DNA of 64,000 nt from Acetobacteraceae bacterium H6797 (GTDB lineage: Bacteria > Pseudomonadota > Alphaproteobacteria > Acetobacterales > Acetobacteraceae). A program made the position numbers and the translations under genes. The notes under the pieces are model-generated. The model was not told the origin of the DNA. It saw only the letters and a program-made list of their open reading frames with translations, and searched no databases. The stretch is from positions 434,001-498,000 of the forward strand of contig JADFCQ010000002.1 in the NCBI GenBank assembly GCA_015223225.1, given 5' to 3'. Positions 1-64,000 of the stretch are shown here, one piece after another. Numbering within the stretch: the first letter of the stretch is position 1; each line of letters begins with the position of its first letter.

Positions 1-208
1 TCTTGGCCTTGGCGATGGCCGTCTTGAAACGGTCGATGGCGAGCTTGTTGGCGCCCTCTTTCGCCTCCGCCGCCATGCCCTTCTCTTCCGCGCCATCGGC
101 TTTGGCGCGGCGGAAAGCGGCAAGGGCGTCGGTATAGTTGCCGGTCGACGTGGTCGCGGTATTGGAAATACCGAAGATCGTCGTCAGGCCGGCATAGATA
201 TTCGTCAT
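1..208 (-). CDS. Unrecognised protein of flagellin locus, N-terminal 69 residues (partial)
   Basis: The reading frame opens with ATG and leaves the window at its left edge, so only about 69 residues are visible. They begin MTNIYAGLTTIFGI and continue with a Ser/Thr-rich stretch, then an Ala/Lys-rich, probably helical segment. Its ATG overlaps the flaF stop as ATGA, so it is co-transcribed and probably translationally coupled to flaF, flbT and perhaps flagellin. I do not recognise the family. By context it is a flagellar accessory or structural protein (a DUF1217-type protein is one guess), but nothing visible proves it. Confidence 0.6.
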   Translation of the reverse strand, partial: MTNIYAGLTTIFGISNTATTSTGNYTDALAAFRRAKADGAEEKGMAAEAKEGANKLAIDRFKTAIAKAK

Positions 209-546
209 CGACGGCTGCTGAGGCCTATGGCGAGCATGTCGTTGATGTCGATGAGGAAATCGAGATCCGGCTGCGGCTCGTTCAACTCGCGCAGCACCGC
301 ATGGCTGACCGAGGCGATCTGCGCCCGCAGGTCCACCGGCAAAGCATTGGTCGGGTCCTGGACGACACCGCCGACGGCGAGCCAGAGCCGGCGATTATCG
401 GCCAGCGCGCGGGCACGGCGCGGCCCGTCATCGTCACGGGAGAGGCGCAGCGCGCCGGAGACGCGGCGGAAGACGTCGGCTTCCTGCAGGCGCGGGTCCA
501 GCCCGGCGCGGGAGGCGCCATAGGCGCGGGCGGCATTGGAGATCAT
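205..546 (-). CDS. flaF: Flagellar biosynthesis regulator FlaF
   Basis: A 113-residue protein starting MISNAARAYG, with the N-terminal 'AARAYG' and the 'NRRLWLAV' core typical of FlaF, a small helical protein largely confined to alphaproteobacteria. FlaF acts with FlbT in post-transcriptional control of flagellin synthesis and secretion; in Caulobacter it is needed for flagellin production. Length matches the family (about 110-120). It overlaps flbT upstream and the partial gene downstream by four bases each (ATGA), so three genes are translationally coupled. No catalytic motif is expected. The identification rests on family likeness plus the adjacent flbT and flagellin. Confidence 0.9.
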   Translation of the reverse strand: MISNAARAYGASRAGLDPRLQEADVFRRVSGALRLSRDDDGPRRARALADNRRLWLAVGGVVQDPTNALPVDLRAQIASVSHAVLRELNEPQPDLDFLIDINDMLAIGLSSRR

Positions 547-986
547 GCGTCATGCTCCTCGGCCACGGCGTTCATCCCCGGCTGATGGAAGGGCGGCAAG
601 CCCAGCACCGCCTCCTCATGCCGCATCACGCGCCGCGCGAGGCGCAGGGCCTGGTAGCAGTCATCGGCCTCCGCCGCCGCGAGCGCCCGATCGAGCAATT
701 CGCGCACGAGGCCCGAGGTGGTGGCCGCCTGGAATTCGCTGATGAGATCGCGCGCGAGATGAAGCCCTGCCTCGCGCTCGTGCTCATCGCCGATATAGGC
801 GGTCTGCAGCGCGAAATACACGCGCCGCGCAGGGGTGCTCGCAGCTTCCGGCGACATGATCTGCTTGCCGAAAAGAAAGCGGGCACGGGCAGTGAGCTCG
901 ATCCGCGCGCGATTGCGAAAGCGGATTGGCGCACCGTTGACGACCATGAGATCGCCTTGCCGTAGTTCAAGGACCAGTGTCGACAT
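543..986 (-). CDS. flbT: Flagellin synthesis repressor FlbT
   Basis: A 147-residue protein beginning MSTLVLELRQGDLMVVNGAP; the early 'L.L..GE/D.. .NGA' pattern, the 'F.FGK.IM.P..A.TPARR.YFALQ.AYIG' core and the length fit FlbT. FlbT is an alphaproteobacterial RNA-binding regulator that destabilises or blocks flagellin mRNA until the hook-basal body is complete; in Caulobacter it acts on the fljK 5' leader. It lies 60 bases downstream of the flagellin gene on the same strand and overlaps flaF by ATGA. A possible target hairpin lies in the flagellin leader (1904-1919). Confidence 0.93.
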   Translation of the reverse strand: MSTLVLELRQGDLMVVNGAPIRFRNRARIELTARARFLFGKQIMSPEAASTPARRVYFALQTAYIGDEHEREAGLHLARDLISEFQAATTSGLVRELLDRALAAAEADDCYQALRLARRVMRHEEAVLGLPPFHQPGMNAVAEEHDA

Positions 987-1046
987 TCGTCTAGCCTTCT
1001 TGGCACGCGAAGGAAGGGCGACCCGGCGCCGCCCTCCCCGTCGCGA

Positions 1047-1880
1047 TCAACGGAACAGGCTCAACAGGGTCTGCGGTGCCTGGTTGGCGATGCTGAGTGC
1101 CTGGGTGCCGAGCTGCTGCTGAATCTGCAGTGACTGCAGCTTGGCGGATTCCTTGGCGAGATCTGCATCGACCAGCGCACCGAGGCCCGAATTGAGGCTG
1201 TCGATTTTCTCGTTATTGTAGCTGATCTGCTTATCGAGATAGTTGCTGTCGGAACCGAAGGTATTCAGCGCGTCGCTGATGCTGTTCATGATGGTGTCGA
1301 AGTCACCGCCATCGGCCAGAGCGGCCTGCGCCGTCGCGGCATCCGTGGGCGCCGCGGCAACCACCAGGTCCGTCGCACCATCGACGGCCGTCAGCGTATA
1401 GGTCGTGCCGGCTTCGTTGCGGGTCGTGGAGATGTCGCCACCCCCCGCCGCCGTGTCCGTGCTGAGCAGCGAACGGCCGTTATAGGTGGAGTCGGTAATA
1501 TAGTTCTCCACCTGCGTGCGCATCGCGGTGTACTGCGCCTCATATTGCGCGCGCTGATCGGCATTGATGGTGTCATCGGCGAGCTTCACCAGTACACCCT
1601 TGATATCGGACATCGCCGTGCTGACCTTGTTCAGCGCGGAGAGCGTCGTATCCAGAATGCCCTTGGTGCCGCCGATCTGCTCGTTCGCGGACTGCAGACC
1701 CGCGACATCGGCGCGCACGGACTGGGCCACGGCGAAAGCCGCACCGTCATCCTTCGCATCCGCCACGCGCTGACCGGTGGAGATGCGCTTCTGCGTCGCC
1801 GTCAGAGCGTCGTTGGTGCGATTGAGCGACTGAAGAGCCACCATCGCGCCGTTGTTGGTATTGACGGAGTTCAGGGCCAT
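1047..1880 (-). CDS. Flagellin
   Basis: A 277-residue flagellin. The N-terminus (MALNSVNTNNGAMVALQSLN) and the C-terminus (LSIANQAPQTLLSLFR) are the conserved D0/D1 coiled-coil halves that polymerise the filament; the short Ala/Thr/Asp-rich middle (about residues 140-190) is a reduced surface domain, as in other small alphaproteobacterial flagellins. The ATG at 1880 was chosen because conserved flagellins start at this Met; an in-frame extension to 1955 adds basic, unrelated residues. An AAAGGGG ribosome site lies about 9 bases upstream. flbT and flaF follow on the same strand. It would be exported by the flagellar type III apparatus. Confidence 0.95.
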   Translation of the reverse strand: MALNSVNTNNGAMVALQSLNRTNDALTATQKRISTGQRVADAKDDGAAFAVAQSVRADVAGLQSANEQIGGTKGILDTTLSALNKVSTAMSDIKGVLVKLADDTINADQRAQYEAQYTAMRTQVENYITDSTYNGRSLLSTDTAAGGGDISTTRNEAGTTYTLTAVDGATDLVVAAAPTDAATAQAALADGGDFDTIMNSISDALNTFGSDSNYLDKQISYNNEKIDSLNSGLGALVDADLAKESAKLQSLQIQQQLGTQALSIANQAPQTLLSLFR

Positions 1881-1903
1881 AGGACCTGCCCCTTTCGATT
1901 TTC

Positions 1904-1919
1904 GGGCCCTTTGGGGCCC
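1904..1919 (-). promoter_or_regulatory. Hairpin in flagellin 5' leader
   Basis: GGGCCC is repeated in inverted orientation with a four-base loop, 24-39 bases upstream of the flagellin ATG and therefore inside the probable mRNA leader. FlbT in Caulobacter acts through the flagellin 5' untranslated region, and flbT is the next gene here, so this is a candidate target. The stem is short (6 bp, all G-C). No convincing sigma-28 or sigma-54 promoter could be placed upstream. Confidence 0.35.
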
Positions 1920-2025
1920 AGTTGCGCTCCGCATCTTGCGGTGTGTCGCAACCATCGCAGGGTAGTTATTGCCGATCGGTTAACGCGGACTGCTTATTTT
2001 CGAGTCATTGCAGCAGCGTCGCGCA

Positions 2026-3525
2026 TCAGCCCTTGATGCGCGCCACCGTGGCCGTAGTGGAATTGCCAGGGAGTAGTTCGGCGAGCTTTACCTGCCCGCC
2101 CCATTCCTGCACCAGATCGCCGCCCACCACCTGATCGACGCGATAATCGGCGCCTTTCACCAGTACATCCGGCTTCACGAGCTTGATCAGTTCGATGGGC
2201 GTGTCTTCGTCGAAGATACTGACCAGATCCACGGCCCCCAGCGAGGCCAACACGGCCGCGCGGGCCGCCTCGCTTTGGATCGGCCGCGCCGGGCCCTTGA
2301 GCCGCTTCACGCTGGCATCGGAATTCAGCCCCACCACCAGCCTGTCGCACCAGGAGCGCGATTGCTCGATCAGATGGACATGGCCGGGATGCAGCAGGTC
2401 GAAACACCCATTGGTGAAGCCCACGCGCCAGCCGCGCCGGCGCCAGCGCTCCACCTGCTCGACCACGGCCGAGCGGGACATGACCTTGCGCAGCGTGCCA
2501 CGCTCGGGAGTCAGCGCCTCGAGGATATCGCCATCGCGCGCGACGGCCGTGCCCACCTTGCCGACGACGATTCCCGCCGCGACATTGGCGAGCCGCGCAC
2601 CCGTCAGCAGCGACTGGCCCGAGGCCAGCGCGGCCGCGACCACGGCGACCACCGTGTCGCCGGCACCCGAGACGTCGAAGACCTCCGGCGCCTGGGCCGG
2701 CAGGTGATGCACCGAATCGGCGGTGAAGAGGCTCATGCCATCCTCGCTCCGCGTCACCAGCACCGCGCCGAAGCTGAAGCGCTGGCGCAGCGCCTGGGCG
2801 GCGACGGTGATCTCCTCCTCCGTCCCGATCGGCAGGCCGGTGGCCTCCTGCAATTCGCGGCGGTTCGGCGTGACGAGATCGGCACCGGTATAGGGCGCGT
2901 AATCCCGCCCCTTGGGGTCCACAATGACCTTGCGGCCGGCGGACTGGGCGGCAGCGATGAGGCGCGGCGTCACCTCGGGCGAGAGCACGCCCTTATGATA
3001 ATCGGAGAGCACCATCACTGCGGTCGCGGCGACGGCATCGCTCGCGATCTTCACCATGCGGTCGGCCAGGCGCGGATGGATGGGGCGCGCGATCTCGTTA
3101 TCGGCGCGCAGCATCTGTTGGCCGCTGGCAATGAAGCGCGTCTTGGTCGTGGTCGCCCGCCCGCCCTGCACGAGCAGCCAGGGCTCGACATTGGGCTGGC
3201 CGCCCACGAGTCCAGTCAGGTCGGCACCGGATTGGTCGTCACCCACCACGGAGATGAAGGCGACGGCCGCCCCAAGCGCGGTGAGGTTGCGCACGACATT
3301 GCCGGCACCGCCGGGCATCGCCACCTCACGCTCGACCGTGAGCACGGGCACGGGCGCCTCGGGGCTGATCCGGCCGACGCTGCCATAGACGTAGCGGTCA
3401 AGCATCGCGTCGCCGACCACCAGGACGGAGGCGCGCTTGAGCTGCCGCGTGGCGTCGGCGAGATCGGTTTCGGACATGTCGAGAGCCGGGCGGTTGTCAC
3501 CGCCCGCCGAGGCGGGGCCTTCCAT
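2026..3525 (-). CDS. hldE: Bifunctional heptose 7-phosphate kinase / heptose 1-phosphate adenylyltransferase
   Basis: A 499-codon frame with two domains. Residues about 30-335 form a ribokinase-type kinase (GGAGN near 72, DVSGAGDT near 285) that makes D-glycero-beta-D-manno-heptose 1,7-bisphosphate. Residues about 360-499 form a nucleotidyltransferase (FTNGCFDLLHPGH, with the HxGH signature) that makes ADP-heptose for the LPS inner core. Length fits HldE/RfaE (about 475-495). The start is uncertain: a second Met (MSETDL, at 3477) gives 483 residues, nearer the family norm, and neither start has a strong ribosome site. The gene lies downstream of the metallophosphatase on the same strand. The phosphatase GmhB and isomerase GmhA of this pathway are not in the window. 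Confidence 0.95.
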   Translation of the reverse strand: MEGPASAGGDNRPALDMSETDLADATRQLKRASVLVVGDAMLDRYVYGSVGRISPEAPVPVLTVEREVAMPGGAGNVVRNLTALGAAVAFISVVGDDQSGADLTGLVGGQPNVEPWLLVQGGRATTTKTRFIASGQQMLRADNEIARPIHPRLADRMVKIASDAVAATAVMVLSDYHKGVLSPEVTPRLIAAAQSAGRKVIVDPKGRDYAPYTGADLVTPNRRELQEATGLPIGTEEEITVAAQALRQRFSFGAVLVTRSEDGMSLFTADSVHHLPAQAPEVFDVSGAGDTVVAVVAAALASGQSLLTGARLANVAAGIVVGKVGTAVARDGDILEALTPERGTLRKVMSRSAVVEQVERWRRRGWRVGFTNGCFDLLHPGHVHLIEQSRSWCDRLVVGLNSDASVKRLKGPARPIQSEAARAAVLASLGAVDLVSIFDEDTPIELIKLVKPDVLVKGADYRVDQVVGGDLVQEWGGQVKLAELLPGNSTTATVARIKG

Positions 3526-3585
3526 TTGCGATGGCGTAGCCCAGGGAGCCGCCTTTAGGCAAGGCGCAGGCCAAAGAGCGCGAGG

Positions 3586-4317
3586 CTAGCCGGGCCCGCC
3601 GACGGATAAAAGGCGGTAGCATCCGCCCTCCAGGACGAGGCAGGTCAGGCTGCCGCCATAGACGGCGCCGGTATCGATCCCTATCCGGTGGCGCAGGATT
3701 TCCGGCCTGAGCGCGGGCGTATGGCCATGGACCACCACCAGGGGCAGCGCCTCCGGCCGGGCGGACAGGAAGGGCTGGCGAATCCAGAGCATGTCCTGCT
3801 CGGTCTGGGCCGCGAGCGGCAGGCCGGGGCGAAGGCCGGCATGGACGAAGGCATAGCCCCCGGCCGACCAGATCAGCGGCCTTTCGGCAAGAAAGCGGCG
3901 ATGCGGCTCGGGAATCCGCCCCCAACTGCCGCGATCGCGCGCGGAGGCGCCATAGGAGCGGAGTGTCTCATTCCCGCCATTGGCGAGCCAGGCGCGCACG
4001 GCGGCGTCGCTGGCGCCTGGCGCGAGGGCGTCGCGCATCATGGCGTCGTGATTGCCGAGCAGGCTCACGCATTCCATGCCCGCCACCGGGGACGGGCCAA
4101 GCAGGCGCGCGATGACGGCCGCGCTATCCGGCCCACGATCCACGTAATCGCCCAGATGCAGCAGGACCATGCGGGTAGCGGGCCGTGCCGCCGCATCCTG
4201 CGCGATCAGGCGATGAAGCGCGAAAAGCAGGCCTGAGCAGCCATGCACGTCGCCGATCGCATAGACACGGAGGCCCTCTGGCAGTAGCGCGGGCGCGATT
4301 GACGAATTGTTAGTCAT
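3586..4317 (-). CDS. Calcineurin-like metallophosphoesterase (serine/threonine phosphatase type)
   Basis: A 243-residue protein with the full metallophosphoesterase signature in order: GDVHG (about residue 22), GDYVDRGPDS (about 56), GNHDAM (about 88), VHAG (about 176) and VHGHTP (about 209). These residues bind two metals in PPP-type phosphatases such as bacterial PrpA and diadenosine tetraphosphatase ApaH. The GDxVDRGP form matches the protein-phosphatase/ApaH subgroup, but the substrate (phosphoprotein, dinucleoside polyphosphate or other) cannot be told from sequence. No signal peptide, so cytoplasmic. It lies 60 bases upstream of hldE on the same strand and diverges from the EAL-like genes. 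Confidence 0.85.
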   Translation of the reverse strand: MTNNSSIAPALLPEGLRVYAIGDVHGCSGLLFALHRLIAQDAAARPATRMVLLHLGDYVDRGPDSAAVIARLLGPSPVAGMECVSLLGNHDAMMRDALAPGASDAAVRAWLANGGNETLRSYGASARDRGSWGRIPEPHRRFLAERPLIWSAGGYAFVHAGLRPGLPLAAQTEQDMLWIRQPFLSARPEALPLVVVHGHTPALRPEILRHRIGIDTGAVYGGSLTCLVLEGGCYRLLSVGGPG

Positions 4318-4394
4318 TCGTCTGCCAGCATAGCGCCCTGAAGGCGGAGCGCCACGCTACCGCCGTCGATTTCGGCAACCTTAGCTCAGGCGTG

Positions 4395-5675
4395 ATGGCC
4401 TGGGCGCTCTTGGCGGTGCTCCCGATGGCGGTGATCGAGAACCTGTCCGGGCTATTCCCCCCCGCGCAACGCGCCGGGCGGGAGGCGGTGTCCAGGCCGC
4501 CGGGGCCCGTGATGACGGCGACGCTCGCGGCCCTGCGCCATACGGCGGAGGGCGCTGCGCTGCTGCTGCGGCCCGGACCGGCGCCGGATGGGCAGCGGCT
4601 GCGCCTCGCCAAGGCCCTGCTGCGGGACGCGATCGCGCGCGGCGGCACACTGCTAGAGGCCGATCGCGGGGAAATGCTGCTGCTTTCGGCCGATGCCAAG
4701 GGGCTGGCCGGGCTGCGGCCCGTGCTGGCGCGCCTCTTCGGCGACGAGCCGGACAGCCTGCATCTCTGGAGCCTGCCCCATGACGCGCCGGATCTGCTGG
4801 ACTGGTCGGAGAAGGCGAGCCCCGCCGGCCGTGCCTCCTCGGCCGAGTTGGTGGACCCGCGCAAGGTCGAGGCGCGCCTGACCGTGACGCCGCTCGAGGA
4901 ATTGCTGCGGCGGGAGACGCTGTTGCGGCCCGATACCGTCCTGCGCCCGGCGGGGCTGCGGCTGCGGCTCGATACGGCCGCCATCGAGCGGATGGCGGGG
5001 GGCGATCCGGATCTCGCGGCGCATTGCCAGGAAGTCCTGGCGCGGCGCTGTCTGGCGGGCATGGCGAGCGCCGCTCGGATGCGGCAATGGCTCGGCGGCG
5101 CCGGGCGGCCGCCTCTGCTGGTGGATCTGCCGGCCGATGCCTTTCTCGACGCCCCGGACCAGGGTGGCCAGGAAGCGTCCCCACCTGTCGCATCGGACTT
5201 CCCGCCCGTCATCGCGGTGCTGCCTGTGTCGACGGTCGCCGATGAGGCGGGCTTCCGCCGCATCGCGCAGGCGCTGCGCCGGCGGGGCTGGGGCATCGCC
5301 CTGTCCGGCATCGCGGCCAAGCTGCTGCCGGGCATCCGCGCCGAAAGGCTCGCGGCGGATATGCTGGTGCTCGACTGGTCGCCAAGCCTCCTGCGCATGG
5401 AGGAGCAGCTGCGCGCGGCCCTGCCCGGCCGCATCCTGCTCGATGGCTGCGACGAACCGCAGGCGATCGGCTTCGCCGCCCGGCTGGGCATGGCGCGGAT
5501 CAGTGGGCCCCTGCCGGAGCGGCTCGGCGCCTCCGCCCGCATGGCCCGTTGCGCGCATCAGGCCCGCTGCGGCATGGCGGCCTGCATGGCCCGCGCCGGT
5601 GCGACCGATGCGCGCGGCCGCGAGGGCTGCGCCTCACCCGAATTGCTGGCCGCCTCGCTGGATCTCCCCGCATGA
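4395..5675 (+). CDS. Degenerate EAL-like protein A with cysteine-rich C-terminus
   Basis: A 426-residue protein of no named family that I recognise. The last third resembles the second half of an EAL domain: 'ALRRRGWGIALSGI', 'ADMLVLDWS', then 'CDEPQAIGFAARLGMARISG', matching in order the EAL segments 'GxxxALDDFG', 'DxIKLD' and 'VExxxQxxxLxxLGCxxxQG'. The EAL triplet and its metal ligands are not apparent, so phosphodiesterase activity is unlikely. The tail carries four Cys (CAHQARC, then AAC and EGC), a possible metal site. It overlaps its paralogue by ATGA. A later Met at 4512 is possible, but third-position GC is coding-like from 4395. Probably a c-di-GMP sensor or scaffold, by inference. 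Confidence 0.6.
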   Translation: MAWALLAVLPMAVIENLSGLFPPAQRAGREAVSRPPGPVMTATLAALRHTAEGAALLLRPGPAPDGQRLRLAKALLRDAIARGGTLLEADRGEMLLLSADAKGLAGLRPVLARLFGDEPDSLHLWSLPHDAPDLLDWSEKASPAGRASSAELVDPRKVEARLTVTPLEELLRRETLLRPDTVLRPAGLRLRLDTAAIERMAGGDPDLAAHCQEVLARRCLAGMASAARMRQWLGGAGRPPLLVDLPADAFLDAPDQGGQEASPPVASDFPPVIAVLPVSTVADEAGFRRIAQALRRRGWGIALSGIAAKLLPGIRAERLAADMLVLDWSPSLLRMEEQLRAALPGRILLDGCDEPQAIGFAARLGMARISGPLPERLGASARMARCAHQARCGMAACMARAGATDARGREGCASPELLAASLDLPA

Positions 5676-6817
5676 GCCTCGCCCTTTCCCCTCCCCCGAT
5701 CATCGCGCCGCTCGGCGGTGCCGCCGAGCTTGCGAGCCTGGTGCGGGAGGCCCTTTCGGCCGGTGCCTCGCGCACGGTGCTCTGGCTCCACCTCTCCCGC
5801 CTGCCCGCCCGGCTGCGCAAGCCGCATCACCGCCGGCTGCTCGATGCCGCCCTTGCGCCCCTCGGGCAGGAGGCGCGGCTGAGGCGCTTCGATCTGCCCA
5901 ATGGCGATGTCGCGGCCATCGCCGTGCCGCCCGCCCGGCCGCTGGAAAGCCTGCGGGCCTCGCTGGCGACGCTCTTCGACGAGGAGGACATGGGCTATCT
6001 CCTCTCCAGCCTCTCGCTCCCCATGGAGGCGGCGGCCGTCATGGCCTCGCTGGAGGAGGCGATGGGCTTCGGCGCCGTGACGGTGGCCGCGAGCCAGGCC
6101 GCGGCACCGCTTTCGGCCGATGATCTCGCCGGGCTGGAACGCACGCTTTCGACGGCCGATCTCACCTCCTTCCTACGGCGCCAGGATATCTGCCGGGTGC
6201 CGGCCGAGGGTGGTGTCGCCGAATTCTGGTCGGCCGATCTGCGCCTGCCGCTGGACGAACTCACCGAGACCCTGGCCCCCGGCCGGGAATTGCGCAGCCA
6301 GCCCGCCCTGCGCCGCCGCCTCCGTCGCCGGCTGGATGAAAGGCTGCTCGTGGATATGGCGCGGCCGGACAATGCCCAGCGGGTCGAGGCGCGGAGCCTG
6401 TCGCTCAGCCTGCACAGCCTCGTCTCGCCCATTTTTCTCCGGCTCGATGCCGCGCTGCCGGCGGCCGCCCGGCGCGAGATGCTCGTTTTCGTCGAGACGG
6501 CGGATATCCTGGCCCACCCTTCCACCATGGAGGCGGCGGGGCAGTTCCTGGCCACCCGGGGCTACCGTCTGGGGCTCGATATCCAGGGCCCGGCCATGTT
6601 CGACCTGCTTTCGCCGGAGGGGCTGGGCGCCTCGGCCATCAGGTTCCCTTGCGCCATCGCCCGGCAGTTGAGCGGCGAACAGTTGCGGGACCTCGCCTCG
6701 CGGCTCGATCTGATCCTGACCGGCGCGGACAAGACGACCGATATCGCCTGGGGCTGGCAGCAGGGCCTGTCGATCTTCCAGGGCCGGGCGGTGGAGCGGC
6801 GCGGCCGGCGGGGCTGA
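5672..6817 (+). CDS. Degenerate EAL-like protein B, paralogue of A
   Basis: A 381-residue protein with ATG overlapping the stop of the preceding gene. The layout repeats that of its neighbour: an N-terminal alpha/beta segment ('RRLLDAALAPLG..', 'RFDLPNGDVAAIAV', 'LESLRASLATLF'), a variable middle, then an EAL-like end: 'REMLVFVETADIL', 'GYRLGLDIQG', 'ASAIRF', 'DLILTGADKTTDIAWGWQQGLSIFQG'. The final 'GLSIFQG' corresponds to the 'GxxxxQG' that closes EAL domains. Catalytic acidic residues are not evident. Unlike A, it has no cysteine cluster. The pair looks like an old tandem duplication, perhaps forming a heterodimer. Function is unknown. Confidence 0.6.
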   Translation: MSLALSPPPIIAPLGGAAELASLVREALSAGASRTVLWLHLSRLPARLRKPHHRRLLDAALAPLGQEARLRRFDLPNGDVAAIAVPPARPLESLRASLATLFDEEDMGYLLSSLSLPMEAAAVMASLEEAMGFGAVTVAASQAAAPLSADDLAGLERTLSTADLTSFLRRQDICRVPAEGGVAEFWSADLRLPLDELTETLAPGRELRSQPALRRRLRRRLDERLLVDMARPDNAQRVEARSLSLSLHSLVSPIFLRLDAALPAAARREMLVFVETADILAHPSTMEAAGQFLATRGYRLGLDIQGPAMFDLLSPEGLGASAIRFPCAIARQLSGEQLRDLASRLDLILTGADKTTDIAWGWQQGLSIFQGRAVERRGRRG

Positions 6818-6884
6818 ACCGCACTCCTTCGTGCGCGGCACGGCTATTGGCAGAAGCGGGGGGCAGCCGCTACTTCTGGCGGTT

Positions 6885-7643
6885 ATGCAACATCGCTACG
6901 CCATCCGAGTCGAAGGGCTGACCAAGCGCTACGGCTCCAACACGGCCGTCGATCATCTGGATTTCGCGGTCCCGAAGGGCGAAACCTGGGCCCTGTTGGG
7001 CGGCAATGGCGCCGGCAAGACCACCACCATCGGCATGCTGCTCGGTATCCTGAAGCCGAGCGCCGGGCGCATCTCGGTGCTGGGCCATGACATGGCGACC
7101 GACCGTTTCGCCGCCCTGGCGCGAATGAATTTCTCATCCCCCTATGTCGCCCTGCCCCATCGGCTGACGGTGCGTGAAAACCTGCGCGTCTATGCCCATC
7201 TCTACGACGTGCGCCGCGCCGAGGCGCGGATCGACACGCTGCTGGAGGCCTTGCAGCTGCAGGAAATCGAACATCGCCCCGCAGGCCAGCTTTCGGCCGG
7301 GCAGAAAACGCGCGTGGCGCTGGCCAAGGCGCTGATCAACGAGCCAGACCTGCTGCTGCTCGACGAGCCCACCGCGAGCCTCGACCCCGATACAGGCGAC
7401 TGGGTGCGCGGCTGGCTCGAGCGTTATCGCGCGGAAAGCGGCTGCTCCATCCTGCTCGCCAGCCACAACATGGCCGAGGTGGAGCGGCTCTGCGGCCAGG
7501 TGCTGATGCTCAAGCGCGGCCGTCTGGTCGATCGCGGCAGCCCGGAAGAGCTCCGCGCGCGCTACGGGCATGACGATCTGGAACAGGTCTTCCTCGATAT
7601 CGCGCGCGACCGCAAACCCCTCGCCTTGGAGGCCCCGGCATGA
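6885..7643 (+). CDS. ABC-2 type exporter, ATP-binding subunit
   Basis: A 252-residue ATPase with Walker A (GGNGAGKTT, near residue 40), a signature close to LSAGQKTR, and Walker B (LLLLDEPTASLD), followed by the H-loop 'ASHNMAE'. The sequence type (NodI/DrrA/CcmA-like, single-domain, with an ABC-2 permease next) indicates an exporter of a lipid, polysaccharide or hydrophobic compound; the cargo is not predictable. The start at MQHRYAIRVEGL places 'VEGLTKRYG' at the normal position; the longer frame from 6831 adds unrelated residues. It ends overlapping the permease start, so the two are coupled. It follows the EAL-like pair by 67 bases on the same strand. Confidence 0.92.
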   Translation: MQHRYAIRVEGLTKRYGSNTAVDHLDFAVPKGETWALLGGNGAGKTTTIGMLLGILKPSAGRISVLGHDMATDRFAALARMNFSSPYVALPHRLTVRENLRVYAHLYDVRRAEARIDTLLEALQLQEIEHRPAGQLSAGQKTRVALAKALINEPDLLLLDEPTASLDPDTGDWVRGWLERYRAESGCSILLASHNMAEVERLCGQVLMLKRGRLVDRGSPEELRARYGHDDLEQVFLDIARDRKPLALEAPA

Positions 7644-8446
7644 TGCTGCGCGCTTCCTGCCGCCGCGTCTGGGGCCTGATCTACCGCCATCTCGCGCTCT
7701 ACCGCCGCTCCTGGCCGCGCGTGGTCGAGCTGATGTACTGGCCCGTGCTGCAGATGGTGGTCTGGGGCTTCATCACCGCTTATCTGGCCGGGGTGCAGCA
7801 GAACCTCGCGAGCTACGCCGCCGGCGCCCTGCTGGGCGGCGTGCTGCTCTGGGAGGTGGCGCTGAGGAGCCAGATGGGCTTCGCGCTCTCCTTCCTGGAG
7901 GAGATATGGTCGCGCAACCTGGGCCATATCTTCGTCAGCCCCTTGCGGCCTGGCGAGCTGGTCGCGGCGCTGATCGGCATGAGCGCGCTCAGGATGTTCA
8001 CGGGCGTGCTCCCGGCCATCGCGCTGGCCTGGCTGCTCTATGGCTTCGGGCTGTTCGAGATGGGGCCCATCGTGGTGCTCTTCTTCGCGGCGCTGATGAT
8101 GATGGGCTGGGCCGTGGCGCTGGGCGTCACCTCGCTCATCCTGCGCTACGGTCAGGGGGCGGAGGCCATGGCTTGGAGCGTGCTTTTCGGCCTGACGCCC
8201 TTCTGCGCGGTTTTCTACCCCGTCTCGATCCTGCCCGATGCCATGCAGATCATCGCCTATGCCCTCCCCGCCTCGCATGTCTTCGAGGGCATGCGCCAGG
8301 CCATGGCGGGCGGCGGTATCGCCTGGGAACATCTGCTGGGCGCCTTCGTGCTCGACGGGATGTGGCTAGTGATCATGGGCTGGCTCTTCTTCCAGCAACT
8401 CGACAAGGCGCGCGAAACCGGCGCCCTGCTGTCGATGGGGGAGTAG
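7640..8446 (+). CDS. ABC-2 type exporter, permease subunit
   Basis: A 268-residue integral membrane protein with about six hydrophobic segments (first near residues 35-55, 'VLQMVVWGFITAYLAG'; others near 58-75, 110-135, 140-165, 175-200 and 235-255), the pattern of ABC-2 permeases (NodJ/DrrB type). It starts at ATG overlapping the ATPase stop. The conserved ABC-2 motif region ('PLRPGELVAALIG') is present. With the preceding ATPase it forms a complete half-transporter pair. The substrate is unknown. The frame ends inside a longer open frame on the same strand that carries the next gene; the two are separate genes, not a fusion. Confidence 0.9.
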   Translation: MMLRASCRRVWGLIYRHLALYRRSWPRVVELMYWPVLQMVVWGFITAYLAGVQQNLASYAAGALLGGVLLWEVALRSQMGFALSFLEEIWSRNLGHIFVSPLRPGELVAALIGMSALRMFTGVLPAIALAWLLYGFGLFEMGPIVVLFFAALMMMGWAVALGVTSLILRYGQGAEAMAWSVLFGLTPFCAVFYPVSILPDAMQIIAYALPASHVFEGMRQAMAGGGIAWEHLLGAFVLDGMWLVIMGWLFFQQLDKARETGALLSMGE

Positions 8447-8484
8447 CGGCCACGGCCTCCCTGCTTCCCACCGCCGAGGAGGAC

Positions 8485-9195
8485 GTGCTGGAGACCATCG
8501 AGCTCCAGCCAGGCCCTTTCCAGGAGCCGCGCGACGTGCAGGTGCGCTGGCGCCGCAGCGCGCGGGCGCGGCTCGTCTCGTTGCGCATCGATGCGCGGGC
8601 GGCGGAGGTCGTCATCACCCTGCCGCCGCGGGGCAGCCGCAAATCGGGGCTCGCGCTGCTCACGGCCAATGCGCGCTGGGTGGTGGGGCGGCTCTCGGCC
8701 CTGACGCCCGTGCTGCGCTTTCGCGATGGCGCGACCCTGCCGCTCGGCGGTGTGCCGTATGTGATCCGCCATGCGCCCGAGGCGCGGGGGGGCGCCTGGC
8801 TCGCCGAGGATGGCGCCATCGTGGTCGCGGGCGACGAGGCCTTCCTGCCCCGGCGCGTCGCGGATTTCCTTCGCGCCGAGGCCAAGCGGCGCATCAGCGA
8901 GTCCGTCTCGCGCCATGCCCCGCTGCTGGGGCGCTTCCCTCGCGCCATCCGGGTGAAGGATACGTCCAGCCGCTGGGGTTCCTGCTCCAGCGACGGCAAT
9001 CTGGCCTTTTCCTGGCGCCTCGTCATGGCGCCGCCCTGGGTGCTGGATTACGTGGTCGCGCATGAACTGGCTCATCTCGCCGAGATGAACCATTCCGACC
9101 GCTTCTGGGCGCAGGTGAACAAGCTCACACCGCATACCGATGCGGCGGAGGCCTGGTTGAAGAAGAACGGGCCGGCACTGTTGCGGGTCGGGTGA
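8485..9195 (+). CDS. YgjP-type M48-like metallopeptidase (DUF45)
   Basis: The C-terminal half has the family hallmark: 'SRWGSCSSDGNLAFSWRL', then 'YVVAHELAHLAEMNHSDRFW'. HELAH is the zinc HExxH motif and the later His in NHSDRFW is the third ligand. The N-terminal half is the usual YgjP beta-rich extension ('VQVRWRRSARARLVSLRID'). About 236 residues from GTG at 8485 agrees with the family (230-245). The start is unsure: no ATG lies in frame after the permease gene, and the AGGAGG just before this GTG is very close to it. Enzymatic substrates of YgjP proteins are poorly known. It follows the ABC-2 exporter genes and converges on a flavin monooxygenase. Confidence 0.85.
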   Translation: MLETIELQPGPFQEPRDVQVRWRRSARARLVSLRIDARAAEVVITLPPRGSRKSGLALLTANARWVVGRLSALTPVLRFRDGATLPLGGVPYVIRHAPEARGGAWLAEDGAIVVAGDEAFLPRRVADFLRAEAKRRISESVSRHAPLLGRFPRAIRVKDTSSRWGSCSSDGNLAFSWRLVMAPPWVLDYVVAHELAHLAEMNHSDRFWAQVNKLTPHTDAAEAWLKKNGPALLRVG

Positions 9196-9197
9196 AG

Positions 9198-9252
9198 CGA
9201 GAGGGGCGCCGCCCCTCTCGAACTCTTCCCGCCAAAGGCCTGAAGCCTTTGG
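9198..9252. terminator. Two-hairpin element between convergent genes
   Basis: Two perfect stems in tandem: a 10-bp stem with loop GCC (arms 9198-9207 and 9211-9220), a 11-base spacer, then an 8-bp stem with loop CTGAA (arms 9232-9239 and 9245-9252). It lies directly after the metallopeptidase stop and before the end of the convergent monooxygenase, so it can terminate both transcripts. There is no clear T-run. The same two-stem plan recurs at 16438 and 43926. Confidence 0.6.
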
Positions 9253-9259
9253 AAACCCG

Positions 9260-10597
9260 TCACCACCAGCGATGGGCGGCGGCGGGGTGCGCCTCGGGCA
9301 GGCGGGGGCCGGCGGCGAAGAGCTTTTCGCGATAGGTGCCGGGGGCGTAGCTCGTCTTGTACAGGCCGCGCGATTGCAGCTCGGGAATCAGCAACTCCGT
9401 CACCTGCGAGAGGCATTCGGGCATCACGGTGCGGGAGAGGTTGAACCCATCCACCCCCGTCGCTTCCACGAAGCCCGCCAGCGCATCCGCCACCTGCCGC
9501 GCATCGCCGACGATGGGCGGCTGGCGGCTGCCGAGGATGAAACTGTCGATGAGCTTCCGCTTCGTCCAGCCGGTGCCAGCCGCGCGGGTCATGGCCTCGA
9601 CATTGGACTGGATGGCGCCCGTGGGGCCGGTCGCGATGGGCTCGTCCATCTCGTAGCGGGCGAAGTCGATCCCGAGGCTCGCCGAGGCATGAGCGAGTGC
9701 GCCCTCGACGCTGGCATGGCGCCGGTAATCCTCGAGCAGGTCACGCGCCTCGGCCTCGGTGCGGCCGATGATGAGCGTGGCCCCGGCGAAGACCTTCACC
9801 GGCCGGGTTCCGGCACGGGCGCGCAGATCCGCCACCAGCCGCGCGACGTTCGCTGGCTGGCCGCCATTCACGAAGACGCATTCGGCATGGCGCCCGGCGA
9901 AGGCCCTGCCCCGGTCGCTGGCCCCGGCCTGGTAGAGAACGGGTGTGCGCTGGGGCGAAGGCTCGCAGAGATGCATCGCCTCGATCTTGTACTGCCGCCC
10001 CTGGTGGCGTGCGGGCCGCACGCGGGACGGGTCGGCATAGAGCCCGGCCGCGCGGTCGGCCTTCACCGCGTCATCGGCCCAACTGCCCTCCCAGAGGGCG
10101 TAGACGGCGTCCATATATTCGTCGGCAAGGTCGTAGCGGTCGTCATGGGCCATCTGCCGGTCGAAGCCCATGCCGCGCGCGGCGCTGTCGAGATAGCCGG
10201 TGACGATGTTCCAGCCGATCCGCCCATTGGTGAGATGATCGAGCGTGCTCATGCGCCGGGCGAAGAGATAGGGCGGCTCATAGGCGAGGTTGCAGGTGAT
10301 GCCGAAGCCGAGATGCTGCGTCACCGCCGCCATGGCGGGCACCAGCATGGCCGGGTCGAGCAGCGGCACCTGCACCGCGCCTTTCAGAGCCACCTCGGCA
10401 TTGCCGCCATAGACGTCATAGATGCCCAGCACATCGGCCAGGAAAAGCCCGTCGAACAGGCCCTTCTCCAGGGTCCGGGCGAGGTTGGTCCAATGAGCCA
10501 GCCGGTTATAGCCCAGCGAGCTATCGCGCGGATGGGTCCAGAGACCCTGCTGGATATGGCCGATACAGGCCATGTCGAAGGCGTTGAAGGCGATCAT
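9260..10597 (-). CDS. FMN-dependent monooxygenase of the LLM class (NtaA/SnaA/DszA family)
   Basis: A 445-residue member of the bacterial luciferase-like monooxygenases that use reduced FMN supplied by a separate reductase. Recognisable segments: 'GLFDGLFLADVLGIYDVYGG', 'VPAMAAVTQHLGFGIT', 'YEPPYLFARRMSTLDHLTNGRIGWNIVTGY' and 'PVLYQAGASDRGRAFAG', the flavin-site signatures of the NtaA/DszA group. Known members oxidise nitrilotriacetate, sulfones or alkanesulfonates; the substrate here is unknown. It lies 60 bases downstream of hemB on the same strand, with an inverted repeat spanning its start codon. A second member lies at 43986-45311. No flavin reductase is adjacent. Confidence 0.9.
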   Translation of the reverse strand: MIAFNAFDMACIGHIQQGLWTHPRDSSLGYNRLAHWTNLARTLEKGLFDGLFLADVLGIYDVYGGNAEVALKGAVQVPLLDPAMLVPAMAAVTQHLGFGITCNLAYEPPYLFARRMSTLDHLTNGRIGWNIVTGYLDSAARGMGFDRQMAHDDRYDLADEYMDAVYALWEGSWADDAVKADRAAGLYADPSRVRPARHQGRQYKIEAMHLCEPSPQRTPVLYQAGASDRGRAFAGRHAECVFVNGGQPANVARLVADLRARAGTRPVKVFAGATLIIGRTEAEARDLLEDYRRHASVEGALAHASASLGIDFARYEMDEPIATGPTGAIQSNVEAMTRAAGTGWTKRKLIDSFILGSRQPPIVGDARQVADALAGFVEATGVDGFNLSRTVMPECLSQVTELLIPELQSRGLYKTSYAPGTYREKLFAAGPRLPEAHPAAAHRWW

Positions 10598-10631
10598 GAC
10601 AGGCTCCCTGATAGCAGGAACATGTCATGAT
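10593..10631. promoter_or_regulatory. 9-bp inverted repeat over the monooxygenase start, candidate operator
   Basis: Perfect arms ATCATGACA (10593-10601) and TGTCATGAT (10623-10631) are separated by 21 bases. The left arm contains the start codon of the downstream monooxygenase. The arrangement could be a repressor operator or an mRNA stem hiding the start. No regulator gene is adjacent. Confidence 0.4.
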
Positions 10632-10657
10632 GATAGATTTTCGTCTACTATATGCGT

Positions 10658-14007
<3,350 letters not shown>

Positions 14008-14012
<5 letters not shown>

Positions 14013-14036
14013 AGCCGGATCTGGGCCAGCTCTAGA
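14008..14036. terminator. Hairpin between convergent RTX and YdcF genes
   Basis: TCTAGAGC (14008-14015, including the RTX stop TAG) and GCTCTAGA (14029-14036) form an 8-bp stem with a 13-base loop in the 19-base gap and flanks. It could terminate both transcripts; no T-run follows. Confidence 0.4.
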
Positions 14037-14538
14037 CCTTGCCGAACAGACGCCGCGCGATGAGCAACGCGGCGTCATAAGGCAGCGCCGGCACCTCGCG
14101 CATCCGCCACCACCAGCGGCGGCGCGCGGGGGCTGGTGGCGGGGGCGCGGCATGGGCGTCGAAGCCGGCCAGGCGCAGCAGCACCACGCAGCGCGGCAGA
14201 TGGAAGCCGCTCGTCACGGCATGGACGGGGCCGCGATGCTTGCCCAGCAGCCGGCGCACCGCCACCACGCTTTCCAGCGTATCCCGCGCGGTGGGTTCGG
14301 GCAGGATATCCTCGTCCTTCACCCCGGCCTCGCGCAGGGCGCGGCGCATGGCCTCGGCCTCGGGCGGGCCCTCCGGCCCCTGCCCGCCCGTGGGCAGGTA
14401 GAGCGGGCTGTCGAGCCGCTTGCCCAGTTCCAGCCCCGCCTTGATCCGCGCGAGAAGCACCGGGCTCGGCCGCCCGCCGGGCCGCAGGGCAGCGCCGAAA
14501 ATCACCAGGATGGCGCGGTCGGGATCCATCTCAGGCAT
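14032..14538 (-). CDS. YdcF family protein (DUF218)
   Basis: About 168 residues of the DUF218/YdcF fold: 'AILVIFGAALRPGGRPS' at the N-terminus (the usual 'iiVLGg...G.pS'), then 'LYLPTGGQGPEGPPEAEAM', 'PEPTARDTLESV' and 'AVTSGFHLPRC', the conserved acidic and His segments of the family. YdcF proteins bind S-adenosylmethionine, while relatives (SanA, ElyC) act in envelope integrity; exact activity is unknown. Two ATGs (14538 and 14529) are possible starts; the much longer open frame upstream is arginine-rich shadow of the methyltransferase gene. No membrane segment is seen. It lies 38 bases downstream of the methyltransferase on the same strand. A second family member is at 55704-56321. Confidence 0.82.
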   Translation of the reverse strand: MPEMDPDRAILVIFGAALRPGGRPSPVLLARIKAGLELGKRLDSPLYLPTGGQGPEGPPEAEAMRRALREAGVKDEDILPEPTARDTLESVVAVRRLLGKHRGPVHAVTSGFHLPRCVVLLRLAGFDAHAAPPPPAPARRRWWWRMREVPALPYDAALLIARRLFGKV

Positions 14539-14576
14539 GGCGTGCGACAACGCGGCCCCGGCGGCAGGGTTGCCCG

Positions 14577-15827
14577 TCAGCCCCGAGGTGCCGCGAGCAG
14601 CAGGCGGTTCAGCGGCTCGAGCTGTTTGCGCAGGGCGGCGAAATCGCGCTCCGCCTGCTCGCGGCTGGCGCCACCGGCCACCACTTCGTCGAGGATCGCC
14701 CCGATCGTGCGCTCGCCATCCACGCGGGAGAGGATGGCCCCCGCGAGGCGCGGCATGGGCAGCATGACCTTGAGCCCGTCGAAGGCCACGGGCAGCGCGC
14801 CGTTCCCGGCCTGCACGCCCTTGGCCAGGGCGGCGCCGTCGAGTTCGCGCAGCACCGGCACCGAGGCGGGATCGTCCCAGGCGGGGGCCGGTGCTGGGTC
14901 CTCGGCGCGGCGGCAATAGGCGATGTGGATGCCCATATTGCCGGTGATGGCCTCGGCCAGCGCGGCGCGCTCCACGGGCGACATCCCCGCCGTCCGGGTG
15001 CGCAGGCGCGGGTCGGGCAGGTAGATATCCGGGTCATAGCGCAGCGGCTCGACCAGGCAGGTGAGCGCGAGCCCGGCCTCCTCGATCAGCGCCACGAGCT
15101 GCGGCACGGAATAGGCCACGTCGCGCGGGTTCAGCAGAAGGTCATAGATGCCGGCATCGCCGCCCTGGATATGGTCGGTGATCCAGGGGTTCTTCTTGAG
15201 CCAGGCGGTCTCGGGCGTCTGCTTCCACAGGCGCTTCGCGATCTCGACGCGCTCGGCGGGCGGCTGATCGGCGGGGGCCAGCAGGCGCAGCGCATCCTGC
15301 AGCATATACACGCCCGTGCGGCCATGCGGCGCATAGACCATCAGTCCGATGCCGCCGCCCGGCTTGAGCGAGGCCGCCAGCCCCTTCAGCCCCGCCAGCG
15401 GGTTAGGCAGGTGGTGGAGCACGCCGCAGCAGTCGATATAGTCGAACTGGCCCAGCGAAGGGTCCGGCAGGTCGAGCAGCGAGCCGTTCACGAAGCGGAT
15501 ATTCTCCAGCTTCCGCACCTGGGCCCGCGCCTCGGCCACCTTCCGCGCCGCGGCGGAACGGTCGAGCCAGACGACCTCGGCCTCACGCCCCGCCCGCGCC
15601 AGATGCTGCGCCAGCATCATCGTGCCATCGCCCGAGCCGCCGCCGGCCATCAGGGCGCGGAAGGGCTGGCTCGCCGGGCGGCGGGCGCCGAAAATCCAGT
15701 GATCCACCTCGCGCAGATGGCTCGGGCTGCCGACGATGAGGCGCTTGGCCTCGTCGCGCGGGTCACGCAGCGGGTAGGGATAGGCCTCGTATTGCGCGGC
15801 CAGCGCGGTATCGGCGGCGTCGGTCAT
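14577..15827 (-). CDS. SAM-dependent class I methyltransferase with C-terminal extension
   Basis: A 416-residue protein. The SAM-binding domain occupies about residues 15-210: motif I 'LMAGGGSGDGT', acidic end of beta-2 'VVWLDRS', then 'GQFDYIDCCGVLHHLPNP' and 'LKPGGGIGLMVYAPHGR'. The N-terminal 'YEAYPYPLRDP' is common in a bacterial methyltransferase group of unknown substrate. The last about 70 residues ('DGERTIGAILDEVVAG') look like a small helical domain of winged-helix or PqqD-like type. Start ATG at 15827 matches the conserved 'QYEAYPYP' offset; the open frame extends further but without likeness. It is divergent from folK. Confidence 0.82.
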   Translation of the reverse strand: MTDAADTALAAQYEAYPYPLRDPRDEAKRLIVGSPSHLREVDHWIFGARRPASQPFRALMAGGGSGDGTMMLAQHLARAGREAEVVWLDRSAAARKVAEARAQVRKLENIRFVNGSLLDLPDPSLGQFDYIDCCGVLHHLPNPLAGLKGLAASLKPGGGIGLMVYAPHGRTGVYMLQDALRLLAPADQPPAERVEIAKRLWKQTPETAWLKKNPWITDHIQGGDAGIYDLLLNPRDVAYSVPQLVALIEEAGLALTCLVEPLRYDPDIYLPDPRLRTRTAGMSPVERAALAEAITGNMGIHIAYCRRAEDPAPAPAWDDPASVPVLRELDGAALAKGVQAGNGALPVAFDGLKVMLPMPRLAGAILSRVDGERTIGAILDEVVAGGASREQAERDFAALRKQLEPLNRLLLAAPRG

Positions 15828-15963
15828 GGGCGCCTGTCTAGAGCAGATCGCCAAAGGGCGAAATCGCCCGGTCGCGTGAATTGGCTTTGGCGTGAAGCGG
15901 CTCTCACCCAGGGCGCCCCGGAAGCGCTTGCGCCCAAGCCCCGCGCATGGCACCCGCCGAGAC

Positions 15964-16434
15964 ATGATCCTGATCGCGCTCGGCGCCAATCTTCCGGGGC
16001 CGGACGGCGCCCCGGCCCTTGAGACCGTGCAGCGCGCGGCGGCCCTGCTCGACGGGCTCTGCGGCGCGAAGCTCGTGGCGCTCTCCCACTGGTACGAGAC
16101 GGCGCCCGTGCCCCCCTCCCCCGGCACGCCCGACTATGTCAATGGCGTGGCCCGGCTGGAGGGCGAGGTGGACCCGGCCGTGCTGCTGGCCGCGACCCAG
16201 GAGATCGAGAACCGCTTCGGCCGCGTGCGCCCCTATCTGAACGCGCCGCGCACGCTGGACCTCGACCTGATCGACGTGAACGGCATCCTGCGCGACGGGC
16301 CCGACCCGATCCTGCCGCATCCGCGCGCACATCAGCGGCGCTTCGTGCTGGAGCCGCTGCTGGATGTGGCGCCGGATTGGGTGCATCCGCGGCTGGGGGT
16401 CGCTGCGAGCGAACTCGTCAAAACGGCCGAATGA
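15964..16434 (+). CDS. folK: 2-amino-4-hydroxy-6-hydroxymethyldihydropteridine pyrophosphokinase
   Basis: A 156-residue HPPK that transfers pyrophosphate from ATP to 6-hydroxymethyl-7,8-dihydropterin in folate synthesis. Family marks: 'ILIALGANLPGP' at the N-terminus, 'SHWYETAPVP', 'PDYVNGVARLE', 'EIENRFGRVR' and 'RTLDLDLIDVNG' (the two Asp bind Mg), then 'HPRAHQRRFVLEPL'. The start was set at the ATG giving MILIALG; the open frame begins earlier without conserved sequence. The other folate genes (folB, folP) are not nearby. It ends in a two-hairpin element shared with the convergent dipeptidase. Confidence 0.94.
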   Translation: MILIALGANLPGPDGAPALETVQRAAALLDGLCGAKLVALSHWYETAPVPPSPGTPDYVNGVARLEGEVDPAVLLAATQEIENRFGRVRPYLNAPRTLDLDLIDVNGILRDGPDPILPHPRAHQRRFVLEPLLDVAPDWVHPRLGVAASELVKTAE

Positions 16435-16437
16435 AGA

Positions 16438-16490
16438 AAGGGGGAAGAAAGAATTCTTCCCCCTTGGACCCCCATCATCTTTTTCTGATG
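16438..16490. terminator. Two-hairpin element between convergent folK and dipeptidase
   Basis: A perfect 12-bp stem with loop AGAA (arms 16438-16449 and 16454-16465) is followed after 7 bases by a 5-bp stem (CATCA/TGATG, 16473-16477 and 16486-16490) with a T-rich loop. It fills most of the 58-base gap between convergent genes. The linker 'TTGGACCCCCATC' resembles the 'CAGACCCATCC' linker of the element at 43926. Confidence 0.65.
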
Positions 16491-16492
16491 AC

Positions 16493-17893
16493 TTAGCCGC
16501 CCGCCAGTTTGTGCATCAGGCGGGCCTGGGCGCGGGCGCCGGCATGCAGAAGGGTCAGCTCGAACTTCTCGTTCGGGCTATGGACCTGGTCGTCATCCAG
16601 GCCAAAGCCGACCAGCAGCGTGTCGAGCCCCAGGATGCGCTTCAGACTGTCCACCACAGGGATCGAGCCGCCGCAGCCGGCCATGACCGGCGCCTTGCCG
16701 AACTCATCCGTCAGCGCTTCGCGCGCGGCGATGAAGCTGTCGCTATCGGTCGGCACCGCGATGCCCACGGCCTTGCCGAAAACCTGGATCTCATAGGTCG
16801 CATCGGCCGGCAGGCGCTTGTCGAGCCATTCGCGCAGGCCGGCGAGGATCGCGTCAGGGTCTTGCCCCGGCACCAGGCGGAAGGAGAGTTTCGCATGGCC
16901 CTCGGCGGCGATCACCGTCTTGGAACCGGCGCCGGTATAGCCGCCCCAGATGCCGTTGATATCGGCGGTCGGGCGGGTCCAGAGGCGCTCCAGCGGCGAA
17001 CGGTCCTTCTCACCCACCGGCACCGAGAGGCCCTGGTCGGCGAGGAAGGCCTTCTCGTCGAAATCCAGCGCGGCCAGGGCGGCGCGGGCCTCGGGCGAGG
17101 CTTCGGGGATGCCGTCATAAAAGCGGGGGATGGTGATGCGGCCGTTCTCGTCATGCAGCCCGCCCAACACCTTCGTCATGGTGTTGAGCACATTGCCGGC
17201 CGAGCCGCCGAACATGCCGGAATGAAGGTCCCGCACCGCCTGCTTCAGGTCGATCTGCACATAGAGCAGCCCGCGCAGGCTGGTGCTGATGGCGGGCGTG
17301 GTCGCGTTCCACATGCCGGTATCGCTGATGAGGGCGATATCGGCCTTCAGGCGGTCGCGGTTCTGGGTGAGGTAGCCGTCGAGGCTGACGGAGCCGACCT
17401 CCTCCTCGCCCTCCACGAGAATGGTGATGGGCAGCGGCGGGGCGCCCGTCACCGCGTGCCAGGCACGGAGGGCGGCGAGCCAGGTGACGCATTGGCCCTT
17501 GTCGTCCACCGCGCCGCGCGCGACGACGCGCTTGCCCAGGGGGCCATCGACCACGGAGGGCTCGAAGGGCGGCGTGTGCCAGAGCTCGAAAGGCTCGGCG
17601 GGCTGGACGTCGTAATGGCCGTAGATGAGCACGCGGGGCACATTGGCGCCCGGCCCCGGGCCCGGATGGGTCGCGCGGACGACGGGGTGGCCGCCGGTCT
17701 CTTCAAGGGCGGCGGTAAAGCCGATGGCGGTGAGCTGGTCCACCAGCCACTGACCGGCCTTGCGGCAATCGGGCGCATGCGCGGGCTGGGCGGAGACGGA
17801 GGGGATGCGCAGCCATTCGATGAGGCTGGCTTCGGTGGCCGCGCGCTCGGAATCGAGCTTCGCAAGCACCTGGGAGAGGACGGGATCGCTCAT
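16493..17893 (-). CDS. M20 family dipeptidase/aminoacylase
   Basis: A 466-residue zinc peptidase of the M20 family (carnosinase/CPG2-like dipeptidases). Zinc-site segments appear in order: 'LIYGHYDVQP' (His, Asp), 'GAVDDKGQ' (bridging Asp), 'EGEEEVGS' (catalytic Glu) and, near the end, 'MAGCGGSIPVV' with a final His in 'DDQVHSPNEKFE'. The central 'lid' dimerisation domain lies at about residues 200-320. The start MSDPVLSQ at 17893 has family likeness; the open frame extends further without it. No signal peptide, so cytoplasmic. Substrate (dipeptide, N-acyl amino acid) is not determined. It is 124 bases downstream of eno on the same strand. Confidence 0.9.
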   Translation of the reverse strand: MSDPVLSQVLAKLDSERAATEASLIEWLRIPSVSAQPAHAPDCRKAGQWLVDQLTAIGFTAALEETGGHPVVRATHPGPGPGANVPRVLIYGHYDVQPAEPFELWHTPPFEPSVVDGPLGKRVVARGAVDDKGQCVTWLAALRAWHAVTGAPPLPITILVEGEEEVGSVSLDGYLTQNRDRLKADIALISDTGMWNATTPAISTSLRGLLYVQIDLKQAVRDLHSGMFGGSAGNVLNTMTKVLGGLHDENGRITIPRFYDGIPEASPEARAALAALDFDEKAFLADQGLSVPVGEKDRSPLERLWTRPTADINGIWGGYTGAGSKTVIAAEGHAKLSFRLVPGQDPDAILAGLREWLDKRLPADATYEIQVFGKAVGIAVPTDSDSFIAAREALTDEFGKAPVMAGCGGSIPVVDSLKRILGLDTLLVGFGLDDDQVHSPNEKFELTLLHAGARAQARLMHKLAGG

Positions 17894-18017
17894 GAGCCGA
17901 GGATCGCGCCAATAGTCATGTCGGTCCAGGGGGCGCCGAGCGGATCGCCGGGAGGTCAATCCTCGCAAGCGATACCGATCGGCGCGAAGGGCGAAGGGGG
18001 CGATACCCCCTCCGCGA

Positions 18018-19373
<1,356 letters not shown>

Positions 19374-19417
19374 TTAACGATGATAATTGAACAGGGCCGG
19401 ATGGGGCGAAACTTCGT

Positions 19418-20353
19418 CTAGATAAGCCCCTCTCGGCGGAAGGAGAGGTGGCGTCCATTGCCGATGATAAGGTGGTCATGCACCACCACGGAGAAGATCT
19501 CGCCCGCCTTGCGAATGGCCATGGTCATCTCGACATCGGCTTTGCTCGGCGTCGGGTCCCCGCTCGGGTGGTTATGGACGAGGATCAGCGCCGTCGCATG
19601 GAGTTCCAGCGCGCGCTTGATCACCTCGCGCGGATAGACCGGCGTGTGGTTCACCGTGCCTTTCGCCTGGGCTTCGTCGGCGATGAGGCGGTTCTTCGTA
19701 TCCAGGAAGAGGATGCGGAACTGCTCGACCTTCTCGCGGGAAACGGCCGCGTTGAGATAGGTGACGAGCTTGTCCCAATTGTTCAGCACCGGCTGATCCA
19801 TCACCTCGGCGCGCGACAGGCGCAGCGCCGCGGCCTGGACCAGCTTGATCGCCGTAACGCTGTGCTCGCCGAGGCCGCGGGTCTCCATCAGGGCCTGCTG
19901 AGGGGCGGAAAGCACATTGGCGAAGCTGCCGTATTGATTGATCAGCGCCTTGGCCAGCGGCTTGGTATCGCCCTGTTTGAAGGCGAGGAAGAGCAGCATC
20001 TCCAGCAGCTCGTAATCGGCCAGCGCATCCGGCCCGCGTTCGAGCAGCTTCTCGCGCATGCGGGCGCGGTGGCCCTGCGGCCCAGTACTGGGGAAAGGGC
20101 TGCCTTCGGGGAGCTTGATCGGCTTGTCGCTGGCAAGGGACGCGACCGTCAGTTCGGAAAGGCGGGGCGCACGGCCGAATTCGACGGCGCGGCCATCCTC
20201 GGCGAAACCCGTGGCGACGGCCTCAGGCTGGGTATAGGCGCCCCTGCCGCCCTTCTTGGGCGCAGGGCGCCGGCCCCAGCGGCGCTGGAATAGTCCGGCC
20301 ATCCACACGAGGCCCGTCTCCCTTTTGGTGACGATGGCCGATGGTAGGCTCAA
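19418..20353 (-). CDS. radC: RadC family protein (JAB/MPN domain)
   Basis: A 311-residue RadC-like protein: N-terminal helix-hairpin-helix region ('GHRARMREKLLERGPDALADYELLEMLL'-type segment) and a C-terminal JAB domain with the metal motif 'HNHPSGDPTPSKAD'. RadC was once linked to DNA repair, but its real role is unsettled; JAB domains are metal-dependent. The first about 60 residues are a basic extension not usual in the family, so the true start may be MAGLFQRR at 20302. A perfect palindrome (20371-20383) lies 18 bases upstream of the longer start. It lies downstream of pyrG on the same strand. Confidence 0.88.
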   Translation of the reverse strand: MSLPSAIVTKRETGLVWMAGLFQRRWGRRPAPKKGGRGAYTQPEAVATGFAEDGRAVEFGRAPRLSELTVASLASDKPIKLPEGSPFPSTGPQGHRARMREKLLERGPDALADYELLEMLLFLAFKQGDTKPLAKALINQYGSFANVLSAPQQALMETRGLGEHSVTAIKLVQAAALRLSRAEVMDQPVLNNWDKLVTYLNAAVSREKVEQFRILFLDTKNRLIADEAQAKGTVNHTPVYPREVIKRALELHATALILVHNHPSGDPTPSKADVEMTMAIRKAGEIFSVVVHDHLIIGNGRHLSFRREGLI

Positions 20354-20370
20354 GTGATCGTGACCGCAAT

Positions 20371-20383
20371 GCGTGAGTCACGC
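20371..20383. promoter_or_regulatory. Perfect 13-bp palindrome upstream of radC
   Basis: GCGTGAGTCACGC (6-1-6) lies between the pyrG hairpin terminator and radC, 18 bases from the radC start, where a repressor operator would sit. It does not look like the alphaproteobacterial LexA box (GTTC-N7-GTTC). Half-sites GCGTGAC/GTCACGC occur again at 33833-33859. Confidence 0.35.
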
Positions 20384-20394
20384 TTTCGTGAGAC

Positions 20395-20418
20395 GCGCGG
20401 CGGTTGTGGCCGCCGCGC
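20395..20418 (-). terminator. GC-rich hairpin after pyrG
   Basis: Nine-base perfect stem GCGCGGCGG/CCGCCGCGC (20395-20403, 20410-20418) with loop TTGTGG, directly after the pyrG stop on the minus strand. No T-run follows, as is common in this window. Confidence 0.5.
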
Positions 20419-20426
20419 GCCGTCTG

Positions 20427-22202
<1,776 letters not shown>

Positions 22203-22799
22203 TCAGAATCCGGCGATGAACCGCTCGAAGCTGCCCATGACGAGATTGTCCACGAGCGTCGCCACCGCCAGATCGGCGATCACGAAGGCGGCGGCCTGCG
22301 GGCCGGTGGTCTGCAGCGACCAGCGGGTCCCGAACCAGTCCATCCAGATCATATAGCCCCAGCAGACGAGGCCCGTGGCCTGGAGCAGGATCTCGGACGC
22401 GCCCAGGAGAGAAGGCAGCGAGACCAGCGCGTAGAGCGCCAGGCATTGCGGCAGGAAAAGCCAGTTCCGCACCGCGATGAAGCGCGGCCAGAGCGCCCCT
22501 CGCCCGCACATGGCGGCCAGCGGCTCGCTCATCACCATGAAAGCCGCCCAGCCCAGCACGCCCCGCAGGCATTGCACGGCCAGGAGGATTAGGATGCCGC
22601 TGCCGGACAGGCTGGTCGCCAGCAGCAGATGCAGCAGCAGCCCGACAGGCAGGCCCAGCAGCATCAGCAGGCAGGAGCGCCAGGCGGCCGCGGGGGAATT
22701 GGCGAAGAAGAGCACCCCTTCCGGCCTCCCGCGCGCCAGCAGCATGGCGCCGTGGAAGCCGCCGATCATCTCGATCCGCTGAAAGAGCCCCTCTGTCAC
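22203..22799 (-). CDS. Small multi-pass membrane protein, unknown
   Basis: A 198-residue protein with GTG start overlapping the dapE stop (GTGA), so it is coupled to dapE. Hydrophobic stretches at about residues 41-60 ('CLLMLLGLPVGLLLHLLLA'), 66-90, 107-130, 135-155 and 165-185 suggest four to five membrane passes, preceded by an amphipathic N-terminus. No family was recognised and no catalytic or binding motif is visible. The position in a dapD-dapE-X-pyrG run would suit a cell-wall or envelope-linked role, but that is inference only. Confidence 0.75.
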   Translation of the reverse strand: MTEGLFQRIEMIGGFHGAMLLARGRPEGVLFFANSPAAAWRSCLLMLLGLPVGLLLHLLLATSLSGSGILILLAVQCLRGVLGWAAFMVMSEPLAAMCGRGALWPRFIAVRNWLFLPQCLALYALVSLPSLLGASEILLQATGLVCWGYMIWMDWFGTRWSLQTTGPQAAAFVIADLAVATLVDNLVMGSFERFIAGF

Positions 22800-23944
22800 G
22801 CGCCTCCCATCACCTCGCCGATCACGCGGGCATAAAGGCGCGACAGGGCGCGCAATTCCTCGACCGGCGTCGATTCGTCGGCCTTATGCATCGTGGTGCC
22901 GACCGCGCCCAGCTCGGCGACGGGGCAGTAGCGGGCGATGAAGCGCGCATCGGAGGTGCCGCCGCCGGTATCGAGCGCGGGCTCCCTGCCCGTCTCGGCC
23001 CGAACCGCCCGGCGCAGCGCCTCGACATAGGGGCCGGGCTTGGTCACGAAGCTCTCGCCGGAGATGGAGATGTCCAGCTCATGGCGGGCGCCTTCGCGCT
23101 CCAGCGCCTCCTTCAGCATCGCCGAGAGCGAGGCGCCGGTATGAAGGTCGTTGAAGCGGATGTTGAGCTTCGCCTTCGCCACGCCCGGGATCACGTTGGT
23201 CGCCGGATTGCCGACATCGAAACTCGTGACCTGGAGCGAGGAAGGCTCGAACCAGTCCGTCCCCTCGTCCAGCGGCTTGGCCGTCAGCCCATGCAGCACG
23301 CGCACGAGCCGGTGGACGGGGTTGTCGGCCCGCTGCGGATAGGCGGCATGGCCCTGGATGCCGTGGATGGTGATGGCGGCATTCATGCTGCCGCGGCGGC
23401 CGATCTTGATCGTATCGCCCAGCTCGGCCTTGGAGGTCGGCTCGCCGACCAGGGCCATGTCGGGGATTTCGCCCTGCTCCGCCATCCAACCCAGCACCTT
23501 CACGGTGCCGTCGACGGCATCGGCCTCCTCATCGCCGGTGATGAGGAAGGAGATGGAGCCGGGCACCTCGCCGGCCTGGGCGACGGCCGCGATGAAGGCG
23601 GCGACGCCGCCCTTCATGTCCGTCGCACCCCGGCCCATCAGCAGCCCGTCGCGGATTTCCGCCGCGAAGGGATCGACCGTCCAGCCGGCGAGATCGCCGG
23701 GCGGGACGACGTCGGTATGGCCCGCGAAACAGAGATGCGGGCCTTTGGTGCCGCGCCGGGCGTAGAGATTCTCGATCGGCCCGAAGCGCAGGCGGGTGCA
23801 GGTGAAGCCGAGCTGTTCCAGGGCCGATTCGACCACCCCGATGGCCCCGTCATCGGCAGGCGTCACGCTTTTCGCGCGGATGAGCGCCTGGGCGATGGGG
23901 AGCGGGTCGGTCAGGTCGGCCTGGTTGCTCGGCTGCTTGCTCAT
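22796..23944 (-). CDS. dapE: Succinyl-diaminopimelate desuccinylase
   Basis: A 382-residue M20 enzyme that hydrolyses N-succinyl-LL-diaminopimelate in the lysine and peptidoglycan pathway. Zinc-site motifs: 'CFAGHTDVVPPGD' (His, Asp), 'GRGATDMKGGVAAF' (Asp), 'TGDEEADAVDGT' (Glu), and near the C-terminus 'GTTMHKADE'. Length fits DapE (375-385). It follows dapD by only 5 bases and its stop overlaps the start of the next membrane protein gene, so dapD-dapE-membrane protein form one transcript. Distinguished from other M20 enzymes by strong likeness throughout and by dapD next door. Confidence 0.95.
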   Translation of the reverse strand: MSKQPSNQADLTDPLPIAQALIRAKSVTPADDGAIGVVESALEQLGFTCTRLRFGPIENLYARRGTKGPHLCFAGHTDVVPPGDLAGWTVDPFAAEIRDGLLMGRGATDMKGGVAAFIAAVAQAGEVPGSISFLITGDEEADAVDGTVKVLGWMAEQGEIPDMALVGEPTSKAELGDTIKIGRRGSMNAAITIHGIQGHAAYPQRADNPVHRLVRVLHGLTAKPLDEGTDWFEPSSLQVTSFDVGNPATNVIPGVAKAKLNIRFNDLHTGASLSAMLKEALEREGARHELDISISGESFVTKPGPYVEALRRAVRAETGREPALDTGGGTSDARFIARYCPVAELGAVGTTMHKADESTPVEELRALSRLYARVIGEVMGGA

Positions 23945-23949
23945 GGCGA

Positions 23950-24789
23950 TCAGTCGCGCAGCAGCTCGTTGATCGAGGTCTTGGAGCGGGTGCGCTCATC
24001 GACGCGCTTCACGATCACGGCGCAGTAGAGCGAGGGGCCCGGCGTGCCGTCCGGCAGCGGCTTGCCCGGCATGGTGCCCGGCACGACCACCGAATAGGCC
24101 GGCACGCGGCCGACGAAGACCTCGCCCGTCGCGCGGTCGATGATCTTGGTGGAGGCGCCCAGGAAGACGCCCATGGAGAGCACCGAGCCGCGCTCGACGA
24201 TCACGCCCTCGGCCACTTCCGAGCGGGCGCCGATGAAGCAATCGTCCTCGATGACGACCGGGTTGGCCTGCAGCGGCTCCAGCACGCCGCCGATGCCCAC
24301 GCCGCCCGAGAGATGGCAGTTCTTGCCGATCTGGGCGCAGGAGCCGACCGTGGTCCAGGTATCGACCATCGTGCCGCTATCCACATAGGCGCCGGCATTC
24401 ACGAAGGAGGGCATCAGCACGACATTGGGCGCGATGAAGGCCGAGCGGCGGGCGACGGCGCCCGGCACGGCGCGAAAACCGGCGTCGCGGAAGCGGTTCT
24501 CGCCCCAGCCTTCCCACTTCACGGGCACCTTGTCATAGGCGCCGACGCCCAGGTTCTCGGAGACCTTGTTGTCCTCCAGACGGAAGGAGAGCAGCACGGC
24601 CTGCTTCAGCCACTGGTTCACCTTCCAGCCGCCGCCGGCGACGGGCTCGGCCACGCGGGCCTTGCCGGCATCCATCAGTTCCAGCGCGGCCTCGACCGCG
24701 TCGCGGTCCTCGCCCTTGGTGGCGGGCGTGACGGCGGTGCGATTCTCCCAGAGGGCTTCGATGCGGCTGGAAAGAGCGGCGAGGTCCAT
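23950..24789 (-). CDS. dapD: Tetrahydrodipicolinate N-succinyltransferase
   Basis: A 279-residue acyltransferase of the left-handed beta-helix (hexapeptide) type that succinylates tetrahydrodipicolinate using succinyl-CoA. The N-terminal helical domain is followed by repeats such as '[20 protein letters not shown]', '[20 protein letters not shown]' and '[11 protein letters not shown]', and the C-terminal '[17 protein letters not shown]'. Start ATG at 24789 gives the normal length; the open frame extends further upstream without likeness. First gene of the dapD-dapE unit, divergent from the diguanylate cyclase gene. Confidence 0.96.
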
Positions 24790-24970
24790 AATCGGGCGTC
24801 CTGGAGGTTCTGAAAGGGTCTGGGCGGGTATCGCGAGGCCCCGGCCCAGTGTCAACCGGGAGTGAACGGGGTATCGGCCAGGCTGGCCGGGCGGCGTTTT
24901 ATCGGCTCCGGCAAGAGGTCGGGGGCGGCGGTAACCATGCCTTCATCCCATCGGTGGTTAAATAGCGCCC

Positions 24971-26359
24971 ATGAAAGGCGCCGAACCCCCTCCCGCCTCC
25001 GTCCTGCCCCCGCCGAGCGCCGATGGCGCGCTTCGGGCGGCGCTGCTCGAATCCCGCCAGCGCTGGCGGGATGCGCTGTTGATGGCGGTCGACTTCGTCT
25101 TCGAGACGGATATCCAGGGCCGGTTCACCTTCATCGCGCCCGATCCGGCACTAGGCCATACCGGCTGCTCCCTGCTGGGCCAGCCGGCCTCCTCGCTGCT
25201 GCTCGACCCGGCGCTGGACCCTTTCCAGCTTTTCCAGCCGCTGCGGGACCGCCGGGTCTGGCTGCGCCGGGGCGGCGGCGGTTCGTGCTGCGTGGCGCTC
25301 TGCCTCGCGCCCCTGCATGACGAGAGCGGCCGGCCCATCGGCCTGCGGGGCACGGCGCGGGACATCACCTCGGAGGAGCAGGCCTCGCTCGACGCCGCCG
25401 CCTCCCTCCGCCGCACCGCCATGCTCGACCAGGTGATGCAGACGGCGCGGCAGGAGAAGCTCATCGACCTGCGCATGCGCCGGGTCATGGAGGGTTTCTG
25501 CGATGGCGTGGGCTGCATGGGCCTTGCGCTGCTCGAGCGCAAGGCCGGCCAGCCGCTGCTGATCGTCGGCGAGGCGCCGGAGGGTTTCGACCCGGCCAAG
25601 GCCCTGGCGAGCGCGGCGGTGAACCGCTTCGCGCATCATCTCTTCCCCGGCCCGCATGGCGAGCCATTGATCTTCTTCGGCCTCGCCCAGGGGCAAGGGC
25701 AGCCCGCGGGCCTGCTCGGATGGCGCGCCGCCGGGGCTCGCGATTTCGATGGGGAGGAGAGCGACCTGCTCCGCCGCGCGGCCGAGATCCTGGGCGGCAT
25801 GCGGCATCAGGCGCTGGAACGCGAAGCGCTTGAACGCGAGGCGGGGACGGACCCGCTGACGGGCCTGCTCAACCGCCGCGCCTTCGTCGCCGAGTTGGAA
25901 AGGCGCCTCGCCCGCGTCGCCATGATGCGCGGCTCGGGCGCCGGCGGCTCGCTGATCTATGTGGACCTCGACAATTTCAAACCCCTGAACGACCAGTTCG
26001 GCCATGCGGCCGGAGATGCGGCGCTTAAGCGCATCGCGGTCCTGCTGCGGGATGGCGTGCGGCCGTCGGATCTCGTCGGGCGGCTCGGCGGGGATGAATT
26101 CGCCGCCTGGCTGGACGGGGCGGAGGAGGATGTGGCGGCCGCGCGGGCCGAGGCGCTCCATCGCATCGGGCAGCGCTATATCGAGGGCATCGGAGCGGAT
26201 GGCAGGCCGCTTTCCATGTCCATCGGCATCGCCGCCGCGCGGCCCGGCATCGCGGAAAGCACCGCGAGCCTCCTCGCCCGGGCCGATGCGGCCATGTATG
26301 CCGCGAAACGCCTGGGGCGCGGGCGCTGGAGCGTCGCACCGCCGATGGAGGCGCCGTAA
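24971..26359 (+). CDS. Diguanylate cyclase with N-terminal PAS-like sensor
   Basis: A 462-residue protein. Residues about 25-135 look like a PAS domain ('RWRDALLMAVDFVFETDIQGRF', ending 'RGTARDITSEEQ'), 145-285 an uncharacterised or GAF-like linker, and 290-455 a GGDEF domain starting 'DPLTGLLNRRAF'. The catalytic GGDEF is intact ('RLGGDEFAAW', about residue 373), and RPSD five residues before it is the product-inhibition I-site. It should make c-di-GMP from two GTP and be feedback regulated. No membrane segments, so cytoplasmic. It abuts the DUF2336 gene with no gap. Confidence 0.92.
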   Translation: MKGAEPPPASVLPPPSADGALRAALLESRQRWRDALLMAVDFVFETDIQGRFTFIAPDPALGHTGCSLLGQPASSLLLDPALDPFQLFQPLRDRRVWLRRGGGGSCCVALCLAPLHDESGRPIGLRGTARDITSEEQASLDAAASLRRTAMLDQVMQTARQEKLIDLRMRRVMEGFCDGVGCMGLALLERKAGQPLLIVGEAPEGFDPAKALASAAVNRFAHHLFPGPHGEPLIFFGLAQGQGQPAGLLGWRAAGARDFDGEESDLLRRAAEILGGMRHQALEREALEREAGTDPLTGLLNRRAFVAELERRLARVAMMRGSGAGGSLIYVDLDNFKPLNDQFGHAAGDAALKRIAVLLRDGVRPSDLVGRLGGDEFAAWLDGAEEDVAAARAEALHRIGQRYIEGIGADGRPLSMSIGIAAARPGIAESTASLLARADAAMYAAKRLGRGRWSVAPPMEAP

Positions 26360-27538
26360 ATGTCCCTGACCGAGGACGCCGCCGCCGCGATGCGGATCGC
26401 CCATTCCGGCGATGACGAGACGCGCCGCCGGCTCGCCGCCGCCCCCGACACGCCGCCCGAGCTGCTCTTCTTCCTCTCGGGCGATAGCGCGGCGCCGGTG
26501 CGCGAGGCGGTCGCGGGCAATCCGGGCACGCCCGCCCAGGCCGACCAGATCCTGGCGCGGGACGAGAATGTCGCCGTGCGGCAGACGCTGGCGCGGAAGA
26601 TCGGCAATCTCTGCCCCGGCCTGCCGCAAGGCCAGCAGGAGCGCCTGCACCGGATGGTCTGGGAGACGCTATCGACCCTGGTGCGTGATACGGCCGTGCA
26701 GGTGCGTGCGGCCATCGCCGAGGCGGTGGCGGATCTGCCGGATGCGCCGAAGGAGCTGATCCTCCGCCTCGCGCGGGATACGGCCATGCCCGTCGCCGAA
26801 CCGGTGATCAGGCTGTCGCCCATGCTCACGGAGGAGGATCTTCTTGCCCTCCTCGCGGACCCGCCGACGCCCGAGACCCTCTGCGCCGTCGCCCGCCGCC
26901 CCTGCCTTTCCGAGACCATCGCCGATGCCATCGCGGATAAGGCCGAGCCGGAGGCCGTCACGGCCCTGCTGGGTAATCCCTCGGCCGCGATCCGCGAGGC
27001 GACGCTCGATGCGCTGATCAGCAATTCCGTGCGGCATGTCGCCTGGCAGGCGCCCCTGGTGCGCCGCCCGCACCTCCCGCCCCGGGCCGCGCGGGCGCTG
27101 GCGGAAATCGTGGCGGAGGACCTGCTCTCCGCCCTCATGGCGCGCCCCGATATCGACGCCGACCTAGCCGAGACGCTGCGCGAGCGCATGGGGCAGCGGC
27201 AGGCTGTTGCGCGGATGGAGGCGGAGGGGCCGGAGACGAGCTTTCTGCGCTCGCTCAGCCAGGGCGAGCCCTCGGCCTGCGCCGCGGTGCTGGCCTCGGC
27301 GGCAGGGCGCCCGCTGGCCGCCGTGCAGCGCGCGATCGCCATGCGCAGCGCCAAGGCGGTCGTCAGCCTCTGCTGGCAGGCGGGATTTTCGCGAAAGACG
27401 GCGGAATTCGCCCAGGTGGCCCTGGCCGGGCTGCCGCCGGGCAGCACGCTCGGCCAGGTGGGCGGCGCCGAATGGCCGCTGACACCCGCCGAGATGACGT
27501 GGCAGCTGACGCTGCTCGAGGCGCCCCTGCGGGTCTGA
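26360..27538 (+). CDS. DUF2336 HEAT-like repeat protein
   Basis: A 392-residue, almost wholly helical protein. Repeated short helices ('PPELLFFLSGDSAAPVREAVAGNPGTP', 'DENVAVRQTLARKIG', 'VRDTAVQVRAAIAEAVADLPDAP') give a HEAT-like solenoid typical of DUF2336, a family common in alphaproteobacteria and often beside signalling genes. Function is not known; scaffolding is likely. Its ATG begins with the last A of the diguanylate cyclase stop (TAAATG), so translation is coupled and the two products probably act together. It converges on argB with a 28-base gap. Confidence 0.85.
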   Translation: MSLTEDAAAAMRIAHSGDDETRRRLAAAPDTPPELLFFLSGDSAAPVREAVAGNPGTPAQADQILARDENVAVRQTLARKIGNLCPGLPQGQQERLHRMVWETLSTLVRDTAVQVRAAIAEAVADLPDAPKELILRLARDTAMPVAEPVIRLSPMLTEEDLLALLADPPTPETLCAVARRPCLSETIADAIADKAEPEAVTALLGNPSAAIREATLDALISNSVRHVAWQAPLVRRPHLPPRAARALAEIVAEDLLSALMARPDIDADLAETLRERMGQRQAVARMEAEGPETSFLRSLSQGEPSACAAVLASAAGRPLAAVQRAIAMRSAKAVVSLCWQAGFSRKTAEFAQVALAGLPPGSTLGQVGGAEWPLTPAEMTWQLTLLEAPLRV

Positions 27539-27566
27539 GAGCCTCAGGCCCGCGGGGCTGCGCCCG

Positions 27567-28451
27567 TCAGGGCTTGATCAGCGTGCCGGCGCCGCCATCG
27601 GTGAAGAGCTCGTGCAGGATCGCATGCGGCACGCGGCCATCCACGATCACCGCCGCCTTCACGCCCTTCTCGATGGCATAGATGCAGGTCTCGACCTTGG
27701 GGATCATGCCGCCCGAGATCCAGCCGGCCTCGATGCCGGCGCGCACTTCGGCGACCGTCATCTCGGGGATGAGCTTCTTTTCCGGGTCGAGCACGCCCGG
27801 CACGTCGGTCAGCATCAGCAGGCGCGAGGCCGAGAGGGCGCCGGCAATGGCGCCGGCGGCGGTGTCGGCATTGATGTTATAGGTCTGGCCGTCCTCGCCG
27901 ACGCCCACCGGGGCCACGACGGGCACGATATCGGCCGCGATCATCAGCTCAAGCACCTGGGCATCGACATATTCGGGCTCGCCGACGAAGCCGAGGTCGA
28001 GCACCTTCTCGATATTGCTCTCCGGGTCCCGATAGGTGCGGCTGAGCTTCTTGGCGCGGATCAGCCCGCCATCCTTGCCCGAAATGCCGACGGCGATGAC
28101 GCCCGCGCGGGTGATGGCTGCGGCGACCTGCTTATTGACCGAACCGGCGAGCACCATCTCGACCACATCGACCATCTGGGCGTCGGTGACGCGCAGCCCG
28201 TTCACGAAGGTCGACTGCACGTTCAGGCGCTTGAGCATCGCGTTGATCTGCGGCCCGCCGCCATGCACCACGACGGGGCTGATGCCCACCTGCTCCAGCA
28301 GGGCGATGTCGCGGCCGAAGCGCAGCGCGGCGGATTCCTCGCCCATGGCGTGGCCGCCATACTTCACGACGATGACCTGGTCGTCATATCGCTTCAGGAA
28401 GGGAAGCGCGCGGACCAGGCTCTCCATATCGCCGTTGCTGCTATCGGTCAT
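27567..28451 (-). CDS. argB: Acetylglutamate kinase
   Basis: A 294-residue amino-acid kinase phosphorylating N-acetyl-L-glutamate in arginine synthesis. Signatures: '[12 protein letters not shown]' (catalytic Lys and glycine loop), '[10 protein letters not shown]', '[22 protein letters not shown]' and '[14 protein letters not shown]', plus '[11 protein letters not shown]'. The N-terminal helix ('[16 protein letters not shown]') is that of the arginine-inhibited hexameric type, suggesting feedback control. Start set at 28451 (MTDSSNGD); seven extra codons upstream are possible. Other arg genes are absent from the window. Confidence 0.96.
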
Positions 28452-28534
28452 GGGCGGCAATCCTCTTCCCAAAGCGCCTCGATTGGCGCCCTTTGCGGGC
28501 CGGGCGCCGTTCGGTCAAGGGGTGGAGCGGTGAA

Positions 28535-29719
28535 TCAGGGCAGTTGCAGGAGCAGACCTTTGAGATAGGCGCTCTCCGGCAGCAGCGGATGGACCGGATG
28601 ATCGGGCCCCGCCCCCACGGTCGCGAGCAGGCGCCCATCGCGCCGGGCCCGCACCAGGCCCTCGGCCACGGCGTCGGTGAAGTCACCCACGCCCACATGG
28701 TGGCTGCAGCTCGCGATGAAGAGGATGCCGCCGGGGGCCACCAGCGTCGCCGCATGGCGGGCGAGCTTGGCATAGCCGCGCATGGCGGCCGGGTGGTCCT
28801 TCCGGGTCTTGGCGAAGGCCGGCGGGTCGGCGACCACGACGTCGAAGCGGCGGCCTACATTGGCCATGGTCTCCAGGGCCTCCAGCGCCTCGGCCTTCTG
28901 AGCCGAAACCTGCCTCAGCCCATGGCGCTTGGCCGTGTCCATCGCCAGTTCCAGCGCCTTCTCGCTGCGGTCGAGCAGCGTCACCTGCGTCGCGCCCGCG
29001 ACCGCACCGGCGAGGCCGAAACCGCCCGTATGGCAGAAGGCGTCGAGCATGGTGCCGCCCTTGGCGAAGCGGGCGACAAGGGCGCGATTGGCGCGCTGGT
29101 CGAAGAACCAGCCGGTCTTCTGACCGTCCAGCAGGTCGATGGAGAAGCTCAGCCCGCCCTCGCGCACCTCGGCCCGGGCGCTGTCGCCATGGAGCAGGCC
29201 GACGCTCTCCTCCAGCCCTTCGAGCTTGCGGATGGGCGAATCGTTCCGGGCGACGATGGCGCGGGGCTGGAAGAGGTCGATCAGTCCGGCAACCAAGTCC
29301 GGCGTCGCGCGCTCCATGCCGGCGGTATTCGCCTGGAGGACGAAGACGTCATTATAGCGGTCGATGACGAGCCCCGGCATCCCATCGGCCTCGGCATGGA
29401 CGAGGCGGTAATAAGGGATGTCGAAGAGCTTTTCGCGGATGGCGAGGCATTCGGCCAAGCGGGCGCGCCAGAAGGCGGGGCCGACCACCATGCCCGCGTC
29501 GCGCGACAGGCGTCGGGCGCCGATCAGGCTATGCGGGTTGAACTGCCAGACGCCGTGCTTGACGCCATCATCGCCTTCGAGCCGCACCACCGAGCCCGCC
29601 GGCAGGGCCTTGGTCTCGGCCGTCATGGCGATCTCGTTGGAGAAGGCCCAGGGATGGCCGCTCTTCACGCGGCGGTCTTGCTTGGGCGACAGGCGGATCA
29701 GCGGCAGGGCATCGGTCAT
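28535..29719 (-). CDS. Class I rRNA large-subunit methyltransferase, RlmI-like
   Basis: A 394-residue protein with an N-terminal PUA RNA-binding domain ('RRVKSGHPWAFSNEI') and a C-terminal Rossmann methyltransferase: 'GLLDGQKTGWFFDQRANR'-type segment, motif I 'MLDAFCHTGGFGLAG', acidic 'TLLDRSEKAL', and 'DVVVADPPAFAKTRKD' with the conserved DPP. This is the COG1092/RlmI plan (5-methylcytosine at 23S position 1962 in E. coli). Assignment of the exact nucleotide is inference. Start at MTDALPLIRLSPKQDRR. It lies 83 bases upstream of argB on the same strand and follows the FAH hydrolase gene after a hairpin. Confidence 0.88.
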   Translation of the reverse strand: MTDALPLIRLSPKQDRRVKSGHPWAFSNEIAMTAETKALPAGSVVRLEGDDGVKHGVWQFNPHSLIGARRLSRDAGMVVGPAFWRARLAECLAIREKLFDIPYYRLVHAEADGMPGLVIDRYNDVFVLQANTAGMERATPDLVAGLIDLFQPRAIVARNDSPIRKLEGLEESVGLLHGDSARAEVREGGLSFSIDLLDGQKTGWFFDQRANRALVARFAKGGTMLDAFCHTGGFGLAGAVAGATQVTLLDRSEKALELAMDTAKRHGLRQVSAQKAEALEALETMANVGRRFDVVVADPPAFAKTRKDHPAAMRGYAKLARHAATLVAPGGILFIASCSHHVGVGDFTDAVAEGLVRARRDGRLLATVGAGPDHPVHPLLPESAYLKGLLLQLP

Positions 29720-29790
29720 GCCGGGCCTTATGGCGAGCCTCGCCCGCCATTTCCAGCGCGCCTTGCGGGGATCAGCCGTGACGCAGCAGG

Positions 29791-29811
29791 CGGAGGGGCG
29801 GCGCCCCTCCG
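29791..29811 (-). terminator. Hairpin after the sugar-acid operon
   Basis: Nine-base stem (CGGAGGGGC/GCCCCTCCG, loop GGC) immediately downstream of the FAH hydrolase stop on the minus strand, where the dehydratase-SDR-hydrolase operon should end. Its core resembles the first stem of the element at 9198 (GAGGGGC-loop-GCCCCTC). Confidence 0.5.
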
Positions 29812-29817
29812 GTCTCG

Positions 29818-30657
29818 TCAGACGGTCTTCTGCGTCTGCTCGCCCAGGCCGGCGATGCCCAGGCGCATGGTCTGGCCGGCCTTCAGATAGATCGGGCTCG
29901 GCTTCTGGCCCATGCCCACGCCCGGCGGCGTGCCGGTGGAGATGACGTCGCCCGGATGCAGAGTGATGAAGTGAGAGACGTAGCTCACGAGCTTCTTCAC
30001 GCCGAAGATCATCGTGCGGGTCGAGCCGTCCTGGTAGCGATGGCCGTCCACCTCGCAGAACATGGCGAGGTCCTGCGGATCGGCGATCTCGTCCTTGGTG
30101 ACGAGCCAGGGGCCGATCGGGCCGAAAGTATCGGCGCCCTTGCCCTTGTCCCAGGTGCCGCCGCGCTCGATCTGCCATTCGCGCTCGGAGACGTCGTTGG
30201 AGACGGCGTAACCGGCGACATAGTCCATGGCATCGGCTTCGGAGACGTTCTTCGCCTTGCTGCCGATGATGACGGCCAGCTCGACTTCCCAATCGGTCTT
30301 CACGCTGCCCTGGGGGATGATGACATCATCATTCGGCCCCTGCACGGCGCCGAGGGACTTGAGGAAGATGATCGGCTCCTTGGGGATGGGCGCGCCGGTC
30401 TCGGCGGCATGGTCGGCATAGTTCAGGCCGATGCAGACGAAATTCTTCATGCCGGCGACGCAGGCGCCGTAGCGCGGCGAACCCTCGACCAGCGGCAGGC
30501 TCGCCGGATCGAGCGCCTTCAGCTTGGCGAGGCCCTCGGGCGAGATCGTCTCGCCGGCGATATCGGGCACCACGCCGGAGAGATCGCGAATTCGGCCCTC
30601 GGCATCGAGCAGGCCCGGCTTTTCCTGGCCGGCAGGCCCGTAGCGCAGAAGCTTCAT
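29818..30657 (-). CDS. Fumarylacetoacetate hydrolase family protein, probable 2,4-diketo-3-deoxy sugar acid hydrolase
   Basis: A 279-residue FAH-fold enzyme. Metal and substrate segments: 'CIGLNYADHAAETGAP', 'EPIIFLKSLGAVQGPNDD', 'WEVELAVIIG' (metal Glu), 'GYAVSNDVSEREWQ' and 'ISTGTPPGVGMG'. Close relatives hydrolyse acylpyruvates or 2,4-diketo-3-deoxy-aldonates. As the last gene after an IlvD/Edd dehydratase and an SDR, the likely job is cleavage of the diketo sugar acid to pyruvate plus a hydroxy acid (lactate from a 6-deoxyhexonate, glycolate from a pentonate). The substrate is inferred from context, not shown by sequence. 21 bases separate it from the SDR. Confidence 0.85.
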   Translation of the reverse strand: MKLLRYGPAGQEKPGLLDAEGRIRDLSGVVPDIAGETISPEGLAKLKALDPASLPLVEGSPRYGACVAGMKNFVCIGLNYADHAAETGAPIPKEPIIFLKSLGAVQGPNDDVIIPQGSVKTDWEVELAVIIGSKAKNVSEADAMDYVAGYAVSNDVSEREWQIERGGTWDKGKGADTFGPIGPWLVTKDEIADPQDLAMFCEVDGHRYQDGSTRTMIFGVKKLVSYVSHFITLHPGDVISTGTPPGVGMGQKPSPIYLKAGQTMRLGIAGLGEQTQKTV

Positions 30658-30678
30658 GACTGTTCCTCTTGGTCGAAT

Positions 30679-31428
30679 TCAGTTGGTCCAGCCACCGTCG
30701 ATCACGACGGCCTGGGCGGTGACGAAGGCACTTTCGTCCGAGGCGAGGTAGAGCGCCAGGGCCGCGATCTCCTCCGCCGTGCCGAGCCGGCCCATGGCCT
30801 GGCGCGAGACGAAGGCGGTGCGGGCAGCCTCCACCGAGCCGGCCGCGGCCGCATTGGCGGCGATGCGCTCGGCAAGCGAGGGCGTCTCGACGGTGCCGGG
30901 GCAGATGCAGTTACAGCGGATGCCCTTGGCGACGTAATCGGCCGCGACCGATTTGGTGAGCCCCACCACCGCCGCCTTGGTCGTCGTATAGACGAAGCGG
31001 TTGGGCGGGCCTTTCACATGGCTCGCCGCCGAAGACATATTGACGATCGAGCCCCGGCCCTTGCCCAGCATGCCGGGCAGCACCGCCTGGACGAGCTTCC
31101 ACTGCGCGCGGACATTGAGCGCGAAGGCGAAATCCCATTCCGTGTCGGTGCAGGTCTCGGCCGTGTTCTGATGCACGAAGCCCGCGCCGTTGAAGAGCAC
31201 GTCGAAGGGGCCCTCGGCGGCGACGAGGGCCTTGATGGCTCCGTCATCCAGCACGTCGAGACGCTGGGCGCTGATGCCCGCCGCCGCGAGATCGGTCATT
31301 TTCGAGGCATCGATATCGGTCGCGACCACCGAGCCGCCCTCCCGCGCGAAGGCGAGCGCGGTGGCGCGGCCGATCCCCTGCCCCGCGGCCGTGATCAGGC
31401 AGCGCTTGCCAGCAAGACGTCCAGCCAT
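30679..31428 (-). CDS. SDR family dehydrogenase, probable 2-keto-3-deoxy sugar acid dehydrogenase
   Basis: A 249-residue classical short-chain dehydrogenase. NAD motif 'LITAAGQGIGRATALAF' (TAAGQGIG), acidic 'VATDID' choosing NAD over NADP, 'NGAG', catalytic Ser in 'VNMSSAASH' and YxxxK in 'FVYTTTKAA', then 'CPGTVETP'. 'GQGIGRA.A' and the 'SSAAS..KG..NRFVY..TKAAV.GLTKS' stretch resemble 2-keto-3-deoxy-L-fuconate dehydrogenases. Middle gene of a three-gene operon: it follows the dehydratase by 7 bases. Expected step: oxidation of the C4 hydroxyl of a 2-keto-3-deoxy acid, giving the FAH substrate. Confidence 0.88.
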   Translation of the reverse strand: MAGRLAGKRCLITAAGQGIGRATALAFAREGGSVVATDIDASKMTDLAAAGISAQRLDVLDDGAIKALVAAEGPFDVLFNGAGFVHQNTAETCTDTEWDFAFALNVRAQWKLVQAVLPGMLGKGRGSIVNMSSAASHVKGPPNRFVYTTTKAAVVGLTKSVAADYVAKGIRCNCICPGTVETPSLAERIAANAAAAGSVEAARTAFVSRQAMGRLGTAEEIAALALYLASDESAFVTAQAVVIDGGWTN

Positions 31429-31435
31429 GGGAGCC

Positions 31436-33226
31436 TCAGTGGTTGTGGCGGCTCTCGCCGCGCGTCTCGAGGATGTTCAGGTAGAGCGTCGCGGGTTCCA
31501 GGCAGCCGCCGGTGCCGAGCTGGCCGACCATGGAGCGGTAGATTTCCTCCCACGGCGTCTTGTTCAGCAGTTCGGGCTTCTTCCAGGCGGCGCGGCGCTC
31601 GGCCAGCTCCGCCTCGGGGATGAGCACGTCCACCTTGCGCTTCTTGAGGTCGATGCGGATGGGGTCACCCGACTTGAGCAGCGCGAGGCCGCCGCCGATG
31701 GCCGCCTCCGGCGTCACGTTCAGGATGGAGGGGCTGGCCGAGGTGCCGGACTGGCGGCCGTCGCCCATGGTGGGCAGGCTGTCGATGCCGGCTTTGATCA
31801 GGCTCGCGGGCGGCTGCATGTTCACCACCTCCGCGCTGCCCGGATAACCGACGGGGCCGCAATTGCGGATCACGAGCACGGTCTTCTCGTCCACGCCGAG
31901 GTCAGGGTCCTCGATGCGGTTGTGATAATCTTCCGGCCCCTCGAAAACGACGACCTTGCCTTCGAAGACATCCTCCGGGTCGGAGAGGAAGCGCTTGCGG
32001 AAGGCCTCGTCGATGACGGAGATCTTCATCACCGCATTGTCGAAGATATTGCCGGAGAGAACGCAGAAGCCGGCATGCTCCTTCATCGGCTTGGAATAGG
32101 CGCGGATGACTTCGCGATCGACCTCGTCGGAAAGCGCGAGGTCCTCGCCCATCGTGCGGCCCGAGACGGTCTTCACGCCGAGATGCAGCTTTCCGGCATC
32201 GCGCAGCTCGCGCAGCACGGCCTGCACGCCGCCCGCGCGGTGGAAGGCCTCGCCGAGGAAGCGGCCGGCGGGCTGGCAATCGACCAGGAGGGGGATATCC
32301 GCGCCGACCGTCTGCCAGTCCTCGATATCCAGCGGCACACCCATATGGCGGGCGATGGCGATGAGATGCGGCGGGCAATTGGTGCTGGCGCCGATGGCGC
32401 TGGCGAGCACGATGGTGTTCTCGAAAGCCTCGCGCGTCATGATGTCCGACGGCCGCAGGTTCTCATGGACCATATCGACGATGCGCAGGCCGGTCGCATA
32501 GGCCATCTGGCCGCGCTCGCGATAGGCGGCGGGGATGGAGGCGCAATTGGGCAGGCTCATGCCCAGGGCCTCGGCCAGCGAGTTCATGGAGAGCGCCGTG
32601 CCCATGGTGTTGCAATGGCCGACGCTGGTGGCGCTGGAGGCCACGAGTTCCATGAAGCCGTTATAGTCGAGCTGCCCGGCCGCCAGCATCTTGCGGGCTT
32701 CCCAGACGATGGTGCCCGAGCCCGTCAGACGGCCCTTGTAATGGCCATCGAGCATCGGGCCGCCGGAGAGGACGATGGCGGGGATGTTCATCGTCGCCGC
32801 GCCCATCAGCAGGGCGGGTGTGGTCTTGTCGCAGCCCGTGGTGAGCACGACGCCGTCGAGCGGATAGCCGTGCAGGATCTCGACGAGCGAAAGGTACTGC
32901 AGGTTACGGTCCAGCGCGGCGGTCGGGCGCTTGCCCGTCTCCTGCACCGGATGCACCGGGAATTCGAGAGGGATGCCGCCGGCCGCGCGAATGCCGGCCT
33001 TGGTGCGCTCGGCGAGGGCGATATGGTGGCGATTGCACGGCGCGATATCGCTGCCGGTCTGCGCGATGCCGATGATGGGCTTGCCGGACTGAAGCTCGCC
33101 GCGCGTCATGCCGAAATTCAACATGCGCTCGACATAGAGCGCCGTCATGCCCGGGTCTTCCGGGTCGTCGAACCAACGCTGGCTACGGAGACGGAAGCTC
33201 TTCTTGGTCTGGTCGGCATCGGCCAT
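31436..33226 (-). CDS. IlvD/Edd family sugar-acid dehydratase
   Basis: A 596-residue iron-sulfur dehydratase. The three cluster cysteines lie in 'SDIAPCNRHH', 'LTTGCDKTTPA' and 'GASTNCPPHL', with 'GTSASPSILNVTPEAAIGGGLALL' near the end. Length and 'RSQRWFDDPEDPGMTALYVERMLNFGMTRGE'-type N-terminus place it with aldonic acid dehydratases (arabinonate, xylonate, fuconate) rather than IlvD (about 560-615, different N-terminus). First gene of the operon with SDR and FAH genes. Start MADADQTKK at 33226 was chosen; an upstream in-frame ATG at 33283 adds 19 residues without likeness. No sugar transporter or regulator is adjacent. Confidence 0.88.
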   Translation of the reverse strand: MADADQTKKSFRLRSQRWFDDPEDPGMTALYVERMLNFGMTRGELQSGKPIIGIAQTGSDIAPCNRHHIALAERTKAGIRAAGGIPLEFPVHPVQETGKRPTAALDRNLQYLSLVEILHGYPLDGVVLTTGCDKTTPALLMGAATMNIPAIVLSGGPMLDGHYKGRLTGSGTIVWEARKMLAAGQLDYNGFMELVASSATSVGHCNTMGTALSMNSLAEALGMSLPNCASIPAAYRERGQMAYATGLRIVDMVHENLRPSDIMTREAFENTIVLASAIGASTNCPPHLIAIARHMGVPLDIEDWQTVGADIPLLVDCQPAGRFLGEAFHRAGGVQAVLRELRDAGKLHLGVKTVSGRTMGEDLALSDEVDREVIRAYSKPMKEHAGFCVLSGNIFDNAVMKISVIDEAFRKRFLSDPEDVFEGKVVVFEGPEDYHNRIEDPDLGVDEKTVLVIRNCGPVGYPGSAEVVNMQPPASLIKAGIDSLPTMGDGRQSGTSASPSILNVTPEAAIGGGLALLKSGDPIRIDLKKRKVDVLIPEAELAERRAAWKKPELLNKTPWEEIYRSMVGQLGTGGCLEPATLYLNILETRGESRHNH

Positions 33227-33331
33227 TTGGCATTTTCCCCCTGGTATGGCAGCAGCCTTGGCCATGCCGGGGGTGCCTGTCAACGCTCGCTCCGCCCATT
33301 CGTTGCGGGCGCGCGAGGCTGTGTTTGTGCC

Positions 33332-33547
33332 TCAGCGGGGCTGGACGGCCGGGCGGGAGAAAATCGCCTGACGCGCGGCGGCGATAGCTTCCGCCTGCGA
33401 GGTGAAGTCGGCCTCGGCGACGGCGCTGGTCGCCGGATCCACCGGGACGACACGCCAGCCGCTCTCGGTTGCGACGGCGACCGCGATGAAGCGGCCGTTG
33501 GACTCGATCGGGCGCGAGAAGCGCATATGCGAAGGATTGCTATACAT
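33332..33547 (-). CDS. Small conserved-looking hypothetical protein
   Basis: A 71-residue frame beginning MYSNPSHMRF, with 'GRFIAVAVATESGWRVVPVDP' in the middle and 'FTSQAEAIAAARQAI' at the end. The pattern of a short beta sheet ended by a helix is like small DUF2188-type domains. A GGAAG ribosome site stands 7 bases before the ATG. Composition is ordinary for the genome. No family is assigned. The gene is alone, 105 bases upstream of the dehydratase operon on the same strand. Confidence 0.5.
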   Translation of the reverse strand: MYSNPSHMRFSRPIESNGRFIAVAVATESGWRVVPVDPATSAVAEADFTSQAEAIAAARQAIFSRPAVQPR

Positions 33548-33960
33548 CTCATTACTTCCAGACGGGGCGCTTAAAGCACCGGTCTGTTGCAGCAGTCGTT
33601 CAGGGAGATGACGTTACCAACAAGGTTCGTCACAAGAGGGGCAGCATCTAGTGCCTGGGGGTCTTAAAAACCCGCGCCAGCGTCACAGAGCAGCCATCGG
33701 CGCCAAGCGCGGCGTCACGGGACCGTAAGAATGATGGGATCAACTCCGGTAGCCCTCCCTCCACATGGCGTGATTGCCAACGGACGGAAGAACGCAGGAT
33801 CGGGGCGGGAGTTTCGGCGCCGCGTGAAAAAAGCGTGACGTTTGAGGCGCTTGTCACGCAATGAAACGATAATTTCTTAACGGAAATGCGCATAGATGGC
33901 CGCCTCGCCGAGGAGAAGGGCCATCCATAATGGGAAGGGAATGAAGCGGCGGTTAAGCCG
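33548..33960. other. Intergenic stretch without a supported gene
   Basis: 413 bases of lower GC content. An 81-codon minus frame (33648-33893) has no family likeness, poor codon use and no ribosome site. The only structure noted is an inverted repeat GCGTGAC/GTCACGC with a 13-base spacer (33833-33859), sharing half-sites with the palindrome near radC. No promoter could be placed with confidence. Confidence 0.5.
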
Positions 33961-34980
33961 TCAGTCCGCCAACCGCTGGGTGATACGCATCAGGCGCATG
34001 AAGTTTCCCGACCAGAGCAGGCCGAGTTCGCGGGCGGAATAGCCCCGGCGCAGCAGCTCGAGGCTCAGATTGGCGGTCTCGGAGGCGTCCTTCCAGCCTT
34101 CCACCCCGCCACCGCCATCGAAATCGCTCGACAGGCCGACATGGTCGAGGCCGATGCGGTTCACCGCGTAATCCACATGGTCGGCGATGTCCTTCACCGT
34201 GGCCTGGGAACGCTGGCCTGGCGCCTCGGGCGCGCGCACGAAGGCCGGCACGGCGGTGATCTGCATCAACCCGCCGACCTGGCGCAGCATGTCCATCTGC
34301 TCGTCGTCGATATTGCGCGGATGGTCGCAGAGCGTCTTGCAGCAGGTATGGGTGACGACGATCGGCGCGCGGGAGAGTTCGGCCGCCTGCATCATGCTGC
34401 TCTTGGAGGTGTGCGAGGCATCGACCATCAGGCCGACCCGATTCATCTCCCGCACCGCCTGCCGGCCCAGTTCCGACAACCCGCCATGGCAGGTGGGCGC
34501 GTCGCCGAGATCCGGCTTGAAGCGCGCGGCATCGGCGAGGTCGTTATGCCCGTCATGGGTGACGGTGACGTAGCAGGCCCCTAGGTCCCGCCAGAGCTTC
34601 AGGCGGGAGAGGTCATGCCCCATGGCATAGCCATTCTCGACGCCGAGCATCACGGCCAGTTCCTTCGCGGCGAAGGCGGCTTCCAATTCATCGGCATTGG
34701 TGACGAGCCGGGTGCCGTCGCGCCCCGCGGTCGCGGCAATGGCGCGGAGCATGGCCTCGGCCTTGGCCCCGGCGGCGGCATGGCCGGCCTCGTCGCGCTT
34801 GCCCTGCTGGGTATAGGCGATGAAGACCACCGCATTGAGCCCGCCGGCCCGCATCTTGGGGTAATCCACCTGGCGGGAAGTCCGGCTGTGCGGGTCGGGG
34901 GTATTGGGCCAGGGGATATCCACATGGGTATCGAGGCAGAGGGTCGCCCCGTGAACCGCCATCATCGCCTGATCCGACAC
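33961..34980 (-). CDS. Membrane dipeptidase (peptidase M19) family
   Basis: A 339-residue M19 metallopeptidase, the family of renal dipeptidase. Zinc residues lie in 'CLDTHVDIPW' (HxD), 'VMLGVENGYAMG' (Glu), 'VTHDGHND', 'MVDASHTS' and 'VVTHTCCKTLCDHPRN', with 'VGLSSDFDGGGG' near the end. The GTG start at 34980 has GGAG 7 bases upstream; ATG at 34965 is an alternative. No signal peptide, so probably cytoplasmic despite the family name. Members cleave dipeptides including D-amino acid types. It follows hrcA by 52 bases on the same strand. Confidence 0.9.
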   Translation of the reverse strand: MSDQAMMAVHGATLCLDTHVDIPWPNTPDPHSRTSRQVDYPKMRAGGLNAVVFIAYTQQGKRDEAGHAAAGAKAEAMLRAIAATAGRDGTRLVTNADELEAAFAAKELAVMLGVENGYAMGHDLSRLKLWRDLGACYVTVTHDGHNDLADAARFKPDLGDAPTCHGGLSELGRQAVREMNRVGLMVDASHTSKSSMMQAAELSRAPIVVTHTCCKTLCDHPRNIDDEQMDMLRQVGGLMQITAVPAFVRAPEAPGQRSQATVKDIADHVDYAVNRIGLDHVGLSSDFDGGGGVEGWKDASETANLSLELLRRGYSARELGLLWSGNFMRLMRITQRLAD

Positions 34981-35032
34981 TCTCGAACTCCGCTCACATT
35001 CGCGGGCAAAGTGGGCGCGAGGCGCCCGTCGG

Positions 35033-36121
35033 TCAACCGAGCAGCTGGCCGATGACGCGCGCGGTATAGTCGACCACGGGAATGACCTTGCCGTAGTTGA
35101 TCCGCGTCGGGCCGATCACGCCGATGGCGCCGACGATCTTCTCCTGGCCGTTCTTGAACGGCGCCACGACCATGGAAAGCCCGGTCGTGTCGAAAAGCCC
35201 GCTCTCGGCGCCGATGAAGATCTGCACCCCCTGCCCCCGCTGCGCGAGGTCGAGCAGGCGGAGCATGGTCTCCTGCGTCTCCAGCCGGTCGAACAGGGCC
35301 TGGATCTGCACCAGATGCTGCGTCTGATCGAGATTCTGCAGCAGGCGGGACTGGCCACGCAGGATCAGGCTGCCGCCCGAGCCCGCGCCCGAGCCCGACC
35401 AGGTGGCGAGGCCCGCGGAGACGACCTGGTTGGTCAGGGCATCGAGCGCGGTGCGGTTGCTCGCCATCTCGTCCTCGACGGCCTTGCGCGTATCGTCGAG
35501 CGTGCGGCCGGAAAGGCGGGCGTTGAGGTAGTTGCTGGCCTGGACCAGGGCCGAGGGCGGCAGGCCCGGCGGCACTTCGATGACCCGATTCTCGACCTGG
35601 CCATTCTCCGTCACCAGCACCACCAGGGCGCGGCCCGGGCCGAGGGCGACGAATTCGATATGGCGGACCGGCGCCTCGTTCTTGGGCGCGACCACGAGGC
35701 CGGCGGCACCGGCGAGGCCCGAGAGCATCTGCCCGGCCTCGGCCAGCGTATCCTGCAGGCTGCGGCCCGAGGCGGCGCAGCGGATGGCGATGGCCTCCCG
35801 CTCATCCTCGGAGAGGTCGCCGAATTCCAGCATGCCATCCACGAAGAGCCTGAGCCCGCGCTCGGTCGGCAAGCGGCCGGCCGAGGTATGCGGGGCATAG
35901 AGCAGGCCGGCCTCCTCGAGATCGGCCATGGCATTGCGGATGGTGGCGGGCGAGAGCGCGAGCGGCAGGCGGCGGGAGATGGTCCGCGAACCGACGGGCT
36001 CGCCGGTCTCGACATAGAGTTCCACGATCTGGCGGAGGATGGCGGCGCTGCGGCCGTCTAGCCCGCCGAGGGCGCTGTGCTGGAAGCCGGCGCCCAGGCC
36101 GGATGTCGGCGTGAAGTTCAT
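35033..36121 (-). CDS. hrcA: Heat-inducible transcription repressor HrcA
   Basis: A 362-residue HrcA that represses groESL (and often dnaK) by binding CIRCE. N-terminal winged helix ('SAAILRQIVELYVETGEPVGSRTISRR', 'LSPATIRNAMADLEEAGLL', 'PHTSAGRLPTERGLRLFVD') followed by the GAF-like effector domain and the C-terminal 'GVIGPTRINYGKVIPVVDYTARVIGQLL'. The start at 36121 suits the family. It is divergent from rph, as in many alphaproteobacteria, but grpE and dnaK are absent and an M19 peptidase gene follows. No CIRCE copy was seen in the window. Confidence 0.96.
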   Translation of the reverse strand: MNFTPTSGLGAGFQHSALGGLDGRSAAILRQIVELYVETGEPVGSRTISRRLPLALSPATIRNAMADLEEAGLLYAPHTSAGRLPTERGLRLFVDGMLEFGDLSEDEREAIAIRCAASGRSLQDTLAEAGQMLSGLAGAAGLVVAPKNEAPVRHIEFVALGPGRALVVLVTENGQVENRVIEVPPGLPPSALVQASNYLNARLSGRTLDDTRKAVEDEMASNRTALDALTNQVVSAGLATWSGSGAGSGGSLILRGQSRLLQNLDQTQHLVQIQALFDRLETQETMLRLLDLAQRGQGVQIFIGAESGLFDTTGLSMVVAPFKNGQEKIVGAIGVIGPTRINYGKVIPVVDYTARVIGQLLG

Positions 36122-36571
36122 CGTGCTGCGCCTCCTTGGCTCAGGCTTTTCCGGAAGCCGTCGTTCCTCATGGAATGCCTGACCATTCGCGGGCGATGCC
36201 GATCCCTTTCGATACCATGCTGAAAAGTTAGGCAATGGCCGCGAGAGCGTCAACCTTCCTGACCATGGAGAGGGGTGCCGCGCGGTATTGAGTGGCGATT
36301 GGCAACATCTGGTTGCATTGCTGCCATCATCTCGCCACGGGTCTCAGGCCAAATGCCCTCAAGGACGGGGGCCGATACCGGTTTTCCGCTCCGAGGCGCA
36401 ATTGCACAGGCGGAGGAGAATCCGACCGATGGCAAGCATTCCGATGAGTGGCCCCTGGGCGGCAGCACTCACCCTCTGGCTCGGCGCGACGCCGATCGGG
36501 GCGGGCAGCGCGTTGACAGGTCAGGGTCAGGCGGGGTTGATGCCGCCTTCCACCCAGGAGACCGCCCAGCC
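36122..36571. other. Divergent hrcA-rph intergenic region
   Basis: 450 bases between the two start codons. It holds the hrcA promoter candidate at 36225-36253 and, by need, the rph promoter, which could not be placed. Short overlapping frames on both strands have no family likeness. No CIRCE-like repeat (TTAGCACTC-N9-GAGTGCTAA) was found. Confidence 0.5.
36225..36253 (-). promoter_or_regulatory. Sigma-70-like promoter for hrcA
   Basis: On the minus strand TTGACG and TAACTT are separated by 17 bases, placing the transcription start about 95 bases upstream of the hrcA ATG. It matches the housekeeping consensus better than the heat-shock sigma-32 form. Confidence 0.45.
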
Positions 36572-37288
36572 ATGCGTCCTTCAGGTCGCGCCGCCGACCA
36601 GCTCCGCGCCGTCAGCATCGAACTCGGGCTCGCCCGCCACGCCGAAGGCTCGTGCCTGATCCGCATGGGGGGAACCGAGGTGCTCTGCACCGCCTCCGTC
36701 GAGGCCAAGGTTCCCCCTTTCATGCGCGGCAAGGGTGAAGGCTGGGTCACGGCCGAATACGGCATGTTGCCCCGCGCCACCCATACCCGCGGCGACCGCG
36801 AGGCGGCCCGTGGCAAGCAGTCGGGCCGCACCCAGGAAATCCAGCGCCTCATCGGCCGCTCGCTGCGCGCCATCACCGATCGCGCGGCGATGGGTGAGAT
36901 GTCCGTCCTGCTCGATTGCGACGTGATCAATGCCGATGGCGGCACGCGCTGCGCCTCCATCACGGGCGCCTATGTGGCGCTGCATCTCGCGCTCCGGCAT
37001 TGCGTCGACAAGCGCGTGCTCTCGGCCGTGCCGCTGCGCACGCAGGTCGCGGCCGTCTCCTGCGGCCTCTATGAGGGCGTGCCGGTGCTGGACCTCGACT
37101 ATGCCGAGGATTCCAACGCCCAGGCCGATGCCAATTTCGTCCTGACCGCCGATGGCGGCATCGTCGAGGTGCAGGGCACGGCCGAGCAGACGCCTTTCCA
37201 GGAAAGCGAGCTGCTGGCGCTCATGGCGCTCGCCAAGCAGGGCACGCAGAGCCTCTTCGAGGCGCAGCGCAAGGCGCTCGGCCTGTGA
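36572..37288 (+). CDS. rph: Ribonuclease PH
   Basis: A 238-residue phosphorolytic 3'-exoribonuclease trimming tRNA 3' ends. Signatures: '[19 protein letters not shown]', '[19 protein letters not shown]', '[17 protein letters not shown]', '[15 protein letters not shown]', '[24 protein letters not shown]' and 'DFAEDS'-like '[15 protein letters not shown]'. The ATG at 36572 gives the standard length and conserved N-terminus; the open frame extends far upstream without likeness. Its stop overlaps the GTG start of rdgB. The hrcA / rph-rdgB arrangement is a known alphaproteobacterial cluster. Confidence 0.97.
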
Positions 37289-37920
37289 GCGGCGAGGTCA
37301 CGGTGGAGTCGCCGCGCAAGCTGCCGCGCGGCAGCCGCGTCGTCATGGCGAGCCATAACGCGGGCAAGGTGCGGGAGAATGCCGCCCTTCTCGCCGAATA
37401 CGGCATCGAGATCGTCTCGGCGAAGGAGCTCGGCCTGGCTGAGCCCGAGGAGACCGAGACGAGCTTCATCGGAAATGCCACCATCAAGGCCCTGGCCGCC
37501 GCGCGGGCGGCGAATATGCCGGCGCTCGCCGATGACAGCGGCTTCTCCGTCGCGGCGCTCGATGGCGCGCCAGGCGTCTATACCGCCGATTGGGCGCAAC
37601 GGCCCGAGGGCGGGCGCGACTATGCGATGGCCATGGCCAAGGTGGAGAAGCTCGCCCGCCATGCGCCCGATCGCGATGCCTGGTTCTCCTGCGCGCTCGT
37701 CCTCGCCTGGCCCGACGGCCATGTCGAAGGCTTCCTCGGCGAATGCCATGGCCAATGGGTCTGGCCGCCGCGCGGCGAGAACGGCTTCGGCTACGACCCG
37801 ATTTTCGAACCCGCCGAAGCCCCGGGCCAGACCTTCGCGGAAATGGATCCGGCGCTGAAGCACGAGATCAGCCATCGGGCCAAGGCCTTCGAGAAGCTGG
37901 CGGCCGCCTGCCTCGGGTGA
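37285..37920 (+). CDS. rdgB: dITP/XTP pyrophosphatase (RdgB/HAM1)
   Basis: A 211-residue non-canonical purine NTP pyrophosphatase that clears dITP and XTP from the nucleotide pool. Motifs: '[17 protein letters not shown]' (SxNxxK site), '[19 protein letters not shown]', 'ALADDSGF' (catalytic Asp), 'GVYTADWA' and '[10 protein letters not shown]', then 'SHRAKAF'. It starts with GTG overlapping the rph stop (GTGA). The first about 12 residues before '[13 protein letters not shown]' are an extension. hemW, the usual next gene, is absent; a convergent hydrolase follows across a hairpin. Confidence 0.95.
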
Positions 37921-37947
37921 CGCGGGTGCGATGACTGCCCGACCGTG

Positions 37948-37973
37948 GACGGCACCGCGCTCGGGGTGCCGTC
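37948..37973. terminator. Hairpin between convergent rdgB and hydrolase
   Basis: Nine-base perfect stem GACGGCACC/GGTGCCGTC with an 8-base loop in the 81-base convergent gap. It can act on both strands. A second GC-rich stem (38009-38018/38026-38035) overlaps the 3' end of the hydrolase gene. Confidence 0.55.
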
Positions 37974-38001
37974 AGGAACGGGCGGTTTCAGGAAGAAGTC
38001 T

Positions 38002-38895
38002 CTAAGGCGCGGGCCGGCCGTTGCCGCCGGCCCGCAGCACTGAGGCGGCGGGGATGCTGCCCGCGAACCAAAGCGCCGCGCAGGCGCGCGACATGGCCCG
38101 GCCGTCATGGCCGATGCCGGGCACGCTCTGGAGCTTCCAGGCGCAGTCGAGCCCGCGCTCCTTCGCCGCCTTCTGGCCCTGGGCGAAGAAATTCTGCCCC
38201 CGCTCATAGCGGTTCGCGCCCTGCCGCTCGGCGGCCTCGCCCGTCGCGATGCCCTCGCCTTCGGCGTGCTTGTCCTCCTCGCCCAGCATCAGGGTCAGCG
38301 GCGTGGCGAGAAGGCGCAGCACGTCGCCCTCGCGCAGGCCGACGCCGCCCATGCCTTCGGGATAAGGGAGTTCGAGCTTCGGCAGGCTGTACCAGCCGGG
38401 ATTGGCGGCAGCGACGGCCTCGAAGGGCACCGGGCTCATGCTGCAGAGCAGCCGTTCCACGAATTGCCCACCGGCGGAATGGCCGAAGAGGCGCGCCTTC
38501 GCCCCCTCCAGCACCCCCGCCTCGCGCAACGCGGCCAGCACCCGCAGCGGCAGGCCGAAAGCCCAGGCGGCGGGCTGCGTCAGCCGGCCCTCCGGGTCGA
38601 AGACGCCGCCCTGGTTATAGCCCTCGCCGCCCGGAAAGCCCTCCGTCGGAAAGGCGAAGGCGACGATCATCAGCTTGTAGCGATCGGCCGCCTCCACCCA
38701 GTAGTCCCGATAATTGTCGCCGTCGCGCCGCATCCCCGGCATGACGAAGACCACCGTGCCATCGGGCGCGAAGCCCGCGGCACGATAGGTATGCAGCGTG
38801 ACGGGCCTGTTCTCGCCCAGGCCCTCATCGGTGACAGTCAGGCTCGCCCGGCCCGGTTGCGCCAGGGCATCGGCAGGAGGGGTGGAAAACTTCAT
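38002..38895 (-). CDS. Alpha/beta-hydrolase
   Basis: A 297-residue alpha/beta-hydrolase. 'GTVVFVMPGMRRDGDNYRDYW' is the oxyanion-side start, 'RLFGHSAGGQFVERLL' carries the nucleophile serine (GHSAGG), 'LTLMLGEEDK' the acid region and 'VPGIGHDGRAM' the catalytic histidine. The fold resembles poly(3-hydroxybutyrate) depolymerase or dienelactone-hydrolase relatives; substrate unknown. No clear signal peptide, so cytoplasmic. It is downstream of the Bug-family receptor on the same strand (75-base gap) and may act on the compound that receptor binds. Confidence 0.8.
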   Translation of the reverse strand: MKFSTPPADALAQPGRASLTVTDEGLGENRPVTLHTYRAAGFAPDGTVVFVMPGMRRDGDNYRDYWVEAADRYKLMIVAFAFPTEGFPGGEGYNQGGVFDPEGRLTQPAAWAFGLPLRVLAALREAGVLEGAKARLFGHSAGGQFVERLLCSMSPVPFEAVAAANPGWYSLPKLELPYPEGMGGVGLREGDVLRLLATPLTLMLGEEDKHAEGEGIATGEAAERQGANRYERGQNFFAQGQKAAKERGLDCAWKLQSVPGIGHDGRAMSRACAALWFAGSIPAASVLRAGGNGRPAP

Positions 38896-38970
38896 GATGG
38901 CGTCTTCACTCTTCGATACCGCATAGGCGAGCAGGCCCCGGCTGGTCCAGGGCTGAATGCTTCCGTTACG

Positions 38971-39975
38971 TCAACCTCCGAGCTTGAGATTCGCCTTGGT
39001 CACGATGTCGCGGAATTTGGCCACCTCGGCGGTGAGGAAGGCGCGGGTGCTCGCTGGCGTGCTGGCACCATCGGCATCCACCCCGGCGGTGGCCAGCTTG
39101 GCGCGATAGGCCGGGTCGTTCAGCACCTTGTTGGCGGCGGTGTTGAGCCTCTCGACCACCGGCGCGGGCAGGCCCTTCGGCCCCAGCAGCACGTTCCAGG
39201 TCGTCACCTCGAAGCCCTTGAGCCCGCTTTCGTCGAGCGTGGGAATTTCGGGGAAGAGCGGGTGGCGGGCGATGCTGGTCACGGCCAGGCCGCGCGAATA
39301 GCCGTCGCGCAGATGCGGCGCGGCCGAGGCCAGGACTTCGAGGCTGTAATTCACCTCGCCCTTCGCCAGGGCCTCCATCACGGCGGAGCCGCCGCGATAA
39401 GGCACATGCTCGGCGATCAGCCCGCCGGCCGCGACCTTCATGTATTCGCCCGTCAGATGGCCGATGCCGCCGGCGCCCGAGGTGGCCCAGCTTGCCCGGC
39501 CGGGATTCTCGCGGATGAAGGCGAGCAGTTCGGCGAAGGTCTTCTCCCGCGAATTGCCTGGCACCACCACGACCAGCGGGCCGCCGCCGACGATGGCAAT
39601 GGACGAGAAATCCTCGACCGGATCGTAGCGCGTGGTCTGCGGCAGGGCGGCGGGGTTGCTGCCATGGGAGGAGGCGGTGGCGAGCAGTAGCGTATAGCCA
39701 TCGGGGGCGCGCTGCTTCACCGCCTCGGCACCCACGGAGCCCCCTGCACCGGCGCGGTTCTCGACGATCACGCGGCCCTGGGCGCCGAGCAGCGGGCTCA
39801 TCCCCTCGGCGAGCAGGCGGGCCGCGATATCGGTGGAGCCGCCCGGCAGGAAGGGCACGACGAGCGTAATGGGCTTGTCGGGCCAGGCGCTCTGCTGCGC
39901 GAGGAGCGGGCGCGCCAGCAGGGCGCCGGCCCCTGCCCCGGCCAGGGCGACGGCCATACGACGGGTCACAGACAT
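38971..39975 (-). CDS. Bug-family (tripartite tricarboxylate transporter) periplasmic receptor
   Basis: A 334-residue substrate-binding protein. The N-terminus 'SVTRRMAVALAGAGAGALL' followed by 'LLAQ' is a Tat-like export signal. The mature part shows Bug landmarks: 'WPDKPITLVVPFLPGGSTDIAARLLAE', 'VIVENRAGAGGSVGAEAV', 'PDGYTLLLAT' and 'VPYRGGSAVMEALAKGEV'. Bug proteins bind carboxylates and similar small acids for TctAB-type transport or sensing. No TctA/TctB genes are near, as is common for this expanded family. Divergent from the hydantoinase pair, so its ligand may be the substrate of those enzymes. Confidence 0.92.
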   Translation of the reverse strand: MSVTRRMAVALAGAGAGALLARPLLAQQSAWPDKPITLVVPFLPGGSTDIAARLLAEGMSPLLGAQGRVIVENRAGAGGSVGAEAVKQRAPDGYTLLLATASSHGSNPAALPQTTRYDPVEDFSSIAIVGGGPLVVVVPGNSREKTFAELLAFIRENPGRASWATSGAGGIGHLTGEYMKVAAGGLIAEHVPYRGGSAVMEALAKGEVNYSLEVLASAAPHLRDGYSRGLAVTSIARHPLFPEIPTLDESGLKGFEVTTWNVLLGPKGLPAPVVERLNTAANKVLNDPAYRAKLATAGVDADGASTPASTRAFLTAEVAKFRDIVTKANLKLGG

Positions 39976-40167
39976 GGAAGTTTCCCCATTGTTTTATATT
40001 GGGAACAGCAAACGCCCCCCAAGTTGAGCCCGTCAACCGATAAGGATCGCCTATCCGGCCCGATGGGCATTTGTCGTTTGTCGCCTCCCCCGTTCCGCGC
40101 GCAGCATCGGCGCCATGACGCGGCCTTCTCACCGGCCGCGTGACGAGGCTTACAACTGGGATTTCCG

Positions 40168-42240
40168 ATGCAGCAGCAGAGCCAGGAGGCGGCGCGCGAG
40201 GTGCGCGTCGCGGTCGATATCGGCGGCACTTTCACCGATCTTGAAATCTTCGATAGCGCGACGGGCGAGGTCTATCAGTTCAAGACCCCAAGCACCCCCG
40301 CCGACCCCTCCATCGGCCTGCTGACCGGCATCAAGGGCGCCGCCGAGCGCTTCGGCTTCCCCATCGAGGCGGTGCGCCAGATCCTGCATGGCACCACCAT
40401 CGCGACCAATGCTGTGCTCGAGCGCAAGCTGCCGCTGGGCGCCGTGGTGACGACGGCGGGCTTCGAGGATCTGCTGCAGATCGGCCGCCATGGGCGCAAG
40501 GACGTCTATGCGCTCACCGCCGATCCGCTGCCGCCGCTGGTGCGCCGCAGCCTCTGCCTCGGCGTCTCCGAGCGCATGCGCTATGACGGCGGCGTCGAGA
40601 AGCCGCTGGATGAGGCGAGCGTCCGCGCCGTGGCCGCGAAGCTGCGCGAGGCGGGCGTGAAGGCCGTGGCGCTCTGCCTGCTGCATGCCTACGCCAATCC
40701 GAGCCACGAGCAGCGCGCGGCCGCAATCCTGGCCGAGGAACTGCCGGGCGTTGCGCTCTCGCTTTCCTCCGACATCAGCCCGGAACTGCGCGAATACGAG
40801 CGGCTGTCGACGACGGTGCTGAACGCTCTGCTGGTGCCCATCGTCGCCGGCTATATCGAGAAACTCGAGAAGCGCATCGCCGAGGAGAAGCTCCCGGCCA
40901 AGGTCTATCTCGTGCAGTCCAACTCGGGCGTCGCGGGCTTGGCCAAGGCGGGGCGCGAGCCGGCGCGGCTGCTGCTCTCCGGCCCCTCGGGCGGTGCGGC
41001 CGCCGCACGTCGGCTCTCGGCCACGCTGAGCGAGCCGAACCTCGTCGCCGTCGATATGGGCGGCACCAGCTTCGACGTCTCGGTCGTGCATGAAGGCCAG
41101 GTCGCGATGATCGCCGAGGGCGAGATCGACGGCCTGCCCGTGCGCCTGCCCATGGTCGAGATGCGCACCATCGGCGCCGGCGGCGGCTCCATCGCCTGGA
41201 TCGACGAGGGCGGCCGCCTTCGCATCGGCCCGCATAGCGCGGGCGCCCAGCCGGGCCCGGCCTGCTACCGGCGCGGCGGCACGCAGCTGACGGTGACGGA
41301 CGCCAATCTGCTGCTCGGCCGCCTCGATGGCGCGAGCTTCCTCGACGGCAAGATGCCGCTCGACCGCGCGCTGGCCGAAGGCGCCGCGCAGAGCCTCGCC
41401 GCGCCGCTCGGCCTTTCGACCGAAGCCGTGGCTGAGGGCGTCATCGCCATCACCAACGCCAATCTCGCGGGCGCCATCCGCCTCTCGCTCTTCGAGAAGG
41501 GGCTGGACCCGGCGGATTTCGCCCTGCTTTCCTTCGGCGGCGCGGGCGGCGTGCATGCCTGCGACGTGGCCGATGAGTTGGGCATCGCGAAGGTGATTTT
41601 CCCGCCCCATGCCTCGACCCTGTCGGCCTGGGGCATCCTGGGTTCGGACATCACGCATGATCTGGCCGCGACCCATATCGCCCCGCTCGCCGAGGCGGGC
41701 GAGGCCCTGGCCGCCCATGCCGCACGCATGACCGAGCAGGCTGCCTCGCTGCTGGATGAGGATGGCGTGCCCGCGGCCTCCCGCAGCCTCGAATGGTCGG
41801 TCGATTGCCGCTACCAGGGCCAGGCTTTCGAACTGCCTGTCGCCATGGTTGCGACTGATTTCTCCGCCGACGGTCTCGCGGCTCTCGCGGAAGGCTTCCA
41901 CGCCATCCACCGCCAGCGTTTCTCTTATGAGGACCGCAAGGCGGGCGTCGAGGTCGTCACCCTGCGCCTCACCGCGCGCGGCGTGCTCGACAAGCCCGAG
42001 GAAGCGCCCCCCACAGCGCCCGACACAATCCCCGCGGCGACCACCCGCCCGGTTCTTGCCAATGGCGCCTGGCAGCAGGCGAGCATCCTCCGCCGCGAGG
42101 CCGTGCCGCCGCGCGGCGCCACCCCGCTCGCCGGCCCGGCCGTGGTCGAAGAAGCCTATACCTCCAGCTACATCCCCGCCGGCTGGGTCGCCTATGCCCG
42201 CCCCGAGGGTTCCCTCATCGCCGAGCGCGTGAAGGAGTGA
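40168..42240 (+). CDS. hyuA: Hydantoinase/oxoprolinase family protein, subunit A
   Basis: A 690-residue HyuA-type ATP-dependent amidohydrolase subunit. The N-terminal 'VRVAVDIGGTFTDLEIFD' and 'LHGTTIATNAVLERK' are the actin-like ATP-binding start, 'VDMGGTSFDVS' is the second phosphate loop, and 'MRTIGAGGGSIAWIDEGGRLRIGP' with 'GPHSAGAQPGPACY' are family marks. Together with subunit B such enzymes open hydantoins, 5-oxoproline or carboxylate aryl ketones. Exact substrate unknown. It is followed by hyuB after 5 bases and diverges from a Bug receptor. The symbol names the family, not a proven activity. Confidence 0.9.
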   Translation: MQQQSQEAAREVRVAVDIGGTFTDLEIFDSATGEVYQFKTPSTPADPSIGLLTGIKGAAERFGFPIEAVRQILHGTTIATNAVLERKLPLGAVVTTAGFEDLLQIGRHGRKDVYALTADPLPPLVRRSLCLGVSERMRYDGGVEKPLDEASVRAVAAKLREAGVKAVALCLLHAYANPSHEQRAAAILAEELPGVALSLSSDISPELREYERLSTTVLNALLVPIVAGYIEKLEKRIAEEKLPAKVYLVQSNSGVAGLAKAGREPARLLLSGPSGGAAAARRLSATLSEPNLVAVDMGGTSFDVSVVHEGQVAMIAEGEIDGLPVRLPMVEMRTIGAGGGSIAWIDEGGRLRIGPHSAGAQPGPACYRRGGTQLTVTDANLLLGRLDGASFLDGKMPLDRALAEGAAQSLAAPLGLSTEAVAEGVIAITNANLAGAIRLSLFEKGLDPADFALLSFGGAGGVHACDVADELGIAKVIFPPHASTLSAWGILGSDITHDLAATHIAPLAEAGEALAAHAARMTEQAASLLDEDGVPAASRSLEWSVDCRYQGQAFELPVAMVATDFSADGLAALAEGFHAIHRQRFSYEDRKAGVEVVTLRLTARGVLDKPEEAPPTAPDTIPAATTRPVLANGAWQQASILRREAVPPRGATPLAGPAVVEEAYTSSYIPAGWVAYARPEGSLIAERVKE

Positions 42241-42245
42241 ATGCC

Positions 42246-43919
42246 ATGACCCGCATCGACCCTGCCCGCATCGATCCTGTTCGCCAGGAAGTCATCCGCA
42301 ACGCGCTGGTCACGGCCGCCGAGGAGATGAGCCTCACCATCTGGCGCACCAGCCGCTCGACCGTGGTGCGCGAGATCCTGGACTTCTCCACCGCCGTCTT
42401 CGATGCCGAGGGCAATAATGTCGCGCAATCGGCGCGCATCCCCGTGCATCTGAACTCGATGTCGGACTGCCTGCGCACCATCCTCGACCGCTTCATCCCG
42501 CTCGAGGATTGGCAGGATGGCGACGTCATCGTCACCAATGACCCCTATTCGGGCGGCCAGCACCTGCCCGATATCCAGACCTTCCGGCCTGTCTTCGTGG
42601 ACGGCAAGCGCGTGGCCATCGTCGGCACGCTCTGCCACCATGTCGATGTCGGCGGCGGCGCGGCGGGCTCCTATTATGCAGGCGCCACCGAGGTTTTCCA
42701 CGAAGGCATCCGCATCCCGCCGCTGCGCCTCGCCACCAAGGGCGTGCTGAACGAGGGCATGTTCGAGATGCTGCTGCACAACGTCCGCCAGCCGGACGAG
42801 ACGCGCGGCGACCTCAATGCCCAGATCGCGGCGCTGGGCATCGGCGCCAAGGCCGTCGCGCGCATCGCGGATAAATACGGCGCGGACAATCTCGCCGCCG
42901 CTATGCGCCAGATCCAGGAAGGCTCCGAGCGCATGGTGCGCGCGGCGCTGGAGAAGCTGCCCGACGGCACCGGCCATTTCGTCGAGATGGTCGATGACGA
43001 CGGCCAGTCCGACACGCCCATCCGCCTGGAAGTCACCGTCACCAAGAAGGGCGATGCCATCACCATCGACTTCGCCGGCTCCTCCCCCCAGGTGCCCGGC
43101 CCGGTGAACAACACGCCCGCCATGACCAGCTCGGCCGTCTATTACGCGCTGCTGGCGGCGCTCGGCGGCGAAATCCCGGCCAATTCGGGCTGCTACCGGC
43201 CCATCTCGGTCGTGCTGCCCGAGGGCAGCGTGGTGAATGCCCAGTTCCCGGCTCCCGTCGCCGGGCGCATGGTGGTGAACCATCGCATCGCCACGGCCGT
43301 TTTCGGCGCCCTCGCCCGCTTCATGCCCGAGCGCATCCCGGCGGCCTATTACGCCATCTCCTATGTCTATGCGCTCTCCACCCAGCGCCCGGACGGCCGC
43401 CGCCAGGTCTATTTCGACATCGAGGTCGGCGGCTGGGGCGGTCATGCCAAGGGCGATGGCGCCTCGGCCCTCTCCTGCGGGTTGCATAACAACACCAACG
43501 CGCCGATCGAGATGGTCGAGGCCCGCTACCCGGTCATGTTCGAGACCTATGGCCTCGTGCAGGATAGCGGCGGCGCCGGCGAGCATCGCGGCGGGCTGGG
43601 CCTGGTGCGCGAATGGCGCCTGACGGCCGATGAAGGCCGCCTCAGCACCAATTTCGAGCGCTTCCGCATCCCGCCCTATGGGCTGGAAGGCGGCAAGGAG
43701 GGCTCGCTCAGCCGCACCACCGTCATCCGCCCGGACGGCAGCCGCAGCAGCCTGAATTCGAAAGTCTCGGGGATTCCGCTGCGCCAGGGCGATATCGTGC
43801 GCATCGAAACCTCCGGCGGCGGCGGCCATGGCGATCCGAAAAAGCGGGATCGGGCGGCGGTGGCGCGGGATGTGGCCGAAGGCTTCGTCAGTGCGGAGGC
43901 GGCGCGGGTTCTTTACTGA
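42246..43919 (+). CDS. hyuB: Hydantoinase B/oxoprolinase family protein, subunit B
   Basis: A 557-residue HyuB-type subunit, partner of the preceding gene. Typical segments: 'DPVRQEVIRNALVTAAEEMSLTIWRTSRSTVVREILDFS', 'DVIVTNDPYSGGQHLPDI', 'HVDVGG' and 'SGGAGEHRGGLGLVREW' near the end, closing with 'ETSGGGGHGDP'. The ATG at 42246 was preferred because AAGGAG stands 8 bases upstream; a GTG at 42237 overlaps the hyuA stop and is the alternative. It ends at a two-hairpin element shared with the convergent monooxygenase. Confidence 0.92.
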   Translation: MTRIDPARIDPVRQEVIRNALVTAAEEMSLTIWRTSRSTVVREILDFSTAVFDAEGNNVAQSARIPVHLNSMSDCLRTILDRFIPLEDWQDGDVIVTNDPYSGGQHLPDIQTFRPVFVDGKRVAIVGTLCHHVDVGGGAAGSYYAGATEVFHEGIRIPPLRLATKGVLNEGMFEMLLHNVRQPDETRGDLNAQIAALGIGAKAVARIADKYGADNLAAAMRQIQEGSERMVRAALEKLPDGTGHFVEMVDDDGQSDTPIRLEVTVTKKGDAITIDFAGSSPQVPGPVNNTPAMTSSAVYYALLAALGGEIPANSGCYRPISVVLPEGSVVNAQFPAPVAGRMVVNHRIATAVFGALARFMPERIPAAYYAISYVYALSTQRPDGRRQVYFDIEVGGWGGHAKGDGASALSCGLHNNTNAPIEMVEARYPVMFETYGLVQDSGGAGEHRGGLGLVREWRLTADEGRLSTNFERFRIPPYGLEGGKEGSLSRTTVIRPDGSRSSLNSKVSGIPLRQGDIVRIETSGGGGHGDPKKRDRAAVARDVAEGFVSAEAARVLY

Positions 43920-43925
43920 GGGGAA

Positions 43926-43978
43926 CTGGGAAGGCTCTGCCTTCCCAGACCCATCCGGCAGGAGGCTGAGCCTCCTGC
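43926..43978. terminator. Two-hairpin element between convergent hyuB and monooxygenase
   Basis: A perfect 10-bp stem with loop TCT (arms 43926-43935, 43939-43948) is followed after 9 bases by a perfect 9-bp stem with loop TGA (43958-43966, 43970-43978). It fills the 66-base convergent gap. The plan matches the elements at 9198 and 16438. Confidence 0.65.
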
Positions 43979-43985
43979 ACCTGCA

Positions 43986-45311
43986 TCAATCGAAGAATTG
44001 GTTCTTGGGCTTGGGCAGGCCCAGGTGGTCGCGAAGGGTGGTGCCTTCGTAGTCCAGGCGGTAGATGCCGCGCGCCTGGAGTTCGGGCACCACGCGGTCG
44101 ACGAAATCATCCATCCCCTCCGGCAGATAGGGGAACATGATGTTGAAGCCGTCGCAGGCTTCCTCTTCCAGCCAGCGCTGCATCTCATCGGCGATCATCG
44201 CGGGCGTGCCCATCAGGCAGAGGCCGGCATAGCCGCCGACGCGCTGCGCCAATTGCCGCACCGTCAGATTCTCGCTCTTCGCCAGCGCGACGATGCGCGC
44301 CTGGCCGCTCTTGCTCTGGTTCGTCTCGGGAAGCTCGGGCAGCGGGCCGTCGGGGTCGAAAGCCGAGGCATCGACGCCAAGCTGCGACGAGAGAGAGCCG
44401 ATCGCGCTCTCATAATGCACGAGGCTGTCGAGCAGGGCGCGCTTCGCCTTCGCCTCCTCCAGGCTGTCGGCCACGATGGTCATGCAGCCGGGCAGGATCT
44501 TCAGATGGTCGGGGTCGCGCCCCAACGCCGGCATCCGGCCCTTGATATCGGCATAGAGCGCCTTGCCATCCTCGATGGTGCGCGTGCTGGCGAAAACAGC
44601 CTCGGCCGTCTCGGCGGCAAGCTGCTTTCCGGCCTCCGAGGCCCCAGCCTGCACGATGACCGGCCAGCCCTGGATCGGCCGTGCCACGTTCAGCGGGCCC
44701 TTTACCGAAAGCTCGGGGCCGACATGGTCGAGCGCCTTCACCCGGCTGGGGTCGAAGAAAATGCCGCTTTCGACATCGCGGATAATCGCGTCATCCGCCC
44801 AGCCATCCCAAAGTCCGGTGACGACGTCGAAGAACTCGCGGGCGCGGGCATAGCGCTCGCCATGGGCCATATGCGCGTCATGGCCGAAATTCAGCGCCGC
44901 ATCGGGATTGGAGGTGGTAACGATGTTCCATCCCGCACGGCCGCCGCTGATATGGTCCAGCGAGGCGAATTTCCGGGCGATGTGATAAGGGTCGTTATAG
45001 GTCGTCGAGGCCGTGGCGATCAGGCCGATCTTCTCCGTCACGGCCGCGAGCGCGGGCAGCAGCGTCAGCGGGTCGAAGGAACTGACGGTATGGCTGCGGC
45101 GCAGTGACTCGATCGGCATGTTCAGCAGCGCGAGATGGTCGGCCATGAAGAAGGCATCGAACTTCCCGCGCTCCAGCGTCTGGATCAGCCGGACATAGTG
45201 CTGGAAATTGAAGTTGGAATCCGGCCAGGCGCCGGGATAGCGCCAGGCGCCGGTATGGATGGTCGTCGGGCGCATGAAGGCGCCGAGATGCAGCCTGCGG
45301 GGCTTGCTCAT
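43986..45311 (-). CDS. FMN-dependent monooxygenase of the LLM class (second member)
   Basis: A 441-residue NtaA/DszA-type flavin monooxygenase. Segments: 'YPGAWPDSNFNFQHYVRLIQ', 'ERGKFDAFFMADHLALLNMP', 'ALAAVTEKIGLIATASTTYNDPYHIARKFASLDHISGGRAGWNIVTT' (split across the flavin site) and 'PVIVQAGASEAGKQLAAE'. It is only moderately like the member at 9260. The short 5' side has no reductase gene. It converges on hyuB; hyuAB, the Bug receptor and this enzyme may serve one catabolic route for a sulfur or nitrogen compound, but this is only inference from position. Confidence 0.9.
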   Translation of the reverse strand: MSKPRRLHLGAFMRPTTIHTGAWRYPGAWPDSNFNFQHYVRLIQTLERGKFDAFFMADHLALLNMPIESLRRSHTVSSFDPLTLLPALAAVTEKIGLIATASTTYNDPYHIARKFASLDHISGGRAGWNIVTTSNPDAALNFGHDAHMAHGERYARAREFFDVVTGLWDGWADDAIIRDVESGIFFDPSRVKALDHVGPELSVKGPLNVARPIQGWPVIVQAGASEAGKQLAAETAEAVFASTRTIEDGKALYADIKGRMPALGRDPDHLKILPGCMTIVADSLEEAKAKRALLDSLVHYESAIGSLSSQLGVDASAFDPDGPLPELPETNQSKSGQARIVALAKSENLTVRQLAQRVGGYAGLCLMGTPAMIADEMQRWLEEEACDGFNIMFPYLPEGMDDFVDRVVPELQARGIYRLDYEGTTLRDHLGLPKPKNQFFD

Positions 45312-45437
45312 GACGATGGGACTTTCTGACGGGGGCCAGGCCCCGAGGGGGAAGGCGTGCGAGACGCCGTTGCCCCCTATGTGAAAGCCCCGCCCGGCAG
45401 TTTCAATCCGTCACGGCCTGACGATGAAAAAGGCGGA

Positions 45438-45467
45438 CCAAAGAAAAAGGCGGCCGAAGCCGCCTTT
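45438..45467 (-). terminator. Rho-independent terminator of the HU gene
   Basis: On the minus strand AAAGGCGGC-TTCG-GCCGCCTTT is followed by TTCTTT: a 9-bp stem with the stable UUCG tetraloop and a U-rich tail, 25 bases past the HU stop. One of the two textbook intrinsic terminators in the window. Confidence 0.85.
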
Positions 45468-45491
45468 CCCGAGCGCCGATGCGCGAAGGCC

Positions 45492-45803
45492 TCAGGCCTT
45501 CTTCGCCTTGCGCTTCGCCTTCTTGAGGCCGGCCAGGGCGCCTTCCTTCAGCGCCGGGCTCGCCTTGAAGCGAACGGTGGCGCCGGCCTTGACGGCGACC
45601 TTCTCACCCGTGCGCGGGTTCAGCGCTGAGCGCTTCGGCGTCTCCTTCACGATGAAGGCGCCGAAATCGGGGATCGTGAAGCGACCGTTATTGACGATCT
45701 CGTTCTTGATCGCCTCGATGATCGTGGCGGCCAGCGCGTTGGAGGCGACGCCGGAAAGCTCCGTGGCTTCCTGGATGACGTCGGTCAGGAACTTTTTCGA
45801 CAT
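45492..45803 (-). CDS. HU family DNA-binding protein
   Basis: A 103-residue histone-like protein. The dimerisation helices ('MSKKFLTDVIQEATELSGVA') and the beta-arm region ('GRFTIPDFGAFIVKETPKRSALNPRTGEKV', with the DNA-intercalating NPRTGE) are intact; the C-terminal about 12 residues are a Lys/Ala-rich tail. HU bends and compacts DNA in the nucleoid. Family members from alphaproteobacteria usually lack so long a basic tail. It is a single-gene unit with its own terminator and is divergent from the Mla-type operon. Confidence 0.93.
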   Translation of the reverse strand: MSKKFLTDVIQEATELSGVASNALAATIIEAIKNEIVNNGRFTIPDFGAFIVKETPKRSALNPRTGEKVAVKAGATVRFKASPALKEGALAGLKKAKRKAKKA

Positions 45804-45994
45804 ATTAGGCCTTTCCTCAAAGATGCGGCCCCATAGACGAAAGCGGAGGCCGTGTCAGTCGAAAACTTAAGAGCCCACCTATGATTCTTCCTTGGCTTTA
45901 CAAGGGCAAATCGGAGGGTCTCGGAAGAGCTCGAGAATTTCTTACAAAGAATCGAATCCAATGGGTGATTCGCAAGAGAGATTTGCGATCTTTA

Positions 45995-46015
45995 GCGGGA
46001 GGGGCCCGCATTTTT
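45995..46015 (+). terminator. Terminator-like hairpin with T-run upstream of the Mla operon
   Basis: GCGGG-AGGGG-CCCGC followed by ATTTTT on the plus strand, 100 bases before the mlaE start. No plus-strand gene precedes it (HU is on the other strand), so it would end either a small RNA or a leader transcript (attenuator) of the Mla operon. The stem is short (5 bp). Confidence 0.4.
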
Positions 46016-46090
46016 CGTCACAATTACCTTATATGACGGGAACGGCCGCCTTCCGGGGCGGACATCCCAGGAAACCCCTAGCCAGAATGA

Positions 46091-46110
46091 TGGAAACTTG
46101 CCAGTTTCCA
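46091..46110 (+). promoter_or_regulatory. Perfect hairpin just before the mlaE start
   Basis: TGGAAACT-TGCC-AGTTTCCA: an 8-bp stem with a 4-base loop ending 5 bases before the ATG. It occupies the place of the ribosome-binding site, which is otherwise weak here, so it may control translation of the operon's first gene or serve as an operator. Confidence 0.45.
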
Positions 46111-46115
46111 CTCCC

Positions 46116-47213
46116 ATGGAAGAAGCCGAGGTCGATCTGCGGGAAGAGGGCGGCGCTCGGCGCCTTCTCTTCACCGGCGCGCTGAACGCGGAGGCGTCGG
46201 GCCGGCTGTGGCACCGCGCCATGTCGCTCGCCCATCGGGATGGCGGCATCGCGGCGGTCGATCTCTCGCGGCTGACGCTGCTGGATACCAGCGGCGCCGC
46301 CCTCGTGCTGAGCGCGGCAGGGGCCGCACCGGTCGAGGGCGCTGCCCCGCCCGTGGAGGCCGTCCTGGCCCGCACCCGCAAGGCGCTCGAGGCGCCGCGT
46401 CCCGCGCCGCCGCCCAAGCCCCTCCCCTTCGTGCAAGGGCTCGGCGCCTGGGGCGTGAGCATCGCGCGTGAGCGGCTGGCCTCGGCGGCCTTCATCGGCG
46501 AGGCCGCCGTCACCTCGGCCGGCCAGATCCTGCGCCCCTATCGCATCCGGCTGAACGACGCGCTGCGCCATCTCGACGAGGCCGGCACCCGGGCCTTCCC
46601 CCTCACCATGCTGCTCGGCGTGCTGATCGGCATCATCCTCGCCTTCCAATCCTCCTGGGCGATGCGGCAATACGGCGCCGAGATCTTCATCCCCCGGCTG
46701 GTCGGCATTTCTCTGCTGCGCGAACTGGGGCCGCTTCTCGCCGCCGTCATCCTCGCAGGGCGCACCGGTTCGGCCTATGCGGCGGAAATCGGCACCATGA
46801 CCGTCAATGAGGAGGTGGATGCGCTCAGGATCATGGGCATCGATCCCATGGCCATGCTGGTCTTCCCAAGGCTGCTGGCAGCAACCCTCGTCATGCCGGT
46901 GCTCGCCCTGCTGATGGACCTCGCAGGGTTGGTAGGCATGGGGCTGGTGATGGCCGGGCTCGGCTTCACCATCAATACCACCATCAGCCAACTCTCGGCG
47001 GCGATCGGGCTGAACGACCTGCTGGGCGGGCTGTTCAAGGCGGCGGTCTTCGGCCTGGCCATCGCCGGCATCGGCTGCAGGGCGGGGCTCAATGCCGGGC
47101 GCGGCCCGCGCGCGGTGGGCGATGCGGCGACGGCGGCGGTCGTGGGCGGCATCGTCTCCATCGTGCTGCTCGACGGGCTCTTCGCCGTGCTCTTCTTCCG
47201 GCTGGGCATCTGA
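46116..47213 (+). CDS. mlaE: Mla-type lipid ABC transporter permease with N-terminal STAS domain
   Basis: A 365-residue fusion. Residues about 1-85 form a STAS-like domain ('AAVDLSRLTLLDTSGAALVLS'), in place of a separate MlaB; residues about 120-365 are an MlaE permease with about five membrane segments and the hallmark 'LRELGPLLAAVILAGRTGSAYAAEIGTMTVNEEVDALRIMGIDP' region. With MlaF and MlaD it should move phospholipids between outer and inner membranes. ATG at 46116 was chosen; a TTG six codons earlier is in the upstream hairpin. First gene of a four-gene operon, 2 bases before mlaF. Symbol by family. Confidence 0.9.
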   Translation: MEEAEVDLREEGGARRLLFTGALNAEASGRLWHRAMSLAHRDGGIAAVDLSRLTLLDTSGAALVLSAAGAAPVEGAAPPVEAVLARTRKALEAPRPAPPPKPLPFVQGLGAWGVSIARERLASAAFIGEAAVTSAGQILRPYRIRLNDALRHLDEAGTRAFPLTMLLGVLIGIILAFQSSWAMRQYGAEIFIPRLVGISLLRELGPLLAAVILAGRTGSAYAAEIGTMTVNEEVDALRIMGIDPMAMLVFPRLLAATLVMPVLALLMDLAGLVGMGLVMAGLGFTINTTISQLSAAIGLNDLLGGLFKAAVFGLAIAGIGCRAGLNAGRGPRAVGDAATAAVVGGIVSIVLLDGLFAVLFFRLGI

Positions 47214-47215
47214 GC

Positions 47216-47974
47216 ATGGCGACGGAGACGGTCATCAAGGTCCGCGACGTGGCCATGGGCTTCGGCAGCCGCACCCTCTTCAAGGATGTGAGCTTTGACG
47301 TCGCGCGCGGCGAAGTCTTCGTCATTCTCGGTGGTTCGGGCTGCGGCAAATCCACGCTGCTGAAGCTGATGGTCGGGCTCTACCAGCCCACGGCGGGCAC
47401 GATCGAGTTGCTCGGCATCGACGGCATCAATCCCGACCGCGGCGAGCGGCTGCGGCTGCTGCGCTCCCTCGGCGTCATGTGGCAATCCGGCGCTCTCTTC
47501 GGCTCCATGACGCTGCTCGAGAATGTCATGCTCCCGCTCGAGGCCCATACCGCTCTGCCCCGCCCGGCGCGGGAGCAGGTGGCGCGGGTGAAGCTCGGCC
47601 TGGTGGGGCTTTCGGATGCCGCCGACCGGCTGCCCGCCGAAATCTCCGGCGGCATGGCCAAGCGCGCCGGCATCGCCCGCGCCATGGCGCTCGATCCGCC
47701 GCTGCTCTTCCTCGACGAGCCTTCCGCCGGGCTCGACCCCATCACCTCCGCCGGGCTCGACAAGCTCATCAAGGACCTGGCGCATGACCTCGGGACGACT
47801 TTCGTGGTCGTCACCCATGAATTGCAAAGCATCCTGGCCATCGGGGACCGCTGCATCATGCTCGACAAACAGGCCCAGGGCATGATCGCCGAGGGCGACC
47901 CCCGCCGGCTTCGCGACGAAGCCACCCATCCCACCGTCCGCGCTTTCTTCCGCCGCGAGGCCGAACCCGCATGA
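47216..47974 (+). CDS. mlaF: Mla-type lipid ABC transporter ATPase
   Basis: A 252-residue ATPase: Walker A 'GGSGCGKST', Q-loop 'MWQSGALFGSMTLLENV', signature 'ISGGMAKRAGIARA' (the LSGGM/ISGGM form typical of MlaF/Ttg2A), Walker B 'LLFLDEPSAGLDP' and H-loop 'VTHELQS'. It energises the STAS-MlaE permease in the inner membrane. It lies 2 bases after mlaE, and its stop overlaps the mlaD start (ATGA), so translation is coupled. Confidence 0.94.
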   Translation: MATETVIKVRDVAMGFGSRTLFKDVSFDVARGEVFVILGGSGCGKSTLLKLMVGLYQPTAGTIELLGIDGINPDRGERLRLLRSLGVMWQSGALFGSMTLLENVMLPLEAHTALPRPAREQVARVKLGLVGLSDAADRLPAEISGGMAKRAGIARAMALDPPLLFLDEPSAGLDPITSAGLDKLIKDLAHDLGTTFVVVTHELQSILAIGDRCIMLDKQAQGMIAEGDPRRLRDEATHPTVRAFFRREAEPA

Positions 47975-48972
47975 ACGCCGCCCGCTCCCTCTACGCCCGT
48001 GTGGGCGTGCTCATCCTGGCCGCGATCGCGCTCGGGGTCGGATTCGTGCTCTTCCTGACCTCGGATCGGGATCGGGGGACGAACAGCTTCTACGAGACCT
48101 ATCTGCGGGAATCCGTCCAGGGGCTCGATGTCGGCGCGGCGGTGCGCTATCGCGGCGTGCAGATCGGGCGGGTGACGGAGGTGGGCCTTGTCGCGGTGGC
48201 CTATCCGCCGCCGGACGATACGACGGTGCCCTCGGAATTCCAGGGCGTCTATGTGCGCTTCGGCATCGACAAGCGCCGGGTGGGCGACATGCCCGATAAT
48301 ATCCAGCGCGTGGTGCAGCAGGGCCTGCGCGTGCGGCTCTCGAGCCAGGGCATCACCGGCGTCTCTTATCTGGAAATGGATTTCTCCGACCCTCGGCGAT
48401 ATCCGATGCCCAATACGCCATGGGAGCCGCGCTATCCCGTGATCCCCTCCATGCCCTCAACCGTGGCGCAGGTGCAGGACGCGGCGGAGAATATCCTGCG
48501 CCGCATCGAGCAGGTGCCGTTGGAGGAGCTGCTCGCCGATATCGCCGGGCTGGTGAAGGATCTGCGCCACCAGATCTCGCCCGAGGGCGATGCGGGCCGC
48601 ACGCTCGGCGCCGCCGCGCTCACCATGAACAGCCTGCGCGAGCAGATGGAGCAGGCCGATATCCCGGGGCTGATGGCCGAGCTGCGCGGCACCGCCGCCG
48701 ATGCCCGCGCCCTGATCGACAGCCGCGAGATGAAGGCCATGCTGGCCAATGGCTCGGCGAGCATGGCGCGGCTGCCGGCGGCCATCCAGAGCCTGGAGCA
48801 GGCCGTGCGCGCGGCGCGGACCACGACAACCGATCTGAACGCCGACCTCACGCCCATCCTGCGGGATTTGCGGGCGACAGCGGCCAGCCTGCGCGACGTG
48901 GCCGAGACCATGCGGCGCTCGCCCTCCCAGACCATTTTCGGCGCCCCGCCCCCGGCGCCGGCCCAGCGTTGA
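47971..48972 (+). CDS. mlaD: MCE domain protein, MlaD-type lipid-binding subunit
   Basis: A 333-residue protein with one N-terminal membrane helix (about residues 8-28, 'VGVLILAAIALGVGFVLFLT') and an MCE domain at about 40-125 ('ESVQGLDVGAAVRYRGVQIGRVTEVGL'), followed by a long helical, coiled-coil-like tail ('AAENILRRIEQVPLEELLADIAGLVKDL'-type segments) rich in Ala/Arg/Leu. It is longer than E. coli MlaD (183) and closer to the PqiB/YebT and alphaproteobacterial MCE forms whose tails build a tube or span the periplasm. It would hold lipid between the membranes. Coupled to mlaF; a lipoprotein gene follows after 8 bases. Confidence 0.9.
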   Translation: MNAARSLYARVGVLILAAIALGVGFVLFLTSDRDRGTNSFYETYLRESVQGLDVGAAVRYRGVQIGRVTEVGLVAVAYPPPDDTTVPSEFQGVYVRFGIDKRRVGDMPDNIQRVVQQGLRVRLSSQGITGVSYLEMDFSDPRRYPMPNTPWEPRYPVIPSMPSTVAQVQDAAENILRRIEQVPLEELLADIAGLVKDLRHQISPEGDAGRTLGAAALTMNSLREQMEQADIPGLMAELRGTAADARALIDSREMKAMLANGSASMARLPAAIQSLEQAVRAARTTTTDLNADLTPILRDLRATAASLRDVAETMRRSPSQTIFGAPPPAPAQR

Positions 48973-48980
48973 GGCCCGGC

Positions 48981-49592
48981 ATGACCCAGAACCGCCGCCA
49001 GTTCCTGACCCTCGCCCTGGCCCTGCCGGCGCTCGGCGCCTGCTCGGTGATCCCGGAGCGGCCCTATGTGGAGACGAGCCGCTTCCCGCTCCTGCCGCGC
49101 CGTGCGAGCGCCATGCCCGCTCCGGCACGCGGCAAGGTGCTGCTGATTCGCATGATGCGGGCGGCACCTGGCCTGGATCAGCGCGGGCTGCGGAGCCTGC
49201 GTCCGGATGGGACGGAGAAGGCCGACTATTATGCCGAATGGGCCTCGCCCCCCGCCGATGCGGCCGAGGAGGCAGTCCGCCGCTGGCTCGGCGACGCGGG
49301 GATTTTCGCGGGCATCGTCTCCCCCGGCACCCGAGCGAACTATGACCTGGTGCTGGAGATCGAGCTCTCGGAGCTGATCGCCGATACGCCACGGGGCGAG
49401 GCGCGTGCCGGGATTGCGGCCGTGCTGGTCCAGGAGGCCGCGCTGGGCGGCAAGGTGCTGATGCAGGCCACGCCGCGCGGCCGCGCGCCCCTGCCGCCGG
49501 GCGAGCGGGCGGCCGATCAGGCGGCGGCCATGACGGCGGCGCTGGGGCAGGCCATCGCGGGGCTGGAAGAGGCCGTCAGGCCCTATGCGTGA
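48981..49592 (+). CDS. ABC-type transport auxiliary lipoprotein (PqiC-like)
   Basis: A 203-residue lipoprotein. The N-terminus 'NRRQFLTLALALPALGAC' combines a twin-arginine-type motif with a lipobox (LGAC), so it is probably exported by Tat and lipid-anchored at Cys. The rest is an alpha/beta domain with 'VLLIRMMRAAPGLDQRGL' and 'NYDLVLEIELSELIAD', like the PqiC/ABC-transport auxiliary family that pairs with MCE systems at the outer membrane. Last gene of the operon; a strong bidirectional terminator follows. The Tat reading is inference. Confidence 0.82.
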   Translation: MTQNRRQFLTLALALPALGACSVIPERPYVETSRFPLLPRRASAMPAPARGKVLLIRMMRAAPGLDQRGLRSLRPDGTEKADYYAEWASPPADAAEEAVRRWLGDAGIFAGIVSPGTRANYDLVLEIELSELIADTPRGEARAGIAAVLVQEAALGGKVLMQATPRGRAPLPPGERAADQAAAMTAALGQAIAGLEEAVRPYA

Positions 49593-49616
49593 CGCGCCCG
49601 TTGGCAATAGCGCATG

Positions 49617-49643
49617 AAAAAAGGGGGCCGAAGCCCCCTTTTT
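49617..49643. terminator. Bidirectional terminator between the Mla operon and sdhB
   Basis: AAAAAAGGGGGC-CGAA-GCCCCCTTTTT: the G/C stem is flanked by A5-6 on one side and T5 on the other, so each strand reads a stem followed by a U-run. The loop on the minus strand is UUCG. It ends the Mla operon (plus) and sdhCDAB (minus). Confidence 0.9.
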
Positions 49644-49667
49644 CTTTGGCCGATTTCTCGCCCGGGC

Positions 49668-50450
49668 TCAGCCCTGGCGCTCGACCATCATCTGCTTGAT
49701 GTTGCCGATGGCCTCGGCCGGGTTCAGCCCCTTCGGGCAGGTCCGGGTGCAGTTCATGATCGTGTGGCAGCGATAGAGGCGGAACGGATCCTCCAGCGCG
49801 TCCAGACGCTCGCCGGTCGCCTCGTCGCGGCTATCGGCGATCCAGCGATAGGCCTGCAGCAGCACGGCTGGGCCGAGGTAGCGGTCGCCGTTCCACCAGT
49901 AGCTCGGGCAGGAGGTCGAGCAGCAGAAGCACAGGATGCACTCCCACAGACCGTCGAGCTTCGCGCGCTCCTCCTTGGACTGGAGGCGCTCGCCATCCGG
50001 CGGCGGGGCCGTGTCGGACTTCAGCCAGGGCTCGATCGAGCGGAGCTGCGCGTAGATCTGCGACAGGTCAGGCACCAGGTCCTTCACCACCGGCATATGC
50101 GGCAGCGGGTTGATGCGCACGTCGCCCTTCACATCCTCGATCGGCTTGAGGCAGGCGAGCGTGTTGAGCCCGTCGATATTCATCGAGCAGGAACCGCAGA
50201 TGCCTTCGCGGCAGGAGCGGCGGAAGGTGAGCGAGGTGTCGATCTCGTTCTTGATCTTGATGAGCGCGTCCAGAACCATCGGGCCGCACTTGTCGAGATC
50301 GATCTCGTAGGTGTCGTAACGCGGGTTCTCGCCCGTGTCCGGATCCCAGCGATAGATCTTGAAGGACTTGACGTTCGTCGCACCCGGCTCGGCCTTGAAG
50401 GTCTCGCCGACGCCGATCTTCGAGTTACGGGGAAGCGTGAAAGTAGCCAT
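49668..50450 (-). CDS. sdhB: Succinate dehydrogenase iron-sulfur subunit
   Basis: A 260-residue SdhB of respiratory complex II. The 2Fe-2S cysteines are in 'CREGICGSC' (with a fourth in 'NTLACLKP'); the 4Fe-4S and 3Fe-4S ligands are in '[12 protein letters not shown]' and '[17 protein letters not shown]'. It carries electrons from the FAD in SdhA to quinone at SdhCD on the inner face of the membrane. Last gene of sdhC-sdhD-(small ORF)-sdhA-sdhB, 20 bases after sdhA, ended by the bidirectional terminator. Confidence 0.97.
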
Positions 50451-50470
50451 GGTTGGATTTCCCGCCTTTC

Positions 50471-52282
50471 TCAGTAAACGCGCGGCTTCGGCGGGAAGAC
50501 GGAGACCTCGTTGGTGAGGGTCCGCATCTTCACGTCGCGATAGTCGAGCGACACTTCATACTTGTCGTTCACCCGGGCGAGCGTGTGCTTCATCCAGTTG
50601 ACGTCGTCGCGCTCCGGGTAGTCTTCCTGGGCATGGGCGCCGCGGCTCTCCTTGCGGGCCTCGCCGCCATAGACCGTGGTCAGCGCGTTGCCGATCAGGT
50701 TGTCCAGCTCCATCGCCTCCATGAGGTCGCTGTTCCAGATCAGGCTGCGATCCTTGACGCGGATGTCGCTGTAGCCGGCGGCCACCTTCGACATCTTCTC
50801 GCAGCCTTCCTTGAGCAGCTCGGAGGTGCGGAACACCGCCGCATGGGCCTGCATGGTGCGCTGCATGTTCAGGCGCAGCTCGGAGACCGAGGTGCTGCCC
50901 TTCGAGTGGCGCACGCGGTCCAGGCGATCCAGCGCCAGCTCGCCGGCCTTGGGCGGCAGCGGGGCCTGGGTCGCGCCCGGCTTGATCGTCTCGGCGGCGC
51001 GCAGCGCGGCGGCACGGCCGAAGACCACGAGGTCGAGCAGCGAGTTGGTGCCCAGGCGGTTCGCGCCATGCACGGAAACCGAGGCGGCCTCGCCCACGGC
51101 CATCAGGCCGGGGACGACCTTGTCCTGGTCGGCATTGGTCGCGGCGAGCACCTCGCAATGGATGTTCGTCGGGATGCCGCCCATGTTGTAGTGCACGGTC
51201 GGGAGCATCGGGATGGGCTCCTTCGTGACATCCACGCCCGCGAAGATCTTCGCGGTCTCGGAGATGCCCGGCAGGCGCTCATGCAGCAGCTCCGCGCCGA
51301 GATGCTCCAGATGCAGGTGGATATGATCCTTGAGCGGGCCGACGCCGCGGCCTTCACGGATTTCCATCGACATGGCGCGGGAGACGACGTCGCGCGACGC
51401 CAGGTCCTTTGCCGTCGGGGCATAGCGCTCCATGAAGCGCTCGCCCTCGGAATTGGTCAGGTAGCCGCCCTCGCCGCGGGCGCCCTCGGTCACGAGGCAG
51501 CCCGAGCCGTAGATGCCCGTCGGGTGGAACTGCACGAACTCATTGTCCTGCAGGGGCAGGCCGGCGCGCAGCACCATGCCGCCGCCGTCGCCGGTGCAGG
51601 TATGGGCCGAGGTGCAGGAGAAATAGGCGCGGCCATAGCCGCCGGTCGCCATGACGACGGTCTGGGCGCGGAAGCGATGGATCGAGCCATCCTCCAGGCA
51701 CCAGGCCATCACGCCGCGGCAGGCGCCTTCGTCGTCCATGATGAGGTCGAGAGCGAAATACTCGACGAAGAATTCGCAGTTATGCTTCAGCGACTGCTGA
51801 TACAGCGTGTGCAGAATGGCATGGCCCGTGCGGTCGGCCGCGGCGCAGGCGCGCATGGCCGGGGTCTTGCCGTAGTTCTGCATGTGGCCGCCGAAGGGCC
51901 GCTGATAGATCTTGCCGTCCTCGGTGCGCGAGAAGGGCACGCCGAAATGCTCGAGTTCGATGATCGAGGGCACGGCCTCGCGGCACATGTATTCGATCGC
52001 GTCCTGGTCACCCAGCCAGTCCGACCCCTTCACGGTGTCGTACATGTGCCAGCGCCAGTCGTCCTCGCCCATATTGCCGAGCGCGGCGCCGACGCCGCCC
52101 TGGGCGGCCACGGTATGCGAGCGGGTGGGGAAGACCTTGGTGATGCAGGCCGTCTTGAGCCCCGCGGCCCCCATGCCGAAGGTCGCGCGCAGGCCGGCGC
52201 CGCCGGCGCCGACGACGACGACGTCGTAGGTATGATCAACGACGCGGTAGGCGCCGGAAGAGGGCATGGTGATCGCGTTCAT
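50471..52282 (-). CDS. sdhA: Succinate dehydrogenase flavoprotein subunit
   Basis: A 603-residue flavoprotein oxidising succinate to fumarate. Rossmann start '[20 protein letters not shown]', covalent FAD histidine in '[18 protein letters not shown]', and the dicarboxylate site in '[27 protein letters not shown]' and '[10 protein letters not shown]', with the C-terminal capping '[15 protein letters not shown]'. The ATG at 52282 begins [14 protein letters not shown]; a GGTGAG element is just upstream. It starts only 9 bases after a previously uncalled 42-codon ORF. Confidence 0.97.
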
Positions 52283-52291
52283 CTCACCGTC

Positions 52292-52420
52292 TCATTCATT
52301 CTTGGCCGCGGCGGAGCGTCCCTCGCCCTGCCCGCCGCCGGTTAAGTCCAGGCCCGGGATAAATCCCGGAAGGTCGCTCAACCCCATGCCGCCGAGGAGG
52401 GAGCGGCAAAGGGCCTTCAT
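52292..52420 (-). CDS. Candidate 42-residue protein between sdhD and sdhA
   Basis: This ORF was found by reading the gap. ATG lies 3 bases after the sdhD stop (TGA TCG ATG) and its stop lies 9 bases before the sdhA ATG, so it fills the 141-base gap. It starts MKALCRSLLGGMGLSDLPG and ends in a Gly/Glu-rich, then basic Lys-containing tail. No transmembrane helix is obvious; the first about 20 residues could form an amphipathic helix. No ribosome site is clear, so it would depend on coupling from sdhD. No family recognised. Chance openness over 43 codons is possible; a 6-7 bp stem inside the gap (52354-52369) offers an RNA-only alternative. Confidence 0.45.
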   Translation of the reverse strand: MKALCRSLLGGMGLSDLPGFIPGLDLTGGGQGEGRSAAAKNE

Positions 52421-52423
52421 CGA

Positions 52424-52822
52424 TCAGATGGCGATCCGGAGCACGGCCAGCGCGGCCGAGAGGCCCAGCAGCCAGCAGATGGCGCGGATCAGCAGGTTCA
52501 CCGCCATGCGGCGGCCTTCGGGGCGAACATAGTCGTCCACCACTTCCTGAAGGCCGTTCATCATGTGGTGGAAGGTCATCGCGATCAGCGCCAGCATCAG
52601 CACCGCGTTCACGGGGTGGCCGATCCAGGCGATGGTCGTCTCGTAGCTCGCGCCCATCAGCGAGATGGCGGAGATGACGAACCAGATGGTCAGCGGCAGC
52701 AGCGCGATCGAGGTGATGCGCATGCCCAGCCAGTGGTGCGTGCCGCTGCGGGCGGTTCCCAGGCCACGGACGCGAGCCAGCGGGCTCTCCATGCGGGTGA
52801 CGCGGGGGTTGTTGTTGCTCAT
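52424..52822 (-). CDS. sdhD: Succinate dehydrogenase membrane anchor subunit
   Basis: A 132-residue anchor with three membrane helices (about residues 36-56, 63-90 and 105-128). 'HHWLGMRITSIALLPLTIWFV' opens the first helix and 'MTFHHMMNGLQEVVDDYVRPEGRR' holds the haem-b histidine in the HxxxGLQxVxxDY pattern. With SdhC it binds haem b and ubiquinone. It starts 22 bases after sdhC. Its stop is separated by 3 bases from the candidate small ORF. Confidence 0.93.
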   Translation of the reverse strand: MSNNNPRVTRMESPLARVRGLGTARSGTHHWLGMRITSIALLPLTIWFVISAISLMGASYETTIAWIGHPVNAVLMLALIAMTFHHMMNGLQEVVDDYVRPEGRRMAVNLLIRAICWLLGLSAALAVLRIAI

Positions 52823-52844
52823 GATGCTCTCTTCCCCGTTCAGC

Positions 52845-53291
52845 TCACAGCCACACGATCAGCGCGGCGGCCCAGGTCACGGCCGTCAGGGCGACGGTGG
52901 CGATCAGGGTGAGGCGGCCGGAGCGATAGGTGGCCGGCAGGTCGAAGCCGAAGCCAGCGTCCCAGGCCAGGTGACGGATGCCGTTCAGCGTGTGGTACCA
53001 GGCCGCGCCGGTCATGCCGAGAAGCACGATCACGCCGAGGAAGGAACTCATGAACCACTGGACCCAGGCGAAGGCCGAGGGGCCGGAGGCGGCGGCCACC
53101 AGCCACCAGACCAGCAGAAGGATGCCGCCCGACCAGGCGACGCCCGTGATGCGGTGGCTGATCGACATCGCCGAGGTGATCTGCATCATGTCGTAGGCTT
53201 GCAGATGCGGCGACATGGGCCGCTGCACGGGCGACCCGTCGGTCTTACGGCCGATATAGGTGGCATCGCGCGCGTCGTGGGAGACCGCCAT
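52845..53291 (-). CDS. sdhC: Succinate dehydrogenase cytochrome b556 subunit
   Basis: A 148-residue anchor with three membrane helices. 'MSPHLQAYDMMQITSAMSISHRITG' carries the SHRITG quinone-site motif (Ser45-His46-Arg47 of the chosen start), and 'AWYHTLNGIRHLAWDAGFGFD' the haem-b ligand (HxxxGxRHLxxD). Start at MAVSHDARD was preferred over an in-frame ATG 28 codons upstream because relatives begin near there. First gene of sdhCDAB, with a promoter candidate at 53354-53383, which lies upstream of this start and inside the longer frame. Confidence 0.93.
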   Translation of the reverse strand: MAVSHDARDATYIGRKTDGSPVQRPMSPHLQAYDMMQITSAMSISHRITGVAWSGGILLLVWWLVAAASGPSAFAWVQWFMSSFLGVIVLLGMTGAAWYHTLNGIRHLAWDAGFGFDLPATYRSGRLTLIATVALTAVTWAAALIVWL

Positions 53292-53353
53292 GAATGAACG
53301 CTCCGGTACCTGAGGGGCCGGACGAACCGCCGGCTCTGAACATTGCTCAGGGA

Positions 53354-53383
53354 CTTCTATGGTGCCCTGCGGCAAAGCGTCAA
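53354..53383 (-). promoter_or_regulatory. Sigma-70-like promoter for sdhCDAB
   Basis: On the minus strand TTGACG and TAGAAG are 18 bases apart, giving a start site about 55 bases upstream of the sdhC ATG. The palindrome at 53433-53447 lies about 50 bases further upstream, a place suited to activation. Confidence 0.45.
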
Positions 53384-53432
53384 TTCGCTCTCCGTGCCAT
53401 TCGTGGATTAAGATGACACCTTTCCGCCCAAG

Positions 53433-53447
53433 CGAGAATCGTTCTCA
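53433..53447. promoter_or_regulatory. Fur-like box upstream of sdhC
   Basis: CGAGAATCGTTCTCA matches 13 of 15 positions of the common Fur form TGAGAATCATTCTCA and has perfect GAGAA/TTCTC arms. A second partial match, ATAATCATT (53473-53481), lies 26 bases away. Either could govern sdhC (minus) or the candidate RNA (plus). Fur has been reported, from memory, to activate sdhCDAB in Caulobacter. Confidence 0.4.
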
Positions 53448-53489
53448 TTCGCGACACCTGCGAAATGGCGAAATAATCATTCTTTCTCA

Positions 53490-53626
53490 TATGCTTAGCT
53501 ATCCATGCCACCTCTCTGCACGGCACGGTTGAGGCGACCCGTCGATTGGGAGTGGCAGGCACGCGGATTATGCCTGCCATGCGGATGAAACCCGGCCTGA
53601 AGCGCGCTCGCGAGGCCGGATTTTTC
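53490..53626 (+). ncRNA. Candidate structured small RNA with intrinsic terminator
   Basis: Two perfect stems follow each other on the plus strand: TGGCAGGCA/TGCCTGCCA (9 bp, 53553-53561 and 53571-53579) and CCGGCCT/AGGCCGG (7 bp, 53592-53598 and 53613-53619), the latter followed by ATTTTT. There is no plus-strand gene upstream, so the terminator would end a transcript of roughly 100-140 nt. The 5' end is a guess based on a weak TATGCT (53490). Fur-like sequences stand just upstream. No known RNA family recognised. Confidence 0.4.
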
Positions 53627-53806
53627 CGCAATGCACCCAAGGCCACACTTCGGTGGGCTAAGCAGGCGCCGATTCGCGGCAGTAGGGGCGTCGGCCTGTC
53701 AAGTTGACGGCTTGCCTCAGCGGGGCCGGCGCGGCCGGACTGGACAATCCCGCCCGATCACGCTGCGATGCGGTATCGCCCGCCAGCCGACGAGGATGCG
53801 AGAGCC

Positions 53807-54991
53807 ATGGATGATGACCGTTACGGCGCCTTCGTCTCGCGCGTGGCACCGGGCCCCGCCCTGCCCGGTGGGCCCCTCGCCGGCGCCAGACTCGCGGTGA
53901 AGGACCTGATCGAAGTCGCCGGCCATGTCACTCGGGGCGGCAATCCCGACTGGGCACGCGGCAAGGAGCCGGCCTCGCAGGATGCCGAGGTCGTCGCCCG
54001 CCTTCTCGGGGCGGGCGCGCGCTTCGTCGGCAAGACCCACACTGACGAGCTCTCGCGCGGCATTTTCGGCGAGACGAGCCAGGAAGGCATGCCCGCGAAC
54101 CCCCGTGCGCCCGGGCGCGTGCCGGGCGGCTCCTCCTCCGGCTCGGCGGTGGCCGTCGCGGCCGGGCTCGCCGATATCGCGCTCGGGACGGATACGGGCG
54201 GCTCGGTCCGCGTGCCCGCGAGCTTCTGCGGCATCCCTGGCTTCCGCCCGACCCATGGCCGCGTGCCTTTCGCCGGCGTCATCCCCCAAGCGCCGAGTTT
54301 CGACACGCTGGGCTGGTTCGCCCGCGACGGGGCCCTGCTCGAAGCGGCGGGGAAGCTCCTGCTCGACCCGCATCCCGCCCCGGAGGCGCCCACCACTCTC
54401 TGGCGTGCCGAGGATATGATCGCCGCCTGCGACCCGGCGGTGACCGAGGCTTTCGACGCGCTCTGGCCCCGCCTCTCGGCGCTCCTGCCGGAAAGCGGCA
54501 GCGGTCCGCTCTCCATGGAAGGCCCCGCGCCGGGCTGGTTCGCCCATCACGGCCCGCTGCAATCGGCCGAGGCCTGGGCCAGCTTCAAGGATTGGATCGA
54601 CCGAACCAACCCGCGCTTCACCTGGGAAGTGGCCAATTCCTTCATGCGCGGCGCGAGCCAGACTGAGGCGGTGCTGGCCCCTGCCCGCGCCTTCCGCGCC
54701 GCTCGCAAAGCGGAGATCCCGGCGATGTTCCAGGACGGCCGCCGCCTCTACGCCTTTCCCGCGACGCCCTTCCCCGCCCCGCCCGCCGGGCTGCGGCGAA
54801 GCGAGATGGCGGTCCATAACACCCGCGTGGTGAGCCAGACCTGCCCCGGCGGCTTTCTCGGCCTGCCGCAACTGGTGCTGCCGCTGGCCGAGGTCGATGG
54901 CCTGCCGCTCGGCATCGCCTTCCTCGGCGCGCCGGGTTCGGACGAGGCGCTACTGGCCCTGGCTGCGCGCCTCCTCCCCGCTCAGGCCTGA
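53807..54991 (+). CDS. Amidase (amidase signature family)
   Basis: A 394-residue amidase with the Ser-cisSer-Lys triad: Lys in 'LAVKDLIEVAG', cis-Ser in 'RVPGGSSSGSAVAVAAG' and nucleophile Ser in 'ALGTDTGGSVRVPASFCGI'. The family hydrolyses amides of many kinds (acylamides, indoleacetamide, GatA). Length about 395 is short for GatA (about 490), and gatB/gatC are absent, so it is a catabolic amidase or AtzF-like allophanate-type enzyme of unknown substrate. The start at MDDDRYGAF was chosen; ATG at 53768 is possible. Its last 10 bases overlap the end of convergent plsC. Confidence 0.88.
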   Translation: MDDDRYGAFVSRVAPGPALPGGPLAGARLAVKDLIEVAGHVTRGGNPDWARGKEPASQDAEVVARLLGAGARFVGKTHTDELSRGIFGETSQEGMPANPRAPGRVPGGSSSGSAVAVAAGLADIALGTDTGGSVRVPASFCGIPGFRPTHGRVPFAGVIPQAPSFDTLGWFARDGALLEAAGKLLLDPHPAPEAPTTLWRAEDMIAACDPAVTEAFDALWPRLSALLPESGSGPLSMEGPAPGWFAHHGPLQSAEAWASFKDWIDRTNPRFTWEVANSFMRGASQTEAVLAPARAFRAARKAEIPAMFQDGRRLYAFPATPFPAPPAGLRRSEMAVHNTRVVSQTCPGGFLGLPQLVLPLAEVDGLPLGIAFLGAPGSDEALLALAARLLPAQA

Positions 54992-55707
54992 GCGGGGAAG
55001 CGATCTTCCAGCCGCTTGGTCGCAGGCTCGATCGCACCTTCGAGCCGGGCCATGAATTCGGCCTTGGTCAAGCCGGTCGGTAGCGCGGGGAGGATCTCGA
55101 GCGCGATGGTGCCCGGCGGCTTGTGGAGCATCCGGCGGCCCCAGCAGGTGCCGCTATTGGTCGCTACAGGGATGACAGGCGCGCCCTTCATCGAGTGGGC
55201 TATGGCCACGACGCCGGGCTGGTAGCGGCCCGTCTGGCCAGGATCGACCCGCGTGCCCTCGGGGAAAATGATGATCTGCCGCCCCTTGCGCAGCGCCGCC
55301 ATGCTGGCGCGCACCATGGCCTTCAGCGCCGAGCCGCCGCCCGCGCGATCGACCGGGATCATCTCCATCCGCCGCGCCAGCATGCCGTAGAGCGGGATGC
55401 GCATCAGCTCCTGCTTCAGCACGTAGGTGCAGCCCGGCACCAGCGCGAACCAGATGATGGTGTCGAAGGCCGATTGATGCTTGGAAGCGATCACGCAAGG
55501 CCCGGCGGGCAGGTTCTGCCGCCCCTCGACCACGAGGCGGATGCCGCAGATCGCCCGCAGCAGCCAGACCACCGCCCGGGCCCAATAGCCGGCGGCGGGG
55601 CGGACGAAGCCCGCGTTAACCAGGCCGAAAGGCAGGATGACGATCATCGTCACCGCGGTGAAGCTGAAGAAGATCGCGTTGAAGAGCAGAGAGCGCAAAA
55701 AGATCAA
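54982..55707 (-). CDS. plsC: 1-acyl-sn-glycerol-3-phosphate acyltransferase
   Basis: A 241-residue lysophosphatidic acid acyltransferase. Catalytic HxxxxD is in 'VIASKHQSAFDTIIW' (about residue 77), the substrate motif in 'IIIFPEGTR' (about 149), and 'MEMIPVDR' and 'GAPVIPVATNSG' are the other PlsC blocks. One or two N-terminal membrane segments (about residues 5-30). It starts with TTG overlapping the stop of the YdcF gene (TTGA), indicating coupling. Phosphatidic acid production for membrane lipids. Last gene of the ftsE-ftsX-ydcF-plsC chain; overlaps the convergent amidase end by 10 bases. Confidence 0.9.
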   Translation of the reverse strand: MIFLRSLLFNAIFFSFTAVTMIVILPFGLVNAGFVRPAAGYWARAVVWLLRAICGIRLVVEGRQNLPAGPCVIASKHQSAFDTIIWFALVPGCTYVLKQELMRIPLYGMLARRMEMIPVDRAGGGSALKAMVRASMAALRKGRQIIIFPEGTRVDPGQTGRYQPGVVAIAHSMKGAPVIPVATNSGTCWGRRMLHKPPGTIALEILPALPTGLTKAEFMARLEGAIEPATKRLEDRFPAQA

Positions 55708-56321
55708 CGAGTTCGCGCCTCCTCGCGCGCGGGCACCACGGTTGCCAGGCCGAGGCCTGCGCCGAGGAACTTTGTATATTCGCGAAAGAGAAGATTCGCG
55801 CGTACCGGCTCGTCCTGCGCGACCGGTTCCGGCAGCAGTTCGGCCTCGGGCATGGCCCGGCGCAGCTCGACCAGCGCGCGCGGCATATGGAACCAGGCGG
55901 TGACGACCCGCAGGCGCGTCAGGTTCCAGGCCTTGGCCCAGGCGGCGATCTCCACCGCATTGCCATGCGTGGTGGCCGCCGCATGGCCCAGATGCGTGCG
56001 TGAGGCGAGCGGGCCGTGATCCAGGCCCGCCAGCCGGGCGAGCACCGGCAGGTCCGCACCCCGGCGAACACCCGAGATGATGAGCCGTTCGCCCTTACCC
56101 TCGGCGAGCAGCCGCAGCCCGGTCTCGACCCGGTCAGGCCCGCCGGTCAGCACCGCGATGCCCAGCCCCTCGGTCGGGGGCTCGAAAGCTGCGGCGGGCT
56201 GATGCGCGAGGCGCAGGAACCAGAGGAAGCCGCCGCCGATGCCGGCAGCGCCCAGCGATACCACCAGCAGCGCCGAGAGGATCACCCGCCGCCACCTCAC
56301 TCTGCGGAGGAAGCCGATCAT
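55704..56321 (-). CDS. YdcF/ElyC family membrane-anchored protein (DUF218)
   Basis: A 205-residue protein: N-terminal membrane helix (about residues 15-36, 'ILSALLVVSLGAAGIGGGFLWF') and a DUF218 domain ('GIAVLTGGPDRVETGLRLLAEGKGERLIISG', 'THGNAVEIAAWAKAW', 'VVTAWFHMPRALVELRRAMP'). The domain would face the periplasm. It overlaps ftsX (ATGA) and plsC (TTGA), a chain common in alphaproteobacteria where YdcF proteins follow ftsEX. ElyC affects peptidoglycan/envelope integrity in E. coli; role here inferred to be envelope. Confidence 0.88.
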   Translation of the reverse strand: MIGFLRRVRWRRVILSALLVVSLGAAGIGGGFLWFLRLAHQPAAAFEPPTEGLGIAVLTGGPDRVETGLRLLAEGKGERLIISGVRRGADLPVLARLAGLDHGPLASRTHLGHAAATTHGNAVEIAAWAKAWNLTRLRVVTAWFHMPRALVELRRAMPEAELLPEPVAQDEPVRANLLFREYTKFLGAGLGLATVVPAREEARTR

Positions 56322-57187
56322 GGCAGTCGGCGGAGCCAGGCCCGGACCGTGACCTGCGCGGTCACCCAGCCGATCAGTGCCGCCGCGAAAGGCTGGCCGA
56401 TCAGCGCCGCGACCGGCAGGGCGGCGAGGCGGATCTGCACCGCCGAAGCGGGCATGGCCATGCCCGTCAGCATCCAGAGCGCCGGCAGGGCCAGGATGGA
56501 GCCCAGCAATGCGCCCACCCCGGCGAGCAGCCCGGCGCGGCGGGCGAAACGGCCGGCGATGTCCCCGCGGGTCGCGCCCAGGTCATGCAGCAGCGCGATG
56601 GCCTCGCGCCGCGCGGCAAGCCCCGCCCGCGTCGCGACGGTGACGACGGCGGCGGCAACGCCCACCACGAGCACCAGCACCAGGAAGGCCATGGCTTGCA
56701 CACTGCGCGCCAGCGCCACGAGGCGGGAGACCCAGACGCCATGCGCCTCCACCTCGGCGCCTGGCACCAGCGCCTCAAGCTCCTCCGCGAAACTGTCAGG
56801 ATTGTCGGGCAGGCTGGAGAGCCGCAACTCTACCACGCCCGGCAGAGAGAGCGCGCTATGCGCACCGAGCCAGGGGCGAAGCAACTCGGCCAGGCGCTCG
56901 GGCGCCATGAGATTGGCCTCCGCCACTTCCGGCCGGGCCCGCAACTGGCGCAGCGCCTCGGCGGTATGGGGCGCGTCGATCCCGTCCGGGAGCGTCAGCG
57001 TCACGGCGGCGGCGCCGGCCTGCCAGCGGGCGGCAAGGGCTGCGGCCCCCTTCTCACCGGCCGCGCCCAGTGCCGCGAGCAGGGCCATGGCGCCCACGAG
57101 CAGCGGCAGCAGCCGGGGCGGCAGCGCGCGGCGCAGGCCGAGCGGGTCACGCGCCTTGCGCGGCACGCGGAGGCGGCGGTCAGCCAT
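56318..57187 (-). CDS. ftsX: Cell division protein FtsX
   Basis: A 289-residue FtsX with four membrane helices: the first at about residues 27-48 ('LLPLLVGAMALLAALGAAG'), the others at about 170-195, 215-240 and 258-282. The periplasmic loop between helices one and two ('LTLPDGIDAPHTAEALRQLRARPEVAEANLM') is the part that activates peptidoglycan amidase regulators. Its start lies inside the ftsE 3' end (8-base overlap). With FtsE it forms the divisome-linked transporter-like complex. The start [14 protein letters not shown] was chosen by overlap and by the lack of likeness upstream. Confidence 0.92.
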   Translation of the reverse strand: MADRRLRVPRKARDPLGLRRALPPRLLPLLVGAMALLAALGAAGEKGAAALAARWQAGAAAVTLTLPDGIDAPHTAEALRQLRARPEVAEANLMAPERLAELLRPWLGAHSALSLPGVVELRLSSLPDNPDSFAEELEALVPGAEVEAHGVWVSRLVALARSVQAMAFLVLVLVVGVAAAVVTVATRAGLAARREAIALLHDLGATRGDIAGRFARRAGLLAGVGALLGSILALPALWMLTGMAMPASAVQIRLAALPVAALIGQPFAAALIGWVTAQVTVRAWLRRLP

Positions 57188-57941
57188 GGCCGTCCTGCCC
57201 TTCCTCTTCCCAATATTCGTCGCCCTCGCCCGGATAGGCGGGGTCGGCGAGCATGGGGGGCCAATCCTCCCGCCCGGAGACGAGGCGGCCGTGTTCGAGG
57301 GTGATCGCGGGCGCCGGCCAGGCCTCGACGAGGTCGATGCTATGGGTCGCGACCATGACGGTCGTGCCAAGGCGGTTCATCTCCCGCAGCAGGGCGATGA
57401 GGCGGTGGGACTGGTCGAGATCGAGATTGCCGGTCGGCTCGTCGGCGATGAGCAATTCGGGCCGCGTGATCACCGCGCGGGCGATGGAAACGCGCTGCTG
57501 CTCGCCGCCCGAGAGCTGGAGCGGCGGCGTCTCCTCCCGCCCTTCGAGCCCCACCCAGCGCAGCATCTCCATCACGTCCGGCCGCAGCGAGGCCTCGGCG
57601 CGGCCGATCAGGCGCAGCGGCAGGGCGACATTGTCGAAGGTGCTGAGATAGGGCAGCAGGCGGAAATCCTGGAAGACCACGCCGATGCGCCGCCGCAGGG
57701 CCGGCAGGGCGCTTCGCCGCGCGGTGGACAGGCGCATGCCCAGCACCTCCACCTCGCCGCTCGTGGGGCGCAGCCCGGCATGCATCAGCTTCAGCACCGA
57801 GGATTTGCCCGCACCCGAAGGGCCGAGCAGCCAGGTGAAGCTGCCCGGGGGCAGTTCGAAGGAGAGATCGCGCAGCACCGTATGCCCGCGCCCGCCCTCG
57901 GGCGCCGGATAGGAAAGACCGACCGCGCTGAACCTCACCAT
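57180..57941 (-). CDS. ftsE: Cell division ATP-binding protein FtsE
   Basis: A 253-residue ATPase with Walker A 'GPSGAGKSS', '[26 protein letters not shown]', signature '[15 protein letters not shown]', Walker B '[12 protein letters not shown]' and the H-loop 'ATHSIDL'. The '[13 protein letters not shown]' Q-loop block is diagnostic for FtsE. An extra C-terminal tail of about 25 residues is acidic ('[12 protein letters not shown]'), beyond the usual 220-residue length. First gene of ftsE-ftsX-ydcF-plsC. Divergent from the zinc-ribbon gene. Confidence 0.94.
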
Positions 57942-58061
57942 GCCCTGTCATGTGCCATGACCGCGCGCCCCGCGCCACCCGCCCTATTGTAAGCAACCCT
58001 GGGTTGGGCCGACTCGATGAGCCGGTTCTCGCCCACCCTCCCTTCGCGGTATCCTGCTCCC

Positions 58062-58490
58062 ATGCGCGTTGAATGCCCCCATTGTGCCGCCCTCTACGAC
58101 ATCCCCGACCATCTCCTGGCCGGCGGCACCCGCAGCCTGCGCTGCGCCCGCTGCGCGCATGAATGGGTGCCCGGTGCCGGATCGGGCACTGAAGCCGCGC
58201 CCGAGACCGCCGCGACGGCCGATTCCAGCCCGCCCGAGCCGGAGCTTCCGCCAGGGGCCGAGGAGGATGACGGCGAGGAGGCCTCCTTCCACAGCGCGGC
58301 CGATCGCGAGGCCATGCTTGCCCCACCGCCACCGCCCGAGCCCGCCTCAAGCGGCGGCGCGCTCTGGTTCTCCTGGGCGGCGTCTCTCGCGCTGCTGGCG
58401 GGCGGTGCCGCCGGCGCCTGGGTCTGGCGCGACGCCGTGATGGAGGCCTGGCCGCCCGCCGCGCATCTTTTCGCTTGGCTGGGTGGCTGA
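58062..58490 (+). CDS. MJ0042-type zinc-ribbon protein with one membrane helix
   Basis: A 142-residue protein. The N-terminal zinc ribbon 'MRVECPHCAALYDIPDH' ... 'LRCARCAHEWVP' has two CxxC pairs in the MJ0042 pattern. A Pro/Glu/Asp-rich linker follows (about residues 45-95), then one hydrophobic helix (about 103-125, 'ALWFSWAASLALLAGGAAGAWVW'). Such proteins sit beside ftsEX in many alphaproteobacteria, but function is unknown. The chosen ATG places CPHC at residue 5, the normal offset. Divergent from ftsE and 85 bases before proA. Confidence 0.85.
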   Translation: MRVECPHCAALYDIPDHLLAGGTRSLRCARCAHEWVPGAGSGTEAAPETAATADSSPPEPELPPGAEEDDGEEASFHSAADREAMLAPPPPPEPASSGGALWFSWAASLALLAGGAAGAWVWRDAVMEAWPPAAHLFAWLGG

Positions 58491-58575
58491 GGGCGCCGGC
58501 CATTTCGCCGCCCGACATCTTTTAACCACTGGGGCAAGCCGCTACATCGGAAGCTGTTCACCAGGACAGAGAGAG

Positions 58576-59841
58576 ATGAACGCCCTTATCGACGACGCCA
58601 CGACCCTGTTGCAGACCGCCGCCCGTGCCGCCCGCACGGCCTCGGCCGAGCTTGCGCAGGCCGGCCGACCGTCGAAGGACGCTGCCCTGAAAGCCGCCGC
58701 CGCCGCCCTCCGCGCCCGGGCGAATGAGATCATCGCCGCCAATGCGGAAGACCTCGCGGCCGCCCAGGGCCTCTCCTCCTCCTTCCGTGACCGGCTGACG
58801 CTCACGCCCGCGCGGGTCGAGGCCATGGCCAAGGGGCTGGAGGAAGTCGCGGCACTGCCCGACCCCGTCGGCCGCGTGCTCAGCGAATGGGACAGGCCCA
58901 ATGGCCTCGTCATCCGCCGCGTGGCCCAGCCCATCGGCGTGATCGGCATGATTTTCGAGAGCCGCCCGAATGTCGCGGCCGATGCCGCCGCCCTCTGCCT
59001 CAAGGCGGGCTCGGCGGTGATCCTGCGCGGCGGCTCGGATAGCGCGCGTTCCGTCGCGGCCATCCATGGCTGCATGGTCGAGGGCCTGCGCGCCGCCGGC
59101 CTGCCGGAAGCGGCGGTGCAGATCGCGCCCACCACCGACCGTGCCTTCGTCGGCGCCATGCTCAAGGCGGCGGGGCTGATCGACCTCATCATCCCGCGCG
59201 GCGGTAAGGGGCTGGTCACGCGCGTGATGGAAGAGGCGCGCGTGCCGGTGCTGGCCCATGCCGAGGGGCTCAACCACACCTATATCCACGCCGCCGCCGA
59301 CCCCGAGATGGCGCGCAGCGTGCTGGCCAATGCCAAGATGCGCCGCACCGGCGTCTGCGGCTCCACCGAGACGCTGCTGATCGACGCGGCCGTAGCACCG
59401 GAACTGCTGCCCGCGCTGGTTGCCGATCTCACCGCGCTGGGCTGCGACTTCCGCGCCGATGAGCGTGCCCAGGCCATCGTGCCGGGGCTCAAGCCCGCCA
59501 CCGAGGCGGATTTCGGCACGGAATGGCTCGATGCCATTCTCTCCATCGCCGTGGTCGATGGGGTGGAGGCCGCGCTGGCCCATATCCACCGCTTCGGCAG
59601 CGAGCATACCGATGCGATCGTCACCGAGGATGCCGCGGTGGCCGAGCGTTTCCTCGACGGGCTTTCCTCTGCCGTGGGGCTCTGGAATGCCTCGACGCAA
59701 TTCTGCGACGGCGGGGAATTCGGCTTCGGCGCCGAGATCGGCATCGCGACGGGCCGGATGCATGCGCGCGGCCCGGTCGGGCTCGAGCAGCTCTGCACCT
59801 ATCGCTACAAGGTCATCGGCACCGGCCAGACCCGGCCGTGA
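58576..59841 (+). CDS. proA: Gamma-glutamyl phosphate reductase
   Basis: A 421-residue ProA reducing gamma-glutamyl phosphate to the semialdehyde in proline synthesis. Aldehyde-dehydrogenase-type signatures: 'PIGVIGMIFESRPNVAADAAALCLKAGSAVILRGGSDS', the catalytic Cys in 'MRRTGVCGSTETLLID', and 'SAVGLWNASTQFCDGGEFGFGAEIGIAT'. Start at MNALIDDATTLL with GAGAGAG upstream. proB is absent nearby (in many alphaproteobacteria it lies with obgE). A 10-bp hairpin (59847-59872) follows the stop. Confidence 0.96.
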   Translation: MNALIDDATTLLQTAARAARTASAELAQAGRPSKDAALKAAAAALRARANEIIAANAEDLAAAQGLSSSFRDRLTLTPARVEAMAKGLEEVAALPDPVGRVLSEWDRPNGLVIRRVAQPIGVIGMIFESRPNVAADAAALCLKAGSAVILRGGSDSARSVAAIHGCMVEGLRAAGLPEAAVQIAPTTDRAFVGAMLKAAGLIDLIIPRGGKGLVTRVMEEARVPVLAHAEGLNHTYIHAAADPEMARSVLANAKMRRTGVCGSTETLLIDAAVAPELLPALVADLTALGCDFRADERAQAIVPGLKPATEADFGTEWLDAILSIAVVDGVEAALAHIHRFGSEHTDAIVTEDAAVAERFLDGLSSAVGLWNASTQFCDGGEFGFGAEIGIATGRMHARGPVGLEQLCTYRYKVIGTGQTRP

Positions 59842-59846
59842 CGTCT

Positions 59847-59872
59847 GTGGGACGGGTTGCGGCCCGTCCCAC
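59847..59872. terminator. Hairpin between convergent proA and molybdenum hydroxylase
   Basis: Ten-base perfect stem GTGGGACGGG/CCCGTCCCAC with loop TTGCGG fills most of the 33-base convergent gap, so it can terminate both transcripts. No T-run. Confidence 0.6.
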
Positions 59873-59874
59873 CA

Positions 59875-62166
59875 TCATCCCACCGATCTGAGCGCCTGCC
59901 AGACGCGCTGCGGCGTCAGCGGCAGGTCGATATGCGTGACGCCCTCGGCGGCGAGCGCGTCGATCACCGCATTGGCGACGGCGGCGGGCGCGCCATTGGT
60001 CGGCAATTCCCCCATGCCCTTGATGCCGAGGAAATTATTCGGCGAGGGCGTGTTCAGCACCACATGGCCGAAGCTCGGCGTATCGGCGGCGCGAGGCATG
60101 GCATAGTCCATGAGCGTGACGGTCAGGAGCTGGCCGTCGTCGTCGTAGCGCGCCTCTTCCATCAGGGCCTGGCCGATGCCCGCCGCGGTGCCGCCATGGA
60201 ACTGGCCCGCGAGCAGCACGGGGTTCACCACGCGGCCGACATCGATCGCGGCATTCAGCCGGTCGATCGTCACCTGCCCCGTCTCCGCGTCCACCTCCAC
60301 TTCGCAGAGGAAGATGCCGGCAGGCCAGGTCGCCACCTGATCGGCGAAATCGGCGCGGCCTTCGAGCCCGCCCCGATGGGCAGCGACATCGGCGAGGCTC
60401 ACGCGGCGATCGGTGCCGGCGATTTCGTAAAAGCCATCACGCCATTCGATATCGACGGGTGCCGCTTCCAGCAACTCGGCGGCGTCTTCCCTTCCCTGTT
60501 CGATGGCCACGTCGGCGGCGCGTTTCAACGTCGTGCCGGAGATGATGGTGGAGGAGGAGCCGCCCGTCCCACCGCCCCGTGGGATGCTGTCGCTATCGCC
60601 CTGGATGATGCGCACCTTCTCCACCGGCACGCCGAAAGCGGCGGAGAGCACCTGGGCATAGGCGGTGGCATGGCCCTGCCCCTGGCTCTGCGTGCCGGTG
60701 CGCGCCTCGATGCCGCCATCGGGCAGGACGGAGACTAGCGAGGTCTCATCGCCCCAGCCGCCCGAGCCGTGGAGATGGCAGGCGAAGCCTCTGCCCCGGC
60801 GCAGGCCCCGCGCGGCCGAGGCGACGCGCCGCTGCTCGAAGCCCGCCGCATCGGCCTGGGCCAGCAGCCCGTCGAGAAGCGCCTCGTAATTGCCGCTGTC
60901 GTATTCGTAGCCGAGCGCTGTGCGATAAGGGAAAGCGTCGCGCGGGATGAGGTTCCGGCGGCGCAATTCGGCAGCGTCCTGCCCCAAAAGGCGCGCGGCC
61001 TCGTCCACCAGCCGCTCGATCAGCACCAGCGCCTCGGGCTTGCCCGCGCCGCGCACGGCATCGACCGGCGCCGTATGGGTGAAGGCGCAGCGCATGGCGA
61101 TATGGGCGGCCGGGATGTCGTAGAGGCTCGTCATCACCTTCGCCATGCCGGTGGTCGGGATGGTGGGGTTAACCGTCGAGACATAGGCGCCAAAATTCGC
61201 GACGGCCTCGATCTTCAGCGCCAGGAAACGGCCATCGGCATCGAGGGCGAGCGAGGCCTCGGCCAGCAGGTCTCGCGCATGGGTATCGGCGAGGTGATGC
61301 TCGCTGCGCTCCTGCACCCATCCCACCGCGCGCTTCAGCCGCATGGCGGCGAAGCAGACCAGCGCCTGTTCGGGATAAGGCGGCAACTTCGGGCCGAAAC
61401 CGCCGCCGACATCGGGCGTGACGACCCGCAGTGCCTCGCGAGGGAGGTGCAGGATATTGTCGCAGAGCAGCCTGTGCAGCACATGCACGCCCTGGGAAGG
61501 CGTGGTCAGCGTCATGCGCTGCGCCGCCTCATCCCATTCCGCGAGGGCGGAGCGTGTCTCCATATAGCCCGCCAGCAGGCGGGCCGAACGGTGCTTCACC
61601 TTCACCACATGCGCGGCCTTGGCGAAGGCCGCCTCGGTGGCAGCCGCATCGCCCTTATGCCAGTCGCAGAGCAGATTGCCGGGCGCCTCCTCATGCACCA
61701 GCGGCGCGCCCGGCAGCAGCGCGGCGGCGCCATCGGTCACGGCGGGGAGGCTGTCGTAATCGGCCTCGATCGCCTCCAGCGCATCCCGCGCGGCATTGAG
61801 GCTCTCAGCGACGACCATGGCGACGATCTCGCCCAGATGGCGCGCCAGGCCCTGCGCCATGGGCAGGCGCTTCGGCTCGATATGGCGCCGGCCCTCGCGG
61901 TCGCGGATTTCGGTGATGGCCGGGTTATGGCCGAGATGGGCGATATCCGCCCCGGTGAGGATGGCGACCACGCCCGGCATCGCCAGCGCCGCCTCGGTGC
62001 GGATGGCGGTGATTCGCGCATGGGCATAAGGCGAGCGCAGGAAAAGTGCGTGAAGCATCCCGGCCGGGGCGAGATTGGCCGTGAATCGGCCACCGCCGGT
62101 CAGCAGCCGCGGGTCCTCGAGACGCCGCACGGGCTGGCCAAGGCCGGGAAGAACATCGAACGCCAT
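59875..62166 (-). CDS. Xanthine dehydrogenase family molybdopterin-binding subunit (orphan)
   Basis: A 763-residue molybdenum hydroxylase large subunit of the CoxL/XdhB type. It starts with 'GLGQPVRRLEDPRLLTGGGRF', has the Moco segments 'DVGGGFGPK', 'GTQSQGQGHATAYAQ' and 'GGTGGSSSTIISG', and the catalytic glutamate in 'KGMGELPTNG'. The active-site loop reads 'DAVRGAGKPEA', near the form II pattern AYRGAGR and unlike AYxCSFR of true CO dehydrogenase, so CO oxidation is unlikely. The medium (FAD) and small (2Fe-2S) subunits are not adjacent. Substrate unknown; heteroaromatic or aldehyde possible. Start at MAFDVLPGLG. Confidence 0.87.
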   Translation of the reverse strand: MAFDVLPGLGQPVRRLEDPRLLTGGGRFTANLAPAGMLHALFLRSPYAHARITAIRTEAALAMPGVVAILTGADIAHLGHNPAITEIRDREGRRHIEPKRLPMAQGLARHLGEIVAMVVAESLNAARDALEAIEADYDSLPAVTDGAAALLPGAPLVHEEAPGNLLCDWHKGDAAATEAAFAKAAHVVKVKHRSARLLAGYMETRSALAEWDEAAQRMTLTTPSQGVHVLHRLLCDNILHLPREALRVVTPDVGGGFGPKLPPYPEQALVCFAAMRLKRAVGWVQERSEHHLADTHARDLLAEASLALDADGRFLALKIEAVANFGAYVSTVNPTIPTTGMAKVMTSLYDIPAAHIAMRCAFTHTAPVDAVRGAGKPEALVLIERLVDEAARLLGQDAAELRRRNLIPRDAFPYRTALGYEYDSGNYEALLDGLLAQADAAGFEQRRVASAARGLRRGRGFACHLHGSGGWGDETSLVSVLPDGGIEARTGTQSQGQGHATAYAQVLSAAFGVPVEKVRIIQGDSDSIPRGGGTGGSSSTIISGTTLKRAADVAIEQGREDAAELLEAAPVDIEWRDGFYEIAGTDRRVSLADVAAHRGGLEGRADFADQVATWPAGIFLCEVEVDAETGQVTIDRLNAAIDVGRVVNPVLLAGQFHGGTAAGIGQALMEEARYDDDGQLLTVTLMDYAMPRAADTPSFGHVVLNTPSPNNFLGIKGMGELPTNGAPAAVANAVIDALAAEGVTHIDLPLTPQRVWQALRSVG

Positions 62167-62329
62167 CGTCACCCTTTCGCTCCACCCGGCAGGCCGGGCG
62201 CAGGGACAGAAAAGCCCAGGGGGATGAGCGTGGAAAGGGGGCGGGAGCGGCGAGATGCGACTGTGCCGGCCATGTGTCGGAGGGCGGCGCCTGTGCAGAT
62301 GATGTGCTGAGGCTCGGCGGGCTGCGGGG

Positions 62330-62361
62330 GCACCATTCTTCAAGATAAACCCTTGAAAGAA

Positions 62362-62367
<6 letters not shown>
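62330..62367 (-). other. Long hairpin taking in the 3' end of tRNA-Thr
   Basis: GCACCATTCTT (62330-62340) followed by CAAG is inverted in CTTGA-A-AGAATGGTGC (62352-62367), giving about 15 base pairs with one bulged base and a 7-base loop. The right arm holds the last bases of the tRNA including CCA, so the tRNA precursor could fold back on its own 3' end. It may be a terminator, though no T-run follows. Confidence 0.55.
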
Positions 62368-62436
<69 letters not shown>

Positions 62437-62619
62437 GCCTTCTAACCGTCCCTTCCGGGCCGGCGGCCGCTTCCTAGCCTTCCTCTCTGGGTTCCGCAAC
62501 CCCTACCCTGCACTGTTACACCGTCATATCGTCGCAACAGCACTCCCCTGCCCGCATGATCCGTGCCGGGGCGCTTTCTTGGGCCTCCGCTGGGGCGGAA
62601 GAAAAGGCAGAATACAGCC

Positions 62620-64000
62620 ATGGATCTGGATTCGGCCCGCCGGGCTCTGCTCGACCTCTCGACCCGCAACCGCCTCCTGGCCCTGCCGCGCGGCAATAGG
62701 GCGCGCAGCGTGGTCCTGGCCGCGAATCCCGATCTCGCCGCGCTCACCAGCGCGCTGGAGGCGGGGCGCAGCCTGTCGCTCGAGGCAGGGGGCATGCCGG
62801 CGAAGCCCGATACCCTGCAGCTCAACGTCCCGGCCGCCGATCTGCAGCGCCGGCTGCGCAATCTCGCGCTCGATGCCAAAACGGTGCGGGAGGAGACGGG
62901 CGCGGCCTGCCTCTTCGTCGCCATCGGTGCCCTGGCCTGGCGGGACCCTGCAACGCCCGACAAGGAGCGCCTGGCGCCCATCGCGCTCCTCCCCGTCGCG
63001 CTGGAACGCGCCGGGCGGGAGCAGCCGTTCAGGCTCCGCTCCACCGGCGGCCGCATCCAGGGCAATGACTGCCTGATCGAAAAGCTGCGCGTCACCTTCG
63101 GCATCGAGATCCCGCCGGTTGATCCGGAAGAGGCGAGCCCCGCGAGCTGGGGCGCGGCCGTGGCCCAGGCGGTGATGGGCCGCCCCGGCTTCACGCTGCG
63201 GCCGGATGTGGTGGCCCTCGGCCTTTTCGCCTTCGACCGCTTCCCCATGTGGCGAGACCTCGATCCGGCGACCAATCCCGGCCTGCTCGACCACCCGGTG
63301 CTGCGGCAATTGCTCGGCACGGATAGCCCGCCCCCGGCCGCCTTCGCGCTCGGCGAGGATATCGATGCGCTGGTCCCGGTGGAGCGGCTGGACCATGTCC
63401 TGCCTCTCGACGGCAGCCAGGCGCTGGCGGTCGAGGCGGTGCGGCGGGGGCAGAGCCTCGTCATCCAAGGGCCGCCCGGCACGGGCAAGAGCCAGGTGAT
63501 CACCGCGATCATCGCCCAGGCGGTGATGGATGGGCGCTCCGTGCTCTTCGTGGCCGAGAAACAGGCGGCGATCGAGGTGGTGGAGCGCCGGCTGCGCAAT
63601 ATCGGCCTCGGCCCCGCCCTGCTGAGCCTGCCCGACCCCGATGTGAGCCGGCAGGCCGTCATGGCCTCGCTGCGGGAGGCGCTGGAGCCCGCCCCGCCGA
63701 GCCAGGAACAGGCGCTGCTGCCGCATCGGGAGGCCATCGTCACCCGGCTCGGCGCGCTGCGCGGCCGTCTGAACCGCCATGCCAAGGCAATGGGGGCGAC
63801 CATCGGCGAGGCCGGGGTGCCGCTGGCGGAGGTGATTGGCAAGCTCGCCCAGCGCCGCGCCCGGAACCAGCCGCCCGCCCCGCTCACCCTCCCGGCGGCC
63901 CTGTGGGACAGGAACGCCCTCGCCTCCCACCGCGCCGCCGCGGCCGAACTGGCGCTGCGGGCCCGCCAGGGCGCCTCGCGCTCCGCCTGGCGCGGGGTGA
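62620..64000 (+). CDS. DUF4011 domain AAA/helicase-type protein, N-terminal part (partial)
   Basis: 460 codons from ATG to the window edge, with no stop. The N-terminus 'ARRALLDLSTRNRLLALP' is the DUF4011 hallmark; 'FVAIGALAWRD' and 'APIALLPVALER' continue it. 'LVIQGPPGTGKSQVITAII' (Walker A, about residue 284) and 'VLFVAEKQAAIEVVERRL' begin a superfamily 1 helicase core of the UPF1/DNA2 type. Whole proteins are usually 1,300-2,000 residues, often ending in a Vsr/REase-like nuclease (MTES_1575). Such DUF4011-helicase-Vsr proteins have been reported as phage defence (from memory, Hhe). Codon use is normal for the genome. Divergent from tRNA-Thr. Confidence 0.87.
   Translation, partial: MDLDSARRALLDLSTRNRLLALPRGNRARSVVLAANPDLAALTSALEAGRSLSLEAGGMPAKPDTLQLNVPAADLQRRLRNLALDAKTVREETGAACLFVAIGALAWRDPATPDKERLAPIALLPVALERAGREQPFRLRSTGGRIQGNDCLIEKLRVTFGIEIPPVDPEEASPASWGAAVAQAVMGRPGFTLRPDVVALGLFAFDRFPMWRDLDPATNPGLLDHPVLRQLLGTDSPPPAAFALGEDIDALVPVERLDHVLPLDGSQALAVEAVRRGQSLVIQGPPGTGKSQVITAIIAQAVMDGRSVLFVAEKQAAIEVVERRLRNIGLGPALLSLPDPDVSRQAVMASLREALEPAPPSQEQALLPHREAIVTRLGALRGRLNRHAKAMGATIGEAGVPLAEVIGKLAQRRARNQPPAPLTLPAALWDRNALASHRAAAAELALRARQGASRSAWRGV

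Follow-up and report, generated by a model that had tools for sequence, protein, structure and literature searches.

What could a bacterium do with two adjacent proteins that resemble EAL-type c-di-GMP enzymes but are deprived of the residues on which such enzymes depend? This question is raised by a gene pair of Acetobacteraceae bacterium H6797, referred to here as A and B, lying near the start of a 64,000-nucleotide stretch of contig JADFCQ010000002.1 (hereafter the window, whose own coordinates are used below unless another locus is named). The host genome (9 contigs, 4.84 Mb in total) encodes 7 EAL and 15 GGDEF domains above the Pfam cut-offs; a canonical GGDEF domain lies in the window itself, at about 25844-26323 (+). 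An initial annotation, made from the letters of the window, regarded A and B as two coupled, degenerate EAL-like proteins that form a heteromeric c-di-GMP sensor, with A perhaps sensitive to redox or metal and a possible link to the ABC exporter encoded downstream.

Two coupled genes of an unnamed family

A and B are real, homologous and translationally coupled genes. According to the ORF calls, the predicted gene A (4512..5675, +) codes for a putative degenerate GGDEF-EAL protein with a four-cysteine tail, and the predicted gene B (5672..6817, +) for a putative degenerate GGDEF-EAL protein devoid of this tail. In the ORF list of the window both lie on the + strand and share an ATGA at 5672-5675, so that the coupling noticed in the initial annotation holds. 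The long open reading frame of A spans 4392-5675. Since residues 1-36 of this long frame are disordered in the AlphaFold model (pLDDT <50) and a methionine is present at 4512, an ATG start at 4512 is likelier than one at about 4395. No transmembrane-like stretch was detected in A or B (best 19-residue hydropathy of 1.74 and 1.29), and the best reading of the two sequences is that of a cytosolic pair.

When the A and B of the window are compared by themselves, their likeness is invisible (BLASTP E 0.52). At the profile level, the resemblance that had been proposed between them is clear: a profile of A-type copies aligns with a profile of the remaining copies over 381 columns with an E-value of 6.3e-75. 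The family to which they belong has no naming Pfam or NCBIfam model. Neither A nor B of the window matched any Pfam family at E<=1, the EAL model PF00563 included, their NCBIfam search returned a single chance-level match, and a phmmer search with B found no match in PDB. Among the 37 relatives of the first alignment, 20 match PF00563 (best 1.3e-10), and six of 37 family members weakly match the NCBIfam CsrD model (best E 2.1e-4).

A first scan of genome contigs with B alone as the query returned no relative, and no family relative was found in the viral contigs scanned. In a search of 100 genomes with B alone, the host genome counted in, relatives were detected in 40. With a profile of 77 members, 385 alphaproteobacterial genomes were sampled and the family was recorded in 119 of them at E<=1e-5 and, by a strict count, in 112 (~29%) at E<=1e-20; the latter is the safe figure, because the canonical EAL proteins of the host genome themselves reach 1.8e-5 at best with the same profile. 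The loci are partly redundant, since L055, L078 and L079 on the one hand and L056 and L144 on the other come from the same or nearly the same genomes. Our literature search found no paper on this family, for which other names may exist. A survey of the GGDEF, EAL and HD-GYP genes of alphaproteobacteria rests on Pfam matches, and the word 'degenerate' does not occur in the available parts of its text (PMC9756655); the accessible text of a survey of Azospirillum describes further hybrid proteins whose GGDEF domain is highly degenerate (PMC5845226).

Predicted fold

The AlphaFold (AF2) models have a mean pLDDT of 87.1 for B and 76.8 for A, and the top Foldseek matches of both are two-domain GGDEF-EAL structures (5m3c with E 5.7e-11 for B, 5xge with E 8.3e-9 for A). 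With a structural aligner, B was superposed on the EAL domain of LapD (Z 16.8, rmsd 3.1, 208 residues) and A on that of FimX (4fok; Z 15.9, rmsd 4.7, 232 residues), which indicates that both models contain an EAL-type TIM barrel. Two loci with split frames, L091 and L110, were left out of the structure alignments. Besides, a 37-member profile finds EAL structures in PDB (best E 1.6e-5), and the C-terminal half of the family, in a profile built from relatives outside the window's taxonomic family, matches the seven EAL domains of the host genome with E 1.6e-11, compared to 0.022 for the best of 50 column shuffles. The EAL likeness put forward in the initial annotation is thereby corroborated, but not its extent: the C-terminal third that had been proposed becomes, in B, about 60% of the protein (model residues ~143-376 of 381, at 6098..6799, +), while the degenerate EAL-like part of A covers model residues ~150-372 (4839..5507, +).

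The N-terminal part, on which the initial annotation had been silent, looks like a degenerate GGDEF domain, at 4500..4817 (+) in A (model residues ~37-142, delimited from secondary structure, Foldseek and the N-half profile) and at 5714..6061 (+) in B (model residues ~15-130). The N-half profile, built from the same outside relatives, matches the host GGDEF domains with E 1.5e-4 and prob 52 (best of 50 shuffles, 0.046). This GGDEF half is a weaker claim than the EAL half, because the BLUF-EAL protein BlrP1 likewise aligns over it and because it was modelled within the whole protein only. On the basis of the models and profiles, A and B are each read as a whole protein made of a degenerate GGDEF part followed by a degenerate EAL part.

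Catalytic and ligand residues

Eight EAL positions were scored, among which E188, E272 and Q379 were placed from the motifs of the domain, and it is around E188 that the alignment is least secure. The numbering is that of BlrP1, as used in the accessible text of PMC3989770 and PMC12072042. As a control, the canonical ENEDDKEQ was recovered, 8/8, in all seven EAL domains of the host genome. At the same positions, A of the window reads RDASGVDS and B reads DSFDIRTQ, which means that none of the eight ligands is kept in A and two are kept in B; the lack of the EAL triplet and of evident metal ligands pointed out in the initial annotation is thus borne out. A c-di-GMP sensor is therefore unlikely in the host genome.

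The picture is different outside the window's taxonomic family, where 79 single-copy relatives were scored. E188, N239, E272, D302 and Q379 are each kept in 78 of them and K323 in 79, whereas D303 and E359 are lost in all 79. Furthermore, Arg192, which belongs to the EALLR motif of BlrP1 and holds a phosphate of c-di-GMP (PMC3989770, in the parts available), is replaced by Ser in 76 of the 79; the same clamp arginine is R450 in LapD, according to the available sections of PMC3032553. The GGDEF motif is absent as well, its position reading N-x-D-[LI] in the relatives (N in 59/79, D in 75/79). Within the window's taxonomic family, the first genes (n=21) keep E188 in 12, N239 in 10, E272 in 11, D302 in 10, D303 in 1, K323 in 12, E359 in 2 and Q379 in 12, a tally in which one fragment, L069, is counted as a first gene although the tree places it as a B copy. 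The second genes (n=25) keep E188 in 10, N239 in 4, E272 in 3, D302 in 7, D303 in 5, K323 in 2, E359 in 2 and Q379 in 12. The simplest story told by these sequences would be that the whole family is catalytically dead, and that a partial site, kept in most lineages, was lost in the window's branch, in B first and then in A. Since the EAL pocket of the relatives keeps a six-residue partial metal/nucleotide site, the ancestor was probably a nucleotide receptor, and the single-copy relatives may still bind a nucleotide.

The cysteine tail of A

The four cysteines of A, residues 387, 393, 398 and 413, form a C387-x5-C393-x4-C398-x14-C413 tail at 5550..5630 (+). Among the first genes of tandem pairs, this tail takes the form C-x5-C-x4-C-x11-R-x2-C. 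An alignment of 13 tails, including one truncated before the first cysteine, shows no variation in the last three cysteines or in the arginine. Counted with a loose pattern over ORFs of which some are fragments, the tail was found in 19/26 first genes of the window's taxonomic family and in 6/15 first genes elsewhere (two of these 15 being split single genes), in 1/3 single genes of the window's taxonomic family, in 0/79 single genes outside it and in 0/41 second genes. The cysteines singled out in the initial annotation are thus conserved. A profile of the tail has no credible match in PDB (7 weak matches, best E 0.17). The four conserved cysteines, together with the lack of a transmembrane-like stretch, suggest a Zn site, an Fe-S cluster or a redox switch, and one of these is probably what the tail of A provides. 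On the other hand, some A copies whose pockets have decayed (L032, L033 and L039) have lost the tail, which is therefore not indispensable.

Duplication history

A tree was built from 88 copies, with L061, L065, L091, L110 and L151 excluded. Within the window's taxonomic family, it separates the A copies from the B copies, the one exception being L069, a fragment taken as A by gene order which groups with B. A quick free tree places all the copies of this taxonomic family together and joins A with B, but constraining the A copies of all taxonomic families to one clade gives a likelihood better by 37.85 lnL units, with an AU p-value of 0.867. This better constrained tree and the common cysteine tail favour a single old tandem duplication; as the terminal branches are long (1.39 changes per column for A and 0.89 for B), this favoured history, drawn from the sequences, has to be taken with caution.

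Genomic neighbourhood

Divergently upstream of A lie the genes for a calcineurin-like phosphoesterase (Metallophos; 3586..4317, -) and for HldE, an enzyme of ADP-heptose synthesis (2026..3474, -), and downstream of B come those for an ABC ATPase of the DrrA/NodI type (6885..7643, +) and for an ABC-2 type permease (7640..8446, +), all four being identified by Pfam/NCBIfam and by synteny as conserved neighbours. In wide loci of the window's taxonomic family, a homologue of HldE or of the phosphoesterase is found divergently upstream in 22 of 23, and the ABC ATPase is found downstream on the same strand in 16 of 23 (one of them at 4.4 kb), the exporter being missing beside B in the other 7. The link to the exporter suggested in the initial annotation is thus backed by a conserved position, although adjacency is no proof of function. 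Further along the window, at 11856-14012 (+), lies a gene for a long protein of RTX-like GGxGxD repeats.

In a wider set of 79 named loci, many of which are short, the genes near the family gene include those for HldE (20 loci), the phosphoesterase (15), the permease (21), a BBP2_2 beta-barrel (10), a Wzz-like protein (10; a reading of the sequence rather than a Pfam assignment), a LapG-type protease of the Peptidase_C93 family (9) and an HD-GYP-like protein (13); L079, a near copy of L078, was left out of the neighbour counts. One locus outside this set, L059, adds one LapG-type protease and one HD-GYP-like gene. HldE, the phosphoesterase, the HD-GYP-like gene, the LapG-type gene and the family gene occur together in L106, L107, L110 and L120. 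In L107, the LapG-type protease (L107:7127-7810, +; Pfam E 8.8e-18) lies directly upstream of the family gene and divergently from the gene of the HD-GYP-like protein (L107:4887-7016, -), which has homologues in L101, L106, L110, L120, L140, L059, L150 and L153. In seven of the nine genomes with a LapG-type protease, this protease is encoded a single time. The LapG-type model PF06035 has no match in the host genome and in five others of its taxonomic family, the Caulobacter control being positive, and the LapD_MoxY_N model has none in 14 genomes, a result that does not establish absence since its control was silent too.

The HD-GYP-like neighbour is itself degenerate, with [ML]NLGK in place of HDxGK and no HHE motif in 9 of 14 homologues, so that this neighbourhood joins two dead types of c-di-GMP protein. 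On plasmid AZO_p3 of Azospirillum lipoferum 4B, a family member annotated as hypothetical (L159:6719-7951) is followed by MotA/TolQ/ExbB and OmpA-family genes and by an F0F1 ATP synthase cluster.

Co-occurrence with GGDEF and flagellar genes

GGDEF domains are present in all 112 clear carriers of the family, compared to 164 of the 273 other genomes; two genomes with weak family matches (G090 and G191) have none. However, the tie is nearly as tight for the flagellar protein FlbT, 130 of the 135 FlbT genomes having GGDEF domains, which makes the association of carriers with GGDEF unspecific and weak as evidence. Since the genomes are related, Fisher tests on such counts are not independent evidence. 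FlbT itself occurs in 78/112 carriers and 57/273 non-carriers, and flaF, flbT and a flagellin gene adjoin HldE at 205-1955 (-) of the window. Among the wide loci of the window's taxonomic family, flagellar genes are near the pair in the window only. The FlbT excess and the MotA/TolQ/ExbB and OmpA-family genes beside the Azospirillum lipoferum relative are suggestive, but a link to flagella was not adopted.

Comparison with known systems

Degenerate GGDEF-EAL proteins are already known as effectors. FimX is cytosolic, as A and B are predicted to be, but is encoded by one gene and, unlike A, is not known to have a cysteine tail. It is a degenerate GGDEF-EAL protein of pilus assembly whose EAL domain is the best match of A, and it differs from the pair in binding c-di-GMP, as stated in PDB titles. 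In LapD of Pseudomonas, both the GGDEF and the EAL domains are degenerate, as they look to be in A and B, and its EAL domain is the best structural match of B; in the accessible parts of PMC3032553, LapD stands as the model of a dead GGDEF-EAL unit working by conformational contact, whose EAL part has a gene of its own in V. cholerae El Tor. The likeness extends to the neighbourhood, as relatives of A and B directly adjoin a LapG-type protease gene in 10 loci. Nevertheless, A and B have no Pfam-recognised periplasmic (LapD_MoxY_N) or HAMP part and no transmembrane-like stretch, their host genome has no LapG-type protease match, and LapD keeps the c-di-GMP arginine (PMC3032553, in the parts available) which is missing in their family. 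Finally, CsrD of E. coli, a regulator of RNA decay, shares the degenerate GGDEF-EAL arrangement, and its NCBIfam model is the one weakly matched by the six family members mentioned above; unlike the pair, it is a membrane HAMP-GGDEF-EAL protein, according to the same accessible text (PMC3032553).

Possible functions of the pair

In the light of these data, the proposal of the initial annotation can be given its most explicit form as a heteromeric receptor of the LapD or FimX type, whose EAL pocket would bind c-di-GMP without hydrolysing it and signal through the GGDEF cap or the partner. The nearest folds do belong to the EAL domains of two c-di-GMP receptors, six of the eight pocket residues are kept in 78-79 of the 79 single-copy relatives, in LapD too the motif is without its initial E (KVL; PMC3032553, in the parts available), and the GGDEF enzymes of all 112 carriers (against 164/273 non-carriers) would fit a c-di-GMP role. 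Yet the 0/8 and 2/8 pocket residues of A and B, the clamp arginine turned into Ser in 76/79 relatives and the FlbT tie of 130/135 make this receptor unlikely, and for the host genome the sensor claim is unsupported. A receptor whose ligand is not c-di-GMP but another molecule, bound at a one-metal site made of E188, N239, E272, D302, K323 and Q379, would account for the fixed ENEDGK-x-Q signature, for the loss of D303 and E359 in 79/79 and for the near-invariant Ser in place of Arg192, the window pair then being a decayed branch; as the residue roles are taken from BlrP1 (PMC3989770, in its accessible text) and partly from what is generally known of EAL domains, and as the E188 column is the least certain of the alignment, this is considered rather improbable. 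Little credence is likewise given to a longer scenario, in which the EAL barrel of a widespread alphaproteobacterial family would have become such a one-metal receptor, a subset would have been duplicated with A gaining a metal/redox four-cysteine tail, and the window lineage would have lost the nucleotide input to end as a metal/redox-controlled envelope regulator. That the pair is simply decaying and functionless in the host lineage is very unlikely: the lost pocket residues, the long end branches (A 1.39, B 0.89) and the loss of the tail in three close relatives could be so understood, but the two reading frames are unbroken, in the window as in most relatives, the tandem arrangement, the coupling and the neighbours persist at ~40% identity, and the four cysteines are retained in A of the window. 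As to an active c-di-GMP phosphodiesterase or cyclase, the EAL and GGDEF-EAL folds speak for it, and the missing EAL catalytic residues together with the GGDEF motif missing in the family leave it scarcely credible.

The explanation that we prefer, with about an even chance of being right, is that A and B are old tandem paralogous pseudo-enzymes of the cytosol, likely forming a hetero-oligomer, that serve as a contact regulator or scaffold of the envelope functions encoded alongside. Such a contact regulator would pair A with B through their EAL barrels and act by protein contact on adjacent envelope functions, namely heptose/LPS synthesis and the ABC-2 exporter. With nothing of the pocket left in A of the host genome and hardly anything in B, c-di-GMP would no longer be read through the usual pocket, and the cysteine tail of A, with its presumed cofactor, would be the remaining candidate input. 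The GGDEF enzymes of all clear carriers, the dispensable tail, the joining of A with B in the quick free tree and the limits of adjacency as proof, with the exporter missing beside B in 7 of the 23 wide loci, weigh against this explanation.

The pair thus stands for a branch of degenerate GGDEF-EAL proteins that lacks a naming Pfam or NCBIfam model, yet occurs in ~29% of the sampled alphaproteobacterial genomes. The catalytic residues that this branch keeps and those that it has lost form a fixed pattern, which predicts a testable change or loss of ligand. Besides, its neighbours, among which HldE, the exporter, the LapG-type protease, the degenerate HD-GYP protein and exopolysaccharide-type genes, point to the control of the envelope or of adhesion, and these conserved neighbourhoods supply concrete targets.
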